From the NCBI RefSeq assembly GCF_000166135.1, contig NC_014666.1:3534001-3598000 (forward strand): a stretch of 64,000 nt of DNA, in the 5' to 3' direction. Within the stretch, counting starts at the first letter, position 1, and each line of letters starts with the position of its first letter. Shown piece after piece: positions 1-64,000 of the stretch. Position numbers and translations under genes: made by a program. Below the pieces are notes generated by a model that was given only the letters and a program-made list of their open reading frames with translations, ran no database searches and was not told the DNA's origin. Source of the stretch: Pseudofrankia inefficax. Lineage in GTDB: Bacteria > Actinomycetota > Actinomycetes > Frankiales > Frankiaceae.

Positions 1-1
1 C

Positions 2-3000
2 GCGGGCGGGGGAGAGCTGCCCACCGTCCTGGTCTCGCCGGCGCCGCCCGAGCCGGGCCCGCCCACGGGCGACGGCGGCGACCCGGCCCGGGGCCCGGCG
101 CTGCCCCGCCGCCAGGTCGACGCCTTCCGCTCCGCCGCGAGCCCCGTGGCGTTCGACCTGGCGACCCACCTGGCGGCGGCCCCGATCACCCGCTCGACGC
201 TGCGGCCGCTGCTCCGCATGGTGGAGGGGCCGCCGGGGCGCACCACCGCGGCCCTGAGCGAGCTGTTCGCGCACGGGCTGCTGTACCCGGTCGCCGGCTC
301 GTCGGCGGACGAGACGGACATCGCCTACGAGTTCGCCCCGGGCCTGCGGGAGCGCCTGCTGCCCTACTGCAGCCGCGCCGAGACGGCTCGCGTGCTGCGG
401 ACCGTGAGCGCCGACCTGGGCCCGAAGGTCACGGCCGTCCGCCACCTCGCCGCCGCCCTGCTGGACCCGGACGGCGTCCCCATCCCGGCGGTCACCCCCG
501 AGACGGAGGACTTCGTCGCTGTCGAGGCGGTCGCCTTCGCCGCCCTGTCCGGCCCCTACCTGCCCCGCGCCCGCCGCCTCCAGGCCGCGCTCGCCCAGCC
601 GACGCCAGCCCCGATCGGACGCGTGCCCGCGGTCTGGGGACGTGTCCCGCCGCGGAACCCACGGTTCACCGGCAGGGAAGAGCTGCTGGAGGAGGTGCGG
701 GTGAACCTGCGGCAACGAAGCGCGGCGCCAGATGTCCCGGCGGCGATCACCGGCATGGTCGGGGTAGGCAAGACTCAGGTCGCCACCGAGTATACGTACC
801 GGTTCTCGTCCGACTACGACATTGTCTGGTGGATATCGGCTGAGCATTCCACATTGATTGCGGCCTCGCTCATGGATCTTGGTCGAGAATTGAACATGGA
901 CGTCGGCACCGAGGCTGACTCGGCGGTGCGGAGGGTCGTCGATGCTCTGCGCGCAGGGCAGCCGTACTCGAGATGGCTGCTGGTGTTCGACAATGCTAAC
1001 GAGATAGAAATGGTTCGAAACTATTTTCCGACCGGCACTGCGGGCGACATATTGATCGTCGCGCGGAACACGGCTTGGCTGCGCCTTGCCCGTTGCGTCG
1101 AGGTCGGCCCTTTCACCCGGTCAGAGAGTATTGAGATGCTCCGGCTCGACGACCGGCTCGACGAGGGAATTGATCTACCGGTGGCGGATGCCGACCGGCT
1201 TGCGGCGGCCCTTGGGGACCTACCGCTGGCGGTGGATCAGGCGAGCATCTGGTGCCGTGAGACTGGTATGCCGGTGGGTGAGTACCTACGTCTGTTCGAG
1301 GATAGGAACGTCAACCTGGCTGGGAGCCTGCCTGCTTACGATATTTCGATAGATGTGGCATGGAGCCTCGCGCTCGACCGGATCGAGCAGAGTTCGCCGT
1401 CCGCCTGCCGGATTGCGCAGCTGGTCGCCTTTCTGGCGCCGTTGCCGATTCGCAGGAAGTTCCTCTTCGACGGCCTCGCCGCGTTGAGCATGCCAGAATT
1501 CGACGCGGTGCCACTGAGACCAGTCGAAATGGCCAGGGCGGTAGGGGATCTCAACCGGTACGGTCTGACGCGCGTCGGCCCCGGCGATGACACGATACTG
1601 ATGCAGACTCTCGTCCAACCGGTCGTCGTCAATCGCATGCCGCCGGGCGAGCGTGACCTTGTGCGTGGCGCCGCACGGGCACTGCTGGCGGTCGGCGACC
1701 CGGGCACGCCGGACGACCCCGCCGCCTGGCCTCTCTACGCGGAGCTGTACCCACACCTTCTCGCCACCGACGCGGCGGACAGCGGGGACCCGCGCGTGCG
1801 CGAGACGCTCGTGAACGAGGTCATCTACCTCTTCCGGTGGGGTGACCACGAGCGCAGCCTGGAGCTCGCGACGCAGGTCCACGAGACCTGGGAACAGACC
1901 ATCGGCGAGGAGGCGCCCGAGATGGTGCGTCTCGCAGGCTGGCTTGGCCGGCTTCATCACGCGAACGGCCACTACGACGAGGCCGCGCGGATCAACTCCC
2001 GCGCGCTGGAGCTGTGCGCGCGGGTCCACGGCGACGCCCACCCCGAGACGCTGCTCGCGATGGGCAACCGGGTCGCGGACCTCGTCGCCGCCGGCGACTT
2101 CCACGGCTGTCTGGAGCTCGCCGACGAGCGATCGCGCCGCGCCACCGAGGCCCTTGGCCCGCGGGATCCGGCCACGCTCGTCGCGGCGCATGACGTCGGC
2201 GCCGCCCTTCGGCTGGTCGGCCGGTACGACGAGGCCCGGCGCGCCGACCAGGAGACGTGGAGCCTGCGCGCCGCGGTGCTGGGCGAGAACAACCTCGACA
2301 CCCTGCGTACGGTGCTGGGCCTGACGATCGGCCAGCGGGAGACGGGCGACTACGTGGGCGCCCCGCGCCGCCAGGAACGGATCGTCGAGCGGCTCGTCGA
2401 GGCGGTCGGCGGCCGGCGGGACCACATCGACGTCCTGACGGCACAGAACCAGCTCGCCGTGGCCCTGCGCAAGGCGGGCCTGCACGCCGAGGCGCTCCGC
2501 GTGGCCAGGGACGTCCGGACGCAGCTTGACCGGCGCTACGGGCGGGACCACCCCCGGACGATCGCCGCGTCGCTGGCGCTGTCGGCGGCGCTGTCCGCCG
2601 ACCTGCGCAACACCGGGAACCTCTCGGAGGCGCGGGAACTGGCCGAGGAGGCGCTGGGACGCTGCGAGCGGGCCTTCGGCCCGCCGCATCCCCACACCCG
2701 CGCCGCCGCGGTCAGCCTGGCGCTCGCCGTCCGGCACTGCGGGGACGTCGCGCGCGCCGTCGAGCTGGACACCGTGTCGCTCGACGTGCTTGCCGATCGG
2801 CTTGGCCCTGACCACCCCTACACGCTGGCCGCGGCCGCCAACCTGGCCAGTGACCTGTTCGCGGCCGGGGAGTTCGAACGGGCGCTGGAACGTGACCAGG
2901 ACACGATCGTCCGATGCCGCCGAACACTGGGCGGCGACCACCCCGAGACGCTGCTGATCACCATCAACCTGGCCCAGGATCTGCGGGCTCTCGATCGCGC

Positions 3001-3133
3001 CGAGGAGGGTGTCCGCCTGAACGGGGCGACAGTCGAGCGCCTCACCCGCGTCCTCGGTGCCCAGCATCAGGCCGTGAAGAACGCGACGGCGTGGATGCGG
3101 TCGGACTTCGACATCGACCCCGAGCAGCTGTAG
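2..3133 (+). CDS. NB-ARC/TPR STAND protein of the FxsT (FxSxx-COOH system TPR) type, 5' truncated
   Basis: The frame is open from base 2, so the true start lies left of the window; about 1043 residues are visible. Residues about 48-150 resemble the N-terminal region of SAV_2336-type proteins (hydrophobic helices, then a YEFAPGLRERLL stretch). The motif RFTGREELL at about 220 precedes an NB-ARC NTPase with Walker A GMVGVGKT (about 250) and the VWWISAEH strand typical of STAND ATPases. From about residue 600 to the end there are serial tetratricopeptide repeats ending in blocks such as DHPxTL and HPETLL. The family acts as a nucleotide-dependent switch in conflict or peptide-modifying systems. 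The adaptor gene at 3178 follows after 45 bp, probably one operon. The NTPase segment (about 760-1640) uses many more A/T third positions than the rest, suggesting a swapped module. The family name is certain at the NB-ARC/TPR level and likely at the FxsT level. Confidence 0.8.
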   Translation, partial: AGGGELPTVLVSPAPPEPGPPTGDGGDPARGPALPRRQVDAFRSAASPVAFDLATHLAAAPITRSTLRPLLRMVEGPPGRTTAALSELFAHGLLYPVAGSSADETDIAYEFAPGLRERLLPYCSRAETARVLRTVSADLGPKVTAVRHLAAALLDPDGVPIPAVTPETEDFVAVEAVAFAALSGPYLPRARRLQAALAQPTPAPIGRVPAVWGRVPPRNPRFTGREELLEEVRVNLRQRSAAPDVPAAITGMVGVGKTQVATEYTYRFSSDYDIVWWISAEHSTLIAASLMDLGRELNMDVGTEADSAVRRVVDALRAGQPYSRWLLVFDNANEIEMVRNYFPTGTAGDILIVARNTAWLRLARCVEVGPFTRSESIEMLRLDDRLDEGIDLPVADADRLAAALGDLPLAVDQASIWCRETGMPVGEYLRLFEDRNVNLAGSLPAYDISIDVAWSLALDRIEQSSPSACRIAQLVAFLAPLPIRRKFLFDGLAALSMPEFDAVPLRPVEMARAVGDLNRYGLTRVGPGDDTILMQTLVQPVVVNRMPPGERDLVRGAARALLAVGDPGTPDDPAAWPLYAELYPHLLATDAADSGDPRVRETLVNEVIYLFRWGDHERSLELATQVHETWEQTIGEEAPEMVRLAGWLGRLHHANGHYDEAARINSRALELCARVHGDAHPETLLAMGNRVADLVAAGDFHGCLELADERSRRATEALGPRDPATLVAAHDVGAALRLVGRYDEARRADQETWSLRAAVLGENNLDTLRTVLGLTIGQRETGDYVGAPRRQERIVERLVEAVGGRRDHIDVLTAQNQLAVALRKAGLHAEALRVARDVRTQLDRRYGRDHPRTIAASLALSAALSADLRNTGNLSEARELAEEALGRCERAFGPPHPHTRAAAVSLALAVRHCGDVARAVELDTVSLDVLADRLGPDHPYTLAAAANLASDLFAAGEFERALERDQDTIVRCRRTLGGDHPETLLITINLAQDLRALDRAEEGVRLNGATVERLTRVLGAQHQAVKNATAWMRSDFDIDPEQL

Positions 3134-3177
3134 GCCAGGGTGACCGTGACGAGCCGCGGCGGGGACGGGAGGACGTG

Positions 3178-3942
3178 ATGCCGGTCGGTCCATCGGAGCT
3201 GGCGGTACGGCGGTGCCGCGCGCCGGTCGAGCGTCAGATCGTGGATCTTCTCGTGGGCTGCCTGGTGCTGCATGGCCCGCAGAGCCGCTATCTGTTCCTC
3301 GGGCGGCTCGCCGGCTGGTCGGGGACCAGCATCGACGTGCCCGACCTGCCGATCGGCCGCCAGTGGCTGCTCGCCCTGGTCGACCTCTACGGGCGGTCGG
3401 CGGCCGGGCTGGCGCACCTGCCCGACGCGGCCCGTGACCTGGGCGTCGACGAGGAGACGGCGACCGCGCTGGCCGCGCTCGTCGCGCGCTGGGAGGCCTG
3501 CGCGGCGGCCCCGCACCAGCAGGCCCCGCACCAGCAGGCCCCGCACCAGCAGGGCCCACACCAGCAGGCGACGGCTGCCTGGGTCCCCGCCGACCACGCC
3601 GCTCGCAGCGGCCCGTGGCCAGCGGCGACCGCCGCCGCGCGTCCGCGAGTCGCGGCCGAGGGACCGCTGACGGAGGAGGAGGTCGCCGCGCTCACGTCGG
3701 CGTTCGCGGATCAGACAGCGGCCGGCCAGCTGCTCTCCGACGCCGGTCTGCGCGCCGAGCGGCAGCCGTCCTGGCGGGTGAACACCGCCGAGGAGTTCTG
3801 GGTCGAGGTCGCGGCCCTCGTGCGCGACGGAATTCTCCCCGACGGCCGGGCGAGGATCCTCACGGCGGCGGCCAGCCGTCTCCCGGATCATCCGGTCCTG
3901 GCCCGTGACCCCGGGGACCGGGCGGCCCGGTCCGCGGACTGA
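3178..3942 (+). CDS. Effector-associated-domain (EAD1-like) adaptor protein with second helical domain
   Basis: 254 residues. ATG at 3178 has GGGAGG five bases upstream; GTG at 3175 is a possible alternative. The C-terminal ~80 residues (from LTEEEVAALTSAF to about LPDHPVLA) match the pattern I know for effector-associated domain 1: alternating helices, AxQLLxDAGL, then AEEFWxEVAxLVxxGxLPDGRxxILxAAA. The N-terminal ~100 residues form a second helical domain (VERQIVDLLVGCL, SRYLFLGRL) that may be another EAD or death-like adaptor. The two are joined by a PHQQA-repeat linker. EADs are homotypic adaptors that bring STAND sensors and effectors together. Lying directly behind the NB-ARC/TPR gene, this protein probably connects that sensor to an effector encoded elsewhere. 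No catalytic motif is visible. EAD1 is a confident reading; the N-terminal domain is not named. Confidence 0.7.
   Translation: MPVGPSELAVRRCRAPVERQIVDLLVGCLVLHGPQSRYLFLGRLAGWSGTSIDVPDLPIGRQWLLALVDLYGRSAAGLAHLPDAARDLGVDEETATALAALVARWEACAAAPHQQAPHQQAPHQQGPHQQATAAWVPADHAARSGPWPAATAAARPRVAAEGPLTEEEVAALTSAFADQTAAGQLLSDAGLRAERQPSWRVNTAEEFWVEVAALVRDGILPDGRARILTAAASRLPDHPVLARDPGDRAARSAD
3508..3567 (+). repeat. Four 15-bp in-frame repeats encoding PHQQ linker
   Basis: Four units of 15 bp (three identical, GCCCCGCACCAGCAG; the fourth with two changes) encode a Pro-His-Gln-Gln-Ala linker between the two helical domains of the EAD adaptor. Length variation by slippage is likely. Confidence 0.9.
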
Positions 3943-3987
3943 TCGCGGCCACCGGCGTGACCTGGCTGCCGCGGAAGTGATCGGCTG

Positions 3988-3993
3988 TAGCGT
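3988..3993 (+). promoter_or_regulatory. Putative -10 element (TAGCGT), leaderless scpA
   Basis: TAGCGT fits the actinobacterial TANNNT -10 pattern and lies six bases before the scpA ATG, the spacing of a leaderless transcript. No convincing -35 was found. Inference from spacing only. Confidence 0.35.
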
Positions 3994-3999
3994 GTCGCC

Positions 4000-5130
4000 A
4001 TGGCCCTGTCGCGCACCGCCTCGTCCAGGACGGCCGCGCTGCGCGCCGTGCCTGGCGGCGCCGACGCCGAGACCGGCACGGACGATGCCGTGACCGATTC
4101 CCCGACCACGCCGGGCCCTGAACCGGCCGAGTCCGAGGCCGGGCCTCCGGACACCCCCGACAGCGGCGAGCGACCGGTTGACGAGGCCGCCATCTCGGCC
4201 GGGCCGGCGTCCGGCGGCGCCGGCGCGCTGCCCGCCGACGCCCTGCCGCTGACCGCGCGCAGCGGCCGGTCGGAGGCGTTCCTCGTCGAGCTGGACAACT
4301 TCTCCGGCCCGTTCGACCTGCTGCTGTCCCTGATCGCCAAGCACAAGATGGACGTCACCGAGGTGGCGCTGGCCAAGGTGACCGACGAGTTCGTGGCGCA
4401 CCTGCGCCGGCTCGGCGAGCGGTTCGACCTCGGGCAGGCGACCGAGTTCCTCGTGATCGCCGCGACCCTGCTCGACCTGAAGGCCGCCCGCCTGCTGCCC
4501 ACCTCCGGCGGCGACGGCGAGGACGAGGACCTCGCGCTGCTGGAGGCCCGCGACCTGCTGTTCGCCCGGCTGCTGCAGTACAAGGCGTACAAGGAAGCCG
4601 CGGCGATCTTCCAGACGCTGATGACGTTGGAGTCCCGGTTCACCCCGCGCGGCGTCGCGCTGGAGCCGCGCTACGCCGCCGCGCTGCCCGAGGTGCAGAT
4701 CACCGTCGGGCCCTCCGAGCTCGCCGCGATGGCGGCCCGGCTGCGCGAGCCGGTGCTGCCCCCGGTCGTCGCGGTCGACCACGTGCACGCCCCGCGGGTC
4801 AGCGTCCGGGAGCACATGCTCGTGCTGATCCAGCGGCTGCGGGAGCTGGGCGCGGCATCGTTCCGATCGCTGTGCGTCGGCTGCCGGGAGACCATCGAGG
4901 TCGTCGCCCGGTTCCTGGCGCTGCTGGAGCTGTTCCGCGAGGGCCGGATCTCCTTCGAACAGGACACCCCGCTCGGCGAGCTGATCGTGCGCTGGAGCGA
5001 GGAGCAGCCGGAGGGCACCGACATCGGCGGCGGCCTCACCCCCGTCGCCGACCTGCCCGCCCGCAGCGACTTCGACGACGACCTGAGTTCTGACGATGAC
5101 GCGGACGCGGACGAGGAGGCCGGGCGTTGA
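4000..5130 (+). CDS. scpA: Segregation and condensation protein A
   Basis: 376 residues. ScpA is the kleisin subunit of the SMC-ScpAB condensin complex on the nucleoid. The kleisin N-domain starts near residue 90 with FLVELDNFSGPFDLLLSLIAKHKMD and continues with EFLVIAATLLDLKAARLLP, both hallmarks of the family; the C-terminal winged-helix part includes GRISFEQDTPLGELIV. The first ~85 residues are an acidic Ala/Pro-rich extension, and the last 25 are Asp/Glu-rich, both common in actinobacteria. It overlaps scpB by four bases. In many actinobacteria a ParA-like gene precedes scpA; here the conflict-type pair lies upstream instead. Confidence 0.95.
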   Translation: MALSRTASSRTAALRAVPGGADAETGTDDAVTDSPTTPGPEPAESEAGPPDTPDSGERPVDEAAISAGPASGGAGALPADALPLTARSGRSEAFLVELDNFSGPFDLLLSLIAKHKMDVTEVALAKVTDEFVAHLRRLGERFDLGQATEFLVIAATLLDLKAARLLPTSGGDGEDEDLALLEARDLLFARLLQYKAYKEAAAIFQTLMTLESRFTPRGVALEPRYAAALPEVQITVGPSELAAMAARLREPVLPPVVAVDHVHAPRVSVREHMLVLIQRLRELGAASFRSLCVGCRETIEVVARFLALLELFREGRISFEQDTPLGELIVRWSEEQPEGTDIGGGLTPVADLPARSDFDDDLSSDDDADADEEAGR

Positions 5131-5885
5131 CCGAGGACCCCGCCGGAGAGCACCCCCAGGACATCCCCGCCCCGCGCCTCGCCCCCGAGCCGCCGGAGCC
5201 AGCCGAGGCCTCGCAGACCGTTGAGCCCGATGGCCCGGAGGCCATCGCGGAGCGCGTTGAGCCCGAGCCCGAGGCCGTCGTGGGGGATGCCCACGACGCC
5301 GAGCCGGAGGCGGAGGCCGAGCCCCTGCCGGAGCCGGAGAACCGTCCGCCGCTGGTGGCGCTTGTCGAGGCCGTGCTGATGGTCGCGGAGAAGCCGGTCG
5401 GCGTGGCGGAGCTGGCCACCGGGCTGGCCGCGCACGCGCTCGACGTCGAGCGGGTGCTCGCCGAGCTCGCTGCGCAGTACCGGGCCGACGGCCGTGGCTT
5501 CGACCTGCGCCACGTCGGCGGTGGCTGGCGGTTCTACACCGCGGAGGAGTGCGCTCCCTGGGTCGAGCGGTTCGTGCTCGCCGGGCAGATGTCGAAGCTG
5601 TCCCAGGCGGCGCTGGAGACCCTGGCCGTCGTCGCGTACCAGCAGCCGGTCAGCCGCGGCCGGATCTCCGCGGTCCGGGGGGTCTCGGCGGATGGCGTGA
5701 TCCGCACGCTCACCGCCCGAGGCCTGGTCGAGGAGGCCACCACCGACCCGGAGACGGGCGCCATCCTCTACCGCACCACCGACTACTTCCTGGAGCGGCT
5801 CGGTCTGCGCGGCCTGGACGAGCTTCCCCCGCTCGCCCCGCTGCTGCCCGGGTTCGACGACATCGAGGACCTCATCGCCCCCTGA
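5127..5885 (+). CDS. scpB: Segregation and condensation protein B
   Basis: 252 residues from TTG at 5127, which overlaps the scpA stop (TTGA) and has GAGGAGG seven bases upstream, so translational coupling is likely. ScpB is the winged-helix partner of the kleisin ScpA in bacterial condensin. Two winged-helix domains are visible: about residues 70-150 (LVEAVLMVAEKPVGVAELA, then GGGWRFYT) and about 155-235 (LSQAALETLAVVAYQQPVSR, RGVSADGVIRTL, YRTTDYFLERLGL), all standard ScpB motifs. An acidic Glu/Pro-rich N-terminal stretch of ~65 residues precedes them. Confidence 0.95.
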   Translation: MTEDPAGEHPQDIPAPRLAPEPPEPAEASQTVEPDGPEAIAERVEPEPEAVVGDAHDAEPEAEAEPLPEPENRPPLVALVEAVLMVAEKPVGVAELATGLAAHALDVERVLAELAAQYRADGRGFDLRHVGGGWRFYTAEECAPWVERFVLAGQMSKLSQAALETLAVVAYQQPVSRGRISAVRGVSADGVIRTLTARGLVEEATTDPETGAILYRTTDYFLERLGLRGLDELPPLAPLLPGFDDIEDLIAP

Positions 5886-6023
5886 CACGCGGCGCCGTCC
5901 AGGCGGCTCGGCCGGCGCGCGCGACGGGCTCGGGCGCGCGGTCCGTACGCTGGACATGAACATCCCCGGAACGCGGCGACGAGGCCGCGGCGGGGTGGCG
6001 GACGTGGCGGAAGTGGTGCGCAG

Positions 6024-6881
6024 GTGAGCGGGACGGCAGAGCGTGGGCCAGCCGGGCATGACGTTGGCGGGCGCGGCGTCGGCGGGCGTGACGCTCGCGG
6101 GCGTGACGGTGGCGGGCGTGACGGTGGCGGGCGCGGCGAGACGGCGAGCCAGGAGGGCATCCGGCTCCAGAAGGTGCTGGCGTCGGCCGGGGTCGGGTCG
6201 CGCCGGCACAACGAGGAGCTGATCGACGCCGGCCGCGTGCGGGTCGACGGGAAGGTCGTGCGCGAGCAGGGCCGCCGGGTCGACCCGGAGACCGCCGTCA
6301 TCGAGGTCGACGGCGAGCGCGTCGTCACCCGGACCGGGCTGGTGCACCTGGCGCTGAACAAGCCGCGCGGGGTCGTGTCGACCATGTCCGACCCGGAGGA
6401 CCGGCCGACGATCAGCGACCTGCTCACCGAGTTCGGCGCGAGCGCCGGCCTGTTCCACGTCGGCCGGCTCGACGTCGACAGCGAGGGCCTGCTGCTGGTG
6501 ACGAACAACGGCGACCTGGCCCACCGGCTGACCCACCCGTCCTACCAGGTGCCCAAGACCTACCAGGTCCAGATCAACGGCCCGCTGCGCAAGGAGACGA
6601 TGCGCAGGCTGCACACCAGGGTCGAGCTCTCCGACGGCCCGGTCCGCGTCGACAGCGCCCGCATCATCGACCAGGTCGGCTCGCAGATCCTGCTGGAGAT
6701 CGTCCTGCACGAGGGCCGCAACCGGATCGTGCGCCGGATGATGGAGGAGGTCGGCCACCCGGTGGTGCGCCTGCTGCGCACCGAGTTCGGCGCCGTGCAC
6801 CTGGGCACGCTGCGTTCCGGCCGGGCCCGCCACCTCACCCTGCACGAGGTCGGCGCGCTGCACTCGATGGTCGGCCTCTGA
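6024..6881 (+). CDS. RsuA/RluB/E/F-type rRNA pseudouridine synthase
   Basis: 285 residues from GTG. After a Gly/Arg/Asp-rich N-terminus made by a 15-bp repeat, an S4 RNA-binding domain (IRLQKVLASAGVGSRRHNEELI, about 50-105) is followed by the synthase domain with the catalytic Asp in GRLDVDSEGLLLVTNNG and the later EGRNRIVRRMMEEVGHPV. Family members isomerise uridine in rRNA. Its position after scpAB and before tyrA/cmk matches the usual actinobacterial order; the position there favours RluB (23S rRNA), but substrate cannot be read from the sequence. The weak Shine-Dalgarno and repeat-rich N-terminus leave some doubt about the exact start; the S4 domain itself begins near base 6160. Confidence 0.9.
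   Translation: MSGTAERGPAGHDVGGRGVGGRDARGRDGGGRDGGGRGETASQEGIRLQKVLASAGVGSRRHNEELIDAGRVRVDGKVVREQGRRVDPETAVIEVDGERVVTRTGLVHLALNKPRGVVSTMSDPEDRPTISDLLTEFGASAGLFHVGRLDVDSEGLLLVTNNGDLAHRLTHPSYQVPKTYQVQINGPLRKETMRRLHTRVELSDGPVRVDSARIIDQVGSQILLEIVLHEGRNRIVRRMMEEVGHPVVRLLRTEFGAVHLGTLRSGRARHLTLHEVGALHSMVGL
6066..6140 (+). repeat. Five 15-bp tandem repeats in pseudouridine synthase N-terminus
   Basis: Five imperfect copies of GGCGGGCGTGACGGT, in frame, encode a Gly-Gly-Arg-Asp-Gly-like disordered tail ahead of the S4 domain. Basic and flexible, it may aid RNA contact, or it may be slippage-derived filler. Confidence 0.85.
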
Positions 6882-7013
6882 GCCGCCGGCTCGGCCGCCG
6901 GGCGGCCTGAGCTCGGGAGCGGGCGGCTGACCGGGTGCCGGTCTCGCTGGCGGGCAGCCGTCCGCGCGGCCGGCGTGGGGAAGGTCGCCTCCGCCAAATC
7001 CGGCCACGGGCCG

Positions 7014-7019
7014 TAACGT
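7014..7019 (+). promoter_or_regulatory. Putative -10 element (TAACGT) for tyrA
   Basis: TAACGT lies eight bases before GTG 7028, as in a leaderless transcript. This is one reason for choosing 7028 as the start. No strong -35. Confidence 0.35.
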
Positions 7020-7027
7020 GGGCGGAC

Positions 7028-8137
7028 GTGACACCTGTGCCCGTGCCGTCGCCGGACCTGCCCCGCCGGGTCGGCATCGTCGGATCCGGTCTGATCGGCA
7101 CGAGCATCGGCCTGGCGCTGCGCCGCGCCGGTGTCGAGGTGCTGCTGCGCGACACCGACCCCGAGCAGGTCAAGCTCGCCGAGGCGCTGGGCGCCGGCTC
7201 GCTGTGGCAGGGCGAGCGGGTCGAGCACGCCGTCGTAGCGGTGCCGCCGCACGCGGTCGCCGCCGAGCTGCGCGCGCTCCAGCAGGCGGGGATCACCGAC
7301 TCGGCCAGCGACGTCGCCAGCGTGAAGAGCCGCCCGATCGCCGAGGCCGTCGTCGCCGGCTGCGACCTGACCACCTGGTGCCCCGCGCACCCGATCGCCG
7401 GCCGGGAACGCGGCGGCGCGGCCTCGGCGCAGGCCGACCTGTTCGCGGAGCGGACCTGGGTGCTGTGCCCGACCGTCCACACCACCTCGGCCGCCGTCGC
7501 GGCGACCGAGGCGCTCGCCCTCGCCTGCGGGGCGTTGCCGGTGCGCACCACCCCCGACCGGCACGACGAGGCGATGGCCGCGCTGTCCCATCTGCCGCAG
7601 GTCGTCTCCAGCCTGCTGGCGGCCGCCACCCCGCACCTGCGGCCCGGTGAGCTGGCGCTGGCCGGGCAGGGCTTCCGGGACTCGACCCGGCTCGCGGACT
7701 CCGACCCGGCGCTGTGGTCCTCGATCCTGGAGGGCAACCGCGGGCCGGTCGCCGCGCAGGCCCGCCGGGTCGCGGCCGAGCTGGGCGCGCTCGCCGACGC
7801 CCTCGACCACGCGTCGGAGGCCTCGGTCGGCAAGGTCGTCACGGACCTCATGGACCGCGGCCGCGCCGGCCGGACCCTGCTGCCGAGCAAGCCCGGCCCG
7901 GCCGCGGCCCGGCCCTGGGGCTGGGTCGGCGTCGTCCTCGACGACCGGCCGGGGCAGCTCGCCGCGCTGCTGACGACGATGGGCGACTGGCGGGTCAACC
8001 TGGAGGACATCGGGCCCTTCGAGCACAGCCTCCAGGCGCCCGCCGGCGTGATCGAGCTCGCCGTCGCCCCGGACGTCGCCGCCGACCTGGTCGACCGCCT
8101 GAACGCCGCCGGCTGGTGCGCCTATCGCCGCTCCTAG
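7028..8137 (+). CDS. tyrA: Prephenate dehydrogenase with C-terminal ACT domain
   Basis: 369 residues plus stop. It performs NAD(P)-dependent oxidative decarboxylation of prephenate to 4-hydroxyphenylpyruvate in tyrosine synthesis. The Rossmann motif VGIVGSGLIGTSIGLALRR starts about 13 residues after GTG 7028. HPIAGRERGG with the catalytic-region His is typical of TyrA. The last ~75 residues (GWVGVVLDDRPGQLAALLTTMGDW) form an ACT domain, the usual site of tyrosine feedback. The frame is open further upstream, but the family length and the -10-like TAACGT before 7028 favour this start. A strong hairpin follows at 8221. Confidence 0.92.
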   Translation: MTPVPVPSPDLPRRVGIVGSGLIGTSIGLALRRAGVEVLLRDTDPEQVKLAEALGAGSLWQGERVEHAVVAVPPHAVAAELRALQQAGITDSASDVASVKSRPIAEAVVAGCDLTTWCPAHPIAGRERGGAASAQADLFAERTWVLCPTVHTTSAAVAATEALALACGALPVRTTPDRHDEAMAALSHLPQVVSSLLAAATPHLRPGELALAGQGFRDSTRLADSDPALWSSILEGNRGPVAAQARRVAAELGALADALDHASEASVGKVVTDLMDRGRAGRTLLPSKPGPAAARPWGWVGVVLDDRPGQLAALLTTMGDWRVNLEDIGPFEHSLQAPAGVIELAVAPDVAADLVDRLNAAGWCAYRRS

Positions 8138-8220
8138 GCACCAGGCCCGGCCGGCGGGGCCGGGACGCGCGGAGGGCCGAGCCGGCGGTCGGTGACGAGG
8201 TGGGCCGAGTAGCCTGATCC

Positions 8221-8252
8221 CGGCCGTCCCGCCGGTTCCCGAGGGACGGCCG
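8221..8252 (+). terminator. Perfect 10-bp hairpin between tyrA and cmk
   Basis: CGGCCGTCCC pairs perfectly with GGGACGGCCG across a 12-base loop, 84 bases after the tyrA stop. There is no T-tract, as is common in high-GC actinobacteria, so it may be a terminator or a leader structure of cmk. Confidence 0.45.
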
Positions 8253-8313
8253 GACGTCACTATCGGTTCGAGACGAGTGGCAGCGTCTGATGCTGTCCGG
8301 ACGGAGGACGCGG

Positions 8314-9072
8314 GTGGAGCACGACCACGGTTCCGGCGAGAAGTCGGGCGGCGGCCGGGGCGGCCCCGGTCTGGTGGTCGCGGTCGACGGGCCTGGTGGC
8401 TCCGGGAAGTCCACCGCGGCCAAGGCGATCGCCCGCCGGCTCGGCCTGCGCTACCTCGACACCGGCGCGATGTACCGCGCGGTCACCCAGCTCGCCCTCG
8501 AGCAGCGCATCGACATCGAGGACGCGGCGGCGGTCGCCGAGCTCGCCGAGCGGGCCGTGCTGACCTCCGGCACCGACCCGGACGCCCCGACGATCGCGGT
8601 CAACCAGGTCCGGGTCGACGCGGAGATCCGGACCCGCGCGGTCACCAACGCGGTCAGCGCCGTCAGCGCCGTGGCCGTGGTCCGCAGCCGGCTCGTCAGC
8701 CAGCAGCAGCAGATCATCACCGAGGCCGTCGACACCGCCGGCGGGATCGTCGTCGAGGGCCGCGACATCGGCTCCGTCGTCGCCCCGGACGCCCCGGTCA
8801 AGGTCTTCCTGACCGCTTCGACCGAGGTGCGCGCGCTGCGCCGCTCCCGGGAGCTGGGGGAGAAGGGCGTCGACGACGTCGCGAGGACCCTGGCCGAGCT
8901 CGGCCGCCGCGACGAGCTGGACAGCACCCGCAAGGTCGACCCGCTCCAGGCGGCCCCCGACGCGATCGTGGTCGACTCCAGCGGCATGACGGTCGACGAG
9001 GTCGTCGACGAGGTCCTGCGGCACATCGCCGCGGCCGGTTTCGCGGCGGCCATCCCAGGTTCGGCCCCATGA
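8314..9072 (+). CDS. cmk: Cytidylate kinase
   Basis: 252 residues from GTG 8314, which has GGAGG six bases upstream; an in-frame ATG at 8290 lacks such a site. CMP/dCMP kinase phosphorylates (d)CMP with ATP in pyrimidine salvage. The P-loop is VDGPGGSGKST, followed by the family signature YLDTGAMYRAVT; VVEGRDIGSVVAPDAPVKVFLTAS and the RR/D nucleoside-binding residues are present. It overlaps the acyltransferase by ATGA and is usually followed by der, as here. Confidence 0.95.
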   Translation: MEHDHGSGEKSGGGRGGPGLVVAVDGPGGSGKSTAAKAIARRLGLRYLDTGAMYRAVTQLALEQRIDIEDAAAVAELAERAVLTSGTDPDAPTIAVNQVRVDAEIRTRAVTNAVSAVSAVAVVRSRLVSQQQQIITEAVDTAGGIVVEGRDIGSVVAPDAPVKVFLTASTEVRALRRSRELGEKGVDDVARTLAELGRRDELDSTRKVDPLQAAPDAIVVDSSGMTVDEVVDEVLRHIAAAGFAAAIPGSAP

Positions 9073-9902
9073 CCGGCCCCGACCCCGAGCCGACGTCGGC
9101 TGTCGTCGACCCGGCGCCCGCGCCCGTCGAGGCGGCATCCGCTCCGGTCGAGCCGGCGCCCGCCCCCGTCGAGCCGGCACCCGCTGCCGTCGAGCCGGCT
9201 CCCGCGTCGCTGCCGGCGGAGACCACCGCGAAGCAGCCGCTGCACCGCGGCGCGGAGTCGAAGCCGTACAACGACATCCTGCACCGGACGCTCAAGCCGC
9301 CGGTGCGGGTGCTGCTCAACCGGCTGGTGATGCGGATCCGGCTGGAGGGCGTCGAGAACATCCCACGCGACGAGCCGCTGATCTTCGCCGGGAACCACTC
9401 GAGCTGGCTGGACGGCCCGCTGGTCGTCATCGAGGCGCCGCGCACGGTCCGCTGCCTGACCAAGGTCGAGATGTACAAGGGCGTCCTCGGCTGGCTGCTG
9501 CGCCTCGTCGGGCAGATCCCGATCGACCGCGGCAAGGCGGACCGGGTCGCCCTGCACACCGCGCTGGACGAGCTCGGCCGGGGCAAGGCGATCGGCGTGT
9601 TCCCCGAGGGCACCCGGGGCAGCGGGGAGATGGCGGCCGTCCAGCACGGCATCGCCTATCTGGCGGTCCACGGTCGCTGCCGGGTGCTGCCGGTCGCGTG
9701 CCTGGACACGGGCGACGCGTTGCCGAAGGGCGCCCGCTGGCCGAAGCGGTCGGTCCAGGTCCGGGTCGTGTTCGGCGCGCCGTTCGCCGTCGAGATCCCG
9801 GCCAACCCCCGCTCGCGCAAGGCGCTGGCTGCCGTCGCCGAGGACATCCGGGTGCACCTGGCCGACCACCTGGCGACCGCCCGCGCCAGCGAGACCGTCT
9901 AA
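9069..9902 (+). CDS. plsC: 1-acyl-sn-glycerol-3-phosphate acyltransferase family protein
   Basis: 277 residues; ATG overlaps the cmk stop (ATGA). PlsC-type enzymes transfer acyl groups to lysophosphatidic acid at the membrane. The HX4D catalytic motif is NHSSWLD at about residue 110 and the substrate-binding motif is FPEGTRGSG near 180. The first ~55 residues are an Ala/Pro/Val/Glu repeat tail (VEPAPAP) that looks unstructured. The cmk-plsC-der order is widespread in actinobacteria, where this protein is a conserved paralogue; its precise lipid substrate is not known from the sequence. Confidence 0.88.
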   Translation: MTGPDPEPTSAVVDPAPAPVEAASAPVEPAPAPVEPAPAAVEPAPASLPAETTAKQPLHRGAESKPYNDILHRTLKPPVRVLLNRLVMRIRLEGVENIPRDEPLIFAGNHSSWLDGPLVVIEAPRTVRCLTKVEMYKGVLGWLLRLVGQIPIDRGKADRVALHTALDELGRGKAIGVFPEGTRGSGEMAAVQHGIAYLAVHGRCRVLPVACLDTGDALPKGARWPKRSVQVRVVFGAPFAVEIPANPRSRKALAAVAEDIRVHLADHLATARASETV

Positions 9903-10082
9903 GCCCGACGCCGAGTCCTACGTTCGGTCCCGGCAGCGGCGGGTTCGGTGACCACCCCGTAGGAATCGCCTGTCCCCACCGGGGTCCGCCGCCTGGCGGG
10001 GGCCGGTCTGGCGCGCGCGCCCGGATACCCTCGGAAGCACCAGAACCACCCACGCGAGACCTACCAGGAAGTCGGCACCACG

Positions 10083-11495
10083 GTGAGCCCACGAGACGAC
10101 GACAGAGCCAGCAAGGACAGCGGTGCCAGCCAGGACAGCCCGGACCCGACGACGGGCACCGTGGCCGGAGGCCAGCCCGTGCTCGCCGTCGTCGGCCGGC
10201 CCAACGTCGGCAAGTCGACGCTGGTCAACCGCATCCTCGGCCGCCGCGCCGCGGTCGTGGAGGACGTCCCCGGGGTGACCCGCGACCGGGTCGCCTACGA
10301 CGCGAACTGGTCAGGACGCCGGTTCACGCTGGTCGACACGGGCGGCTGGGAGCCGGACGCCAGGGGCCTCGCCGGCCGGGTCTCCGCGCAGGCCCAGCGG
10401 GCCCTGGCGACCGCCGACGCGGTGCTCTTCGTCGTCGACGCCACCGTCGGCGCGACCGACGCCGACGAGGCCGTCGCCCGGGTGCTGCACCGGTCCGGGC
10501 GGCCCGTCGTGCTGGCCGCGAACAAGGTCGACGACCAGCGCCTGGAGTCCGACACGGCGGCGCTGTGGGGCCTCGGGCTCGGTGAGCCCTACCCGGTGTC
10601 GGCGCTGCACGGCCGGGGCAGCGGTGACCTGCTCGACGCGGTGCTCGCCGCGCTGCCGGAGGCCCCGCCGGAGCGTTTCGACGAGGAGGACGGCCCACGC
10701 CGGGTCGCCCTGGTCGGCCGGCCGAACGTCGGCAAGTCGTCGATGCTCAACCGGCTCGCCGGCGAGGAGCGGGCACTCGTCCACGACGTCGCCGGGACCA
10801 CCCGCGACCCGGTCGACGAGCTGGTCACCGTCGGCGGCGAGCAGTGGCTGTTCATCGACACGGCCGGCCTGCGCCGCCGGGTCGGCCAGTCCAGCGGCGC
10901 CGAGTACTACTCGTCGCTGCGCACCGCCGCCGCGATCGAGGCGGCCGAGGTCGCGATCGTGCTGCTCGACGCGGGGGAGACCCTGACCGAGCAGGACCAG
11001 CGGGTCGTCCAGATGGTCGTCGACGCGGGCCGGGCCCTGGTGCTGGCGTTCAACAAGTGGGACCTGCTCGACGAGGACCGCCGGCTCACCCTGGAGAAGG
11101 AGATCTCCCGCGACCTCGCCCGGGTGGCCTGGGCGCCGCGGGTGAACGTCTCCGCGCTGACCGGCCGGGCCACCGACCGGCTCGCCCCCGCGCTGCACAC
11201 CTCGCTGGACAGCTGGGGCACCCGGATTCCGACCGGCCGGCTCAACCAGTGGCTCGGCGAGGTCGTCGCCGCGACCCCGCCGCCCCCGCGCGGCGGCAAG
11301 ATTCCCAAGGTCCTGTTCGCCACCCAGGCGGGCGTGCGCCCGCCCCGTTTCGTCGTCTTCGCCACCGCCTTCCTGGAGCCCGGCTACCGCCGCTTCCTGG
11401 AGCGCCGCCTGCGGGAGGACTTCGGCTTCGTCGGCACCCCGCTGGAGATCTCCATCCGCGTCCGCGAGCGCGAGGACCGCAGAGGCCGCCACTAG
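10083..11495 (+). CDS. der: Ribosome-assembly GTPase Der (EngA)
   Basis: 470 residues from GTG with GGAAG upstream. Two tandem GTPase domains: G1 motifs GRPNVGKST (about residue 38) and GRPNVGKSS (about 217), G3 DTGGW and DTAGL, G4 NKVD and NKWD. The C-terminal KH-like domain ([42 protein letters not shown]) is complete. Der acts in maturation of the 50S subunit. The ~35-residue N-terminal tail is polar. Downstream is a 75-bp palindromic repeat where der converges on the minus-strand exonuclease gene. Confidence 0.97.
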
Positions 11496-11573
11496 CGATC
11501 GCCGCCGGGCGCCGGGCGCCGCCGGTCCGACACCCGCCCTGGCACCGCCCGGCGTCAGCGTCCGGCGTTCCCG

Positions 11574-11648
11574 TGATCGCCGTTTCGGCCCTCCGACGGT
11601 CGTAACCAGGCCTGTTTCGCGACCACCCGAGGGCGAAGACGGCGATCA
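11574..11648. repeat. 75-bp dispersed palindromic repeat, copy 1
   Basis: Starts TGATCGCCGT and ends ACGGCGATCA with a conserved core around ACCAGGCC and CCGAGGG. A second 75-bp copy with the same ends and core is at 57723-57797. Both lie between converging genes. A further arm (GGCGATCAA at 11641 with TTGATCGCC at 11665) extends the palindrome. It could serve as a bidirectional terminator or be a REP/MITE-like element. Confidence 0.75.
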
Positions 11649-11709
11649 AGGCGACGAACAGCCGTTGATCGCCAGGGCGGTCGCGGCCGCCGTCGGGCGG
11701 CGCCTGGCG

Positions 11710-12321
11710 TCAGGGGCCGGCGGGACGGGGCTGATTGGTGAGGGCGACCAGGAGGTTGGCGTAGCCGAGCGCGTCGTCGAGGGCGCGGTGGGTGTGCGGT
11801 ACGTCGCCGTACCAGCTCGACGGGAGGGTCGCGCCGCCCACCGACGCGACGGGGAGCCCGGTGACGGCGGCGGCGTAGCTGCGCAGGCACAGGCCGGGGC
11901 CGGTGAACAGCCAGTCAGTCTCATAGGGCCCGTGGATCAGGCCGTACCTGGTGAAGCGGCGCAGGTAGTAGTCGAGCCAGCAGCCGTCGAACGCCAGCGG
12001 GGACGCGGCGAACATCCGCCGGGCCGGCAGCGCCTGGACCCAGGCGACGTACTCGGCCATCACGGCGGGGACGGGCCGCTGGCCGGTCGTCGCCGCCGCC
12101 CACGCTTCCGGCTGCGCCTGGAACCAGGCGAGCGTGTGCGGGTTCGGCGCGGCGCCCGGAAGCTGCTCCAGCACGGCCTCGAACTGGCCGTGCCGCGTGC
12201 CGTCGACCGACACGGCCACCGAAGCGAACGACCGCATCGAGTTGGGACCGGGCCAGGGACCGTCCGTCTCGATGTCGGTCACGACATACACCCAGTCATC
12301 GGGCGCGCGGTCACCGGCCAT
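11710..12321 (-). CDS. DEDD-type 3'-5' exonuclease-like protein
   Basis: 203 residues from ATG at 12321 on the minus strand. The N-terminal VYVVTDIETDGPWPG contains the DxE of exonuclease motif I; later HRALDDALGYANLL has the H-x-x-x-D of motif III in DEDDh enzymes, with the motif II Asp probably in FDGCWLDYY. The overall pattern resembles small RNase T/oligoribonuclease-like exonucleases, so it probably trims nucleic acid ends, but the substrate is unknown. It is downstream of tRNA-Pro on the same strand, separated by a terminator hairpin, and converges on der. Confidence 0.7.
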   Translation of the reverse strand: MAGDRAPDDWVYVVTDIETDGPWPGPNSMRSFASVAVSVDGTRHGQFEAVLEQLPGAAPNPHTLAWFQAQPEAWAAATTGQRPVPAVMAEYVAWVQALPARRMFAASPLAFDGCWLDYYLRRFTRYGLIHGPYETDWLFTGPGLCLRSYAAAVTGLPVASVGGATLPSSWYGDVPHTHRALDDALGYANLLVALTNQPRPAGP

Positions 12322-12420
12322 GAGGGGATCCTGCCGGACCGCGCCCCGGCCGGAGGCCACTTGTCCAAGCCGCCGACGCGGGCGCTGGCTGGCCGCTCGA
12401 CGGCGGTCACGAACGTGAAA

Positions 12421-12455
12421 GGCCGCTGACCAGGCTAATGCCTTGATCAGCGGCC
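12421..12455 (-). terminator. Rho-independent terminator after tRNA-Pro
   Basis: GGCCGCTGA pairs perfectly with TCAGCGGCC, with an additional inner stem (CAGGC/GCCTTG). On the minus strand the hairpin is followed by TTTC. It lies 13 bases beyond the 3' end of the tRNA. Confidence 0.75.
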
Positions 12456-12467
12456 TCTTGCTGCCCG

Positions 12468-12541
12468 TCGGGACGACAGGATTTGAACCTGCGACCCCCA
12501 GACCCCCAGTCTGGTGCGCTACCAAGCTGCGCCACGTCCCG
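12468..12541 (-). tRNA. tRNA-Pro(GGG): tRNA-Pro (anticodon GGG)
   Basis: Read on the minus strand: acceptor arm CGGGACG/CGTCCCG, D arm GCGC-AGCTTGGTA-GCGC, anticodon stem CCAGA/TCTGG with loop CTGGGGG (anticodon GGG, reading CCC/CCU proline codons), T arm with GGTTCAAATCC, discriminator A. The CCA is not encoded. The cloverleaf is complete with no intron. Confidence 0.95.
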
Positions 12542-12786
12542 GAACGAGCCCCTGTGATCGGGACCGCCCTGCGTTGCTCCGGCCGGCGAGGTCCTTCGAC
12601 CACCCGGGCCAGCCCGCTGGTCACCCGGCGGGATCGCCGTCCCCTGGCTCTACAGGAACGCTGTGGGCTTGCCCTGTAGGCCCCGGCGACGATGTCACCT
12701 TACCTGATCTGGGGGGTGTGGTGATGACTGGGGTACGGCGGCAGTGGGCGCCACGAGCGGAGTCGCGGCACCCACTGCCGCCGGCC

Positions 12787-12813
12787 GCCGCGGGCCCGGA
12801 TGGGGCCCGCGGC
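12787..12813 (-). terminator. Hairpin downstream of LPLAG-protein gene
   Basis: GCCGCGGGCCC pairs with GGGCCCGCGGC, an 11-bp stem around a short loop. It forms a tandem pair with the hairpin at 12845 and lies beyond the 3' end of the minus-strand gene at 12968. Confidence 0.5.
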
Positions 12814-12844
12814 TGACCGACAGCCGTGGGGCTGGGCCCGGGGT

Positions 12845-12875
12845 CCCCGCAGATCCGCCGCGCGGATCTGCGGGG
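12845..12875 (-). terminator. Strong 14-bp hairpin terminator
   Basis: CCCCGCAGATCCGC pairs perfectly with GCGGATCTGCGGGG around a three-base loop, about 93 bases after the stop of the LPLAG-tailed protein. There is no T-run, as usual in this GC class. Confidence 0.65.
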
Positions 12876-12967
12876 AGGCGCCAGGCCAGACCGGCCCGGG
12901 GCGGGTGAGCCGCCTCGGCGCCGGTGGCCGGACCTCGATGCGGGGTCCGACCGGTCAGGCCCACGGG

Positions 12968-13450
12968 TCAGTTGGCGCCTTGCTGACGACGACGGCTGGC
13001 GACACCGACGGTCAGCAGGACCGCACCGAGGCCGGCACCGGCCAGCGGGAGGGCGGTGCTGGGGTCGGACATGCCGCCGCCACCCGCCGCGACGCCACCG
13101 CCGGCGCCACCGCCGCCGACACCCACACCGACGACACCGACGCCCACGCCGCCGACGACGCAGTTGTCCTTGTTCTTGTCGTTCAGGATCCCGTTCGGGA
13201 AGAGGCCGCCGTCCTTGCCGTCCTTCCCGTCCTTGCCGTCCTTGTTGCAGTTGTTCTTGTCGTTCAGGATCCCGTTCGGGAACAGGCCGCCGTCGTCCTT
13301 GCCGTTCTTGTCGTCGAGAATTCCGTTGCCCGACTTGTCGCCGGACGCCGTGTCAGCGTGCGCGGCGCCGACGCCGACGCCGAACGTGAGAACCATGCCG
13401 GCGACGCCGGACAGTCCCACCAGGGCGGCACTCCGTCCCAGTCCCTTCAT
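12968..13450 (-). CDS. Secreted repeat protein with LPLAG sortase-like sorting signal
   Basis: 160 residues from ATG at 13450 with GAGAGGGGA upstream. A clear signal peptide (MKGLGRSAALVGLSGVAGM..., Ala-x-Ala before DTAS) is followed by a polar region with three copies of a G-I-L-(N/D)-D-K-N motif, two within a longer GLFPNGILNDKN repeat separated by KDG repeats and two cysteines. Then comes a Gly/Val-rich stretch. The C-terminus has LPLAG, a hydrophobic segment (LGAVLLTVG) and a basic tail SRRRQQ, the layout of a cell-wall sorting signal. A sortase gene is divergently encoded next door, so this is its likely substrate. The function of the repeat is unknown; no known family was recognised. 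Membrane anchoring without sortase cleavage is the alternative. Confidence 0.75.
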   Translation of the reverse strand: MKGLGRSAALVGLSGVAGMVLTFGVGVGAAHADTASGDKSGNGILDDKNGKDDGGLFPNGILNDKNNCNKDGKDGKDGKDGGLFPNGILNDKNKDNCVVGGVGVGVVGVGVGGGGAGGGVAAGGGGMSDPSTALPLAGAGLGAVLLTVGVASRRRQQGAN

Positions 13451-13846
13451 CAGGTCCCCTCTCCCAGAGTTAGTGACTGCGTGATTGCTGCGAGCGACAA
13501 CATAGCCACTCGACGGCGGAATCCAGCGCAGCCCGCGACGGCCTCGGACCTGCGGTGACGGCGCGGGCGGGCACACGCCCCGGTCAGCCGCTGCTGGTGG
13601 CAAATGCCCGTGCCGGCGGGATGTCCGCCCGTTCTCTGTGCTTCGGCGGCGGCCGTTTTCCGGACTCCTTCTCCGTATTTCCGGAAACCAGGACCACGGA
13701 GTTGGCCCGGTACGCCGCCCGTGGGCTCGGTGACCGTTTTTCCCGGCCCGTCCAAACCGCGCCCGGATACGGCGGCGACAGGCCGGGAAACGGCGTCGGC
13801 GGCCGTAGCATCCGGGCGTCGGGGGCAGGGGGAGGGAGCGGTTTTC
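13451..13846. other. Divergent promoter region between LPLAG protein and sortase
   Basis: No gene seen. On the minus strand TATGTT (13499-13504) is a plausible -10 for the LPLAG gene with a leader of about 40 bases. TTTCCGGAAA (13678-13687) is a perfect palindrome with a half copy TTTTCCGGA 23 bases to its left, a possible shared operator. Confidence 0.35.
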
Positions 13847-15127
13847 GTGGGCCTGGAACCGAGGCGACGCGATCCGGCGCGCGGTGAGCGTCGCGGGCCG
13901 GCGGGAACGGACCGGGCCCGGCGGCAGCCGCCGCGGGCCAGGCCCGCCGCCCGCGGACCCGCGCCGGTCCGGCCCGCGGCCGCCAGGCGATCGCTCGCCG
14001 TGGCCGCGAGGGCCGGCCTGTCAGGCCTCGCGACCGCCGCCGCCGGCTTGCGCGGGACGGCCGCGGCGTGGCGCGCCAGCCGGAAGGCCGGGACCGAGGG
14101 CCGACACGTGGCGGGAGCCGGTGGGCGCGGGCGGCTGGGTGGGTGGATTGGTGGCCGGCTGGGTGGGTGGATTGGTGGCCGGCTGGGCGGGTGGATCGGT
14201 GGCCGGCTGGGCGGGCGACTGGGTGGCCTGTCGCGCCTGTCGTGGCCGCTGGCGCTGGTCGGTGTGGCGCTCGTGGTGGCCAGTGGATTCCAGCTCGCGG
14301 CGCCGATGATCCGGTCTGCCGAGGCGCCATCCGGCCGGGCTCTGCCGCCGCCGGCACCCGTGCCGACGAGCCCGTCCGGTCCGCCGTCGGCCACCCCCAG
14401 CGCGCTGCCCCCGCCGCCGGTGGTGACCGACCCGGTCCGGCTGAGGATCCCGGCGATCGCGCTGGACGCACCGGTCATCGGCCTGGGCCTGGACCCGCAG
14501 GGCGCGATCGACGTGCCGACCCAGTGGGGCGATGTCGGCTGGTACAAGCCGGGCGTCGCCCCGGGGGCGGTCGGCCCGGCGGTCCTCGTCGGCCACTACG
14601 ACTCGAAGACGGGGCCGGCGGTCTTCTACCGGCTCGGCTCGGTGCTGCCCGGCGACCAGTTGGTCGTGGTCGGCGCGTCCGGGGCGAGCGTCACCTTCGT
14701 CGTGGACCGCCTGCAGGAGGTCTCGAAGGCGACGTTCCCGACGCAGGAGGTCTACGGACCGGTCACCCGGCCCGAGATCCGGGTCATCACCTGCGACGGC
14801 GCCTTCGACGAGCACACCCACCACTACGTCGACAACCTGGTGGTCTACGGCCACGCCATCAGCGTGCCGGCCTCGGTGGCGCCGGCGCCCGCCGCCGCGG
14901 CACCGTCCGCCGCCGTGGCCGCCCCCCGGCCGGCGGCCGCGACCGCCGCCGTGCGCACGGGCGCCCCGGCGGCCGGGTCGCCAGCGGCACCGCCGGTCGC
15001 CGTGCCACCGGTCGCCCTGTCGCCCGCCACGCCGTCGCCCTCCACCCCGCGCGCGGCGCCGCCTGCCGCGGCCGTCGTGTCCGGCGCGCCTCCGACGCCG
15101 CGGCTCACGGTGACGCCGAGCCAATAA
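13847..15127 (+). CDS. Class E/F-type sortase with repeat-rich N-terminus
   Basis: 426 residues from GTG 13847, preceded by GGGAGGGAG; the frame is open further upstream, but that part lacks domain content. An Arg/Ala-rich cytoplasmic part and an eight-residue repeat (GGWIGGRL) precede one membrane helix (LALVGVALVVASGF, about 140-160) and a Pro-rich spacer. The sortase fold follows: RLRIPAIALDAPV, the catalytic His in VGHYDS (about 250) and the catalytic Cys in VITCDG (about 316), then YVDNLVVYGH. A ~85-residue Ala/Pro tail ends the protein, which is unusual. Sortases cleave LPxTG-like signals and join proteins to the wall. The divergent LPLAG protein is the obvious candidate substrate. The catalytic Arg could not be placed with certainty. 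Confidence 0.85.
   Translation: MGLEPRRRDPARGERRGPAGTDRARRQPPRARPAARGPAPVRPAAARRSLAVAARAGLSGLATAAAGLRGTAAAWRASRKAGTEGRHVAGAGGRGRLGGWIGGRLGGWIGGRLGGWIGGRLGGRLGGLSRLSWPLALVGVALVVASGFQLAAPMIRSAEAPSGRALPPPAPVPTSPSGPPSATPSALPPPPVVTDPVRLRIPAIALDAPVIGLGLDPQGAIDVPTQWGDVGWYKPGVAPGAVGPAVLVGHYDSKTGPAVFYRLGSVLPGDQLVVVGASGASVTFVVDRLQEVSKATFPTQEVYGPVTRPEIRVITCDGAFDEHTHHYVDNLVVYGHAISVPASVAPAPAAAAPSAAVAAPRPAAATAAVRTGAPAAGSPAAPPVAVPPVALSPATPSPSTPRAAPPAAAVVSGAPPTPRLTVTPSQ
14133..14222 (+). repeat. 24-bp tandem repeats within sortase gene
   Basis: Three full units and a partial of a 24-bp repeat (14133-14156, 14157-14180, 14181-14204, then a fragment) encode Gly-Gly-Trp-Ile-Gly-Gly-Arg-Leu units just before the membrane helix. 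Copies 1 and 2 are identical, a sign of recent expansion. Confidence 0.9.
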
Positions 15128-15220
15128 CCGCGCGAACCGCGCGCCGTTCGGGGCATGTGACGGGCGTCGCAATCCGGGTCCGGAGCATCTACGGCCGAGT
15201 AGCTTGCCGCCGGTTTCGTT

Positions 15221-15240
15221 GTTGGGACTTTGGGCCCTAA
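15221..15240. promoter_or_regulatory. DevR/DosR-like box 1
   Basis: Matches 15 of 20 positions of the mycobacterial DosR consensus TTSGGGACTWWAGTCCCSAA, including GGGACTTT and CCC. The centre is 25 bp from box 2. A DevR-like regulator with a conserved DNA-reading helix is encoded at 45832-46641. Confidence 0.6.
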
Positions 15241-15245
15241 AAATG

Positions 15246-15265
15246 ATCGGGACTAAAGTCCTCAC
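15246..15265. promoter_or_regulatory. DevR/DosR-like box 2
   Basis: Matches 17 of 20 positions of the DosR consensus, with the complete core GGGACTAAAGTCC. Together with box 1 it forms the paired arrangement seen at strong DosR-dependent promoters. Transcription to the right would read through the structured leader and c-di-AMP riboswitch into the NlpC/P60 gene. Confidence 0.7.
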
Positions 15266-15288
15266 AACCTTGTGCCCATCGTCCTAGG

Positions 15289-15392
15289 GCGCTGTGAGTC
15301 AACTCTTCTGGAACACAACGGGAAGCCAAGCGGACGGTGTCGGCGGCTTCCGGGCGCCCGCTGGCGGTGCGGCCCGGGACCGGCTACAGCGC
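15289..15392 (+). other. Possible structured leader element of unknown class
   Basis: GCGCTGT (15289-15295) pairs with ACAGCGC (15386-15392), enclosing an inner hairpin GGAAGCC (15321) / GGCTTCC (15345). It lies between the DevR boxes and the c-di-AMP riboswitch. It may be part of the same leader or a small RNA. No known class was recognised. Confidence 0.35.
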
Positions 15393-15548
15393 TGCGGGGA
15401 ACGTCAGGGGAACTAGTCAGACACCTGCAGGTAACCCCCGGAAAGTGTCCGACTGTTGTGTTTACGGTGGTTGGAGTACCCCCGTGGACATCCACTAAGG
15501 TCGTCAATGCAACATTCTTCACCTAAGGCACCAATGCGTCGGGCTGAA

Positions 15549-15735
15549 ACGCCGAGTCCTGCCCCCGGTCTGACGCTCCCTCCGACATGCCGGGGCAGGA
15601 GCGGGGGACCCATGGTTCCGCCGGGCAAGGCCGGTTGACCGGCCGAGCCCTTGGGGTGAAGTCGCCGTCCCGAGGCGACCGGGCTACGTGAACCCAGCCC
15701 GAACCCGACAGCTGACCTCGCAGGCGTCAGGGAAG
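15549..15735 (+). promoter_or_regulatory. c-di-AMP riboswitch (ydaO-yuaA class)
   Basis: The leader contains the conserved blocks of this class in order: GCCGAGTCCTGCC (15551), GGGGGACCCATGGTTCCGCC (15603), CTTGGGGTGAAGTCGC (15650), GGGCTACGTGAACCCAGCCC (15681) and GAACCCGACAGCTGACCTCG (15701), ending with CAGGCGTC just before the ribosome binding site. In actinobacteria these riboswitches precede wall hydrolase and Rpf genes and turn expression off when c-di-AMP binds. The following gene is an NlpC/P60 hydrolase, which fits. Confidence 0.88.
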
Positions 15736-15743
15736 GACGAGCG

Positions 15744-16805
15744 TTGTCCCGTCGTGGCATGGCCTGGCTCCCGGATGACTGGGACGAGCTGGTCCGCGGC
15801 CGGCATCGCACGGGGGGCGCTCCTGAGGAGGCCCGTCGGCGGTCCGGTCCAGGATCTCGTCGGGCAGGCACCATCGCCGCCTTCACGACCGGAACGCTCG
15901 CCGTCTCCACCGCCGCCTTCGCCGCGACGGTCCCGTCGGCTCCCGAGCAGCCGACCACGATCGACCCGAGTTCCCAGAGCCAGAGCACGCCCTTCGCGTC
16001 GAACGCGCTGGCGGCCGCGCTGGGTGGTGGCGACACCGTCATCCCGACCAGCCACGGCTCCAGCGGCCTCGCCGGCGCTCTCGCCAACTCTGACCCGGCC
16101 TTCACCAACCTGACGCTGTCCGCGGACAAGACCACGGTCGCGCCGAACTCGCCGGTCGTCCTCACGGTCAAGGCCACCGAGGCGATGAGCGGCGCGCCGC
16201 TGGCGAACGAGCAGGTCCAGATCGTCGTGGTCGACGGGCCGAAGTGGCAGACCACCGCCGCGCTGACCACCGACGGCAACGGCACCGCGAGCATCTCCGC
16301 CCGGCTGCTGTCCACCACCACGATCACGGCGGTGTTCGACGGCGGCAGCACGCTGCGCCCCTCGGTCGCCGGCGCCACGACGATCACGATCTCGTCCGGC
16401 CGGGCCGCGAGCAGCTACCTGAACAACGCGATCCCCAGCGTCATCCCGGGCAGCACGATCGGGGAGAAGGCCGTCTACCTGGCCTCCCTGCAGAAGGGCA
16501 AGCCGTACGTCTACGGCGCCACCGGCCCGTACTCGTTCGACTGCTCCGGCCTGGTCCAGTACGTCTTCCGCCAGCTCGGCCGCAGCCTGCCGCGCACCGC
16601 CGAGGCCCAGTACGAGGCCTCGGTGCACGTCGCCCAGTCGGCCAAGCAGCCCGGCGACCTGATCTTCTTCGGCACCCCCGGCAGCATCTACCACGTCGGC
16701 ATCTACGCGGGGAACGGCTACATGTGGGCCGCCCCGGAGACCGGCGGCGTCGTGTCGCTGCGCCCGATCTACAGCTCGACCTACCACGTCGGGCGGATCA
16801 TGTAA
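15744..16805 (+). CDS. Secreted NlpC/P60 peptidoglycan hydrolase
   Basis: 353 residues from TTG 15744 with GGGAAGGA upstream. A basic N-terminus and a hydrophobic segment (TIAAFTTGTLAVSTAAFAATV, cleavage after AFA likely) indicate secretion. Residues about 115-220 look like a beta-sandwich Ig-like domain. The C-terminal NlpC/P60 domain has the catalytic Cys in FDCSGLVQYVF (about 267), His in YHVGIYAGNGYM (about 316), and PGDLIFF. Such enzymes cut peptide stems (D-Glu-mDAP type bonds) in peptidoglycan. Control by the upstream c-di-AMP riboswitch and possibly DevR boxes is predicted. A short hairpin terminator follows directly. Confidence 0.92.
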   Translation: MSRRGMAWLPDDWDELVRGRHRTGGAPEEARRRSGPGSRRAGTIAAFTTGTLAVSTAAFAATVPSAPEQPTTIDPSSQSQSTPFASNALAAALGGGDTVIPTSHGSSGLAGALANSDPAFTNLTLSADKTTVAPNSPVVLTVKATEAMSGAPLANEQVQIVVVDGPKWQTTAALTTDGNGTASISARLLSTTTITAVFDGGSTLRPSVAGATTITISSGRAASSYLNNAIPSVIPGSTIGEKAVYLASLQKGKPYVYGATGPYSFDCSGLVQYVFRQLGRSLPRTAEAQYEASVHVAQSAKQPGDLIFFGTPGSIYHVGIYAGNGYMWAAPETGGVVSLRPIYSSTYHVGRIM

Positions 16806-16808
16806 CCA

Positions 16809-16825
16809 GGCGGGCATCGCCCGCC
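16809..16825 (+). terminator. Hairpin directly after NlpC/P60 gene
   Basis: GGCGGGC-ATC-GCCCGCC, a perfect 7-bp stem with three-base loop, begins four bases after the stop codon. No T-tract. Confidence 0.5.
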
Positions 16826-17120
16826 CGGGCCCGCGCCAGGCGGCCAGGCCCGTCGTCCTCCGCGCAGGACCGCTCCTGGCCGCGAGTCTCGACCGGCTCC
16901 GACCGCATTGTCGCGCGCACCCTGCCCCAGGTGGCGACAAACGGCTCCACAGGGCCAGTTTGAAACCCGGCTGCGTGGTCCGCGGCGGCCTGGCGGCATT
17001 CACCCCAGTGGTCATCGGCTAGCGTCATGCCGAGGCGAGAGACGCGCCGTCCTTGCCCGCCCGTGCCGATGCGCCCGCGCACCGACGCGGGCAGGACATT
17101 TTCGCGTCTCCTTCTGCCCG

Positions 17121-17157
17121 TAGTGTTTCGGGGACACAGCTGTTTCGGGGACAGAGC
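17121..17157 (+). promoter_or_regulatory. Putative -10 (TAGTGT) with direct repeat upstream of phosphatidyltransferase
   Basis: TAGTGT (17121-17126) fits the TANNNT pattern and overlaps the first of two 17-bp-spaced direct repeats of TGTTTCGGGGACA. The repeats may be an activator or repressor site for the block beginning at 17180. The rest of 16826-17120 shows nothing recognisable. Confidence 0.35.
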
Positions 17158-17179
17158 ACTGACGAGTGAGGAGATGGGC

Positions 17180-17875
17180 ATGACGAGCGCCCCCGTCCCG
17201 TCAGGCGACGGGCCCGGTGGCGCGTCCGCGCCGCCGGGCGGCCGGTCCCCGGGCGGACAGCCGGTGGCGTCCGACCGGATCCTCACGATCCCGAACCTGC
17301 TGTCCACGCTGCGGCTGGTCGGGGTGCCGGTCTTCCTGTGGGTGGCGCTCGGCCCGCGGGCCGACTGGGTGGCGCTGGGCATCCTCATGTTCGCCGGCGT
17401 CAGCGACTACCTGGACGGCCGGCTCGCCCGCGCGCTGAACCAGACCAGCCGGCTCGGCGCGCTGCTCGACCCGCTGGCCGACCGGCTCTACATCCTCGCC
17501 ACGATCGTCGCGCTGACCGTCCGGGGCAACATCCCCTGGTGGCTCACCGCGATCATCATCGGCCGCGACGTCTTCCTCACCCTGCTGCTCGTCCCGATGC
17601 GCCGGCTGGGCCTCGGCACCGCGCTGCCGGTCCACTACCTGGGCAAGGCCGCCACCTTCAACCTGCTGTACGCGTTCCCGCTGCTGCTGCTCGCGGACGG
17701 CCACGGCTGGCTGTCGACCGTGGCCCGCCCGCTCGGCTGGGCGTTCGCGATCTGGGGCACCGCGATGTACTGGTGGGCCGGCCTGCTCTACGCCTTCCAG
17801 GTCGCCGGCATCGCCCGGGACCGGCACCGCGGCGCCAGCGGAGGCCGGCCGGCCCCGGCGGGAGGGTCGCCGTGA
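17180..17875 (+). CDS. CDP-alcohol phosphatidyltransferase family protein
   Basis: 231 residues; ATG 17180 has GAGGAG six bases upstream, better spaced than ATG 17174. The complete CDP-OH-P signature is present at about 75-105: SDYLDGRLARALNQTSRLG followed by ALLDPLADRL. These metal-binding aspartates carry out transfer of a phosphatidyl group from CDP-diacylglycerol to an alcohol at the membrane. About five membrane helices follow. The product could be phosphatidylglycerophosphate or cardiolipin synthase; sequence alone does not decide. It overlaps the next gene by GTGA and opens a conserved actinobacterial block. Confidence 0.9.
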   Translation: MTSAPVPSGDGPGGASAPPGGRSPGGQPVASDRILTIPNLLSTLRLVGVPVFLWVALGPRADWVALGILMFAGVSDYLDGRLARALNQTSRLGALLDPLADRLYILATIVALTVRGNIPWWLTAIIIGRDVFLTLLLVPMRRLGLGTALPVHYLGKAATFNLLYAFPLLLLADGHGWLSTVARPLGWAFAIWGTAMYWWAGLLYAFQVAGIARDRHRGASGGRPAPAGGSP

Positions 17876-20394
17876 GAGCGGTCGTCATGGCCGGCGGCGA
17901 GGGCACCCGGCTGCGGCCACTGACCGCGAACGCCCCCAAGCCGCTGCTCCCGGTCGTCAACCGGCCGATCATGGAGCACGTGCTGCGGCTGCTCAAGCGG
18001 CATGGCTTCGACGAGACCGTCGTGACGGTCCAGTTCCTCGCCGCCATGGTGCGCACCTACTTCGGCGACGGCGACGAGCTCGGCATGCACCTGTCCTACG
18101 CCACCGAGTCCACCCCGCTCGGCACGGCCGGCAGCGTGAAGAACGCCGAGGCGGCCCTGCGGGACGAGCAGTTCCTCGTCATCAGCGGCGACGCGCTGAC
18201 CGACATCGACCTGACCGCCCTGGTCGCCGAGCACCGCAAGAACGGCGCGCTCGTCACGGTCGCGCTGAAGTCGGTGCCCGACCCGCTGGAGTTCGGGATC
18301 GTCATCGCCGGCGAGGACGGCCGGATCTCCCGTTTCCTGGAGAAGCCGACCTGGGGCCAGGTCTTCTCCGACACGGTCAACACCGGCATCTACGTCATGG
18401 AGCCGGAGGTGTTCGACCACGTCCCCGCCGGCGAGCCGGTCGACTGGTCCGCCGACGTCTTCCCCCGGCTCGTCGCGGCCGGCGCCCCCGTCTTCGGCCA
18501 CGTCGTCTCGGGCTACTGGGAGGACGTCGGCACGATCGCGAGCTTCCAGCGGGTCCAGGCCGACGTGCTCAACCAGCAGGTCGACGTCGAGATCGGCGGC
18601 TTCGAGGTGTCGCCCGGGGTCTGGATCGGCCAGGACACCGACGTGCACCCGGACGCGATCCTCAAGGGCCCGCTCGTCGTCGGCGACTACTCCAAGGTCG
18701 AGGCCGGCGCGGAGCTGCGCGAGTTCACCGTCGTCGGCAGCAACGTCGTCATCAAGAAGGGCGCGTTCCTGCACCGGGCCCTCGTCGGCGACAACGCGCT
18801 GATCGGCCCGCGGACGAACCTGCGCGGCTGCGTGATCGGCAAGGGCACCGACGTGCGCCGCGCCGCCCGGGTGGAGGAGGGCGCCGTCGTCGCGGAGGCC
18901 TGCGTCGTGGAGGAGGAGGCGTTCATCTCCCACGACGTGCGGATCTACCCGTACAAGACGATCGAGGCCGGCGCGGTCGTCAACACGTCGGTGATCTGGG
19001 AGTCGCGTGGGCAGCGCTCGCTGTTCGGCCCGCGCGGCGTCTCCGGCCTGGTCAACGCCGAGATCACCCCGGAGCTGGCCGTCCGGCTCGCCGCGGCCTA
19101 CGCGACCACCCTGCCGAAGGGCGCGACCGTCACCACCGCCCGTGACGGCACCCGTGCCGCCCGGGCCCTGAAACGCGCGGTGATCAGCGCGCTGACCACG
19201 AGCGCGATCGACGTCCGCGACCTGGAGGTCGCGGCGATGCCGGTGACCCGGTTCGATGTGCGCACGTCCGACGCCGCCGGCGGCATCATGATCCACAACA
19301 CCGAGGGCGACCCCGAGCGGATCGACATCGTCATCCTGGACGCCGACGGCGACGACCTGTCGCCGGCCGCGCAGCGCAAGCTCGACCGGGTCTTCTCCCG
19401 CCAGGAGTTCCGCCGCGCGTTCCCCGGCGAGATCGGCGACCTGCGGCTGCCGGCCCGGACCGCCGACCGCTACACCCAGGACCTGCTCGACCGGATCGAC
19501 ATGTCCGGCGTCGCCGAGGCGGCGCTCAAGGTCGTCATCGACCCGTCCGGCGGCGCGGCGTCGCTGGTGCTGCCGACGCTGCTCGGCCGTCTCGGCGTCG
19601 ACGTCCTCACCGTCAACGGCCGCCTCGACGACACCGCGATCACCCACACCGAGGCCCAGCGCGTCGAGGCCGTCCGCCGCCTCGGGGACCTGGTCGCCAG
19701 CTCCCGGGCCGCGTTCGGCGTCCGGTTCGACCAGGTGGGCGAGCGGATCACCATCGTCGACGAGCGGGGCGACCTGATCGACGACGACCGGGCCCTGCTG
19801 GTGTTCCTGGACCTGGTCGCCGCGGAGAACCGGGGCGCGACCGTCGCCGTTCCGGTCACCACGACGCTCGTCGCCGAGCAGATCACCCGGTTCCACGGGC
19901 TGTCCGTCCGGCGCACCTCACTGTCCGCCGCCGACCTGCCGCGGGTGGCCCGCGACCCGCTGGTGGTGTTCGCCGCGGACGGCCGGGGCGGCTTCGTGGT
20001 GCCCGAGTTCGGCGCGGCCATCGACGGGTTCGCCGCGTTCGTCCGGCTGCTGGCCCTGGTCGCGCGGACCCGGCTCACGCTGTCCGCGATCGACGCCCGG
20101 ATTCCGCCGGTGGCGGTGGTCCGCCGCTCGGTGCCGACCCCTTGGGCGGCGAAGGGGACGGTGATGCGCCGCATCGTCGAGTCCGTCGACGTCGCGGCCG
20201 GGCACGTCATCGACACCACCGACGGCGTCCGGGTCGTGCGGCCGGACGGCGCCTGGGCGCTGGTGCTGCCCGACCCGGCCGAGGCCGTCACCCACCTGTG
20301 GGCCGAGGCGGGCAGCCGGGACGAGGCGTGCGCGCTGCTGGCCGACTGGGCCGCGATCGTCGAGGCCGACCACCGGGACACCCCCGCGCGCTGA
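17872..20394 (+). CDS. Sugar-1-phosphate nucleotidyltransferase fused to degenerate phosphomannomutase domain
   Basis: 840 residues from GTG overlapping the previous stop. Residues 1-235 form a nucleotidyltransferase with MAGGEGTRLRPLT, PKPLLPVVNRP and the GYWEDVGT motif (mannose-1-phosphate guanylyltransferase/glucose-1-phosphate type). Residues about 250-380 are left-handed beta-helix hexapeptide repeats. The rest has the layout of a phosphomannomutase, but where the catalytic TASHNP serine loop is expected there is IMIHNTEGDP, so the phospho-serine is absent and mutase activity is unlikely. It probably supplies an NDP-sugar for envelope polymers, with the C-terminal part regulatory. The neighbours are envelope-related, as in other actinobacteria. 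Confidence 0.85.
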   Translation: MRAVVMAGGEGTRLRPLTANAPKPLLPVVNRPIMEHVLRLLKRHGFDETVVTVQFLAAMVRTYFGDGDELGMHLSYATESTPLGTAGSVKNAEAALRDEQFLVISGDALTDIDLTALVAEHRKNGALVTVALKSVPDPLEFGIVIAGEDGRISRFLEKPTWGQVFSDTVNTGIYVMEPEVFDHVPAGEPVDWSADVFPRLVAAGAPVFGHVVSGYWEDVGTIASFQRVQADVLNQQVDVEIGGFEVSPGVWIGQDTDVHPDAILKGPLVVGDYSKVEAGAELREFTVVGSNVVIKKGAFLHRALVGDNALIGPRTNLRGCVIGKGTDVRRAARVEEGAVVAEACVVEEEAFISHDVRIYPYKTIEAGAVVNTSVIWESRGQRSLFGPRGVSGLVNAEITPELAVRLAAAYATTLPKGATVTTARDGTRAARALKRAVISALTTSAIDVRDLEVAAMPVTRFDVRTSDAAGGIMIHNTEGDPERIDIVILDADGDDLSPAAQRKLDRVFSRQEFRRAFPGEIGDLRLPARTADRYTQDLLDRIDMSGVAEAALKVVIDPSGGAASLVLPTLLGRLGVDVLTVNGRLDDTAITHTEAQRVEAVRRLGDLVASSRAAFGVRFDQVGERITIVDERGDLIDDDRALLVFLDLVAAENRGATVAVPVTTTLVAEQITRFHGLSVRRTSLSAADLPRVARDPLVVFAADGRGGFVVPEFGAAIDGFAAFVRLLALVARTRLTLSAIDARIPPVAVVRRSVPTPWAAKGTVMRRIVESVDVAAGHVIDTTDGVRVVRPDGAWALVLPDPAEAVTHLWAEAGSRDEACALLADWAAIVEADHRDTPAR

Positions 20395-20529
20395 GGCGCC
20401 GGCCGCGATCGGCGGTGCGTGGGCCGGGCGTCGGGCTCCGGTGGCTTTCGCGGCGGTTCGACACCGTCGCGACACGTCGTCGCGGGTGGCCGGGCGCGCC
20501 TCTGTGTACGGGCGCGGCAGTCGGTGAGA

Positions 20530-21489
20530 ATGCCCGATGTGCCTTCGCCCGGATCCGCCCCGCGCGTGTCCGGACGGCTTCCAGGACCGCTGGCCGCGGT
20601 CGCCGCGCAGGCCCTCGACCCCGCCTACCCGCGGGCCCGGGTGGCCGGGCCCCGATCGGGCGGGCAGCGGCCTGGACCCGCGGGCGGGCGGCCGCCGGGA
20701 GCCGCGGGCCGGCGGGGCCGGACGGGCGTGACGGGCGCGGGCCCGCTCGGTCGCCGGGCGCCTGAGCGTTCCCCGGCGCGGCTCGCGGCCGTCGCGGTCG
20801 CGGTCGGGCTGCTGCTGGCCGTCGCCGGCGTCACCCAGCGGGCCGGCGCCCCCGGCCGGGCCCGGCTCGACGCGGCGCTGGCCGCCGAGCGGGACCGTGG
20901 CGAGGCGGCGGTCGCGGTGAAGACCGCCGAGGCCCGGGGGCTGCGGTCCACCGTGGCGGCCGCCCGCTCGGCCCTCGCCCGCGACACCGCCACCCAGCGG
21001 GCCACCGCCGACGCGCTCGGTGTCCTGGAGCCCGCCGCCGGCGCGACCGTGGCCACCGGCCCGGGGCTTCGCGTCCAGATCGCCGACGCGGCCGGCGGAG
21101 ACGCGGACGCCGGCCCGCGGGGGAGCGGGCAGCGCGGCGCCGGCGGGGTCACCGACCAGGACCTCGCCGCCATCGTCAACGCGCTGTGGGCCGCGCACGC
21201 GACGGCGATCGCCATCGACGGCGTCCGGCTGTCGGGCACCAGCCCGATCAGGACCGCCGGCGGCGCGATCCTCGTCGACTTCCAGCCCGTGGTGTCGCCG
21301 TACCGCCTGGACGCGATCGGTGTCCCGGCCGCCCTGCTCGCGGCCTTCTTCGGCTCCGGCCCGGGCCGCCTGCTCGCCGACGGCGACCTGGCGGGCGCAC
21401 GACTGGTCGCCGCCACCACGGCGCGGGTCGTCACCGTGCCCGCCGCGCCGGTGACGACGCCCCGACTCGCGAGGAGGCTCGGCCAGTGA
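20530..21489 (+). CDS. DUF881 family membrane-anchored coiled-coil protein (first copy)
   Basis: 319 residues from ATG 20530. A long Arg/Gly/Pro-rich cytoplasmic part is followed by one membrane helix (ARLAAVAVAVGLLLAVAGV, about 95-113), a coiled-coil-like Ala/Arg/Glu segment (about 125-165) and the DUF881 domain with GVTDQDLAAIVNALWAAHA, AIAIDGVRL and ILVDFQPVVSPYRLDAIG. DUF881 proteins are conserved next to small basic protein and GcvH in actinobacteria, and are thought to act at the envelope; the biochemical role is unknown. It pairs with a second DUF881 gene at 22011. Confidence 0.82.
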   Translation: MPDVPSPGSAPRVSGRLPGPLAAVAAQALDPAYPRARVAGPRSGGQRPGPAGGRPPGAAGRRGRTGVTGAGPLGRRAPERSPARLAAVAVAVGLLLAVAGVTQRAGAPGRARLDAALAAERDRGEAAVAVKTAEARGLRSTVAAARSALARDTATQRATADALGVLEPAAGATVATGPGLRVQIADAAGGDADAGPRGSGQRGAGGVTDQDLAAIVNALWAAHATAIAIDGVRLSGTSPIRTAGGAILVDFQPVVSPYRLDAIGVPAALLAAFFGSGPGRLLADGDLAGARLVAATTARVVTVPAAPVTTPRLARRLGQ

Positions 21490-21496
21490 TCGCGCC

Positions 21497-22000
21497 ATGA
21501 CCCGCCCCGACGACGCCGCCGGCCCGACCCCCGGCGGTCCCGTTCCGGCGGGTCCGGCCGCCGGCCCCACCAGCCCGCCGCCCGACCCGCCGCGGCCCGG
21601 GTCGGCGGCAGCCGTGCCGGGTGGGCCGGGGCTCACGTGGTGGCGCCGGGCCGGCGCGTCGTCCTGGCTGGTACCGGTGCTCGCGCTCGTCGCCGGCCTC
21701 GTCGCCGGCCTCCTGGTGAGGCCGACGGCGCCCGGCTGGCTCGCCCCCTACCTCCCCGTCGCCGTCGTCGCCGCGCTGGACGCGCTCGCCGGCGGGCTGC
21801 GCGCCGCGCTGGAACGGGTCTTCGACGACCTGGTGTTCGTGGTGTCGTTCCTGACGAACGCGGGCGTCGCGGTGGCGTTGGTGGCCGTGGGCGAGCAGCT
21901 CGGCGTCGGCGGCGCGCTGACGACCGGGGTCGTCGTCGTGTTCGGCATCAGGATCTTCACCAACGCGACGGCCCTGCGCCGCCACCTGTTCGGGGTCTGA
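21497..22000 (+). CDS. sbp: Small basic protein (Sbp/DUF1290 family)
   Basis: 167 residues, seven bases after the first DUF881 gene. After a Pro/Ala-rich tail of ~50 residues, the conserved part has about four membrane helices: WLVPVLALVAGLVAGLLV, VAVVAALDALAGGLRA, FVVSFLTNAGVAVALVAVG and GVVVVFGIRIFTNATALRR. This gene sits between two DUF881 genes in many Gram-positive genomes, near division genes in firmicutes. A role in the membrane with DUF881 partners is inferred; the biochemical function is unknown. Confidence 0.85.
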   Translation: MTRPDDAAGPTPGGPVPAGPAAGPTSPPPDPPRPGSAAAVPGGPGLTWWRRAGASSWLVPVLALVAGLVAGLLVRPTAPGWLAPYLPVAVVAALDALAGGLRAALERVFDDLVFVVSFLTNAGVAVALVAVGEQLGVGGALTTGVVVVFGIRIFTNATALRRHLFGV

Positions 22001-22010
22001 GGAGCACGGC

Positions 22011-22796
22011 GTGGACCGCACCGACCCGGCCGGGCCGACCGACGCCCCGGATGAGCGCGGGCTGCCGGCCGGCGTCGAGATCCCGGGGCCCCGGGCCGCG
22101 GCGGGCGGTGCCGCGCGAGCCAGGGCGCGGCCGGCGGCGCGGGCGGCGGTCGCCGTGCTGCTGGCCGCCAGCGGCTTCGCGATCCCGGTGGCGATCTCCG
22201 CGGCGGGCCGCACGGCGCCCGCCGGGACCACGACGGCCGGCCTGGTCGACCAGCTCGCCACCGCCGGCGCCGAGGACCGGCGGCTGTCCGGCCAGCTCGA
22301 CCAGCTACAGGGCGAACGTGCCACCCTGGCCGCCGCCGCGCCCGACCCGTCGGTGCTCGCCACGGCCACGGCCCGCGCGAGCACCCTCGCCGTGCTCGCC
22401 GGTACCGTGCCGGTCGTCGGGCCCGGCATCACGATGACCGTCACCGATCCGCGGGGCAACGTCGGCGCGGACGTCTTCGTCGACGCGCTCCAGGAGCTGC
22501 GGGACGCGGGCGCCGAGGCGATCGAGCTGGCCGGCGTGCGGCTGGTCGCCGAGAGCTACGTCGTGGACAGGCCCGGTGGCGGTCTGCTCGTCGACGGCGT
22601 CGCCGCGCGGGCGCCCTATCAGCTGGCGGTGGTGGGCGACCCGCACACGTTGGCGGAGGCGATGCGCTTCCCCGGCGGCGTGCTCGATACGGTGGCAGCC
22701 CGAGACGGCGCCGAGGCGCGGGTCACCGAGACCGACCGGGTCGAGATCCGCGCGGTGCGCGGGACGCCGAGCCCGGCCAGCCGGCCGGCTGGCTGA
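22011..22796 (+). CDS. DUF881 family membrane-anchored protein (second copy)
   Basis: 261 residues from GTG 22011, ten bases after sbp. One membrane helix (AAVAVLLAASGFAIPVAIS, about 45-63), a coiled-coil region (LVDQLATAGAEDRRLSGQLDQLQ) and the DUF881 domain (GPGITMTVTDPRGN, DALQELRDAGAEAIELAGVRL, APYQLAVVGDPHTL). It forms a pair with the gene at 20530 and is likely part of the same complex with the small basic protein between them. Confidence 0.82.
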   Translation: MDRTDPAGPTDAPDERGLPAGVEIPGPRAAAGGAARARARPAARAAVAVLLAASGFAIPVAISAAGRTAPAGTTTAGLVDQLATAGAEDRRLSGQLDQLQGERATLAAAAPDPSVLATATARASTLAVLAGTVPVVGPGITMTVTDPRGNVGADVFVDALQELRDAGAEAIELAGVRLVAESYVVDRPGGGLLVDGVAARAPYQLAVVGDPHTLAEAMRFPGGVLDTVAARDGAEARVTETDRVEIRAVRGTPSPASRPAG

Positions 22797-22918
22797 TCCG
22801 GTGGCCGTGGCGGGGCGCCGGCCCGCCCGTCGTGGGCGGAACGGTGAGAAGGCGGTGGCCCGAGTGGGCCGGGCCGCGGGACAGGCTGGAGGCGGTTGCG
22901 CGTATGGGAGGGGACACG

Positions 22919-23314
22919 ATGGCCGGTGACGCGGTGTACCCGGAGGACCTGAAGTACTCGCGTGAGCACGAATGGGTCCGGCTGACGGGGGAGACGCTGC
23001 GGGTCGGCATCACCTCGTACGCGCAGGAGGCGCTCGGCGACATCGTGTACGTGTCGCTGCCGGAGGTCGGCGCCCAGGTCCGTGCCGGTGAGCCGTTCGG
23101 CGAGGTCGAGTCGACCAAGAGCGTCTCGGACGTGTACGCGCCGGCCTCGGGCGAGGTCGTCGCCCGCAACGAGGCGCTCGACGGCTCGCCCGAGCTGGTC
23201 AACTCGGACCCGTACGGCGAGGGCTGGCTGATCGAGGTCACGGTGGCGGACAAGTCCGCCCTCGACGAGCTGCTGGACGCCGCCGGCTACCAGGCGCACG
23301 TCCAGAGCACCTGA
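22919..23314 (+). CDS. gcvH: Glycine cleavage system H protein
   Basis: 131 residues; ATG 22919 is preceded by GGGAGGGGA, better than ATG 22904. GcvH carries lipoate and shuttles the methylamine group among the P, T and L proteins. YSREHEWVRL, the lipoyl-lysine motif VESTKSVSDVYAP (Lys at about 65) and VNSDPYGEGWLIEV are all present. It sits apart from gcvT and gcvP, next to the GarA-like FHA gene, as usual in actinobacteria. No glycine riboswitch precedes it. Two strong hairpins follow. Confidence 0.96.
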   Translation: MAGDAVYPEDLKYSREHEWVRLTGETLRVGITSYAQEALGDIVYVSLPEVGAQVRAGEPFGEVESTKSVSDVYAPASGEVVARNEALDGSPELVNSDPYGEGWLIEVTVADKSALDELLDAAGYQAHVQST

Positions 23315-23327
23315 GCGATCCAGCCCA

Positions 23328-23362
23328 GCCGGGCGGCCGGGACCAACCCAGGGCCGCCCGGC
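23328..23362 (+). terminator. gcvH terminator hairpin 1
   Basis: GCCGGGCGGCC pairs perfectly with GGCCGCCCGGC, an 11-bp stem starting 14 bases after the gcvH stop. Confidence 0.6.
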
Positions 23363-23395
23363 GACGGCCTGGCCCGGCGGGTCGGCGCCAGGCCA

Positions 23396-23427
23396 GGCCC
23401 GAATGTCGGATACGCGACATTCGGGCC
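23396..23427 (+). terminator. gcvH terminator hairpin 2
   Basis: GGCCCGAATGTCG pairs perfectly with CGACATTCGGGCC across a six-base loop. A 13-bp perfect stem, second of a tandem pair. Confidence 0.6.
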
Positions 23428-23497
23428 CGCGGTTCGTCGACAGCGGCTGAGCCGGGGCCGGGTCCGCCCACCCGGCGTGGCTCGGCGTGCCGGTGGA

Positions 23498-23516
23498 TGA
23501 TCACGCTGCGTGATCA
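23498..23516. promoter_or_regulatory. 19-bp perfect palindrome, possible operator
   Basis: TGATCACG-CTG-CGTGATCA, an 8-3-8 inverted repeat in the gap upstream of the FHA/MerR genes. A dimeric regulator site or short hairpin; no factor can be named. Confidence 0.45.
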
Positions 23517-23558
23517 CCCCTGGCGGCCAGGGTCGCGCCGAGGCCGCCGGGGAGGGGA

Positions 23559-23583
23559 AGATCTCGGCGCCACGCCGAGATCT
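23559..23583. promoter_or_regulatory. 25-bp perfect palindrome
   Basis: AGATCTCGGCG-CCA-CGCCGAGATCT, an 11-bp stem with three-base spacer, just upstream of the putative promoter at 23598. Confidence 0.45.
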
Positions 23584-23597
23584 GATGTCGCACCCTT

Positions 23598-23640
23598 TTC
23601 ACGAGCCTGCCCCTGATGCACTAGCCTCGGTGTGCATCAG
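23598..23640 (+). promoter_or_regulatory. Putative promoter with palindromic operator for FHA/MerR operon
   Basis: TTCACG (23598-23603) and TAGCCT (23622-23627) are spaced by 18 bp. The -10 is flanked by CTGATGCAC (23613-23621) and GTGCATCAG (23632-23640), a perfect 9-bp inverted repeat, so a repressor or MerR-type regulator could control it. Confidence 0.45.
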
Positions 23641-23858
23641 TAGGCGGTGCGGCGCTCTCCGGTGACCTGGCTGTGCAGTGCGAACACTGCCGGCGGTGGG
23701 TCCGGTACGGCGGCCGCGCTCAACAACCTGTGTGGGGGGTGGGCGGCATGGCGCGGCGACCCCCTCGGATTGGGAAGACGACGTTCTCGCCACCTGGCCG
23801 GTGGCACGAGCGGCCGGTGGCCCGCGCCCGCGGGCGCCGGCAGGAGGCGGACGCGACC

Positions 23859-24410
23859 GTGTTCTGCACGAAGTGCGGACAGCACAACCCACCCGACGCG
23901 CTGTACTGCGCGCGGTGCGGGTCCCCTCTGGTACGCCCCGGCGAGCCGGTCGCGCCCGAGCGGCCCCTGGAACCACAGACGTCGACCCTGAACCTGGCGA
24001 CCGCGGCGTTGCACCGCCTCGACCCGGACCAGGCCGAGGAAGCCGGCGAGCGCGAGGCGGTCGCGGCCGTCGACGCGCTGCCGCCCGGCTCGGCGCTGCT
24101 CGTCGTCAAGCGCGGCCCGAACGCGGGCAGCAGGTTCCTGCTCGACGCGGACCTGACCACCGCCGGCCGGCATCCGGAGAGCGACATCTTCCTGGACGAC
24201 GTGACCGTCTCCCGCCGGCACGCCGAGTTCCTGCGCTCGCCCTACACCAAGGGCTTCACGGTGCGCGACGTCGGCAGCCTGAACGGCACCTACCTGAACC
24301 GGGAGCGCATCGACGCGGCCGATCTCTCCAGCGGAGACGAGGTGCAGATCGGCAAGTTCCGGCTGGTGTTCCTGACGGGGTCCCCCTACCCGGGGGGAGG
24401 TCCGTTGTGA
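23859..24410 (+). CDS. garA: GarA/OdhI-like FHA regulator with N-terminal zinc ribbon
   Basis: 183 residues from GTG 23859, which has AGGAGG eleven bases upstream; an in-frame ATG at 23748 would add 37 basic residues. A zinc ribbon FCTKCGQHNPPDALYCARCG begins the protein. A TST motif (about residue 45) lies where GarA carries its PknB/PknG phospho-threonine. The FHA domain is almost that of mycobacterial GarA: LPPGSALLVVKRGPNAGS, AGRHPESDIFLDDVTVSRRH, VGSLNGTYLNRE, GDEVQIGKFRLVFLTG. GarA binds and controls 2-oxoglutarate dehydrogenase and glutamate enzymes, so a role at the TCA/nitrogen branch is inferred. The zinc ribbon is absent from GarA itself. It is followed at 16 bp by a MerR gene. Confidence 0.85.
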   Translation: MFCTKCGQHNPPDALYCARCGSPLVRPGEPVAPERPLEPQTSTLNLATAALHRLDPDQAEEAGEREAVAAVDALPPGSALLVVKRGPNAGSRFLLDADLTTAGRHPESDIFLDDVTVSRRHAEFLRSPYTKGFTVRDVGSLNGTYLNRERIDAADLSSGDEVQIGKFRLVFLTGSPYPGGGPL

Positions 24411-24426
24411 GGCGAGGGGGCCAGCG

Positions 24427-25278
24427 GTGAGTTCCCGGCTGTCCGCCGCCGCGGCGGTCGCGGCGCCGCCTCTCGGGTCCGCCGGCGGTCCGTCGAGGGC
24501 GGTCCGGTCCGGTCGGGTTGGCGCGCGCCCGGTTCCGGACGCCGAGGCGGACGCCCGGATGGCCGCCAAGGTCCTGAACATCGGCGAGGTGCTCGACCGG
24601 CTGCGGGTGGACTATGCGGACATCACGCTGTCCAAGATCCGCTACCTGGAGGCCGAAGGCCTCGTCGAGCCGGCCAGGACCAGCGCGAACTACCGCAAGT
24701 ACTCGGCCGGTGACGTGGCCCGGCTGGCCTACGTCCTGCACGCCCAGCGGGAGCGCTACCTGCCGCTGCGGGTGATCAAGGACGAGCTGGCGGCGATGGA
24801 CCGGGGCGAGGCCCCGCCGGCGGCTCCGACCGGCCCGCGCGCGGTGCCCTCCACGCCGCCGGCCACCGGCCTGGACGTGCTGCTCGGGGCCGAGCGGGTC
24901 CGGCTGTCGCGCCGGGAGCTGCTGGCCGCCAGCGGCCTGGACGAGGAGGCGCTCGCCGAGCTCGAGCGCCACGGCCTGTTGCGGGCCGTCTCCGGCGGCG
25001 GCTACTACGACGCCGACGCGCTCGTCGTCGCGCGGACCGTCGGCCTGCTGGCGGCGCACGGCGTCCAGGCGCGGCATCTGCGCGCCGCCCGCGCCGCCGC
25101 CGACCGGGAGGCGGGCCTGATCGAGGCCGCGGTCGCCCCGCTGCGCGCCCCGCGCAGCGCCGGCGCGACCGCCGGTGACGACGACCTGCCGCGCGACTCC
25201 GTCGACGAGCTCGCGCTGCTGCTGGTCCGGCTGCACGCGGCGCTCCTGCGAGCCCGGCTGGGCTCGGGGCCGCGCTGA
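24427..25278 (+). CDS. ftsR: MerR-family regulator (FtsR-like)
   Basis: 283 residues from GTG. The MerR winged helix is at about 48-120: LNIGEVLDRLRVDYADITLSKIRYLEAEGLV and TSANYRKYSAGDVARL, close to FtsR of Corynebacterium and the Mycobacterium protein in the same position beside GarA. The C-terminal half (GLDVLLGAERVRLSRRELLAASGLDEE, ERHGLLR, YYDADALVVARTVGLLAAHG) is a second winged-helix-like domain found in this subfamily. FtsR activates ftsZ in corynebacteria; a division-related role here is inference. It is in the FHA operon. Confidence 0.85.
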   Translation: MSSRLSAAAAVAAPPLGSAGGPSRAVRSGRVGARPVPDAEADARMAAKVLNIGEVLDRLRVDYADITLSKIRYLEAEGLVEPARTSANYRKYSAGDVARLAYVLHAQRERYLPLRVIKDELAAMDRGEAPPAAPTGPRAVPSTPPATGLDVLLGAERVRLSRRELLAASGLDEEALAELERHGLLRAVSGGGYYDADALVVARTVGLLAAHGVQARHLRAARAAADREAGLIEAAVAPLRAPRSAGATAGDDDLPRDSVDELALLLVRLHAALLRARLGSGPR

Positions 25279-25717
25279 CGGCTGGCGCCGGCGCCCACCG
25301 AGCCCGGCATGGCCGCCGCGCGCCGGCCGGCAGAACGGGCGGGCCGGCCCCGCGTGGGCCGCGCTGTCCGTGGTGTGCTTGGCTGGCCGAACTGGCGGGC
25401 GCGCTGACGGGTGGGTCGCGGCGGAGATACTGTCTCCAGAGTGGGGTTTTGGTCCCACGCACCGGGGGTCCGGGGGCCGTCCTCCGGATCGGGGAAGCAG
25501 TCGGGGGGCCGGGGGCCCGTCCCCCAGATCCAAACCAGCCGGGGCCGTTGCCCGGATGGGAACCAACCGGGTCCCTGGGCGTCTCCTCGACCGGCGGTAC
25601 CGGAGCTTCGGACCGCCTCCGGAGCAGGCGAGGGGCCCGGCGCTGGGGTAGCCGTCCGGGTTGATGCGGGTGTCGGCGGGGGTGGCTCCCCGGGCACCCG
25701 CGCGAGGAGGTAGATCG
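25279..25717. other. Intergenic region upstream of DUF151 gene
   Basis: No gene found. It holds GGAGA-TACTG-TCTCC (25423-25437), an imperfect operator-like palindrome, and G-rich imperfect repeats (CCGGGGGCC-GTCC-TCCGGATC and a variant) at about 25463-25530 that could form hairpins. Confidence 0.3.
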
Positions 25718-26203
25718 GTGCATCGGCTGGACATCGTCGGAGTGCGAGTCGAGCTTCCCTCGAAGCAGCCGATCGTCCTGCTCAAGGAGGTCGGCGGCGA
25801 GCGGTACCTGCCCATCTGGATCGGCGCCGTGGAGGCCACGGCGATCGCGTTCGCCCAAGAGGGCATCACCACCGCGCGCCCGATGACGCATGACCTCATG
25901 CGGGACGTGCTGCGCGCCCTGCAGACCGAGCTCGCCCAGGTCACGATCACCGACCTGCAGGACGGCGTGTTCTTCGCCACGCTCCGGTTCGCCAACGGCG
26001 TCGAGGTCTCGGCCCGCCCCTCGGACGCGATCGCGCTCGCGATGCGGATGGGGGCGCCGGTCTACGGCGTCGAGGCCGTGCTCGCCGAGGCCGGGATCAC
26101 CGTGCCCGAGGAGCAGGAACAGGAGCAGGAGAGCGAGCTCGAGAAGTTCCGCGAGTTCCTCGACACGATCTCGCCCGAGGATTTCAACACCCCGGGTTCG
26201 TGA
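25718..26203 (+). CDS. DUF151/bifunctional nuclease-like protein
   Basis: 161 residues; GTG 25718 has GAGGAGG eight bases upstream. The DUF151 fold covers residues 1-130: LDIVGVRVELPSKQPIVLLKEV, RYLPIWIGAVEATAIAFA, RPMTHDLMRDVL, and SARPSDAIALAMRMGAPVY, all family hallmarks. The C-terminus is Glu/Gln-rich. The plant relative BBD has nuclease activity; bacterial function is unproven. In actinobacteria this gene always sits between two MerR genes beside GarA, as here. Confidence 0.88.
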   Translation: MHRLDIVGVRVELPSKQPIVLLKEVGGERYLPIWIGAVEATAIAFAQEGITTARPMTHDLMRDVLRALQTELAQVTITDLQDGVFFATLRFANGVEVSARPSDAIALAMRMGAPVYGVEAVLAEAGITVPEEQEQEQESELEKFREFLDTISPEDFNTPGS

Positions 26204-26777
26204 CCGCCGGGCCCGCGGCCTCGGGCGCCGCGGGGCCGTCGCCCGCCGCGCCGCGTCCGTGGTCCGCGCCGTCGGCTGGCGGTGGGACCGGTTGGCATTG
26301 TGCCGTTCTGCGCGAGATGGCTGGCGTACGCTGAAATTCGCTGGACAGTTGGATTGCTCTGTACGTTGTGGGCGGATTGCGGTTCTTTGGGTGCGCTTGA
26401 TGGGCGATTTGGGCTCGACCGGCCGGTAGAAGCGTTCTGTCGGCTGGACGGGAGACACGCCGAACTGGATCGTTGAAGCCACGGCGCGGCGCTCCTAGGT
26501 TCGGGAGGTCCGCATCGGGCCCGGGCCATGGTGTCTGGGTTGGGGGGCCGGCCGTCGGCCGGAGTGGTCGCGCCGTGCGGGGGAGGCCCGGCCAGCAGGG
26601 GCGGCGCGCCCGCGTGGACGCGCCGCGAAGGCCAAGGTCCGCCTGCGAGCTGGCGGCGACGGGAGGTCCGACGGTGCGGCTGGTCCCGCCTTCGGCGCGG
26701 CGAGGCTCGTCCTCGCCGCGAGGCCCGCACCCGTCCCCGCTCGGCTCGGACAGGCGCGGCGGAGAGTCGGGGGCGGC
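26204..26777. other. Intergenic region upstream of second MerR gene
   Basis: About 570 bases without a supported gene. The part 26330-26440 is richer in A/T than the surroundings (for example TTGGATTGCTCTGTACGTTGTG) and probably contains the merR promoter; no convincing -35/-10 pair could be fixed. Confidence 0.3.
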
Positions 26778-27341
26778 GTGGCGACCGGGAACGGGACGGC
26801 GATGATCGAGCAGGGTGAGCTCTTCCCCGACGAGCTGCCCGGGCCACCCGGTGACGACGTGGGCTATCGCGGCCCGACGGCGTGCGCCGCCGCGGGCATC
26901 ACCTACCGGCAGCTGGACTACTGGGCCCGCACCGGGCTGGTCGTGCCGAGCGTGCGCGGCGCCACCGGGTCCGGCAGCCAGCGGCTCTACTCGTTCCGCG
27001 ACATCCTGGTCCTGAGGGTCGTGCGCAAGCTGCTGGAGGCTGGCGTCTCCCTGCAGAACATCCGCTCCGCCGCCGACCACGTCCGGTCGCGCGGCGTCGA
27101 CGACCTCGCCGAGCTGACGCTGATCAGCGACGGGTCGACGGTCTACGAGTGCACGTCGGACGACCAGGTGATCGACCTGGTCCGCGGCGGTCAGGGGGTG
27201 TTCGCGATCGCGGTCGGCCGGGCGGTGCAGGACATGCGCGGCCAGCTGGCGTCGCTGCCCTCCGAGCGGCTCGGCCAGCCACCCGCGACCCATCCCGGCG
27301 ACGAGCTCGCCGGCCGCCGCGCGCGCCGCGACTCCGCCTGA
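26778..27341 (+). CDS. MerR-family regulator (Rv1830/McdR-like)
   Basis: 187 residues from GTG. The winged-helix DNA-binding domain is at about 30-105: DVGYRGPTACAAAGITYRQLDYWARTGLVVPSVRGATGSGSQRLYSFRDILVLRVVRKLLEAGVSLQNIR in pattern, with the tail carrying GQGVFAIAVGRAVQDMRGQL. It lacks the cysteines of metal-sensing MerR proteins. This is the second MerR of the conserved GarA-MerR-DUF151-MerR block; the mycobacterial counterpart affects cell division and growth. Targets here are not known. Confidence 0.85.
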   Translation: MATGNGTAMIEQGELFPDELPGPPGDDVGYRGPTACAAAGITYRQLDYWARTGLVVPSVRGATGSGSQRLYSFRDILVLRVVRKLLEAGVSLQNIRSAADHVRSRGVDDLAELTLISDGSTVYECTSDDQVIDLVRGGQGVFAIAVGRAVQDMRGQLASLPSERLGQPPATHPGDELAGRRARRDSA

Positions 27342-27438
27342 GCGCGGCCCGCCTCACCCAGGTCACCCGCCGGCTAAGTGCCGGCTAACCGCCGGCCTCG
27401 GAGGGTCGTGCGTGACCCGAGATGTCGCACCCGCCCGT

Positions 27439-27444
27439 TACGAT
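27439..27444 (+). promoter_or_regulatory. Putative -10 element (TACGAT), leaderless ABC ATPase gene
   Basis: TACGAT followed by six bases and GTG 27451, the geometry of a leaderless promoter. It supports 27451 over the upstream in-frame GTG 27412. Confidence 0.35.
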
Positions 27445-27450
27445 GCGCGC

Positions 27451-28509
27451 GTGAACGATAGCCACTCGCCCGCCGCCGTTCAGGACCCTGCGGTCCTCAT
27501 GGACGGGGTGCGGAAGAGCTACGGGTCCAACCAGGCCCTGGCTGGACTCGACCTGACGGTCGCCGCCGGCACCGTCCACGGCCTGCTGGGCCCCAACGGC
27601 GCGGGCAAGACCACGGCGGTGCGGATCCTGACGACGCTGCTGCGGCCCGACGAGGGCCGGGCGCAGGTGCTCGGCCTGGACGTCGTCCGGTCGGCCACCG
27701 CCCTGCGCGGCCGGATCGGCCTGGCCGGCCAGTACGCCGCCGTCGACGAGCGGCTGACCGGGCTGGAGAACCTGGAGATGTTCGGCCGGCTGTACCGGCT
27801 GCCGTCCCGGCGTGCCCGGGCCCGCGCCGCCGAGCTGCTCGAACGGTTCGACCTCGCCGACGCCGCCCGGCGCACCGCCGGCACGTACTCGGGCGGGATG
27901 CGCCGCCGGCTCGACCTCGCGGCGAGCCTCATCATCGCCCCGCCGATGCTCTTCCTCGACGAGCCGACCACCGGCCTCGACCCGCGCAGCCGGATCGGGA
28001 TGTGGGAGGTGATCGCCGGCCTGGTCCGCGACGGCACCACCGTCCTGCTGACGACCCAGTACCTGGAGGAGGCCGACCAGCTGGCCGACCAGATCTCGGT
28101 CATCGACGGCGGCCGGGTGATCGCCGAGGGCACCGCCGACGAGCTGAAGGCCCGGATCGGCGGGCACCGGCTCGACATCGAGGTCGAGCGCGGCGGGGAC
28201 CTCGCCGCCGCGGCGGCCGTGCTCGGCGCCGTCGGCTCGGGCGAAGTCGCCGTCGACGACCACGGCCACCGGCTGTCCGTCCCGGTGCCCGGCGCCGGGG
28301 TGCTCGCCGAGGTGGTCCGCGGCCTGGACGCGGCCGGCGTGACGCTCGTCGACGTCGCCGTGCACCGGCCCTCGCTGGACGACGTGTTCCTCACGCTGAC
28401 CGGCAGCCCAGCGGGCGGCGACCCGCCGGCCGGCGGCACGGCGCCGCCCGGCACCGTGCCGCCCGCGCAGAGCGGCGGCCCCGACTCCCGGGATCTGGTG
28501 ACCACATGA
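27451..28509 (+). CDS. ABC transporter ATP-binding protein (DrrA/NodI type)
   Basis: 352 residues. Walker A GLLGPNGAGKTT (about 44), Q-loop region AGQYAAVDERLTG, signature YSGGMRRRLDLAASL, Walker B MLFLDEPTTGLDP and the H-loop replaced by TTQYLEEADQLAD, as in drug-exporter ATPases of the DrrA group. The C-terminal domain with DVAVHRPSLDDVFLTLTG is also typical. It overlaps its permease by ATGA. The pair likely exports a lipophilic compound or antibiotic; the cargo is unknown. An N-terminal start at 27412 would add 13 residues. Confidence 0.92.
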   Translation: MNDSHSPAAVQDPAVLMDGVRKSYGSNQALAGLDLTVAAGTVHGLLGPNGAGKTTAVRILTTLLRPDEGRAQVLGLDVVRSATALRGRIGLAGQYAAVDERLTGLENLEMFGRLYRLPSRRARARAAELLERFDLADAARRTAGTYSGGMRRRLDLAASLIIAPPMLFLDEPTTGLDPRSRIGMWEVIAGLVRDGTTVLLTTQYLEEADQLADQISVIDGGRVIAEGTADELKARIGGHRLDIEVERGGDLAAAAAVLGAVGSGEVAVDDHGHRLSVPVPGAGVLAEVVRGLDAAGVTLVDVAVHRPSLDDVFLTLTGSPAGGDPPAGGTAPPGTVPPAQSGGPDSRDLVTT

Positions 28510-29369
28510 CGACGACCGAAGCGGTCTCGCCCGAGGTGGCCGGCGCACAGGCCGGGGCCCGCTCGGCGGTGGACCTGACCCCGGCGAACCGGTCCTCGCT
28601 CGCCTGGGCCGTCGCCGACGCCTGGCTGCTCGCCAAGCGCACCCTGATCCACACCTGGCGGGTGCCGGACGTCCTGGTCTTCTCGTCGGTGCAGCCGGTG
28701 CTGTTCGTGCTGCTGTTCACCTACGTGTTCGGCGGCGCGATCGACGTCGGCCCCGGCCGGCACTACGTCGACTACCTGATGCCGGGCGTCTTCGCGCAGA
28801 CCGTCGTGTTCGGCGCGATGCTGACCGGCATCGGGCTCGCGACCGACAAGCAGAACGGCCTGCTCGACCGGTTCCGCTCGCTGCCGATGTCACGCTCGGC
28901 GCTGCTGGCGGGCCGCACCCTGTCGGACCTCGTGCGCAACACGTTCATCCTGCTGCTGATGCTCGCGGTCGGGCTCGCCGTCGGCTTCCGGTTCCACCAC
29001 ACGACGGCCGCGGCGGTCGTCGGCGGGTTCGCGGTGCTGCTGCTGTTCTCCTACGCGTTCTCGTGGATCTCGGCGACGATCGGGATGGCGGTCAGCAACC
29101 CGGAGGCGGCCCAGTCGGGCGGGATCATCTGGGTGTTCCCGCTGGTGTTCGCCAGCTCCGGGTTCGCGCCGGTCAGCACCATGCCGGGCTGGCTGCGGGC
29201 GTTCGCCAACCACCAGCCGGTGTCGGTGACGATCGACGCCTCGCGGGCGCTGTTCCAGGGCGGCCCGGTCGCGGGCGACCTGATCGCGTCGGTCGCCTGG
29301 AGCGTCGGGATCATCGCCGTCTTCGGCCCGCTGGCCGTCCGCACCTACCGCCGCAGCACCAGCAAGTAG
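28506..29369 (+). CDS. ABC-2 type transporter permease (DrrB type)
   Basis: 287 residues, ATG overlapping the ATPase stop. About six membrane helices: VLVFSSVQPVLFVLLFTYVFGG, the YLMPGVFAQTVVFGAM motif, FILLLMLAVGLAVGF, AAAVVGGFAVLLLFSYAFSW, IIWVFPLVFASSGF and a last one near VAWSVGIIAVFGPLAV. The FVSPVSTMPGWLR-like loop (FAPVSTMPGWLRAFANHQPVS) is characteristic of ABC-2 drug permeases. It works with the preceding ATPase. Confidence 0.92.
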   Translation: MTTTEAVSPEVAGAQAGARSAVDLTPANRSSLAWAVADAWLLAKRTLIHTWRVPDVLVFSSVQPVLFVLLFTYVFGGAIDVGPGRHYVDYLMPGVFAQTVVFGAMLTGIGLATDKQNGLLDRFRSLPMSRSALLAGRTLSDLVRNTFILLLMLAVGLAVGFRFHHTTAAAVVGGFAVLLLFSYAFSWISATIGMAVSNPEAAQSGGIIWVFPLVFASSGFAPVSTMPGWLRAFANHQPVSVTIDASRALFQGGPVAGDLIASVAWSVGIIAVFGPLAVRTYRRSTSK

Positions 29370-29397
29370 CGGCGGGCGTCGGCCTCAGGACGGGCAC

Positions 29398-29916
29398 TCA
29401 GGTGCGGCCCTCGACCTCCTGGGCGTTGCGCAGCGTGTTCTCGTAGGGCAGCCAGTCGGCGTGCAGGACCGGCCAGCCGTCGTCCTGCAGCAGAGTGACC
29501 ACGGCGGGGTCGTCGTCGACGACGACGGCCACCCGCCGGGTACGAGCGAGCCGGCGCAACTCGGCGCGCTTGAAGACGCGGGCCGAGCGCCGGTCCTCGT
29601 CGGGCCGCATCCGCAGCGTTCCCACCGGCAGGCCCTGGGCCACCAGCCACTGTTCGGTGTCGGCCCTGGACCGCTCGGGCCGGCCGGTCAGCCACACCAC
29701 GTCGTGCTCGGCGGCGAGCCCCAGCACCAGGTCGACGCCCTGGGGCAGCGGTGGGTCCGCCGTCGCCGCCGCGAAGAACGCGTCCCAGTCGCCGGGCCGC
29801 TGGCGCAGGAACCCGAGCCGGTGCCGGACGTCCGCGACCACACCGTCCACGTCGATCACCGCGACCGGTCGCGGCATCACCCCCGTGGCGTCGACCATCT
29901 GGCCCGCCTCGTCCAC
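29398..29916 (-). CDS. HAD-superfamily phosphatase (polynucleotide-kinase 3'-phosphatase-like)
   Basis: 172 residues from GTG 29916 with GGAGGAG seven bases upstream; ATG 29877 (159 residues) is the alternative. HAD motif I is VIDVDGVVADV, motif II is VWLTGRPER, and motif IV is VVVDDDPAV, so the fold and catalytic aspartates are complete. The RPE-like middle part and short cap fit small HAD phosphatases related to the phosphatase domain of bacterial polynucleotide kinase. Substrate unknown. It converges on the ABC permease gene with 28 bases between. Confidence 0.8.
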   Translation of the reverse strand: MDEAGQMVDATGVMPRPVAVIDVDGVVADVRHRLGFLRQRPGDWDAFFAAATADPPLPQGVDLVLGLAAEHDVVWLTGRPERSRADTEQWLVAQGLPVGTLRMRPDEDRRSARVFKRAELRRLARTRRVAVVVDDDPAVVTLLQDDGWPVLHADWLPYENTLRNAQEVEGRT

Positions 29917-30449
29917 GCTCACCCTCCTCCGCCCCGCGCGACGCCGGCCATCCGCCGCCCACTTCATTCCATACTGGCCGGTTGCGGCCTGTGCCCTCGG
30001 CCCCGGGTGGCCGCCGCGACCGTGGCCTCGGTCTCGGCGGGGCCGCGACCGGGGCCGCGGGCCACGGCGTACGTCGGGACACACCGGTACCCGGCCGGCC
30101 AGACGGTCACCGCCCGGCGCAGTCCGGTACGGTCTCGACACGGCGCCAACCCCTCGGGCGGCGCCCGGCCACGGGTGGCACGAAGGTCCGGCGGACGGAA
30201 CGTGACGCGCCGGATGCCCGGCACGCGGGGGCTGGGCCTGGGGCGCGTACGGCGCCCAGGGCAACCTCCCCGGGTCCGGCGCCGTCCCGACTTGGGGGAT
30301 AGACACCCCCAGTCGGGGAAAGCCCCCTGAAGGTCTACCTTTTCTGGCTAGCGTGGAGTGTTGGCGCTGGTGCCGCCCGGGGGCCGGCGGTCGACGCGCC
30401 GGGCGCCGACGCCGACGCGCCATCGGAGTGGGGAGCGGGGAGGTTCGCG
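29917..30449. other. Divergent intergenic region before FtsK-like gene
   Basis: No gene supported. An imperfect hairpin CGACTTGGGGG (30289) / CCCCCAGTCG (30306) precedes TAGCGT (30349-30354), a possible -10 for the FtsK-like gene with a leader of about 90 bases. Confidence 0.3.
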
Positions 30450-33443
30450 GTGTCGGGCAGCCGGCGGGCACGCGCGCTCGCGACGGCGGTCCAGTCGTCC
30501 CTCGCCGGGGCGCTCGCGGTCGCGGACCGGCTGGACGCGCAGGCCGAGCGACTCGCCGGGCCGCCCGGCCCGGGCGCCGGCGGGCACGATGGCGTCGCCA
30601 CCAGCCTGGCACCGGCCTTCGACGAGGCCACCGAGCTTGTCTACGGCCAGGCCCCGGGCCTGGCCAGCGCCGGTTGGGGCGCTCCCGCCTGGTCGGCCGT
30701 CACGGCGCCGGCTGGCGTCAGCGCCGGTGCGGCCGCCCGCGAGCGTTTCCGGCCAGGTCTGTGGCGGGTCGGCCGGGTGCTCGTCCCCGGCAGCGGACGC
30801 GCGGTGCCGCTGGCGCTGCCCCTGCTCGACGGCGGGAACCTGCGGGTCAGCGCCCCGCGCGAACGGCGCGCCGAGGCCGTCGACCTCGTCCGCGGCCTGC
30901 TGACCAGGGTGCTGGCGGCCGTGCCGCCCGGCCGGGTCGAGCTGACGGTCTACGACCCGTTCGAGCTGGGCGCCGGCCTCGCCGGGTTCGCGCCGCTGCG
31001 GGCCGCCGGTGTGATCGGCCCGACGCTGACGGCCAGGACCGCGCTCGAGACGGCGGTGACCGAGCTGTCCGGCCACGTCGGGCGGATCACCGTCGACCGG
31101 CTCGGCGGCTCGTTCGCGAACCTGCGCGAGCGGGAGGACGCGGGCCTGCCGCGCTCCGAGCCGTGGCGGCTGCTGGTGCTGCTGGCCTGGCCGTCGCTGC
31201 CCGACGAGTCGGCCCGGGCGCTGCTCGGCCTCGCCGCGCAGGGCCCGAGCTGCGGGGTGCACGTCCTCGCGGTGACGGAGCCGGAGAGCCCCGACGCGGC
31301 GCCGACAGGCCGGGCCCCCAGCGGCCCGCTGCCCAACGAGGTGGCGCTGAGCGCCGCCGGACCGGACGGCGTGAGCTGGCGGTGCTCGCTCGCCCCCAGC
31401 ATGGACGCCGTGCTCGACGGGCCGCCGCCGGCCGACCTGGTCGCCGGGGTCGCGGCCACCGTCGCGGCGGTCGCCTCGGCCGCCGCCGCGCAGGCCCCCG
31501 GTCTCGGCGCACTGCTGCCCGACGGGCTGTGGGAGCAGGACTCCGCCGCCGGCCTCTCGGTCCCGGTCGGCTTCGGCCCGGACGGCCCCTGCCTGCTCGG
31601 CTTCGACGACGACACCGTCCACGCCCTCGTCGGCGGGCAGGCGGGCGCGGGCAAGTCCACCCTGCTGCTCACGATGATCTACGGCCTCGCCGCCCGCTAC
31701 GGCCCGGACCAGCTGCGCCTGCACCTGCTCGACTTCAAGGAGGGCCTGGAGTTCGCCCAGTTCGGCCCGAGCGAGCGGGACGGCTTCTTCCTGCCGCACG
31801 CCGAGACCGTCGGGATGGACAGCGACCGCGAGTTCGGCGTCGCGGTGCTGCGCCACGTCCGCGCCGAGATGTCCAGGCGGGCCGTGGCGATGCGCGCCGC
31901 GGGAGCCCGCGACCTGCGCGGCCTGCGGGCCGCCGTCGGCGCGGGGCCGGCGGGCTCCGGGGACGGCCCGCGCGAGGGGGCCCGCTCCGGCCGGGGCGCC
32001 TGGCCGCGCATCCTGGTCGTCGTCGACGAGTTCCAGGTGATGCTCACGCCGCTGGACCCGGTGGCCCGGGAGGCGGTCGGGCACCTGGAGGCGATCGCCC
32101 GCCAGGGCCGGGCCTACGGCATCCACCTGCTGCTGGCCAGCCAGACGCTCTCGGGCATCGACGCGCTCGACGCGACCGCCGGCAAGCGCGGCTCGATCTT
32201 CGGGCAGTTCGCGCTGCGGGTCGCGCTGCGCACGTCGATCAGCGAGTCACGGGTGCTGCTGTCCACGAACAACGAGGCGGCGGGCGCGCTGTCGGGGGTC
32301 GGCCAGGCGGTGGTGAACCGCCGCAACGGCCACCCGGCCGGCAACGAGCTGATCCGGGTCGCCCGCCCCGACCCGGAGACGCTGGCGACGCTGCGCCCGA
32401 GGCTGGCGAAGGCGCTGGCCGCGACCGTCGACGAGCCCAGCCCCCCACGGGTCTTCGTCGGGCACGCGCCGGCCCTGCTGGACACCAACCCGGCGTTCAC
32501 CGAGCTGCGCCCGGCCGGCGCCGACCCGGTGGCGTTCGTGGGCGCCCCGCTGGATCTGGCACCGCCCGCGGTCGGCGTGACGCTGTCCGCGCAGCCCGGC
32601 CGCAACCTCGCGGTGCTCGGCCCGCTGCGCCGGGAGGCGGTCGGCGTGCTGCAGGCCGCCGTGCGCAGCGTCGCCGCGCAGTGCCCGCCCGGCGGCCTGC
32701 GGGTCGACCTCGTCGCGGCCGGGCCGGCCGAGCGCGGCGCGGTCGACGACCTCGCGGCCGCCCTGCGCGCCGCGGGCACCGCCGTCACCGTCAGCGGCCT
32801 GACCGGCCTCGCCGGCGTCGTCACCGAGACCGCGGCCGAGGTCGGCCGGCGCGAGGAGGACGGCGGCCACGGCGGCGCGCCCGGGACTGCCTTCCCGTTG
32901 CGGCTGCTGGTGCTGTTCGCCGCCGACGCGGGCCGGGCCGCGCTGGAGGCGCCGAGCGGCTCCGGCCGGCGTACCGGGCTGGACGACCTGCGGCAGGCGA
33001 CCCGGCGCGGCCCGGCGGTCCGGGTGCACGTCCTGGGCTGGTGGCGCAGCCCGTCGCGGCTGCTCGACGACCTCGGGCCGGGGCACCGCGACGACTTCGC
33101 CGCCTGGGTGGCGGCCGGCGTGCCCGGCACCGAGCTGTTCGCCCTCGCCGGCCATCGCACCGTCGCCGCCGGGACCACGACGAACCGGGCCGTGCTCTTC
33201 GACCGGCACGCCCACGGCGAGCCCCGCACCGTCGTGCCCTTCGCGCCGCTGGACGTCGCCAGGGACGGCGGCCCGCTGTCCGGTGCGCACCGACCGGCGA
33301 GCCAGGGCGGGACGCCAGGCGCCGGCTGGGACGAGCCGGCGTGGGGCGGCCCGGCTCGGCGAGCCGTGACCGGGTGGCCAGCGACAGGGCAGCCGGGCGC
33401 CGCCGGCCCGCCCGAGCCAGGACGGAGAGGGACCAGTGGCTGA
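30450..33443 (+). CDS. FtsK/SpoIIIE-type motor ATPase without membrane helices
   Basis: 997 residues from GTG. The motor domain has Walker A GGQAGAGKSTLLL (about residue 395), DFKEGLEFAQF, Walker B ILVVVDEFQVML (about 520), and LLASQTLSGID with SRVLLSTNNEAA. An N-terminal ~380-residue part is Ala-rich helical and has no membrane segments, unlike FtsK; the C-terminal third resembles a degenerate nucleotide-binding repeat (VGVTLSAQPGRNLAVLGPLRREAVG), similar to the multi-ATPase layout of type VII secretion EccC. It overlaps the next gene by eight bases. A pump or DNA/protein translocase motor is inferred; the cargo is unknown. Confidence 0.8.
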   Translation: MSGSRRARALATAVQSSLAGALAVADRLDAQAERLAGPPGPGAGGHDGVATSLAPAFDEATELVYGQAPGLASAGWGAPAWSAVTAPAGVSAGAAARERFRPGLWRVGRVLVPGSGRAVPLALPLLDGGNLRVSAPRERRAEAVDLVRGLLTRVLAAVPPGRVELTVYDPFELGAGLAGFAPLRAAGVIGPTLTARTALETAVTELSGHVGRITVDRLGGSFANLREREDAGLPRSEPWRLLVLLAWPSLPDESARALLGLAAQGPSCGVHVLAVTEPESPDAAPTGRAPSGPLPNEVALSAAGPDGVSWRCSLAPSMDAVLDGPPPADLVAGVAATVAAVASAAAAQAPGLGALLPDGLWEQDSAAGLSVPVGFGPDGPCLLGFDDDTVHALVGGQAGAGKSTLLLTMIYGLAARYGPDQLRLHLLDFKEGLEFAQFGPSERDGFFLPHAETVGMDSDREFGVAVLRHVRAEMSRRAVAMRAAGARDLRGLRAAVGAGPAGSGDGPREGARSGRGAWPRILVVVDEFQVMLTPLDPVAREAVGHLEAIARQGRAYGIHLLLASQTLSGIDALDATAGKRGSIFGQFALRVALRTSISESRVLLSTNNEAAGALSGVGQAVVNRRNGHPAGNELIRVARPDPETLATLRPRLAKALAATVDEPSPPRVFVGHAPALLDTNPAFTELRPAGADPVAFVGAPLDLAPPAVGVTLSAQPGRNLAVLGPLRREAVGVLQAAVRSVAAQCPPGGLRVDLVAAGPAERGAVDDLAAALRAAGTAVTVSGLTGLAGVVTETAAEVGRREEDGGHGGAPGTAFPLRLLVLFAADAGRAALEAPSGSGRRTGLDDLRQATRRGPAVRVHVLGWWRSPSRLLDDLGPGHRDDFAAWVAAGVPGTELFALAGHRTVAAGTTTNRAVLFDRHAHGEPRTVVPFAPLDVARDGGPLSGAHRPASQGGTPGAGWDEPAWGGPARRAVTGWPATGQPGAAGPPEPGRRGTSG

Positions 33444-34722
33444 CCAGGACCGGATCGCGCCATGGTTCCCGGACATCCCGGCGGCGCCGGGGCCTTCGGT
33501 GCGCGCGCCGCGGCCGCCCGCCGCCCGCCCGGGCGGCGAGCCGTCGCGCCCGGCGCCACCCGTCGGCCCCGGTCCCGGCCGGACCAGCGGCGACGACCTC
33601 GCCGACCGGCCCGGATCGTTCGGCTACTCCGATCCCGGCGGCCTCACCGGCCCCGGCGGCCGTGACGATCCGGCGGCCGGCCCGGCCCACGACCTTCCCG
33701 CCCAGCTGGGGGAGTGGGGCGAGCCCGCCCGGCCGGAGTACCTGCCGGCGGTGCCCGTCGCGCCCATCCCACTGCCGGGACCGGGCGGCGGGCCCGCGAC
33801 GGGCGCACGCGGCGACGCCGGGCCGATGGACCCGCGCCTGGCGGCCCGGCGGTACGCGGAGCTGCTGGGCGATGCCGACCGTGCCCGCGGGGAGCGGGAC
33901 GCGCTGGCGCGGGCCGGCCACGAGGACGCGCTCGTGCAGGCCGAGCGGTACCGGGACGCGGCCGCCGACGTGCGCGACCGGGTGGGTGACGTGTGGCGGC
34001 AGGTCGCCGAGACGCTGGCCCAGTTCGGGGTGACCGAACTTCACCAGGTCCGTGACCACGCCCCGACGCCGGAGGCGCTTCCCGGCATCGGCTTCGACGA
34101 TGAGCCGGCACCGGACGCCCGGCGGCGCCGGCCGGCGCTGGGCCGGGACGGCCGGCGCGGCCAGGCCAGCCCGCCGCGGCGGCGCGGTGGCGGCGCCGAG
34201 GCGGCGGACCCGGTCGCGCTCGGCGGCGCCGGAGTCGCGGTGGCCGAGCGGGACGGGGCGGTGAGCCTGTCGGCCGAGCTGGAGCGGGCCCGGCAGCTGT
34301 GCCTGCGCGCGCTGGCCTCGTCGGCCGAGCTGCGCGGGGTGCGTGGTGCGTCCTCGTCGTTGTCGGTCGGTCTGGTGACGGCGGGCGGCTGCCTGCTGGT
34401 CGCCGTGGTCGTCGCGGTCGGCCGGGTGTTCTTCGCCGCGACCGGGCTGCCCTGCGTGCTCGGGGCGCTGGTCGTCGGTGGCGCGCTCGTCAGCGTCGGC
34501 ACGGAGGGCGGCGGGGCGAAGGCCGCCGTGCGCTCCGCGTTGCTGGCCGCGGGGACCGCCGGCGCGGTGGTGCTCGCGACGCTGCGGCTCGCGCCGATCG
34601 AGCCCCTGGGGATCATCTCGTCGCTGCTGGCGCTGGCCGCGGCGATCCGGTTCGGCCTCGGCTTCGGCGCCCCGAAACCGGAGAAACCTCCCGCGCGGGG
34701 GCCCGCCGGCCGGCGTCGCTAG
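33436..34722 (+). CDS. Unrecognised protein with Pro-rich N-terminus and C-terminal membrane helices
   Basis: 428 residues from GTG 33436, overlapping the FtsK-like gene. The first ~130 residues are Pro/Gly-rich and low in order. Residues about 130-200 look helical/coiled-coil (DPRLAARRYAELLGDADRARGERDAL, and VWRQVAETLAQFGVTELHQV). After another flexible stretch come four membrane helices (VGLVTAGGCLLVAVVVAVGRV, GLPCVLGALVVGGALV, LLAAGTAGAVVLATL, GIISSLLALAAAIRFGLGF). I do not recognise the family. Context suggests the membrane partner of the FtsK-type motor. Confidence 0.7.
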   Translation: MADQDRIAPWFPDIPAAPGPSVRAPRPPAARPGGEPSRPAPPVGPGPGRTSGDDLADRPGSFGYSDPGGLTGPGGRDDPAAGPAHDLPAQLGEWGEPARPEYLPAVPVAPIPLPGPGGGPATGARGDAGPMDPRLAARRYAELLGDADRARGERDALARAGHEDALVQAERYRDAAADVRDRVGDVWRQVAETLAQFGVTELHQVRDHAPTPEALPGIGFDDEPAPDARRRRPALGRDGRRGQASPPRRRGGGAEAADPVALGGAGVAVAERDGAVSLSAELERARQLCLRALASSAELRGVRGASSSLSVGLVTAGGCLLVAVVVAVGRVFFAATGLPCVLGALVVGGALVSVGTEGGGAKAAVRSALLAAGTAGAVVLATLRLAPIEPLGIISSLLALAAAIRFGLGFGAPKPEKPPARGPAGRRR

Positions 34723-34875
34723 CCGTCGGCGCGCCATCGGCCGGCGTGAGCCGGGCCGGTGCGTCAGGGGCCGGCGCGAGGCAGGCCCGGCGGCCAGGCA
34801 GGCCGGCCGGGGACAGTCGGGGGTTCGGACCGGGCGGGCGGCGACGCACCGGGCGGTGGAAGGGAACGGGCACGG

Positions 34876-35139
34876 GTGTCAGGCTCGATCGCTGAGGTCA
34901 AGGCACAGCTGGACGAGGCGTTCCGGCGCGCCGAGGAGGTCGCCGGCCAGCTGGAGGGGGCGTTGACTCTGCTGGAGGAGGCCCAGGCGATGGTGATCGC
35001 CGCGACCGACGGCAGCGAGCACCATGCCGTCGAGCTCCTCACCAGCGCGCTGGTCGACACCCGCGACACCCTGGCGACCTCGCTGGCGTCGCTCGGCTCC
35101 GCCGTCCAGGAGGTTCGCGACTACCGCGACAGCCTTTGA
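34876..35139 (+). CDS. Small helical protein of FtsK cluster
   Basis: 87 residues from GTG 34876 with GGAAGGGA upstream. Nearly all alpha-helical and acidic: AQLDEAFRRAEEVAGQLEGA, then LLEEAQAMVIAATDGSEHHAVELL, and ending with VQEVRDYRDSL. The size and helical hairpin resemble WXG100/ESAT-6-like proteins, but the WxG turn is missing. The third gene of the cluster, 153 bases after the membrane protein. It could be a substrate or a small structural subunit; family not recognised. Confidence 0.7.
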   Translation: MSGSIAEVKAQLDEAFRRAEEVAGQLEGALTLLEEAQAMVIAATDGSEHHAVELLTSALVDTRDTLATSLASLGSAVQEVRDYRDSL

Positions 35140-35898
35140 CGGCTCCCGGGGGATACGCGACCGCCCCCGCGCTGGCTTCGGCGACCGCTGCGCGGACGCC
35201 GTCGGGCCGGCCGACGGGGTGTTGCGTGCGCCACAGGTAACCAGCCGTTAACGCTGGCGGTGGGGATAGCAGCGTGAAGGGTTGGGTAACAACCGGCTAG
35301 CGGCGCCGCAACACGGTGCGCGACGGCGCGACCCCGACTAGAGTCCGAATTGTTACCCGTGCAAATGATCGCGTGTCTGGTCGGTCTGATCGGTCTGATC
35401 GCTTGTCGCACGGACCCCGCCCCGGGCCGAGCCGGTCGGGGCGGCCCGCTCGGCGGTGCCCGAACGCCCGCGCCGCCCCGACCGGCCCCGCCCGCCGGGA
35501 AGGAGCCTCGAACAGGCAGCTGACAGACTGAGGCCCACAGCCCTGGTCGGCACTGCCGGGGCGGGGCGCACAGGAGTCCACTTCTGGGGCCAGTTCTCTG
35601 CCGGGAGCCCGCCCGCCTGCCGGAAGATCACGGACGGACCCGTGCGTGGACTGCGGCGACGGCTGGCGACCGGTCGGTGGCTGGCCTCTTTCGGCATATG
35701 CGCAGCCGTGAACCCCGGGCAGGCCGTCGTCGCGACGAGGGGCCCGCGGGCTGCGCCGAGGAACCGCCGGTGCCCTGTTGGCCGTGGAAAACGAACCGTT
35801 GAGTGAGCCACCCCCTTCGTCCCCGGGGAACGCCCGTAGCGGCGGCTCCTGGGCGACCGGGAATGCTCCTTGAAAACCACCAGGAGGGCCGTCCCCAC
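35140..35898. other. Long intergenic region upstream of GT20 gene
   Basis: About 760 bases. Open frames exist (for instance 35456-35806) but have no recognisable domain or ribosome binding site and poor codon use. The part 35230-35410 is less GC-rich and carries TCGGTCTGA in tandem (35381-35398). A promoter for the GT20 gene is probably here, but could not be placed. Confidence 0.3.
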
Positions 35899-37458
35899 GT
35901 GGCGCACACCGATGTGCTCGACCTGCCGCTGGTGCTGTTGTCCAACCGAGGCCCGGTCAGCTTCGGCCGGGACAGCGCTGGCCGGACCGTGAACCGTGGC
36001 GCGGGCGGACTGGTCTCCGCGCTGTCCGGCCTGGCTGAACATCTCGACGACGCCGTCTGGGTCTGCGGCGCGGCGACCGAGGAGGACGCCGTCGTGGCCC
36101 GTGAGGCCGCCGGCAAGGCGCTGCATGTGCAGACCCTGCCGGTCCCGCACCTCGTCGACTCCGCGTTCGGCGACGCCAGCGCCGACGGAGGCTCGAACAA
36201 GCCAGCCGACGGGCCGTCGATCAAGATTCGGATCGTCGAGACCGACCCGTTCGCCTACGCCGACTTCTACTCCGTCTGGTCGAACCCGATTCTTTGGTTC
36301 ATCCAGCACGGGCTGTACGGCCGGGCCTATTCGCCCGACTTCACCCAGGCCGAGCACGAGGCCTTCGAGAACGGCTACGCCGCCGTCAACCGGGCGTACG
36401 CCGACGCGGTGGCCGACGAGGTCCGGGCCCGCGGCGGGAAAGCGCTTGTCCTGCTGCAGGACTATCACTTCTACCTGGTCGCCGAGCACGTCCGCCAGCA
36501 GTGCCCGGACGTCGTGCTCACCCATTTCGTCCACATCCCGTGGCCCGGGCCGGACGAGTGGCGGGTGCTGCCGGCCGACATCCGGGAGCGGCTGCTCACC
36601 GGGCTGCTCGGGTCGGACGTGGTCGGGTTCCACACCCGCCGCTACGCCCGCAACTTCGTCCTGTGCGCCAGCGAGCTGCTCGGCCTGCCGATCGACCTGG
36701 ACGCGATGACGATCAACGTCGGCGACCGGGTGGTCCGGGCCCGGTACTACCCGATCTCGGTCGACCCGGCGGCGCTGGACGCGACGCTGGCCAGCGAGGA
36801 CGTGGCCGCCCACGTCTCGATGCTGCGCTACATCTTCCTCGGCGACGACCGGCAGCTGATGCTGCGGGTCGACCGGACCGACCCGAGCAAGAACGTCGTG
36901 CGGGGGTTCCAGGCGTTCCGCACCCTGCTGGAGCAGCACCCCGAGCTCGTCGGCAAGGTGAGCTTCCTGGCGCTGCTGCAGCCGAGCCGGACCGACGTCC
37001 CCGAGTACGCCGACTACATCGCCCTGATCGGCGGGGTGGTCGCGGAGATCAACGCCCGGTTCACCAAGGACGGCCGCCAGCCGATCGACCTGCGGATGGT
37101 CGAGGACTTCGCGCTGGCGATCGCGGCCTACTCGATCTGCGACGTGCTCGTCGTCAACGCGATCGCGGACGGGATGAACCTGGTCGCCAAGGAGGTCGCG
37201 GTCGTCAACGGCCGCGGCGGGGTGCTCGCGCTGTCCGAGACGGCGGGGGCGCACGAGGAGCTCGGCGAGCACGCCGTGACCCTGCACCCGTTCGACCTCC
37301 AGCAGATGGCCGACGCGTTCTACAGCGCGCTGACCATGCCGCTGGAGGAGCGGCACCGCCGGCTCGCGGCCGCCGCGGAACAGGTCCGCACCCACGACGT
37401 CGCCCGGTGGCTCAGCGACCAGCTGGCCGACCTGCGCCGGATCGCCGGCTTCGCCTGA
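35899..37458 (+). CDS. otsA: GT20 family glycosyltransferase (trehalose-6-phosphate synthase homologue)
   Basis: 519 residues from GTG 35899 with AGGAGG eleven bases upstream; longer in-frame starts lack such a site. OtsA joins UDP-glucose and glucose-6-phosphate. The fold markers are present: VLLSNRGPV, RGAGGLVSALSGL, HFVHIPWPGPDEW, VGFHTRRYARNF and DGMNLVAKEVAVVN. Some active-site blocks differ from the classic enzyme: QDYHF instead of HDYHL and DRTDPSKN instead of ERLDYSKG, though the Arg and Lys are kept. It may therefore be a paralogue with another acceptor. No otsB (phosphatase) gene is nearby. A very strong terminator follows. Confidence 0.8.
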   Translation: MAHTDVLDLPLVLLSNRGPVSFGRDSAGRTVNRGAGGLVSALSGLAEHLDDAVWVCGAATEEDAVVAREAAGKALHVQTLPVPHLVDSAFGDASADGGSNKPADGPSIKIRIVETDPFAYADFYSVWSNPILWFIQHGLYGRAYSPDFTQAEHEAFENGYAAVNRAYADAVADEVRARGGKALVLLQDYHFYLVAEHVRQQCPDVVLTHFVHIPWPGPDEWRVLPADIRERLLTGLLGSDVVGFHTRRYARNFVLCASELLGLPIDLDAMTINVGDRVVRARYYPISVDPAALDATLASEDVAAHVSMLRYIFLGDDRQLMLRVDRTDPSKNVVRGFQAFRTLLEQHPELVGKVSFLALLQPSRTDVPEYADYIALIGGVVAEINARFTKDGRQPIDLRMVEDFALAIAAYSICDVLVVNAIADGMNLVAKEVAVVNGRGGVLALSETAGAHEELGEHAVTLHPFDLQQMADAFYSALTMPLEERHRRLAAAAEQVRTHDVARWLSDQLADLRRIAGFA

Positions 37459-37464
37459 GCCAGC

Positions 37465-37499
37465 CGCGGGAGGCGCCCAGCCACTGGGCGCCTCCCGCG
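37465..37499 (+). terminator. 15-bp perfect hairpin after GT20 gene
   Basis: CGCGGGAGGCGCCCA pairs with TGGGCGCCTCCCGCG across the five-base loop GCCAC, beginning seven bases after the stop codon. No T-tract. Confidence 0.75.
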
Positions 37500-37677
37500 T
37501 CGGCTCGGCCCTGGGCGGTGCCAGCGGGGGGCGGCCGTCGTGGTGCGAACCGGGCCGGGGTGGGGAAGCATGGCGTCGACGGCCCGGCCGGCGGACGGCC
37601 GGGCCCCGACGCGGCGCCGGCGGGCTGGGCGTGGTCCCAGCCGTCACGCGGGCGAGGACCGGGAGTGTGGCACGGTG

Positions 37678-37953
37678 GTGCGCACGGAGCGGGACAGGCG
37701 GACGACGCGGGACGCGCGGCCCGACACGGGGCCGGCCCTGCCTGGCGCGGGCCTCGCGCCCAGGCCCGCGGGTGGCCACCGGCGGGCGAACGGGGGCTCC
37801 TGGGCCGCCGTCATACTGATCATCGTGGGCTTCGTGCTCGGCTGCTTCGCGCTGCCGACCGGCTCCGTCGTGCTGTGGATCCTCACCGGTGCGGCGCTCG
37901 TCGTCGGCGGGGCCGTCGGCCTGGTTTCCCGGATCATGGAACAGGCCTACTGA
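37678..37953 (+). CDS. Small two-helix membrane protein
   Basis: 91 residues from GTG 37678 (GTG 37675 is equally possible). A charged N-terminus (RTERDRRTTRD) is followed by GHRRANGGSWAAVILIIVGFVLGCFAL and VLWILTGAALVVGGAVGLVSRIMEQ, two membrane helices. It resembles the small actinobacterial HGxxxAAWT-type membrane proteins (DUF6704-like). Function unknown. It lies between the GT20 gene and converges on sixA. Confidence 0.6.
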   Translation: MRTERDRRTTRDARPDTGPALPGAGLAPRPAGGHRRANGGSWAAVILIIVGFVLGCFALPTGSVVLWILTGAALVVGGAVGLVSRIMEQAY

Positions 37954-37977
37954 CCCGGTCCCCGGCGGGACGCCCCG

Positions 37978-38499
37978 TCAGGAGGCGTGCCGTAGGCCGC
38001 GCGGGGTGACGAAGGAGCCGAACCGGGTGCTGGCCGGCCCGAGTTCGGCCCAGCGCCGGGTGCCCAGCTCCAGGACGGCGAGGGCCGCGGTCGGGAAGGT
38101 CGGGATCCGCGCCCGGTCGGCCTGGGCCAGCAGCCCGACGGCGAGCGCGTGGATGCCCGGGTTGTGCCCGACCAGCAGGAGGTTCGGCACGCCGTCGTCG
38201 ACCTCGCGCAGCCGGCCGAGCAGCTCGTCCGGGCCCGCGAGGTAGAGCCGGTCCTCGGTGAGCACCGGCACGTCGGGCGGCAGCGCGGCGGCGATCCGCT
38301 GGACGGTCTGGCGGGTCCGCAGCGCGGAGGAGCACAGGATCAGGTCGGGTGCCAGCCGCTCGGCGGCGAAGTGCTCGGCGACCAGCACGCAGGCGTCCCG
38401 GCCGTCGCGCGACAGCGGCCGCCGAGCGTCCGGTGTCTGCGCGTCGGCCCAGTCGGACTTGGCGTGCCGCAGCAGCATCAGGCGCCGGCCGCCGCTCAC
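37978..38499 (-). CDS. sixA: SixA-type phosphohistidine phosphatase
   Basis: 173 residues from GTG 38499; ATG 38478 is possible but would start right at the catalytic strand. The histidine-phosphatase motif is LMLLRHAKSDW (His at about 12), followed by RPLSRDGRDACVLVAEH, LILCSSALRTRQTVQRIAAAL, and the second catalytic His in LLVGHNPGIHALA. SixA removes phosphate from histidine phosphotransfer proteins in E. coli; in actinobacteria the target is unclear. It lies downstream of the whiB-like gene on the same strand. Confidence 0.88.
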   Translation of the reverse strand: MSGGRRLMLLRHAKSDWADAQTPDARRPLSRDGRDACVLVAEHFAAERLAPDLILCSSALRTRQTVQRIAAALPPDVPVLTEDRLYLAGPDELLGRLREVDDGVPNLLLVGHNPGIHALAVGLLAQADRARIPTFPTAALAVLELGTRRWAELGPASTRFGSFVTPRGLRHAS

Positions 38500-38683
38500 C
38501 GGCCGGAGTCCAGCGAGCGGGGATCGCCGCCTGGGCCACCGAACACGGTCTCCTCCTGGGCGCAGTGGTGCTGTGGGCGCGGTGTGCGCTGGGCGCCGTG
38601 ATGCTGGGCGCGGTGGCGGGCGTACGACGGCAGCGGTGGCGGACGGCCCAGACAAGGCTATTCCGAACCTTGACCACGGGGAA

Positions 38684-38721
38684 GGCCCGGCATCCACGCG
38701 GGTGCGCGTGGATACCGGGCC
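38684..38721 (-). terminator. Strong hairpin between whiB-like gene and sixA
   Basis: Arms GGCCCGGCATCCACGCG and CGCGTGGATACCGGGCC pair at 16 of 17 positions around a four-base loop. It lies about 245 bases beyond the whiB-like stop and upstream of sixA. The rest of 38500-38964 shows nothing else. Confidence 0.55.
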
Positions 38722-38964
38722 TGAATCCGCCAGGTGTCGGGCGTCGTGAGCGCCGCCCGGTCCGCGGGTCGCGCGGCCGGACCGGCACCGGCCTCCCGGG
38801 GCGCCGCCTCCGGGGGTCGGGGGTGCCGTCCGGCCGAACGGCCGGCGGGTGGTACGGGAACCGCGAGGATCAGTGACCAGGTGGTGCTGATGATCGGTCG
38901 TTCTCGGCGCCTGCTGGGTCGGGCACCCGGTGGTACGGGTAGTGATCGGCGCCCGGTCGGCCGG

Positions 38965-39336
38965 TCAGCCGGCGGCGACGGCGGCCGCCGGCAGGAGCCG
39001 GTCGGCGAGCAGGAGGGCGTCCTCGGCCGAGATCCGGCCGCGGGGGATGAGATTCGCCCGCTGGTCTGAGGTGAGGCCACCCCAGACACCGTGCTCCTCC
39101 TGACGGAAGATCGCGGTGGCCAGGCATGGCCGGCGTACGGCGCAGGTCGAACAGATCTTGCGGGCCCGGGTCTCGGCCGCGGCGCGTGCCTTGGTGTTGC
39201 GGCCGTCCGGTGGGAAGAACGCGTCCGGGTCGCCGTCGCGGCAGGCCGCGTCCTGACGCCAGTACGCGGGCCAGCCTGGGCCGAATGGCTGCGGCTCCAG
39301 GTCACGACCAGGAAGAACGGGGACGCCCGCGCTCAT
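38965..39336 (-). CDS. WhiB-family iron-sulfur transcription regulator
   Basis: 123 residues from ATG 39336 with GGAGG nine bases upstream. The four cluster cysteines are present: AACRDGDPDAFFP, then KICSTCAVRRPCLATA (C-x2-C-x5-C). The turn GVWGGLT and the following basic region (SDQRANLIPRGRI) are standard. Wbl proteins bind a [4Fe-4S] cluster that responds to O2/NO and act with a sigma factor. Which Wbl class this is cannot be decided. A redox-responsive regulator in the same window as DevR-like proteins is notable. Confidence 0.93.
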   Translation of the reverse strand: MSAGVPVLPGRDLEPQPFGPGWPAYWRQDAACRDGDPDAFFPPDGRNTKARAAAETRARKICSTCAVRRPCLATAIFRQEEHGVWGGLTSDQRANLIPRGRISAEDALLLADRLLPAAAVAAG

Positions 39337-39375
39337 CGAACCGCCTCCGTCCGGGTGGTGCGAGACAAGGTGATC

Positions 39376-39381
39376 ATGTTA
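39376..39381 (-). promoter_or_regulatory. Putative -10 (TAACAT) for whiB-like gene
   Basis: On the minus strand TAACAT lies about 40 bases before ATG 39336, leaving a short leader with a GGAGG site. No clear -35. Confidence 0.35.
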
Positions 39382-40294
39382 CTGGTGAGTAGAACGGTGG
39401 GCTGACTGGGCATACCGTCTCCTGCGAGTGATGCGGACAGGCGGGCGGAGGACCGCGGCCACGGCGCCACTGTGGGCACGCCGACCGTCGGTCCGACCTG
39501 GTTGAGCCGAGTAGCCCCCGGGTGATCCGTGCGGAGACGGCGCATTTGCCCGGTGAGCCACCGGTGCACCGCTGCGTGGAAACGAACCCGTCTCGTCTCG
39601 TTAACGGAGGAACGTAGACGTCTCTCGACCGGATGACAAGGGTTCCGGAACGCGGACGTCCGAATACCTCCGGGCGGCATGTCGTGTGCGCCTGGTTGGG
39701 TGGCCGCTACCGAAAGTCACCGACGACCGGTGCCCGGGTCGGCCGGTCGGGAGCCGCTCGCCGTGTGTCCCGGGTCACTTCGATGGGTCGACACCCGGCC
39801 GGAAAACCCATGCCATACAGGCCTTTTGGCGGTCGCCCTTACGGGTCCGTCAGAGTCTCGGCGGGCCTTGGCGCGGCTTCGCGGGTCCGGGTGGGGGGTC
39901 CGCGCGGGTCGCCGGCGCGGCGGGCGGGCGGCCGATTCGGAGCCGCATCGACCCAGGTGAGCAGTCCTTTCTGGCCCACTCTGTCGCCGAAATGTGCGTA
40001 GTACCACAACCGGTCGCAGGGTCTTGAAAGCACCGTGGTGGCACGTTAAGCGCAGCGCCACCGGATGGTCCCCGGGGGACAGTGCGCGACGTCCGCCCGG
40101 CGGCCTGCGGCCTCTGGGCACGTCTGGCGCGGCCCGCCCGCCGTGGGGCCGCCTGAGGCGACCTCGGCGGGCGCGGGCGCCTCCCTCTTGCCGCTCGGCT
40201 GCCGGGCGCACCGTTCCGTACCAGGCACGAACGGCGTCCGTAGTGTGCTCGGTCGGCCGGTCTAGGGCGAAATCATGGTAAAAGCGTCTTTAGT
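39382..40294. other. Long gene-free region upstream of OpgC-like gene 1
   Basis: About 900 bases with only small, atypical open frames, none with a credible domain or ribosome binding site. The region from 40264 to 40310 is homologous to that before the second OpgC-like gene. Confidence 0.4.
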
Positions 40295-40309
40295 CATTCC
40301 TCAGGAATG
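40295..40309. promoter_or_regulatory. 15-bp perfect palindrome, possible operator
   Basis: CATTCCT-C-AGGAATG, about 84 bases before the first OpgC-like start. The corresponding part of the second copy reads CAAGGAATTCCG (about 41990), still palindromic but changed. Confidence 0.45.
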
Positions 40310-40392
40310 TGCGGAACCCGGGCTGGCGCGGCATGGACGGCGCGTAGCAGTGGCGCGCGAACGCGAGGAGTCCGAGTCGGCGTGGAGGGCGA

Positions 40393-41733
40393 ATGACGGC
40401 GGTCGACCTGCCGGCCGCGAGGGTCCGGCGCGCGGCGGCGCCCGTGCGGTACCACTACCTGGACGCGCTGCGGGCCGCGCTGATGTTCATGGGCGTCTTC
40501 GTCCACGCGGCGCTCGGCGACGACCGGGTCTTCCGGCTGATCGCGCACCTGTCCGGGCTGTTCCGGATGAACGGCTTCTTCCTGGTCTCCGGGTTCTTCT
40601 CCAGCATGCTGGTGCTGCGCTACGGCGCTGGCCTGATGGTGCGGCGGCGGCTGCTGTCGATCGGGGTGCCGCTCGTCGCCGTGCTGGTGCTGCTCAACCC
40701 GATCGCCCGCTGGCTGATGTACAACCAGTACAACCCGCACGTCGGCCTGGTCGACTACCTGCTCGGGCACCGGGTGGCCCACCCGGACGGCCCGATGACC
40801 TGGCATCTGCAGCTGTGGTTCCTCGTCTCGCTGCTGGTCTACACGCTGTGCTCGCCCGTGGTGTTCTCCGCGCTGACCCGGCTGTTCGGGACCCGCGGGT
40901 TCGGTCGGGTGGCCGGGAGCCGGCCGAGGACGATGACGGCGCTGATCGCCTTCGTCCTGCTGGCGACCCTGGTACTGCAGGGCGGCTACCTGCTGGCGCT
41001 GCGCCCGGTGACCGAGTCGACGCCCGCCGACTACGTGGTGGACGCGACGCTGCGGTACCTGCCCTTCTTCATCGTCGGCATGGCCCTGTTCCTGGACGGC
41101 CAGCGGCTGCTGCCGGCGTTCAGCCGGCCGGCGCCGGTGCTGCTGGTGGCCGCCGGCTGCCTACTGGTCGTCGCGGAACGCGGGCTGGTCGCGCCACTGG
41201 GGACCGAGCTGGGGGACGACCTGGTCCGGTCGGTGTTCGCGCTCGCCGTCGTGGCGAACCTCCTCGCGGTCTTCCAGCGGATCGTGACCCAGGAGCGGCC
41301 GATCCTGCGCTATGGCGCGGACGCCGCCTACAGCGTCTACCTGTTCCACTATGTGACGATCTACGCGCTCGCGGCGCTGCTCGGGATCGGCGTCGACGCG
41401 CACTGGCCGAAGCTGCTGCTGATCACCATGTTGACCTTCGTGATCACGCTGTCGGTGCACCACTTCCTGATCCGGCGGTTTCACGTGCTGGCCGTGATCT
41501 TCAACGGGAAGTTCAACATCGGCAAGCCCGGCCCGGCCCGGGCGGCCGACGGACGGCCGGCGTTCGCCGCCGGCCCGGCTCCAGCGGGACCCGGTCCAGG
41601 CCCGCGGCCGGCGGACCGCGACCACCGGACCGAGGCGCGGCCCGAGGCGCGTGAAGTCCCACACGCCGGCAGCCCGCGCGGTGGCCGGCACCGGGCCCCC
41701 AAGGGGCCGGACCGTCGCCTGGCCGGTCGCTGA
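40393..41733 (+). CDS. OpgC/MdoC-like membrane acyltransferase (acyltransferase 3 family), copy 1
   Basis: 446 residues from ATG with GGAGGG close upstream. About ten membrane helices. Motifs match OpgC (glucan succinyltransferase): RYHYLDALRAALMFMGVFVHAA with the key His, LFRMNGFFLVSGFFSSMLVLRY, HLQLWFLVSLLVY, LPFFIVGMALFLD and AYSVYLFHYVTIY. These enzymes transfer acyl groups across the membrane to sugar polymers. The C-terminal ~70 residues are Pro/Arg-rich. A near-identical paralogue follows at 42180; the duplication includes the upstream region. The polymer modified here is unknown. Confidence 0.85.
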   Translation: MTAVDLPAARVRRAAAPVRYHYLDALRAALMFMGVFVHAALGDDRVFRLIAHLSGLFRMNGFFLVSGFFSSMLVLRYGAGLMVRRRLLSIGVPLVAVLVLLNPIARWLMYNQYNPHVGLVDYLLGHRVAHPDGPMTWHLQLWFLVSLLVYTLCSPVVFSALTRLFGTRGFGRVAGSRPRTMTALIAFVLLATLVLQGGYLLALRPVTESTPADYVVDATLRYLPFFIVGMALFLDGQRLLPAFSRPAPVLLVAAGCLLVVAERGLVAPLGTELGDDLVRSVFALAVVANLLAVFQRIVTQERPILRYGADAAYSVYLFHYVTIYALAALLGIGVDAHWPKLLLITMLTFVITLSVHHFLIRRFHVLAVIFNGKFNIGKPGPARAADGRPAFAAGPAPAGPGPGPRPADRDHRTEARPEAREVPHAGSPRGGRHRAPKGPDRRLAGR

Positions 41734-42053
41734 ACCAGGTCGTTCCCGGGCTCGGCCGGTCGGCCGGATGATCGGCGTCCGCGTGGGCAGGCCGGCGCCG
41801 AGGCCGAGTGATCTCCGACACCGTCGGCTTGTCGGCGGCCGTCCGGCGCGGCGAGGCGCGTCAGTGCCGGGCGCGCGGCCTCGCCGGCCCTCATTCGGTA
41901 GCTGTACGTATCTGCACGGATGCTCGCCGTATTACTTGGTGTCGGCCGGGGGAGGGCGCAATCACGGTGGGAGCGCAAGAGGGCTATTTTCAAGGAATTC
42001 CGAGCAACGTCGACGTGTGGGCGGTGCGGAAGCTCGGGCAGCGTCGAAGTGTG
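41734..42053. other. Duplicated upstream region of OpgC-like gene 2
   Basis: From about 41955 the sequence aligns with 40264 onward (GGGCG-AATCA-GGT-AGCG in both), showing that the tandem duplication reached into the promoter. The first 220 bases hold nothing recognised. Confidence 0.45.
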
Positions 42054-42104
42054 GGCGGCCTGAACGTTCGGGCGGCCTGAACGTTCGGGCGGCCTGAACG
42101 TTCG
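42054..42104. repeat. Three exact 17-bp direct repeats with palindromic core
   Basis: GGCGGCCTGAACGTTCG occurs three times without spacers, each with the palindrome GAACGTTC; a fourth partial copy follows. This block occurs only before the second OpgC-like gene. An operator array or promoter-length polymorphism is possible. Confidence 0.85.
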
Positions 42105-42179
42105 GGCGGCGCAGAACGCGGCGCCGGCGGTGGAGCCGTCGCGTGCTCGCGAAGAGACCGGAGCTGGCGTGGAGGGCAA

Positions 42180-43496
42180 GTGACGGTGGGGCACGCGCCG
42201 GCCGTGAGCGCGCTGGGGGCGTCCGCCCCGGCCCGGTACCACTACCTGGACGCGCTGCGGGCCGCGCTGATGTTCATGGGTGTCTTCGTCCACGCGGCGG
42301 CGATCGGCGAGGTCCGGGCCTTCCGGCTCATCGCCAGCGCGTCGAACCTGTTCCGGATGGACGGGTTCTTCGTGATCTCGGGATTCTTCGCCAGCATGCT
42401 GGTCCTGCGCTACCGGCCGGGCCTGATGGTGCGGCGGCGGCTGCTGTCGATAGGGGTGCCGTTCGTCGCGGCGCTGGTGCTGCTCAACCCGATCGCGCTG
42501 TGGCTGATGTACAACCAGCACAACCCGCACGTCGGCCTGGTCGACTACCTGCTCGGTCACCTGGCCGAGCACCCGGCCGGGCCGCCGCGGTACTGGCATC
42601 TGCACCTGTGGTTCCTGGTCGCGCTGCTCGTCTACACGCTGTGCTCGCCCGCGGTGTTCGCCGCCCTGAGCGCGCTGTTCAGGACCCGGCAGTTCGACTG
42701 GGTGGCGCGCAGCCGGCCCTGGACGATGGCGGCGCTGGTCACCTTCGTCCTGCTGGCGACCCTGGTGCTCCAGGGCGCCTACCTGCTGGCGCTGCGCCCG
42801 GTGATCGAGACGACGCCAGCCAACTTCGTGGTCCGCTCGACCCTGCAGTGCCTGCCGTTCTTCGTCGTCGGGATGGCGCTCTTCCTCGACCGCCAGCGGC
42901 TCCTGCCGGCCTTCAGCCGGCCGGCGCCGGTGCTGCTGGTCGTCTGCGGCGGCCTGCTGTGCGCGGTGAAGCTCGACCTGGCGGCGCCGCTGGGGTCCGA
43001 GCTGGGGGACGAGCTGGTCCGGGCGGCGCTCGCGCTGGCCATCGTGGTGAACCTGTTCGCCTTCTTCCACCGGTTCGTGAACCGGGAGCGGCCGAGCCTG
43101 CGGTACGGCGCGGACGCGGCCTACAGCGTCTACCTCCTGCACTACGTACTGATCTACGTGCTCGCCGCGCTGCTGGGGATCGGCGCGAACGCGACCCTGC
43201 CTGGCCTGCTTCTGATCACGGCGCTGACCTTCGTGATCACGCTGTCGGTGCACCACTTCCTGATCCGGCGGTTCCGCGTCCTCGCCGTGGTCTTCAACGG
43301 GAAGATCGCTCTCGGTAAGCCCAGCCCGGCCCGCTTCGAGGCCCGTCGACCCGCCCTGGCGGCCGACGCGACGGCGCCGTTGCGGCTGCCGGGGCAGCGT
43401 TCGGCGTCCCGCGATCAGCCGCCGGCGGCGGCACCCGGCCGGGGAGGCGACCCCTACCGTCGGCGTGGCGGCCGCCACCGCGCGCCGAAGGCGTAA
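42180..43496 (+). CDS. OpgC/MdoC-like membrane acyltransferase, copy 2
   Basis: 438 residues from GTG. It is a close paralogue of the gene at 40393 along the whole membrane part (RYHYLDALRAALMFMGVFVHAA, LFRMDGFFVISGFFASMLVLRY, LMVRRRLLSIGVP, HLHLWFLVALLVY, LPFFVVGMALFLD, AYSVYLLHYVLIY). Differences cluster in the loops and C-terminal tail. The ribosome binding site arrangement (TGGAGGGC) is also duplicated. The two may modify different positions or be expressed under different conditions; the second has its own 17-bp repeat array. Confidence 0.85.
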   Translation: MTVGHAPAVSALGASAPARYHYLDALRAALMFMGVFVHAAAIGEVRAFRLIASASNLFRMDGFFVISGFFASMLVLRYRPGLMVRRRLLSIGVPFVAALVLLNPIALWLMYNQHNPHVGLVDYLLGHLAEHPAGPPRYWHLHLWFLVALLVYTLCSPAVFAALSALFRTRQFDWVARSRPWTMAALVTFVLLATLVLQGAYLLALRPVIETTPANFVVRSTLQCLPFFVVGMALFLDRQRLLPAFSRPAPVLLVVCGGLLCAVKLDLAAPLGSELGDELVRAALALAIVVNLFAFFHRFVNRERPSLRYGADAAYSVYLLHYVLIYVLAALLGIGANATLPGLLLITALTFVITLSVHHFLIRRFRVLAVVFNGKIALGKPSPARFEARRPALAADATAPLRLPGQRSASRDQPPAAAPGRGGDPYRRRGGRHRAPKA

Positions 43497-43634
43497 CGGG
43501 GCCGTGGCTAGCCGGTCCGGGCGGCACCTCGGTGCCGGAAAGTTGGGCCCTCCGGCGCGGCGCGTGAGGCTTTCGGGCAGCTACCGGGGTTGACGACACC
43601 GTTCGGGTACCTTCTGGTTGCCCTCCGTCGCGAT

Positions 43635-43654
43635 GACGGGACTATGCGCCCGGC
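43635..43654. promoter_or_regulatory. Weak DevR-like box upstream of histidine kinase
   Basis: 13 of 20 positions match the DosR consensus, with the half-site CGGGACTAT and a CCCG on the other side. TATTGT (43664-43669) follows as a possible -10. Autoregulation would fit but the match is weak. Confidence 0.3.
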
Positions 43655-43777
43655 GCGACGTCGTATTGTGCTGGGCAGAGCGGCCTGGTTCCGGCTGTCC
43701 AGGTCCGGCCGGGCCCGCGCCGTCCGGCTGCTGTCGTCCGGACACGCCGGCCACGATGGGGTGGAGGTGGTGGAACG

Positions 43778-45781
43778 GTGACCAGCGAGGCCGGGCAACC
43801 CGCGCCACCTGTCGCCGCCGTGGTCGCGGCCCAGGCCGCCACCGGCGCGCGGCCCACGGTCGGGCCGCAGCCCGCCGCGGGCCCTGCCGCCGCCGGCGTC
43901 CAGGCACCCCCTCGCGCGCCGGCAGCCGACCCCGCCACCGCGGCCGTCTGGCTGCCGGCCCGGCAGCGGCCGGCCGGGGCCCGCACGCCCGCCGGACCGG
44001 GGCTCGAGGAGCGGATCGAGCGGATGCTCCACCAGCTCGGCGACCGCGTCGGTGACGCCCTCGCCGCGCACGACCGGATGCGTGGCCTGGCGGACGCGCT
44101 GGCCACCGTCGCCCAGGAGCCGGACCTGGCGGCGACGCTGCGGCGCGCGGCCGAGGTGGCCTGCCGGCTCGCCGATGCCCAGTACGGGGCGATCGGCGTG
44201 CTCGCGCCCGACGGCCGGGTCCACGATCTGGTGCAGGTCGGGCTGGACCCTGCCGCGCTGGCCCGGGCCGGGAGGCTGCCGGGCGGCCGCGCGTCGTTCG
44301 GCGCCGCCCTGCGCGAGTCGTGGGCCCGCTGCCTCGACGCCGCGGCCGATGAGCCGGGAGCCGCGGGCCTCGCGCCGGGACAGCCGGCGTTCGGCGCGTT
44401 CCTGGGCGCGCCGATCACGATCCGCGGGGCGGCGTTCGGCGACCTCTACCTCGGCGGCAAGCGTGGCGGCGGCCCGTTCACCAGCCAGGACGAGGACCTG
44501 GTGACGGCGTTCGCGGCGGCGGTCGGCCTCGCGATCGAGAACTCCCGGCTGCGGGACGAGGCACGCCGCCAACAGGCCTGGCAGGCGGCCAGCGGCGAGA
44601 TCACCGCGGCGCTCGTGGCGGTGCCCGAGCCGTGGGCGGCGCTGGACCTGGTCGCGAGCCGGGCCCGGCAGGCCACCTCGGCGTGCCTCGCGGCGATCGT
44701 CATCCCCGACCCGGCGGCCGGGATCATCGTCACGAACGCCGACGGCGCCGGGGCCGACCGGCTGTGTGGCCGCAACCTGCCGGTCGAGCGCAGCCCGCTC
44801 GTCGAGGCGATGCGGATCGGGCGGGCGCGGGTCGTCGCCGGGGCGGAGCTGTGCGACCTGCTCGGACCGGCGGCCGCGCAGCTGGCGCTCGCCTGCGTGA
44901 TGGTGGTGCCGATGGTCGCCGCCGGCCGGGCGGTGGGTGGGCTGCTGCTCGGGGCGCCCGAGACCCAGCCCGACGGCGCCTCCGGGCCGGTGGCCGACCC
45001 GCTGGGCCGGGCGGTCGGCGTCACCCAGTTCGGCGAGCTGGATCTGCGGATGGCGACGGCCTTCGCCGGTCAGGCCGCCCTCACGCTCGAGCTCAACCGG
45101 CTGCAGCGCGACCGGGAGCGCCTCGCGGTGTTCGAGGACCGGGACCGGATCGCGCGCGACCTGCACGACGTGGTGATCCAGCGGCTGTTCGCCACCGGTC
45201 TCCAGTTGCAGGGGATGACCCGGTCGATGCCGGCGCCGGTGGCGGCCCGGGTCGAGGACGTGGTCGGCGAGCTGGACCAGACGATCACCGAGCTGCGGCA
45301 CACGATCTTCTCGCTGAGCTCCCCGACGGCGGACGGCGCGGCGCTGCGGGCCGAGATCGAGCGGATCGCCGGGCAGGCCGAGCACTCCGTCGGCCTGCGC
45401 CCCGCGGTGCGGATCGAGGGGCACGTCGAGCGGGTGCCGGTGGTGGTCCACCCGCACCTGTTGGCGGCACTGCGGGAGGCGTTGTCGAACATCGCCCGGC
45501 ACTCGCGGGCGACCCGGGTGCAGGTGCTGGTCCGCGCGACCGACGACGACGTGCTGGTCGAGGTGCACGACGACGGGGTCGGCCCGGGCGGGGCCGGGGT
45601 CACCAGCGGCCTGGCGAACCTGCGCAGCCGGGCGCAGGACCTCGGTGGGCACATGGAGTTCGGCCCGGGGCCAGGCGGCGTGGGCACCCGGGTGCGCTGG
45701 CAGGTGCCCACGGCCGTGCGGCCCGCGCCGGCCGACTGGGCGTCCAGCTCGACGCCGCCTCCCGGGCTGCCCCGCCCGTGA
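43778..45781 (+). CDS. GAF-GAF sensor histidine kinase (DevS/DosS-like)
   Basis: 667 residues from GTG with GGAGGTGG upstream. An Ala/Pro-rich N-terminus (~80 residues) precedes GAF domain A (about 105-260) and GAF domain B (about 270-430), then a HisKA_3 domain with the phospho-acceptor His in DRIARDLHDVVIQRLFA (about 463) and a HATPase domain with REALSNIARHS and VHDDGVGPG. The layout is that of mycobacterial DosS. In DosS the heme is held by a His in the segment before TFLGVP; the corresponding segment here is APGQPAFGAFLGAP with Gln in that place, so heme sensing is doubtful. It converges on the DevR-like gene, its probable partner. Confidence 0.88.
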   Translation: MTSEAGQPAPPVAAVVAAQAATGARPTVGPQPAAGPAAAGVQAPPRAPAADPATAAVWLPARQRPAGARTPAGPGLEERIERMLHQLGDRVGDALAAHDRMRGLADALATVAQEPDLAATLRRAAEVACRLADAQYGAIGVLAPDGRVHDLVQVGLDPAALARAGRLPGGRASFGAALRESWARCLDAAADEPGAAGLAPGQPAFGAFLGAPITIRGAAFGDLYLGGKRGGGPFTSQDEDLVTAFAAAVGLAIENSRLRDEARRQQAWQAASGEITAALVAVPEPWAALDLVASRARQATSACLAAIVIPDPAAGIIVTNADGAGADRLCGRNLPVERSPLVEAMRIGRARVVAGAELCDLLGPAAAQLALACVMVVPMVAAGRAVGGLLLGAPETQPDGASGPVADPLGRAVGVTQFGELDLRMATAFAGQAALTLELNRLQRDRERLAVFEDRDRIARDLHDVVIQRLFATGLQLQGMTRSMPAPVAARVEDVVGELDQTITELRHTIFSLSSPTADGAALRAEIERIAGQAEHSVGLRPAVRIEGHVERVPVVVHPHLLAALREALSNIARHSRATRVQVLVRATDDDVLVEVHDDGVGPGGAGVTSGLANLRSRAQDLGGHMEFGPGPGGVGTRVRWQVPTAVRPAPADWASSSTPPPGLPRP

Positions 45782-45831
45782 GCCGCGCCTGACCGGCCTG
45801 TGAGCCGGCGGGTCCTTGCCGAACGGAACGG

Positions 45832-46641
45832 TCAGGTGCCGAGCTTGGTGGCGAACACCGCCGCCTGGGTGCGGCTCTCCAGACCCAGCTTGGACAGCAT
45901 GCTGGACACGTAGTTCTTGACGGTCTTCTCCGCCAGGTACATCCGGTTGGCGATCTGCCGGTTGGTGAGGCCCTCGGCGATGAGCGCGAGGATACGCCGC
46001 TCCTGGTCGGTGAGGCCGGCGAGCCGCTCGTCCTCGGCCGGGCCCTGCCGCAGCCGGTACAGCACCCGCGGGGTGACCTCGGGGTCGAGCAGCGACTGCC
46101 CGGCGGCGACCCGGCGGACCGCGTCGACGAGGGCGGCGCCGCGGATCTGCTTGAGCACGTAGCCAGCGGCACCGGCCATGATCGCGGTGAACAGCGCGTC
46201 CTCGTCGTCGAACGACGTGAGGATCAGGCAGGCGATGCCGGAGTCGTTCGAGCGGACCTGCCGGCAGACCTCGATGCCGCTGCCGTCCTGCAGCCGGGCG
46301 TCCAGCACGGCCACGTCCGGCCGCAGAGCCATGATCTGCTCGAGTGCCTCATCGGCTCGGCCGGCCTCGCCGACGATCTCGATGTCGGGTTCCTCGGAAA
46401 GCAGGTCGCGCAGCCCGCGGCGAACGACCTCGTGGTCGTCGAGCAGGAAAATTCGGATCGTCCGGCCGGGCGGGGGAGCGGGCTGACCGGTCGCCACCGA
46501 CGGCGACCCGCCGAGACCAGGCGACATGCTCGCGGCCGTTCGGGCGTTGCCCGCCGCGGGAATGTCCGCAGATACCTCTGACACCGTTGACCCCGCCAGA
46601 CCCGCAGTCGTTGAAGACTCTCCGTATGTCACCTGATGCAA
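45832..46641 (-). CDS. devR: NarL/DevR-type response regulator
   Basis: 269 residues from TTG 46641 (GTG 46632 also possible); the first ~60 are a low-order extension. The receiver domain has IRIFLLDDHEVVRRGL, the phospho-acceptor Asp in VAVLDARL (about 114) and LILTSF. The LuxR-type HTH LTDQERRILALIAEGLTNRQIANRMYLAEKTVKNYVSSMLSKLGLESRTQAAVFAT is strikingly close in order and content to DosR (DevR), including the Lys/Lys/Asn of the DNA-contacting EKTVKNYVS helix. The receiver DHEVVRRGL block also matches. It should read DosR-type boxes such as those at 15221-15265. Encoded convergently with the GAF kinase at 43778. Confidence 0.88.
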   Translation of the reverse strand: MHQVTYGESSTTAGLAGSTVSEVSADIPAAGNARTAASMSPGLGGSPSVATGQPAPPPGRTIRIFLLDDHEVVRRGLRDLLSEEPDIEIVGEAGRADEALEQIMALRPDVAVLDARLQDGSGIEVCRQVRSNDSGIACLILTSFDDEDALFTAIMAGAAGYVLKQIRGAALVDAVRRVAAGQSLLDPEVTPRVLYRLRQGPAEDERLAGLTDQERRILALIAEGLTNRQIANRMYLAEKTVKNYVSSMLSKLGLESRTQAAVFATKLGT

Positions 46642-46645
46642 CGAG

Positions 46646-46651
46646 AGTATA
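46646..46651 (-). promoter_or_regulatory. Putative -10 (TATACT) for devR-like gene
   Basis: TATACT on the minus strand is a near-perfect -10 hexamer just before TTG 46641. The transcript would begin near 46639, so translation from GTG 46632 as an almost leaderless message is plausible. Confidence 0.45.
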
Positions 46652-46962
46652 ACGCGGCCGTTGAGCGCCCCAGAGTTGTCCGATGATCGAAGTGATTCGG
46701 CAGTAGAGCACTAGGGCCGGAAGGAACGGTAATTCGTCCCGAGTGATTGTATGAACTCGCTGGGCGACATCTGCCCTGTTCAGGCGGCTGCCAGCCGCCG
46801 GTTCGACACGGCTTGTACGCGCCAGGCCGACCGTCGTGACTGTCCGCCGTGGTTCGGCGCGTTTCCGGTGTTGGTCCGGTGGGTTGCCGTCCGCACGATG
46901 GTGTTATGCCGCCGGTACGCAGCCCACTGAGGGACACGCGGGCCGGGCGGGTCTGGGCCGGC
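46652..46962. other. Intergenic region upstream of devR-like gene
   Basis: About 310 bases between the devR-like start and the stop of the MFS gene. No gene and no convincing DosR-type box was found here. Less GC-rich than the flanks near 46680-46780. Confidence 0.3.
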
Positions 46963-48231
46963 CTAGGCCCGCTCGCCGGACATCTCGGAGCGGCTCACCG
47001 CGACCGCCTCCGGGCCGGCGGGGCGGGCGGGACCGTCGGCCGCCGGGGCGCCGAGCAGGGCGCGGCGCCCGCCGAGCGCCGCGAGGCCGACCAGGACGCC
47101 GGCGCAGGCGGCCACCGCCCAGCCGGACCGGGCGCCGAACCTGTCGATCGTCGCCCCGGCCGCCGGCGCCCCGGCGGAGATGCCGGTGACCAGCGCGACC
47201 TGGAGCCAGGCGAAGCCCTCGGTGCGCGCGGCCGGCGGTACCAGCCGCTCCATGACGGTGTTCGCGCCGACCATCGAGGGCGCGACCGTCGCCCCGGTGA
47301 TCACCACCAGCGGCACGAGCAGCGCCACGTTCGGCGCGGCCAGCGGCAGCCACAGCGCGAAGGCCATGAACCCGCAGGCGATGAGGAACCGGCGCGCGAA
47401 CGCCGCCCCGGCGGGCCGCGCGCCCCAGAACAGGCCGCTGGTCGCCGAGCCGAGCGCGAACAGCGCGAGCAGCACGCCGGAGAAGGCGCCGAGGCCGTGT
47501 TGGCGGCCGAACGCGACCGTGGTCACGTCGGTCGCGCCGAACGACACCCCGATCGCCAGCAGCACCAGCAGCAGCGCGCGCAGCGCCGGGTCGCGGAACA
47601 CCCGCGGCCGCGGGGCACGGCCGGCGGTGGCCGGCCGCGGCCCCGGGTCGGTGCCAAGCTGGGCCGCGAGGGCCAGCGTCCCGGCCGTCAGCAGGATGCC
47701 GGCGGCGACCAGTCCGGCGGCCGGCGCGACCGCGGTCGCGAGCACGGTCGCCAGCACCGGCCCGGTGATGAAGATGACCTCGTCGACGGCCGCCTCCAGC
47801 GAGAACGCCGCCCCCAGCAGGTCGCCGTCCGTGAGGCAGACGCTCCACCGGGCCCGGCTGCAGCTGCCGGTCGGCGGGAACACCCCGCCCATGACCGCCG
47901 CGAAGACGTACCAGAGCGGCCTTGGCGCCCCGGTACCAACGGTCACCAGCAGGCCGACCAGCCCGACGAGATGGCCGAGAAGGCACAGCACCAGCACCCT
48001 GGCCTGGCCGAAGCGGTCCAGTGCCCGGCCGATCCGGGCGGCGCTGAGCGCCTCGCCGAGCGTCGCCGCCGCGACGACCGTGCCGCCGACGCCGTAGGAG
48101 CCGGTCTCGTGCTGGATGTAGAGGATGGTCCCGATGCCGAGCATCGAGATCGGGATCCGGCCGACGAACGCGGCGAGGACGAAGCGCGTGGCACCCTGGG
48201 TCGTGAGCGCCCGCCGGTATACAGAGGCCAT
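46963..48231 (-). CDS. MFS transporter
   Basis: 422 residues from ATG 48231 (GTG 48243 would add four). Twelve predicted membrane helices; loop 2-3 carries RIGRALDRFGQARVLVL in place of the usual GxLaDRxGrR, and the family of YfcJ/SetA-like multi-drug or sugar efflux proteins has this look. The N-terminus VGRIPISMLGIGTILYI and central cytoplasmic loop (about 190-215, Pro/Arg-rich) are typical of MFS. The substrate is unknown. The gene follows the rhomboid gene on the same strand. Confidence 0.88.
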   Translation of the reverse strand: MASVYRRALTTQGATRFVLAAFVGRIPISMLGIGTILYIQHETGSYGVGGTVVAAATLGEALSAARIGRALDRFGQARVLVLCLLGHLVGLVGLLVTVGTGAPRPLWYVFAAVMGGVFPPTGSCSRARWSVCLTDGDLLGAAFSLEAAVDEVIFITGPVLATVLATAVAPAAGLVAAGILLTAGTLALAAQLGTDPGPRPATAGRAPRPRVFRDPALRALLLVLLAIGVSFGATDVTTVAFGRQHGLGAFSGVLLALFALGSATSGLFWGARPAGAAFARRFLIACGFMAFALWLPLAAPNVALLVPLVVITGATVAPSMVGANTVMERLVPPAARTEGFAWLQVALVTGISAGAPAAGATIDRFGARSGWAVAACAGVLVGLAALGGRRALLGAPAADGPARPAGPEAVAVSRSEMSGERA

Positions 48232-48307
48232 GGCCGGTCTCACCCTGCCTGACCTGCTGTCCGGGATCCACCGGATTACCCGCGACCCGCCTCACAGCGC
48301 CGCTGGA

Positions 48308-49156
48308 TCACCAACGGGTGCCGCGGACCCAGCGGGTTCGGGGGGCGTGGCGGCGTGGGTCCGGGCCGGCGGCGCGCAGCCTCTGGACGAACGGCAGGGC
48401 CACCAGGGCGCCGAACACGAACCCGACCACGTGTGCCCCGTAGGCAACGGCACCGCCGGAGGACACGCCGATACCGGCGAAATACAGATACTGCAGCACG
48501 AACCAGAACCCGAGCACCAGCCAGGCCGGTAGCCAGAACGGGATGAAGAAAAGGATCGGTACGACACCGATCACCCGGGCGCGTGGGAAAACCACCAGGT
48601 AGGCGCCGAGTACGCCGGCGATTGCGCCCGACGCGCCGATCAGGGTGCTCCGCGAGTCCGGCTGGGCGAACGAGAAGCCATAGGCGGCGACGAACCCGCA
48701 GGCCACATAGAAGAACAGAAACCGCAGCCGGCCCATCCGGTCCTCGACGTTGTTCCCGAAGACGCCGAGAAACAGCATGTTGCCGAGCAGGTGCACCCAG
48801 CTCCCGTGCAGGAACATCGAGGTCAGCACCGACAGGATCGGGTTCTTGTCGAACGTCGGCGGCGAGCTCACCTCGCAGCCGGTCGTGCCGTCCGGGTTGA
48901 GCCCGATCCTCCCGGTGTCCGCGACCGGCAGCTGCTTGTCGGTCATCAGCTCCTTCGGGATCGCCCCCCACTCCTCGAAGAAGCGCCGCTGCTCGCAGAC
49001 GTTCGGGCTGGTGCCCCGGTGCAGGCCCATCACCGCGGTCGACACCGGGGTGAACAGCACGAACACGAGGACGTTCACCGCGATGAGCAGCCAGGTCATG
49101 ACCGGCCGCCGTCTCAGCGGGTTGATGTCGTGGATGGGGATGACCACGCCCGCCAT
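48308..49156 (-). CDS. Rhomboid family intramembrane serine protease
   Basis: 282 residues from ATG. Six membrane helices with the catalytic Ser in TLIGASGAIAGVLGAY (about 170) and the catalytic His in YGAHVVGFVFGAL (about 245). HGSWVHLLGNMLFLGVFGNNVEDRMG is the conserved rhomboid helix 2 motif. A ~70-residue extracytoplasmic loop between helices 1 and 2 contains two Cys. Rhomboids cut membrane proteins within or near the bilayer; its substrate here is not known. Confidence 0.93.
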   Translation of the reverse strand: MAGVVIPIHDINPLRRRPVMTWLLIAVNVLVFVLFTPVSTAVMGLHRGTSPNVCEQRRFFEEWGAIPKELMTDKQLPVADTGRIGLNPDGTTGCEVSSPPTFDKNPILSVLTSMFLHGSWVHLLGNMLFLGVFGNNVEDRMGRLRFLFFYVACGFVAAYGFSFAQPDSRSTLIGASGAIAGVLGAYLVVFPRARVIGVVPILFFIPFWLPAWLVLGFWFVLQYLYFAGIGVSSGGAVAYGAHVVGFVFGALVALPFVQRLRAAGPDPRRHAPRTRWVRGTRW

Positions 49157-49442
49157 CCTGCCGAACCCGGCTGACCCGGGCGCCCGCGGGTCCGTCGCCC
49201 CAACGGTCCCCGCCGCCGGGCACTACGATCGCCGGCTTGCGGCCCTCCGGCTCGCGCGGCCACCGGGCCACCGTCCGGGGCGGGGGAGCGCCCTCGCCGG
49301 CCTGGCTGACCTGGACGGTGACCGGTCGGGGCGACGCCGGGCGGGGCGGTGGCGGGGGCTATGGGCCGGCCGTCGCGCGACGGTGGTCCCTGTCACGTGC
49401 CCAGCGGGAAGCCACGGCGCGGGCGGGGGCATTGTCACTCCC

Positions 49443-50732
49443 GTGCGCCCTGTGAACCCACCGTCGCCGGCCGGCCCGCCCGTGACCTCGGCGCCCGGCG
49501 GCGTGCCCGCCCCGGCGGCCCGGGGTGTGCTGCGCGGCGGCGCCGCGCTGGCGGCGGCCGCGTACGCGTTCGCCGTGACCATGGCCGGCACGACGCTGCC
49601 CACGCCGCTGTACCCCCACTACCGGGCCGAGTTCGGCTTCTCCCAGCTGATGGTCACGGTGATCTTCGCGACGTACGCGGTCGGGGTGATCGCGGCGCTG
49701 CTGCTGTTCGGCCGGCTGTCGGACCGGATCGGCCGCCGAGCCACCCTGCTGCCGGGCCTGGCCGTGTCCGCGGCGAGTGCCGTGGTGTTCCTGCTCGCGG
49801 GCGGCCTGCCGGCGCTGCTCGTCGGGCGGCTGCTGTCCGGCCTGTCCGCCGGAATGTTCACCGGCACCGCGACGGCCGCGATCGTCGACCTCGCGGCGCC
49901 GGGCCGGGCCGGGCGCGCCGCGTTGCTGGCGACGGTGGCGAACATGGGCGGCCTCGGCTGCGGCCCGGTGATCGCGGGCCTGGTCGCCCAGTTCGGCCCG
50001 GCGCCGCTGCGGTGGACGTTCGTCGTCGACCTGGCGCTGCTGATTCCCGCCGCGCTGGCCGTGCTGCTGCTGCCGGAGACGGTGTCGCCGGCGGCCCGGG
50101 CCGCGAACCGGGCCGCCGGCGGCCGGCTGGTGTCCCGGCCGCGGGTGCCCGCCGCGGCGCGGGTGGTCTTCGTCCGGGCGGCGCTCGCCGGGTTCGCCGG
50201 TTTCGCGGTGCTCGGCATGTTCACCGCGGTGTCCCCGGCGTTCCTCGGCCAGGTGCTCCACCAGCATGACCCGCTGGTCACCGGGCTGGTGGTGGCCGCC
50301 GTGTTCGCCGCGTCGGCGGCCGGCCAGGCACTGGCCCGCCGGACCGGGCCGGCGTCCGGGCTGTGGCTCGGCTGCGGGGCGCTGCTCGTCGGCCTCGCCG
50401 CCGTCGCGCTGGCACTGGTGTTCGCCTCGCTGCCGCTGCTGGTCGTCGGCGGGGTCGTCACCGGGGCCGGCCAGGGGCTCAGCTTCGCCGCGGGGCTCGG
50501 CGCGCTGCTCGCCGCCGCGCCGCCGGCCGCCCGCGGCGAGACGTCGTCGGCGTTCTTCGTGGTGGCCTACGTCGCCATCTCGGTGCCGGTGGTCGGCATC
50601 GGCGTGCTGGCCGAGCTGACCGCGCTGCGGACCGCCGGACTGGCGTTCATCGTGGTCGTCGCGGCCCTGGTCGTGACGGTTCTCGCGCTGCTGCGCCGCG
50701 GCCGGACCGGCGGCGACGCCCCAGCCGAGTAG
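49443..50732 (+). CDS. MFS transporter
   Basis: 429 residues from GTG 49443 (GTG 49452 possible). Twelve membrane helices, motif A FGRLSDRIGRRATLLPGL, and a motif near VGRLLSGLSAGMFTGTATAAIVDLA. The early TTLPTPLYPHYRAEFGFSQ segment is typical of a sugar/drug efflux subfamily of actinobacteria. The sequence after ~residue 205 is low in order (cytoplasmic loop). The gene is divergent from the rhomboid gene and is followed by bioA with an 87-base gap. Substrate unknown. Confidence 0.88.
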   Translation: MRPVNPPSPAGPPVTSAPGGVPAPAARGVLRGGAALAAAAYAFAVTMAGTTLPTPLYPHYRAEFGFSQLMVTVIFATYAVGVIAALLLFGRLSDRIGRRATLLPGLAVSAASAVVFLLAGGLPALLVGRLLSGLSAGMFTGTATAAIVDLAAPGRAGRAALLATVANMGGLGCGPVIAGLVAQFGPAPLRWTFVVDLALLIPAALAVLLLPETVSPAARAANRAAGGRLVSRPRVPAAARVVFVRAALAGFAGFAVLGMFTAVSPAFLGQVLHQHDPLVTGLVVAAVFAASAAGQALARRTGPASGLWLGCGALLVGLAAVALALVFASLPLLVVGGVVTGAGQGLSFAAGLGALLAAAPPAARGETSSAFFVVAYVAISVPVVGIGVLAELTALRTAGLAFIVVVAALVVTVLALLRRGRTGGDAPAE

Positions 50733-50819
50733 GCCCAGGCGCCCCGGCGGCGGCGGGGGGCGGTGGCCCATCCCCTCTGGGGCACAGGTCACGCGCGGGG
50801 ATCCGGCAGAGTAAGGCGG

Positions 50820-52175
50820 GTGGAGCTGCTGAACACCCCGACGGTGAGCGACCAGGACCGCGGTGGCCCGGACCCGCGTGGCAGTGCCGCGGCACGGCTG
50901 GTGGCGCGGGACCGGGCGGTCGTCTGGCACCCGTACGCGGCCGCCGGAGCCGCCGCGGGCGGCCCGCTGTTCGCGGTCGCGTCGGCGTCCGGGGTGCGTC
51001 TGCGGCTGACCGACGGGCGTGAGCTGATCGACGGGATGTCGTCGTGGTGGGCCGCGATCCACGGCTACCGCCACCCGGTGCTCGACGCCGCGGCGCACGC
51101 GCAGCTCGACACGATGGCCCACGTCATGTTCGGCGGGCTCACCCACGAGCCGGCGGTCCGGCTGGCCGAGACGCTGGTCGCGATCACCCCGGCACCGCTG
51201 GCGAAGGTGTTCCTGTGTGACTCGGGGTCAGTCTCCGTCGAGGTCGCGATCAAGATGGCGCTGCAGTACTGGCTCGGCCGGGGCCGGCCCCGGCGCACCC
51301 GCCTGCTGACCGTGCGGCGCGGCTACCACGGCGACACCTCCGGCGCGATGGCCGTCTGCGACCCGGACGGCGGGATGCACCACCTCTTCACTGGCCTGCT
51401 CTCGCGCCACCTGTTCGCGCCGGCGCCGCCCTGCGGGTTCGACGAGCCGTGCACCGACGCGCACGTGGCGCCGTTCGCGGCGCTGCTGGCCGCCCACGCC
51501 GACGAGACGGCCGCCGTCATCCTCGAGCCGGTGCTGCAGGGCACCGGCGCGATGCGCGGCTACCACCCGGGCTTCCTGACCCGGGTCCGCGAGCTGTGCG
51601 ACGAGCACGGCGTGCTCCTGATCGCCGACGAGATCGCCACCGGGTTCGGCCGGACCGGCGAGCTGTTCGGCTGCGACCACGCGGGCATCAGCCCGGACAT
51701 CATGTGCGTCGGCAAGGCCCTCACCGGCGGCTACCTGACCATGGCGGCGACGCTGTGCACCGACGAGGTCGCCGACGGGGTCTGCGCCTCGGAGGCCGGG
51801 GCCTTCATGCACGGCCCGACGTTCATGGCCAACCCGCTCGCGGCCGCGATCGCCAGCGCGAACCTCGAGCTCCTGCTCGGCTCGCCCTGGCGCGAGACCG
51901 TCCGGCGGATCGAGGCCGAGCTCGCCGCCGGACTCGCCCCGGCCGCCGAGCTGCCCGGCGTCGCCGAGGTGCGCACGCTGGGCGCCGTCGGTGTCATCGA
52001 GACCCGCGAGCCGGTCGACATGGCCGTCATCCAGCCCCGGCTCGTCGAGCTGGGCGTCTGGGTCCGCCCGTTCGGCCGTCTCGTCTACACGATGCCGCCC
52101 TACGTCACCGGCACCGCGGACATCGCCACTCTCACCGCCGCGATGGTCGAGGCCGTCGCGACGGCCTCGCGCTGA
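50820..52175 (+). CDS. bioA: Adenosylmethionine-8-amino-7-oxononanoate aminotransferase
   Basis: 451 residues from GTG 50820. BioA uses SAM to transaminate KAPA to DAPA, with PLP, in biotin synthesis. WHPYA near the start, [16 protein letters not shown] (the substrate tyrosine/tryptophan region), [45 protein letters not shown] and the PLP lysine in [16 protein letters not shown] are all in place. No other bio gene is in the window. The palindrome downstream at 52240 is after the gene and does not belong to its promoter. Confidence 0.94.
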
Positions 52176-52239
52176 CGGGCCGGCGCGGCCCGGCCCGGCG
52201 ACGCTCGCCTGGCGGGCTCACCCGACAGCCCACAAGATA

Positions 52240-52280
52240 GTCAACGATGTTGACGTCGGCCCCGCGGCGCGCCGTAATCT
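52240..52280 (+). promoter_or_regulatory. Putative promoter overlapped by a perfect palindrome
   Basis: GTCAAC-GAT-GTTGAC (52240-52254) is a perfect 6-3-6 inverted repeat. Its right arm supplies a -35-like TTGACG (52250-52255), followed after 19 bp by TAATCT (52275-52280), a good -10. This is the classic arrangement of a repressor blocking RNA polymerase. It would drive the small frame at 52444 and the diguanylate cyclase. Confidence 0.5.
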
Positions 52281-52443
52281 TGGTGCGGGGGTTGGGCGCC
52301 GGGCGGGCGCCCGTGGATCGGCTGTGATCTGCTGGTGAAGACCACTGTGTTCCTAGGGTCACCGCGGCGCCGGGTGTGACGCCGTTGGAGGCTGGTAGGG
52401 AGCGACTTGTTCACGCAGGTCAGCGCTCGATTTGGGTGTTCAG

Positions 52444-52596
52444 ATGGTCGCTGTGCGTAAATCGATTCCCGTCGGTCGCTACCTAAGGCAACAGATTCCA
52501 GGCGTCCGCGAAGTGGTTGCCCATACCGCTCTGGACTTCGTACTCTTTGTTCTCAGCAGAGCACAGGGAGTAGCACTACCCCCAGGGGGGCAATGA
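52444..52596 (+). CDS. Possible 50-residue small protein coupled to diguanylate cyclase
   Basis: An ATG-started frame of 50 codons whose TGA overlaps the ATG of the next gene (ATGA), a sign of translational coupling. It would encode a basic start (VRKSIPVGRYLRQQ) and a moderately hydrophobic segment (TALDFVLFVLSRA). Against it: no clear Shine-Dalgarno and only about half of the third positions are G/C, unlike the genes around. It may be a real small regulatory peptide or merely an open stretch of a lower-GC leader. Confidence 0.35.
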   Translation: MVAVRKSIPVGRYLRQQIPGVREVVAHTALDFVLFVLSRAQGVALPPGGQ

Positions 52597-54653
52597 ACCG
52601 GCGATATCCCGCCCTGGACCTGGACGAGGAAGGCCGATGCCCCGTGGCCACAGCGACCGACGGTCCCACCTCCTGCGACGGCAGTGAGGCTCTCGGCCCG
52701 GCCCGGCCCGGCGCACCGCGCGAACCCGGCCCGAACGGTGACGCGCGTGACGGCGTCGGCCCGCGTCCTTCCAGCGGGCCTGGGCACGGCCCGGAGACCG
52801 CTCTGCCGGCTGGACCAGGCCTTGGACCCGCGACGTCGTCCGACATGGCCTCGCGGTCCTGGTGGCGACCGGTTCAGCTCCGCCTTCCGGCTCCCCGGGC
52901 GCTGGCCAGATGGCGGGTCTTACCCTGGCGGCCCGCCGCGGCCGGCCGGATCGTCGTGCCGCTCGCGGCGGACGGCGGCTGGGTCGTCGACACACCGGCT
53001 GTCGGCCTGCCGACGATCCCGGCCGGCCCCGAGGCCGCCAGATCCGAGGCCGCGAGAACCGAGCCCGCCCGGCCCCTGCCCGCCAGGCCTGAGCCCGCCC
53101 GGGCGGCGGCCGCCTGGCCGCACCCCCGAACGGACCGCCCACCCGCCAGTGCCATCGTCGGCGCGTCGGCCCGCCGCCTGCCCGCCCGGCCCGCGCCGGC
53201 CGTCCCGCCCGCCGAGCCCGGGATCGCCCGCCCCGCGACGGCGCTCGACCTCGACCCGGGCGCGCCGCCACCGCGGGCCGGGCAGCCCGGCTGGCGGCTG
53301 GCCGGCCTGGGCGTCCTGTGGCTCGCCCTGGCGGTGAGCGGGTTCGCCAGGCTGACGGTCCGGCCCGCCGACGCGGCGACTTTCGCCACGCTGCTCGCCT
53401 TCGCGGCCCTCGCGCTGCTGACCGCCCGCCCGGCCGGCGCGACCGGCGGCCGCGACCGCGGCCTGGTCGTCGTCTGGACGCTGCCGGTCGCGCTGCTGCT
53501 GCCCCCGGCCTACGCACTGGTCGCTCATCTGCCGCTGTGCCTGCTGCGGACGGGCGGGTGGGCCCGCTGGGGCCAGCCCCCGGCGGTGCCCGGGCCGAGC
53601 CTGGCCGGCGGCTCGGGGGAGCCTGGCCTGAGCCTCGGCAGGCGGGCGGCGCGCCTGCCGTCGCGGCCGCGGGTCCAGGACGCGCTCGCGCTCGGCGCGG
53701 CCGGCGCGGCGGCGAGCTGGCTGCACGGTTTTCTCGCCCCGGCCACCGGCTCGTACACGGCGGACGACCTGACCGGCTCGCCGGTGCGGCTGGCCGGCCT
53801 CGCGGCGGCCGCTGGCGGGTTCGCGCTGGTCCGCGGGCTTCTGCTGCCCGGCGTGACCCGGAGCCTCTGGTCGCGCGGCGAGCGCCAGCGGGGCGCGCCG
53901 CGCGGAGCCGTCCCGGTGGCCGGCGTGGTGCTGCTGGGGCTGACCGAGCTGTGCGCCGCGGTCGCGGTGGCGGCGCTGTGGGTGGCGAACCCGCTGCTCA
54001 TGCTCACCGCCGCGCCGCCGGCGCTGCTGCTGGCGCGCAGCCTGCCGCCCGACGAGCTGCTCGCCGCCGCCCGCACCGACCCGAAGACCGGCCTCGCGAA
54101 CGTCACCTGGTGGCGGGAGGTCGCCGACGCCGAGCTCGTCCGCGCGCGCCGCGCCGGCCGCCCGCTCTCGGTGCTGCTCGTCGACATCGACCACTTCAAG
54201 CAGGTCAACGACAGGCACGGCCACCTGTTCGGCGACACCGTCCTGGTGGCGGTCGCCGAGGCGCTGCGGGCGGCGACGCGGCCGTGGGACCTGGTCGGCC
54301 GGTTCGGTGGCGAGGAGTTCGTCGTCCTGCTCGCCGAGGTCGACCTGGTGACGGCCGCGGAGATCGCCGAGCGGATCCGCCGGCAGGTGGCGGCGACCCG
54401 CTGCCCGCTGGATCCGAGCGCGCTCGACGGCGACGCGGTCGGTGTCACCGTCTCGGTCGGCGCGGCGGTCTGCGGGCACTCCGCCGGCCTGGCCGGGGCG
54501 CTCGAGGCCGCCGACGCGGCCCTCTACCGGGCGAAGGCCGCCGGCCGCAACCGGATCCGCCTCGCGGACCCGGTCGTGCCGGTCGTGCGGGCCGAGCCCG
54601 CCGGTGAGCCCGGCCCGGCGCAGCTTCCCGTCCAGGCGGCCCAGCCCGACTGA
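52593..54653 (+). CDS. Membrane-bound diguanylate cyclase (GGDEF)
   Basis: 686 residues from ATG. The first ~220 residues are Pro/Ala/Arg-rich and lack recognisable domains. About six membrane helices follow (about 230-490). The GGDEF domain has RAGRPLSVLLVDIDHFKQVNDRHGHLFGD and the active-site motif GRFGGEEFVVLL (about 570). The inhibitory I-site RPWD lies five residues before GGEEF, so product inhibition is likely. It makes c-di-GMP from two GTP. No EAL domain. The overlap with the small frame and the upstream palindrome promoter suggest co-regulation. Confidence 0.93.
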   Translation: MNRRYPALDLDEEGRCPVATATDGPTSCDGSEALGPARPGAPREPGPNGDARDGVGPRPSSGPGHGPETALPAGPGLGPATSSDMASRSWWRPVQLRLPAPRALARWRVLPWRPAAAGRIVVPLAADGGWVVDTPAVGLPTIPAGPEAARSEAARTEPARPLPARPEPARAAAAWPHPRTDRPPASAIVGASARRLPARPAPAVPPAEPGIARPATALDLDPGAPPPRAGQPGWRLAGLGVLWLALAVSGFARLTVRPADAATFATLLAFAALALLTARPAGATGGRDRGLVVVWTLPVALLLPPAYALVAHLPLCLLRTGGWARWGQPPAVPGPSLAGGSGEPGLSLGRRAARLPSRPRVQDALALGAAGAAASWLHGFLAPATGSYTADDLTGSPVRLAGLAAAAGGFALVRGLLLPGVTRSLWSRGERQRGAPRGAVPVAGVVLLGLTELCAAVAVAALWVANPLLMLTAAPPALLLARSLPPDELLAAARTDPKTGLANVTWWREVADAELVRARRAGRPLSVLLVDIDHFKQVNDRHGHLFGDTVLVAVAEALRAATRPWDLVGRFGGEEFVVLLAEVDLVTAAEIAERIRRQVAATRCPLDPSALDGDAVGVTVSVGAAVCGHSAGLAGALEAADAALYRAKAAGRNRIRLADPVVPVVRAEPAGEPGPAQLPVQAAQPD

Positions 54654-54686
54654 CCGGGCTCCGTCCGTGCCGTCCGGTGGACCTCC

Positions 54687-55520
54687 TCAGCGGGCGCGGT
54701 GGGCGGCCTGGACGGTGTTGCGCAGCAGCAGCATGGTCGTGACCGGCCCGACGCCGCCGGGCACCGGGGTCAGCGCACCGGCGACGCCGGCGATCGCGTC
54801 CGCGTCGACGTCCCCGACCAGCCCCTCGTCGGTCACGTTCGTGCCGACGTCGATGACGGTCGCCCCCGGCCGCACGAACCCGGCGCCGACCAGCTTCGGA
54901 CGGCCGACGGCCGCGACCACGATGTCGGCCTCGTGCGCCACCGTCGCCAGGTCCCTGGTGCGGGAGTGGCAGACCGTCACGGTGGCGTCCTCGGCCAGCA
55001 GGAGCAGCGCCGCCGGCTTCCCGACCACCGGGCTGCGGCCGATCACGCAGGCCCGCGCGCCGGCCATCGGGACGTCGCCACGGCGCAGGATCTCGACCAC
55101 GGCGGCGGCGGTCGCCGGGGCGAACGCCGGCAGGCCCAGCGCCAGCCGGCCGAGGCTGGTCGGGTTCATCCCGTCGACGTCCTTCGACGCCGGAATGCGG
55201 GCGCCGACCTCGTCGGCAGTCATCCCGGCCGGAAGTGGCGTCTGGGCCAGAATCCCATGGACGGCGGGGTCGGCGGCCAGCCGGCCGAGGGTCTCCGTCA
55301 GCTCGTCGGGTTTGCCGGACAGCTGGTGGCGCTGGCAGGCCACCCCGACGCGCCCGGCGGTCTGTTCGATGACCCGCGCGAAGGACAACGCCGCCCGGTC
55401 GTCGCCCGGCAGTACCACGGCCAGCGTCGGCGTGACACCTGCCTCGGCGAGCAACGCCACCTCGTCGACGACATGCCGGCCGATCTCGGCGGCCATCGCC
55501 CGTCCGTCCAGAAGCCTCAT
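54687..55520 (-). CDS. folD: FolD-like methylenetetrahydrofolate dehydrogenase/cyclohydrolase with altered active site
   Basis: 277 residues from ATG 55520 with AGGGAACGG upstream. FolD converts methylene-THF to formyl-THF. The fold is clear: [63 protein letters not shown] and [19 protein letters not shown]. However, the catalytic block, YVxxKxK in standard FolD, reads FARVIEQ here, so Tyr and both Lys are replaced, and the CTP loop before the NAD domain reads APATAAA. Cyclohydrolase activity is therefore doubtful. It may be a dehydrogenase-only enzyme or a paralogue of another role. A canonical folD is expected elsewhere in the genome. Confidence 0.85.
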
Positions 55521-55654
55521 GGTCGCATCCGTTCCCTGGTTGTCCGCGCGTCCTCGCCGCCTGAGAACCCTCCCGGGCAGAATCCGTTCGCCGGCACGGT
55601 AACAATCAGGCCGCCGAACTTCCGGGACAAAGGCCGGATGCCGTGGCTTCCCTG

Positions 55655-56032
55655 TCAGCCGGCCTGGTCCGGCCGTGCCACCTGATCGGCGAGCCGGGGC
55701 GGGGCCTGCAGGCAGTAGGAGTCGGTCAGCAGCTCCGCGAGCTCGTCCCAGTCGGTGTCGTCGCCCAGGACCAGCCCGACGACGTTCTCCCCCCACGACG
55801 CCCGGAAATACGGCGCGCCCAGCCGCTCGAACGCCATCAGCTCGGACGGCTCGGCGCGGAAGGTGATCCTGAACAGCTGGTCCTCACCGCCGAACACGTG
55901 CGCGACCGTGGCCCCGCCGACCCGCCAGCGCACCCCCGCCCAGGCCTCCTCCTCCTGGCAGTCGGGAAAGCCGCCCAGCAGCGAGCCAAGTCGCCTGATG
56001 ATCTCGGCCGGCACGGGCGGACGCTCTGGCAT
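55655..56032 (-). CDS. MmcQ/YjbR family protein
   Basis: 125 residues from ATG 56032. The family look is clear: [75 protein letters not shown]. This small fold (DNA-binding-like double-wing) has no defined enzymatic role. It is 135 bases upstream of folD on the same strand, possibly one transcript. Longer in-frame starts exist but have no family residues. Confidence 0.85.
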
Positions 56033-56156
56033 GGCCCGAAATCTGCCACACGGCACCGACAGTTCGCGGCGTCGCGGTGTCTTGCGGTCGATTGACCGAA
56101 GCGGACACGGTGTCCGATAGCGCAGCATCATGGACCTCTAGGCGGATGGAGCTGCG

Positions 56157-56933
56157 ATGGACACCGGTAGCGAAGGTCACCAGGTCGTCGGCCGTGCGGC
56201 CGCGACGCGGACGGTCCTCGGCCGTGGCCGGCCACGGGCCCGACGCCGGGTGGTCGGCGGTCCCGGCGGCCGAAGGACCGCGGCCGGACCGGCGCTCGGC
56301 GTACTGATCGCCGTGACGATCGCCGCCTGCTCCGGGTCGAGTGGCGCCTCGGGCTCGACCGGCGCCTCGACGGCGCCGCCGGCCACGTCGGCGAGCGCCG
56401 GCTCCGGCACCGGCGCGCCGACGGGCGGCCCCGCCACGACGAGCCCGGTCACGGCGACCGTCACACCCGCCGTCCCGACCTGCCCGTCGTCGTCGCTGTC
56501 GGCGAAGTTCCAGAACTCCGACGGCGCGGCGGGCACCGTGTACGACGAGATGGCCCTGACGAACACCGGCAGGACGCGCTGCGCCGTCGAGGGCTATCCC
56601 GGCGTCTCACTGCTGGACGCGGCGGGCCACCAGCTCGGCGCTCCCGCCGACCGGGTGCCGCCCGGCCAGTCGACCGGCCTCGCGGGCGAGAGCGGTGGGC
56701 GGATCGCGCTCGCGCCGGGTGGCCTGCTCGTCTTCACCGTGCTGATGACCCAGCCGGGGGTGCTGCCGGGCTGCCTGACCCCCGACAGCATGGCCAAGGC
56801 GTTCACGATGCGGATCTACCCACCGGACAACACCGTTGCCCTGCTGGTGGCCATCAACGGCGCCGAGGGCACGCTGGCCTGCGCGGACCCGGCGGTCCAC
56901 GAGCTGCGGGTCACCACCGTCGGCGCGGTCTGA
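56157..56933 (+). CDS. DUF4232 lipoprotein
   Basis: 258 residues from ATG. An Arg-rich N-terminus and a hydrophobic stretch ALGVLIAVTIAAC with the lipobox Cys (about 59) mark a lipoprotein; the n-region is unusually long (~45 residues), so the true start could be downstream. A Ser/Gly/Thr/Pro-rich linker precedes the DUF4232 domain with MALTNTGRTRCAVEGYPGVSLLDAAG and VLPGCLTPDS, and Cys pairs likely to be bonded. Function unknown; such proteins are common on the actinobacterial surface. Confidence 0.78.
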   Translation: MDTGSEGHQVVGRAAATRTVLGRGRPRARRRVVGGPGGRRTAAGPALGVLIAVTIAACSGSSGASGSTGASTAPPATSASAGSGTGAPTGGPATTSPVTATVTPAVPTCPSSSLSAKFQNSDGAAGTVYDEMALTNTGRTRCAVEGYPGVSLLDAAGHQLGAPADRVPPGQSTGLAGESGGRIALAPGGLLVFTVLMTQPGVLPGCLTPDSMAKAFTMRIYPPDNTVALLVAINGAEGTLACADPAVHELRVTTVGAV

Positions 56934-56989
56934 GCCGCACGCGCCGGCGCGAAGGTGACCCGTCCGGCCGGGCCCCGCGCCCCGGCCGG

Positions 56990-56995
56990 TAGGTT
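56990..56995 (+). promoter_or_regulatory. Putative -10 (TAGGTT) for ung
   Basis: TAGGTT lies eight bases before GTG 57004, the same leaderless geometry as for tyrA. No clear -35. Confidence 0.3.
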
Positions 56996-57003
56996 GATCC
57001 ATC

Positions 57004-57681
57004 GTGTCAGGACAACCGTTGCGGGAGCTGGTCGAGCCCGGCTGGGCCGACGCGCTGGAGCCGGTCGCCGAGCGGGTCGCGGCCATGGGCGACTTCCTGC
57101 GCGCCGAGATCGCGGCCGGGCGTACCTACCTGCCGGCCGGGCCGAACGTGCTGCGCGCCTTCCAGCAGCCGTTCGACGAGGTGCGGGTGCTGATCGTCGG
57201 GCAGGACCCGTACCCGACGCCCGGCATGGCCATCGGCCTCAGCTTCGCGGTCGCGCCCGACATCCGGCGCCTCCCGGGCAGCCTGGTCAACATCTTCCAG
57301 GAGCTGCGCGCCGACGTCGGCGTGCAGGAGCCGTCGAACGGTGACCTGTCGGCGTGGACCGGCCAGGGCGTGCTCCTGCTGAACAGGGCGCTGACGACGG
57401 CACCCCGCCAGCCCGGCTCGCACCGGGGCAAGGGCTGGGAGGAGATCACCGAGCAGGCGATCCGGGCGCTGGCCGGGCGCGGCAAACCGCTGGTGGCGAT
57501 CCTGTGGGGCGCGGACGCGCGCGGCCTGCGCCCGTTCCTGGCGGGCATCCCGACGATCGAGTCGGCCCACCCGTCGCCCCGCTCGGCGGACCGTGGCTTC
57601 TTCGGCTCCCGACCGTTCAGCCGGGCGAACGACCTGCTGCTGAGCCAGGGCGCCCAGCCCGTCGACTGGCGCCTGCCCTGA
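57004..57681 (+). CDS. ung: Uracil-DNA glycosylase (family 1)
   Basis: 225 residues from GTG. Ung excises uracil from DNA. Motif A is [19 protein letters not shown] (catalytic Asp at about 66), with the usual His after Tyr replaced by Pro, a form common in actinobacteria. [10 protein letters not shown] and the leucine-loop HPSPRS complete the site. About 190 bases downstream it converges on the XRE regulator, with a 75-bp palindromic repeat between. Confidence 0.95.
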
Positions 57682-57722
57682 CCGATCTCGCGGATGAGCC
57701 CGCGGGCCTGGCGGCCGGTCCT

Positions 57723-57797
57723 TGATCGCGGCTTTGGCCCTCCCGGGGTCGTGACCAGGCCGTTTCCGCAACCATCCGAGGGCCCAAACCGCGATCA
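57723..57797. repeat. 75-bp dispersed palindromic repeat, copy 2
   Basis: Same length, ends (TGATCGCGG ... CCGCGATCA) and core (GACCAGGCC, CCGAGGG) as copy 1 at 11574-11648. The arms of about 20 bp pair nearly perfectly. Located between the converging ung and XRE genes. Confidence 0.75.
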
Positions 57798-57864
57798 CCA
57801 GCACCAGCGGGCCGACGAGAAACGGCTGGCGGCTGTGGCGGGCCGCGCGGGCCAGGGGCCGGGG

Positions 57865-58698
57865 TCAGCTACTGGCGAGCAGGGCGAGAGCGTCGGCGCT
57901 CGGGGTGCCGGGCTCGGCGTGGTAGAGCACCATCCGGTGGCTCGTGTCGGGCAGCGTCATGCCCTCGTAGGCGAGGTCGAGCCGGCCGACGAGCGGGTGC
58001 TGGAACTTCTTCACGCCGTGGCCGCAGTCCATGACCGGATGCTTGGCCCACAACGCGGCGAAGGTGTCGCTGCGCTGGACGAGCTCGCCGACCAGGCAGC
58101 TGAGCTGATGGTCGTCGGGGTGGAGGCCTGACGACAGGCGCAGGAAGCCGACGAGGTTGCGGGCCATCTGGTCCGGCTCGGCGTACAGGTCGCGCCCGCC
58201 CGGCTCCAGGAAGAACATCCGGGCGAAGTTCGGCCGGTTGCGCACGTCGTCGGGCTGCTCGAACGGCTGGCCGGCGCCGACCAGCCGGTGGCCCAGCTCG
58301 TTCCAGGCCAGGACGTCGTTGCGGTGGCACACGATCAGCGCCGGCCCCGGCGCCGACCGGATCAGCCCGACGGCCGACGGCCGGGGCCGCTCGACGCGCG
58401 ACCGGCGCGGCGGCCTGGGCGCGGGGTGGGCCAGCCGCCGCAGGTGCGCGTGCTCCGCGTCCGTCAGCGCGAGGGCCCGGGCGAGCGCGTCGATGACGCC
58501 GTCGGAGGCGTTGTGCTGGTCGGACTGTTCGAGGCGGGTGTAGTACGTCGGGCTGACCCCGGCGAGGTGGGCGAGCTCCTCGCGGCGCAGCCCGGGGACC
58601 CGGCGGGCGCCGTAGGAGACCAGGCCCACGTCCTCGGGGCTGACCGCCGCCCTGCGGGTGCGCAGAAACTCGCCGAGTTCGGTCGCCATGCCGTTCAT
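57865..58698 (-). CDS. XRE-family regulator with MmyB-like ligand domain
   Basis: 277 residues from ATG 58698 (ATG 58689 is possible). The helix-turn-helix at about 10-90 includes ELGEFLRTRRAAVSPEDVGL, GLRREELAHLAGVSPTYYTRLEQ and VIDALARALALTDAEHAHL. The C-terminal two-thirds follow the MmyB-like PAS fold: PALIVCHRNDVLAWNELGHRLV, NFARMFFLEPGGRDLYAEPDQMARNLVGFLR and MTLPDTSHRMVLYHAEPGTPSADAL. These proteins usually repress an adjacent divergent transporter or enzyme gene; the MFS gene at 58808 fits. Confidence 0.92.
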   Translation of the reverse strand: MNGMATELGEFLRTRRAAVSPEDVGLVSYGARRVPGLRREELAHLAGVSPTYYTRLEQSDQHNASDGVIDALARALALTDAEHAHLRRLAHPAPRPPRRSRVERPRPSAVGLIRSAPGPALIVCHRNDVLAWNELGHRLVGAGQPFEQPDDVRNRPNFARMFFLEPGGRDLYAEPDQMARNLVGFLRLSSGLHPDDHQLSCLVGELVQRSDTFAALWAKHPVMDCGHGVKKFQHPLVGRLDLAYEGMTLPDTSHRMVLYHAEPGTPSADALALLASS

Positions 58699-58730
58699 CG
58701 TGCCTCGCGCGTGGCGCCGCCGGGTATCCC

Positions 58731-58745
58731 TGCCAGTGGTAGGCA
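58731..58745. promoter_or_regulatory. Possible operator between XRE and MFS genes
   Basis: TGCC-AGTGGTA-GGCA is a 4-7-4 inverted repeat in the 110-base divergent gap, next to TATCCC, the probable -10 region of one promoter. Likely the XRE-protein binding site. Confidence 0.4.
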
Positions 58746-58807
58746 CGCCGAGGGGTGGCGGCGCAGGGGTGTCGCTGACGACCGGGATCCGGCGCAGCGT
58801 CGACACC

Positions 58808-60340
58808 GTGACCACTTCGATGACCCTCGACGCCGCCGGCTCGCCGGCCGCCTCGACGCGCATGACCCGCGGCCAGGTCCTGGTCCTGGTGCTGCTGCTG
58901 GCCTCGCAGTTCACCCTCTGCGTCGACTTCTCCGTGCTGAACGTCGCGCTGCCCACGGTCGGCGCGAAGCTGGGGTTCTCCGACGCGAACGTGCAGTGGA
59001 TCGCGACGGCGTTCGCTCTGTGCGCCGCCGGATTCACCCTCCTGTTCGGCCGGATCGGCGACTACCTGGGCAAGCTGCGGGTCTTCGGGGTCGGCATGAC
59101 GGCCCTCGGCCTGGCCTCGCTGCTCGGCGGGCTGGCCACGAGTCCCGCGGTCCTGCTGACGGCCCGGGTCGCGCAGGGGCTCGCGACGGCGGCGGTGACC
59201 CCGGCGGCGCTGTCGCTGCTGACCACGACTTTCCCGGACGGCCCGCTGCGCCAGCGCGCGCTCGGGCTCAACAGCGTGATGATGTCGACCGGGTTCACCA
59301 GCGGTGCGGTGCTCGGCGGGGTCCTCACCGACCTGATGAGCTGGCGCTGGGCGTTCCTCGTCAACGTGCCGATCGCCGCCGCCGTCGTCGCGGTCGCGCC
59401 GTTCGTCCTGCGCGACACGTCGCCCCGCGACCGGACCCGGCTCGACCTGCCCGGCGCCGCGCTCGTCACGTCCGGCCTGCTCGCGCTCGTCTACGGCGCG
59501 ACCCGGCTGGGCGCGCAGGGCGTCCGGGACCGGTGGGCGATCGGGTGCCTCGTCGCGGCGGCCGCGCTGCTCGTCGGGTTCTGGTGGGCCGAGCGGCGCC
59601 ACCCCCGCCCGCTCGTGCCGGTCACGATCCTGACCCGCCGCACCGTCGGCTGGGGCAACGCGGCCGGGCTCGTCACGTTCTCGATGGAACCCGCGCTGGT
59701 GTTCCTGCTGACGATGTACCTGCAGCACGTCCTGCACCTGAACCCGCTGCGGACCGGGCTGATGCTGGCGACGATGGGGGCCGGCGCGATCGTCGGCGGC
59801 TGGGCCGGGCCGAGGGTGATCGCGTCGGTCGGGGTCCGTTGGGCGACCGCCGGCGGCCTGACCGTGCAGGCCGTGCTGACCGCCCTCCTGGTCTTCGTCG
59901 GGCCGACACTGGGCTCGCTGTGGCTGGTCGGCGCGACCACCTTCGTCGGCGCGGTCGGGCACGTGTGCGCGATCGTCGGCTTCATGGTCTCGGCGACGAC
60001 CGGCCTGCCCGACCGGGAGCAGGGTCTCGCCACCGGCCTCGCGACGATGACCCAGCAGGTCGCCATCGCCGTCGGGGTGCCGGTGATGAGCGCCGTGGCC
60101 ATCGGGCTGGGTGGGTTGGACTCGTTGCCCGCGCTGCGGTGGGCCATGGTCGTCGACGCCGGTGTCGTCCTGGCCGGAGCGGTGCTGGTCGGGCAGGGGC
60201 TGCGGGCCGCCGGTCCGGGATCCGGGGTGAACGCCGTCCTGCCCGAGCCACGGTCGGCCCGCGGTCCCGAGCCGCGGTCCGTCGGGGATCCCGAGCCGCG
60301 CGCCGTCGGAGCTCCGGAATGGACGGCCGCGTCCCGGTGA
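58808..60340 (+). CDS. DHA2-type MFS drug transporter (14 helices)
   Basis: 510 residues from GTG 58808 (ATG 58820 is an alternative). The first helix carries LASQFTLCVDFSVLNVALPTVGAKLGFS, the hallmark of DHA2 exporters, and motif A is FGRIGDYLGKLRVFG. Motif C lies in MMSTGFTSGAVLGGVLTD. About fourteen helices are predicted. A Pro/Arg repeat tail (PEPRSARGPEPRSVGDPEPRAVG in pattern) follows the last helix. Probably a proton-coupled drug exporter controlled by the divergent XRE regulator. Confidence 0.92.
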   Translation: MTTSMTLDAAGSPAASTRMTRGQVLVLVLLLASQFTLCVDFSVLNVALPTVGAKLGFSDANVQWIATAFALCAAGFTLLFGRIGDYLGKLRVFGVGMTALGLASLLGGLATSPAVLLTARVAQGLATAAVTPAALSLLTTTFPDGPLRQRALGLNSVMMSTGFTSGAVLGGVLTDLMSWRWAFLVNVPIAAAVVAVAPFVLRDTSPRDRTRLDLPGAALVTSGLLALVYGATRLGAQGVRDRWAIGCLVAAAALLVGFWWAERRHPRPLVPVTILTRRTVGWGNAAGLVTFSMEPALVFLLTMYLQHVLHLNPLRTGLMLATMGAGAIVGGWAGPRVIASVGVRWATAGGLTVQAVLTALLVFVGPTLGSLWLVGATTFVGAVGHVCAIVGFMVSATTGLPDREQGLATGLATMTQQVAIAVGVPVMSAVAIGLGGLDSLPALRWAMVVDAGVVLAGAVLVGQGLRAAGPGSGVNAVLPEPRSARGPEPRSVGDPEPRAVGAPEWTAASR

Positions 60341-60515
60341 GTGGAGCGGATGCCGGTCCTCCTGCCTGCTGGTCGCCGCTGTCCGTCGGCGCCGCTTGTG
60401 CCATTGGTCCGGGCCGCCGCTCGTCGCCGCTGGTCGGGGCCGCTGTCGGGCCTCGGCCGGCGGCGGCCGGCCGCGGACCGGCGGGGCGCCCGCGTGGTGT
60501 CGGCCTCCGTCCGTC

Positions 60516-60544
60516 AGGATCGGTGCTGAAAGGATCGGTGCTGA
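60516..60544 (+). repeat. Direct repeat upstream of nuclease operon
   Basis: AGGATCGGTGCTGA at 60516-60529 is repeated at 60531-60544, one base apart. A possible regulatory site ahead of the operon starting at 60581. Confidence 0.6.
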
Positions 60545-60580
60545 CGGGGTAGCGGGGCGTTGGCGCGCGAAGGGCGGGTT

Positions 60581-61783
60581 GTGCGGCACGAAGGCAAGAC
60601 GGAAGCGCGGCTGGAGCGGATCCGGGGCGCGGTGAGCCCGCGGCGGCACAACGCCCGGACGATCGCCGCGCTGACCAGCAATCCCGGGTGCGGCCGGCGG
60701 GCCGTTCTGGACGCCGCGGGGGTCGACAAGGACGGGCTCGCGGGGCGCGTCGGCTACCCGGCCGGGTTCGGGCAGTCTCCCTTCGCGATCGTGCGCGGCA
60801 ACGTGTTCGAGAAGCAGGTCAAGGCCGACGGCTGCACCGAGCTTCTCCGGCTGCTGCGCGACCAGCTTGGCCTTGACCTCGGCCCGGCCTCCTACCGGGA
60901 TCTCGGCGCGTCGGGCGAGGTCGCGGCCGGCGGGGCCCCGGGGGAGGGAGGTCTGGACGCGCGGCACGCCGCCTCGGTCGCGGCCCTGACCGAGGCCGCC
61001 AGGGACGCCGCGGCCGATCCGGCTGCCCCCGGAGCCGTGTTCGACCACCCGCTGCTGCGGCTGGACGTCGCCGGGCAGGAGGTGTCGCTGGAGCCGGACC
61101 TGGTCGCGGTCCAGCCCGGCGGGGTCTGTCACATCGTCGAGATCAAGTCCTTCCCGGTGATCGACGGGCAGGCGGACGGGGAGAAGGTCGCCGCCGCGGC
61201 GATCCAGGCCGCGGTCTATGTGCTCGCGCTGCGGCGGCTGCTCGGCCGGGCCGAGGCGGTCGCCTACGAGGTGGTGCTCGTCTGCCCGAAGGACTTCTCC
61301 AACACACCGATCGCGACGAAGGTCGACGTCCGTCGGCAGCTGCTGATCCTGGAACATCAGCTGGCACGGCTGACCCGGATCGACTCCCTCCTGGACGCGC
61401 TCCCCGACGACCTGCGCCTCGATCTCGCCGTCGACGACGCCGGAGTGCCGGTGCTCGACGCCGCGGCCCTGACCGGCGCGCTGGGGAAACTAGCGGCCCG
61501 TTACGCGCCCGGCTGCCTTTCGACCTGCGAGCTGGCCTTCTTCTGCCGGCACGAGTCGGCGGGGCGTACGGCGACCCTCGGTGTCGGGGTCCGCGAGGAG
61601 CTGGGCGGTGTCGAGACCGTCGCCGACGCGCTCGGCCTCGCGCACGGCACCCGCGCGCCGGACGACGACCAGGCCGAGGCCGCGGCGAGGCTGCGTACCA
61701 CGGCCCGGGTCTACGCCGAGGTGCTCGCCAGCCTGCCGGCGCGGTCGCGGCCCGGTCCGACGCCGCGGGAGGGCGGGCCGTGA
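60581..61783 (+). CDS. RecB/Cas4-like PD-(D/E)XK nuclease with predicted Fe-S cysteine cluster
   Basis: 400 residues from GTG 60581; TTG 60560 is possible. The nuclease core is SLEPDLVAVQPGGVCHIVEIKSF (Asp at about 172, E-x-K at about 186-188), then AAAIQAAVYVLALRR as the RecB motif QxxxY helix. Cysteines are arranged as in AddB, Cas4 and Dna2: one near the N-terminus (NPGC, about 36) and three near the end (CLSTCELAFFC, about 308-318), so a 4Fe-4S cluster is predicted. It overlaps the next gene by GTGA. It would cut DNA 5' or 3' ends in concert with a helicase; the third gene provides a P-loop ATPase. Defence or repair is inferred from context. Confidence 0.75.
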   Translation: MRHEGKTEARLERIRGAVSPRRHNARTIAALTSNPGCGRRAVLDAAGVDKDGLAGRVGYPAGFGQSPFAIVRGNVFEKQVKADGCTELLRLLRDQLGLDLGPASYRDLGASGEVAAGGAPGEGGLDARHAASVAALTEAARDAAADPAAPGAVFDHPLLRLDVAGQEVSLEPDLVAVQPGGVCHIVEIKSFPVIDGQADGEKVAAAAIQAAVYVLALRRLLGRAEAVAYEVVLVCPKDFSNTPIATKVDVRRQLLILEHQLARLTRIDSLLDALPDDLRLDLAVDDAGVPVLDAAALTGALGKLAARYAPGCLSTCELAFFCRHESAGRTATLGVGVREELGGVETVADALGLAHGTRAPDDDQAEAAARLRTTARVYAEVLASLPARSRPGPTPREGGP

Positions 61784-63420
61784 GCGCCATCGGTGCGTAC
61801 GCGCGGGCGCGGGCCGCGGCGGTCGGCGTCGCGCAGCCGGTCGCCTCGGTGCGCCATCTGCACCTGTCCGAGTCGCCGCTGGTCCTGGTGCCGTTGACGA
61901 TGGCCGGCGAGGCGAACGCGCCGTTGGCGGCGCTGGTCGGCACGGCCGTGGACCGGCCGGTGCTGCTGGTCGTTCCGCAGCCACGGGACCGGTCCCGTCG
62001 GTTCCGTTTCGCCGACGAGCTCGCGGCCGTGCTGCTGGCCGAGGTGGCGCGGTGCGCCTCCGCCGGCTCCGAGCCGGTGAAGCCGCCGAAGGCCGCGCGG
62101 ACGCCACCCGCGACGGTGACCGAACCTGGTGCCGCGGCGACCGTTGCCCCGGACGACGGTGGCCAGGCCGCCGCCGCTGCCGCGGCCGGTGAGCTCGCCG
62201 AGGCGACGAGGTTCCTGGACGCGCCCCAGCTGCTCGTGCCGAACCGGGCCGGGGCCGACTTCGTGCGGCTGTTCGGCCGTTCGACGCGGTTCCGCTCGAC
62301 GGTGGGGGAGTACGCCGTCCCGGCCGGCGTGCCGCTGCTGGGCCGCTGGCTGACGTTCCTCGCCCAGCGAGCCGAGCATCCCGGGTCGTCCGCGCTGGTG
62401 GCGATGACGGAGGCGCTGGCCAAGCACTGGGCTACCGGGCAGAGCGCGCTGGAGGACGCCAACCTGGCGGCGCTGCTGGCCTGGATCGACCCGCCGCCCG
62501 GATGCACGGGTGCCGAGGCCGCCCGGCTGGCCGAGGATCCGGCCCGCTGGCCGCCGGCCGGGCCGACGACGGACCCGGGCTTCGACAACCGGGTGCTCGC
62601 GCCCGCGATCCGCGCCTACGACGAGGCCGTCGCCCAGTCCGCCGCGACGACCGGCGGCGGGCCCGAGGACCTGCGGGTCGCCAGGGCCGAGGCCGCGGTG
62701 GCCGACGTCCTGCGCGGTCAGCTCGAACCGACCTGGCGCCTGATGTGGCGGGCGGTCGACCTGCTGCGCGCGCTGCCGCCCGGCGCCTCCGTGGCGCGCC
62801 GCTGGGAGCAGGACCGGGCCAGGTTCAGCTCCTACGTCGCCTACCTGGCCGCCGAGGACGGCGGGCTGCCGCAGGCACGGCGCGACGGTGCCGTCGCCGC
62901 CGCCCGGCGCCTCGCCGTGCTGGAGCGTGAGCTCGCCGGCTACGAGGCCGACCAGGCCTTCGACGACCCGCTGGTGCTGGCGAACCAGCGGGTGACCGGC
63001 GAGGCGTTCGTCGGCCAGGTCGTCGGCGTCGAACGTGACCGCCGGATCGCGAACAGCCGCGGCACCCCGGTCACCCGGCCCCTGGTCGAGGTACTGACCG
63101 TCGACCCGGTCCGCCTCGCGCCGCGCGCGAAGGTCGAGTCGCCGGCGCGGCGTGGCCAGTTCGGCGAGATCGTCGATGTCCGGCCGGCCGCGGACGGGCT
63201 GCTGGTGACGCTGGAGCTCAGTGGCGGGATGGGGAGGTCCAAGGTTCCGCCCCCGGGCTCGGTCCCCGCCGAGGGCGAGACCCTCAGCTACACCAGCCTG
63301 CTGTCGGACGGCATGTTCTCGGCCGGGCTGCCGGCGCCGGAGGACACCCCGTGGACCCATGGTGGCCCGCCCAGCCCCTATGAGCCCACCGAGGACGACG
63401 TCCGGGAACGCTGGGAGTGA
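61780..63420 (+). CDS. Unrecognised protein of nuclease/helicase operon
   Basis: 546 residues from GTG, overlapping the nuclease stop. I do not recognise the family. The first ~65 residues are beta-rich (VRHLHLSESPLVLVPLTMAGEAN); a flexible Ala/Pro linker follows; then there is a region with RFLDAPQLLVPNRAGADFVRLFGRSTRFR and GVPLLGRWLTFLAQRAEHPG; the middle is long helical (AIRAYDEAVAQSA, QLEPTWRLMWRAVDLLRAL, RRWEQDRARFSSYVAYL); the last ~130 residues are beta-rich and might be OB-like or SH3-like. No catalytic motif stands out. By position it is a structural or DNA-binding partner of the nuclease and the helicase. Confidence 0.75.
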   Translation: MSAIGAYARARAAAVGVAQPVASVRHLHLSESPLVLVPLTMAGEANAPLAALVGTAVDRPVLLVVPQPRDRSRRFRFADELAAVLLAEVARCASAGSEPVKPPKAARTPPATVTEPGAAATVAPDDGGQAAAAAAAGELAEATRFLDAPQLLVPNRAGADFVRLFGRSTRFRSTVGEYAVPAGVPLLGRWLTFLAQRAEHPGSSALVAMTEALAKHWATGQSALEDANLAALLAWIDPPPGCTGAEAARLAEDPARWPPAGPTTDPGFDNRVLAPAIRAYDEAVAQSAATTGGGPEDLRVARAEAAVADVLRGQLEPTWRLMWRAVDLLRALPPGASVARRWEQDRARFSSYVAYLAAEDGGLPQARRDGAVAAARRLAVLERELAGYEADQAFDDPLVLANQRVTGEAFVGQVVGVERDRRIANSRGTPVTRPLVEVLTVDPVRLAPRAKVESPARRGQFGEIVDVRPAADGLLVTLELSGGMGRSKVPPPGSVPAEGETLSYTSLLSDGMFSAGLPAPEDTPWTHGGPPSPYEPTEDDVRERWE

Positions 63421-63555
63421 TCCGGGTGCCGGACCCGGTGCCCGCCCCGTTCGCGGTCCGTCCCGGCGAGGCGCCGGCGGGAGCCTGGCCGGCCCGGGAG
63501 CGCGCGGGGTGGCCGGCGGTGGCACGGTCCTGGCAAGGAAGGAGCGGCGGCGCAG

Positions 63556-64000
63556 GTGACGGATGGTGAGCGGGTGACGGCGCCGAGGGCCGGCGGGGAT
63601 GACGACCCGAAGGCGGCGGCCGACCGGGCGACCGAGGAGATCCTGGCCGACTTCCGGTCGGGCCGGCACCGCGGGGTCGTCGTCGACTCCCCGCCGGGGG
63701 CGGGGAAGTCGACGCTGGTCGTGCGGGCGGCGACCGAGTTCGCCCTGGCCGACGAGCCGCTGATGATCGTCGCACAGACGAACGAGCAGGTGGACGACCT
63801 GGTCGAGAAGCTGGCCCGCACGCTGCTCGACCAGGCGCCGGACCTCCGGGTCGGCCGGCTCGGCCGCGCCGGCTACGTGCCGCCGCCCCGGATCGACGGC
63901 CTGCCGAACGTCACGGTGGGCACCGACATGAAGTCGCTGGGCGAACCGCGGGTCACCGTCGCGACCGCCGCCAAGTGGGCCTACGTGAAGGACGCCGCCT
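63556..64000 (+). CDS. P-loop DNA helicase/ATPase (SF1, Dna2-like), 3' truncated
   Basis: The first 148 codons are visible from GTG 63556, with AAGGAAGGAG eleven bases upstream; GTG 63574 is an alternative. Walker A is VVVDSPPGAGKSTLVVRAA (about 45-60) and the motif Ia-like AQTNEQVDDLVEKLARTL follows, as in superfamily 1 helicases of the UPF1/Dna2 group. The gene runs off the right edge, so the Walker B and the rest are unseen. It follows the unknown gene after 135 bases and is likely part of its operon. Together with the nuclease it could make a split Dna2-like machine. Confidence 0.75.
   Translation, partial: MTDGERVTAPRAGGDDDPKAAADRATEEILADFRSGRHRGVVVDSPPGAGKSTLVVRAATEFALADEPLMIVAQTNEQVDDLVEKLARTLLDQAPDLRVGRLGRAGYVPPPRIDGLPNVTVGTDMKSLGEPRVTVATAAKWAYVKDAA

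Follow-up and report, generated by a model that had tools for sequence, protein, structure and literature searches.

A three-gene module that probably encodes a split Dna2-like machine

NUC, MID and HEL, three neighboring genes in the window (the whole 64,000-nucleotide stretch of Pseudofrankia inefficax DNA analyzed here), probably encode a split Dna2-like machine for processing DNA ends, which occurs alone in core genomes and elsewhere with the gene CC and SbcCD, often beside Wadjet. Sequence families, motifs, gene order, co-occurrence and Wadjet linkage were observed directly. The features of the locus are as follows.

60516..60544, + strand: 14-nt direct repeat, two exact copies, upstream of NUC
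60560..61783, + strand: NUC, RecB/Cas4-fold PD-(D/E)XK nuclease by motifs and predicted fold, four conserved cysteines; listed start TTG
61780..63420, + strand: MID, 546 aa, without known family
63556..64000, + strand: HEL, first 148 codons, Dna2/UPF1-like SF1 helicase by sequence; remainder beyond the window

As the initial annotation had described, the three ORFs run in one direction, with a GTGA overlap between NUC and MID, and they likely form one operon. The true start of NUC is likely GTG 60581 rather than TTG 60560, since a matching MRHEGK opens three relatives. Because the third gene continues beyond the window's right end, as had been pointed out, we read it from the genome (L009:3257-4663) and obtained the full HEL of 468 aa in an uninterrupted frame ending at window-equivalent position 64962. 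The 14-bp direct repeat reported upstream of NUC is present yet unremarkable: relatives L025 and L026 have one exact copy each, six others have none, and 61 window positions have an exact 14-mer that recurs 14 to 20 nt downstream. Given this lack of conservation among relatives, we rejected the repeat as a functional element and regard it as probably meaningless.

NUC is a RecB/Cas4-type nuclease by motifs and predicted fold

The ExK motif and the one-plus-three cysteine layout initially read in NUC are kept across the 105 rows of our tree. C319, C323 and C329 are present in 105/105 rows and C44 in 104/105, and the spacing C-x3-C-x5-C occurs in 103 of the 104 rows that have all four cysteines. 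The single row without C44 has an ambiguous base there. The catalytic D...ExK and QxxxY residues are equally constant (D180, E194 and Q216 in 104 rows, K196 and Y220 in 105). The structural model of NUC (pLDDT 90.8) matched best, in Foldseek, a putative exonuclease (3l0a, E = 3.4e-4) and SSO0001 (6.3e-4), which we take to be Cas4-type, and more weakly RecE, MGME1, EXO5 and AdnAB (about 0.004 to 0.03) and ACE1. At the sequence level, the window NUC had no match in Pfam or PADLOC and only designed-repeat or chance-like matches among solved-structure sequences; the PDDEXK_1 profile matched 5 of 43 relatives, at best with 0.0014. Together, motifs and predicted fold identify NUC as a RecB/Cas4-type PD-(D/E)XK nuclease, which probably holds a 4Fe-4S cluster.

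HEL is an SF1 helicase and MID may complete it

An SF1-like helicase had been proposed from the first codons of HEL, and the full gene carries motifs I, Ia, II, III, V and VI of UPF1/Dna2-like helicases. PPGAGK-T, DEAYQ, GDPGQL, LQG and SRHR are invariant in 21 rows, and S52, R380 and E381 nearly so. The best profile matches, SMUBP2 (4.8e-13) and DNA2 (1.3e-12), span motifs I, Ia, II, III and V, and the Pfam matches are AAA_11/AAA_12, with no UvrD family among 12 matches. By sequence, HEL is thus an SF1 helicase of the Dna2/SMUBP2/UPF1 type. More specific labels were discarded: HEL scored 48.1 bits against the PLuB system helicase (NF040671; NCBIfam cut-off, 999), its match to Mokosh MkoA (1.9e-9) had a best stretch of only 60 residues of a 1112-position profile, and IGHMBP2 matches were below the cut-off or partial.

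The second protein had been described as lacking a recognized family, and profile searches agreed: with E values of up to 1 allowed, Pfam, PADLOC, NCBIfam and PHROGs gave no match for the window MID. Its relatives gave scattered weak Pfam matches (at most 2/43 members per family), and solved-structure sequences gave only designed-repeat or chance-like matches. No match was found in 50,697 phage records, and none of 15 stretches from a MID pattern scan of IMG/VR was confirmed, a viral-carriage result that is neutral for function. The MID model passes from a mixed N-terminal half through long helices to a C-terminal beta domain. Its best Foldseek matches, Sen1 (E = 0.026) and senataxin (0.054), were weak, none reaching 0.001. 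Motif I of HEL starts at residue 45, so HEL has no space for a stalk and a 1B beta-barrel; on the basis of the model, the C-terminal half of MID may carry the stalk and beta-barrel (domain 1B) absent from HEL. We know of no counterpart of the N-terminal half in Dna2.

UPF1-like helicases frequently act on RNA, and the similarity to UPF1, Sen1 and senataxin, together with an NYN-domain gene downstream of the trio in the window's genus, could point to an RNA-processing complex. We consider this very improbable, as the NYN neighbor cluster was found at 9/112 loci, every one Frankia-type, and the RecB-fold nuclease and SbcCD partners indicate DNA.

The trio is conserved as a unit with optional partner genes

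MID lies alongside NUC in 132/132 NUC loci, and where HEL is not adjacent it is encoded elsewhere in 14/14 genomes searched; no fused NUC/HEL ORF occurs in 133 loci. Together with the retained cysteines, this bears out the prediction that the trio is conserved as a unit, and NUC-MID-HEL is an old unit. NUC is present in 98/101 genomes of one genus, presumed Streptomyces. Some genomes are counted twice among the 133 loci (e.g., L028/L087, L034/L088, L027/L091, L077/L126, L084/L092), and the contig scan for relatives kept the best 80 matches, which biases the named set toward sequences similar to the query. An SOS box (typed actinobacterial consensus) was found in 4/112 upstream windows against 8.0 expected; with no such enrichment, SOS regulation was rejected.

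New here are an optional upstream gene, CC, and adjacent SbcD/SbcC at some loci. CC is present in 84/133 loci and absent from 8/8 genomes of the window's genus; against solved structures it gave only weak coiled-coil and designed-protein matches. SbcD, which matches solved SbcD at 3.2e-52, adjoins the trio in 20/133 loci, 19 of which also have SbcC. These 20 include seven loci (L212-L218) sampled owing to a second NUC copy in the genome and two from plasmid records. SbcD is partial and SbcC without a match in L217, and in L233 the SbcCD region is possibly broken, since it is annotated only as short pieces. The tree, which has long branches (L082 above all), covers 105/112 loci and none of L212-L233; the seven dropped were three duplicates, one short locus and three close relatives. 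The 11 SbcD loci that it contains require at least 3 changes. L090, which has CC and SbcCD, is in this tree the nearest relative of the window's trio from beyond the Frankia-type clade, on a branch without a star (support 98/68). In L082, from the family to which the window belongs, the complete set of six genes is accompanied by jet genes. Beside the trio in the window, neither CC nor SbcCD nor Wadjet is present, and the jet search of this locus likewise gave no match.

SbcD-linked copies often adjoin Wadjet genes

Wadjet genes occur at 12/20 SbcD loci versus 1/113 remaining loci (Fisher p = 4e-11), although the jet queries were taken from SbcD loci and controls with other Wadjet subfamilies could therefore be missed. 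After clustering at 80% NUC identity, the counts were 8/13 versus 1/37 (p = 1.9e-5), or 7/13 (p = 1.2e-4) without L090, whose jet match is partial (207 aa, 29%) and close to the locus end. The single control match, in L101, covers 192 aa at 30% at the locus edge. No jet gene was found in the available stretch at the other eight SbcD loci (L069, L098, L121, L124, L136, L158, L212 and L213). Among the SbcD loci, L121 has Shango genes immediately upstream, and L098 has a type III restriction fragment along with an nSTAND3/PDC-S73 gene. In the PADLOC comparison, which covered 12 of 20 chosen control loci, the neighbors of lone or CC-only trios showed no Wadjet among the 25 matched families listed out of 38.

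The defense neighbors of SbcD loci would suit a stand-alone anti-phage or anti-plasmid system in every locus. We judge this improbable, because the core copy is near-universal in one genus, which makes purely accessory defense unlikely for core copies, and because lone and CC-only trios lack Wadjet among the families just mentioned. The trio as JetABCD subunits was ruled out: NUC and MID had no PADLOC match, and no Jet family was among the 8 matches of HEL. Wadjet (JetABCD) is a neighbor of the module in accessory loci, not a homologue.

SbcCD is a nuclease of DNA repair, and the trio might serve housekeeping double-strand-break repair (resection) only, its proximity to Wadjet being a by-product of shared variable chromosome ends and plasmids. 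The presence of NUC in nearly all presumed-Streptomyces genomes, the conservation of neighboring genes within the window's genus and the position of several accessory copies near contig or chromosome ends agree with this. The same holds for the enrichment of Wadjet close to Streptomyces chromosome ends described in PMC10482375. However, HEL or SbcC abuts jet genes co-directionally in nine loci from several families (L081, L082, L149, L214, L215, L216, L217, L232 and L233), NUC proteins that are 99% identical (L216 and L217) adjoin Wadjet types I and II, and only one non-SbcD locus has Wadjet, so we rate repair alone as rather unlikely. Types I, II and III are all represented among the module's Wadjet neighbors. 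The link is rare when counted over Wadjet loci: most of those checked have no such module, and in the 101 presumed-Streptomyces genomes, NUC adjoins 1/4 DUF3375 loci and 3/44 DUF2397 loci.

Proposed mechanism

For the split Dna2-like machine that we favor, we infer complex formation, substrate and order of steps as follows. HEL would be the SF1 motor; NUC, a RecB-fold nuclease that probably carries 4Fe-4S, would trim a strand; and MID would be a scaffold whose C-terminal half probably gives HEL the stalk and beta-barrel. Dna2 domains run from nuclease through barrel/stalk to helicase; with MID supplying 1B, the gene order NUC-MID-HEL would repeat that order. In core genomes, namely that of the window and those of almost every presumed Streptomyces sampled, the trio would act on DNA ends alone or with the cell's SbcCD, in break repair and the destruction of foreign linear DNA. 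At accessory loci, CC and a dedicated SbcD-SbcC would join it, often adjoining Wadjet: Wadjet would cleave small circles, SbcCD would open blocked ends, and the trio would unwind and degrade the products. The review PMC10586767 describes linear DNA as spared by Wadjet; judged from gene neighborhoods, the accessory trio is perhaps a linear-DNA arm beside it.

More tentatively, and with some doubt on our part, CC-NUC-MID-HEL-SbcD-SbcC could be a self-contained "Mre11-Rad50 plus split Dna2" repeatedly joined to Wadjet of any type, the window's trio being a streamlined core form. If so, one locus would cut circular foreign DNA and then destroy linear products and linear invaders. A functional Wadjet link would open the question of plasmid fate after the Wadjet cut and of whether defense loci carry their own degradation arm. 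With this module, the bacterial end-processing enzymes would gain a Dna2-like helicase-nuclease encoded by three genes.

Comparison with known systems

Our literature search, which left out most subscription papers and all preprints, yielded no recognized description of the module. Like Dna2, it combines an Fe-S RecB-like nuclease, as predicted for NUC, with a UPF1-type SF1 helicase (the DNA2 profile match of HEL); unlike Dna2, which is one chain, it consists of three separate proteins. Cas4 and Dna2 have C-x2-C cysteine spacing, whereas NUC has C-x3-C-x5-C. Dna2 works with Mre11-Rad50, and by analogy the SbcCD neighbors suggest a similar partnership with the Mre11-Rad50 counterpart. Cas4 has a one-plus-three cysteine layout, and Cas4-type enzymes, including the Argonaute-associated ACE1, share this and the fold with NUC; they differ in that the window NUC matches neither Pfam nor PADLOC.

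The HerA-NurA helicase and nuclease of archaea belong to families other than, and unrelated to, those of HEL and NUC. The resemblance lies in a helicase and nuclease that partner Mre11-Rad50, as PMC4641729 and PMC5715905 report for HerA-NurA.

AddAB and AdnAB likewise pair a bacterial helicase with a RecB-like Fe-S nuclease, and the NUC model matched AdnAB chains at E = 0.005 to 0.03. In those enzymes a UvrD-type SF1A helicase and the nuclease are fused, whereas here the helicase is of Dna2/UPF1 type and encoded as a separate gene; with no UvrD family in HEL and separate genes, we rejected membership. Of the split Dna2/AddAB-like machine first suggested, the Dna2-like part therefore fits better, given the helicase type, and the AddAB-like part was dropped. 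PDDEXK_1 genes are present elsewhere in the window's genome and, judging from two neighboring long frames, look like AdnAB. On two public plasmids, members of the module are annotated as "hypothetical protein" and AAA ATPase.

Gene layout and predicted proteins of the trio

In the 8,815,781-base source genome (window C1:3534001-3598000), the genes for NUC (RecB/Cas4-fold nuclease), MID (546 aa) and HEL (Dna2/UPF1-like SF1 helicase) lie in the same direction; NUC runs into MID with a GTGA overlap, and 135 bases separate the MID stop from the HEL start. HEL is cut by the window; reading on in the genome gives an uninterrupted frame of 468 aa. Two other genes lie nearby:

L009:5715-7412 (window-equivalent 66014-67711), NYN-domain protein gene after the trio, synteny kept in the window's genus
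window 57004-57681, uracil-DNA glycosylase-like ORF (named by eye), ~3 kb 5' of the trio

NUC had no match at E ≤ 1 in Pfam, PADLOC or NCBIfam and a single weak match (0.21) in PHROGs. Its predicted structure (pLDDT 90.8) matched the putative exonuclease 3l0a and SSO0001, both at E < 0.001; weaker matches were RecE, MGME1, EXO5, AdnAB and ACE1, an Argonaute-associated Cas4 family protein. E178, K196, Y220, C319, C323 and C329 are invariant in the 105 rows of the NUC tree, and D180, E194, Q216 and C44 each deviate in a single row, the C44 deviation being an ambiguous base. Cysteine spacing is C-x3-C-x5-C in 103 of 104 rows and C-x2-C-x5-C in one. By analogy with relatives such as those matched by the model, the cysteines would hold a 4Fe-4S cluster.

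HEL scored above the cut-offs of Pfam AAA_11 and AAA_12, and its profile (21 rows) matched SMUBP2 (4.8e-13), DNA2 (1.3e-12) and UPF1 (4.4e-6), the alignment spanning motifs I, Ia, II, III and V. UPF1-like helicases carry a stalk and a 1B barrel ahead of motif I. In HEL, motif I starts at residue 45, so these two elements do not fit. MID had no match at E ≤ 1 in Pfam, PADLOC or NCBIfam and none in PHROGs. Its model (pLDDT 87.2) comprises a mixed N-terminal half, long helices (266-289, 296-330, 338-357 and 370-395) and then a beta domain with strands from 409 to 505; the C-terminal tail WTHGG is conserved. Sen1 (E 0.026) and senataxin (E 0.054), both UPF1-like helicases, were the top two PDB matches of this model; no match reached 0.001, and unrelated folds ranked close behind. 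We infer, with moderate weight, that MID may supply the stalk and 1B absent from HEL. One HEL, from a draft genome (L032:8779-10395), is frame-broken close to its C-terminal end.

Conservation of the trio

Within the class, 69 of 393 genomes have NUC, as do 16/396 of the phylum sample and 98 of the 101 genomes of one genus, presumed to be Streptomyces. A search of relatives recovered MID in 13 of 41 genomes (window's genus, 8/8; a second genus, 5/5; others, 0/28). Outside the class, a diverged trio with unchanged gene order occurs in two genomes, G623 and G544. When 84,980 species were scanned, one genome each, at least 567 of 598 stretches were confirmed and the best 80 were kept. Among these best 80, MID followed NUC in all 80 and HEL lay within the same stretch in 60; the 20 stretches without HEL comprised 3 at contig ends, 16 from Micromonospora and 1 from Verrucosispora. 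HEL was found elsewhere in all 14 genomes searched, namely, 12 of those 17 Micromonospora/Verrucosispora genomes plus G114 and G206. Micromonospora tulbaghiae DSM 45142 has both a NUC-MID pair with a distant HEL and a complete CC-NUC-MID-HEL-SbcD-SbcC locus (L105, L158). At L134, L138 and L166, from Actinoplanes-type genomes, HEL lies ~4-5 kb off on the opposite strand.

Gene content of the 133-locus set
CC+trio: 62
Trio alone: 29
NUC+MID: 20
All six genes: 19
CC+trio+SbcD: 1
CC+NUC+MID: 1
CC only: 1

Optional partners CC, SbcD and SbcC

CC (~280 aa) lies immediately 5' of NUC and has no Pfam match. It was detected in 22 of the 393 genomes of the class; all 20 strong matches adjoin NUC by coordinates, and the remaining two were a partial match in G107, a genome without a NUC match, and a weak one in G277. 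A CC-like protein is encoded at L227:9878-10771 in G107. CC is absent from all 8 genomes of the window's genus. SbcD and SbcC were identified from Pfam and from solved SbcD and Rad50 chains, and their placement takes two forms.

Placement of SbcD/SbcC relative to the trio
Downstream, co-directional (6 loci): L090, L098, L121, L124, L136, L158
Upstream, divergent (14 loci): L069, L071, L081, L082, L149, L212-L218, L232, L233

Mapping the SbcCD label onto the NUC tree, which included 11 of the 20 loci with SbcD, takes 5 changes, with a minimum of 3 by well-supported branches. L090 (CC plus SbcCD) is sister to the Frankia-type clade containing the window (support 98/68, not among the well-supported branches), and L082, with all six genes, comes from a member of the window's family. 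A helicase-like ORF (by eye; ~745-970 aa; 72-81% identity among three) lies directly 3' of HEL at L069:3675-6584, L071:3797-6043 and L218:13910-16147, as a further optional partner. Some accessory copies lie near contig ends, which may be chromosome ends (L213, G810:C1; L212; L071), at ~23 kb from each end in G810, 5.6 kb in G850 and 17 kb in G349.

Association with Wadjet

On a Streptomyces plasmid (L232, NCBI annotation), SbcC and SbcD are divergent from CC-NUC-MID-HEL, and DUF3375, DUF4194, an ATP-binding protein and JetD come directly after HEL. This layout recurs on a second plasmid (L233), where the annotation shows the SbcCD region only in short pieces. Searches with type I, II and III jet genes gave matches in 12 of the 20 SbcD loci and in 1 of the 113 other loci. 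PADLOC identified JetA2 and JetB2 in L149, L082 and L214, JetA2 in L218, JetA3 in L215 and JetC1 in L071. Among the 25 listed families, of 88 matched by SbcD-locus neighbors (20 loci, 109 proteins, PADLOC), 19 were Jet and 6 PD-T4-6; neighbors of lone or CC-only trios (12 loci, 113 proteins) also included PD-T4-6, with no Jet family among the 25 listed of 38. The NUC proteins of L216 (type I Wadjet) and L217 (type II) are 99% identical; therefore, the pairing of module and Wadjet type was probably exchanged recently. Counting against the link, 8 of the 20 SbcD loci had no jet gene within the stretch examined, and only 1/4 DUF3375 loci and 3/44 DUF2397 loci adjoin NUC in the 101 presumed Streptomyces genomes. 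At L121, directly 5' of CC, lie the Shango genes SngB (2e-178) and SngC (5.5e-268) and a TerB-domain gene.

Possible role

The component proteins fall within known superfamilies. NUC, MID and CC were unmatched in the family libraries searched (for CC, Pfam and PADLOC), and full-text literature searches yielded no recognizable description of the three-gene Dna2-like arrangement or of its Wadjet pairing. Wadjet is described in a review as cutting small circular DNA and sparing linear DNA (PMC10586767). An end-attacking partner would be the missing piece of such a system. Mre11-Rad50 complexes are described as cleaving blocked ends and hairpins (PMC6265447); after cleavage of this type, a Dna2-like motor-nuclease could degrade the product. 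The window's lone trio has no SbcCD or Wadjet neighbors. Its genome carries an SbcD-like gene elsewhere (1.2e-113) and PDDEXK_1 genes that are AdnAB-like in appearance, and the trio is therefore probably an additional, not the sole, end-processing enzyme.
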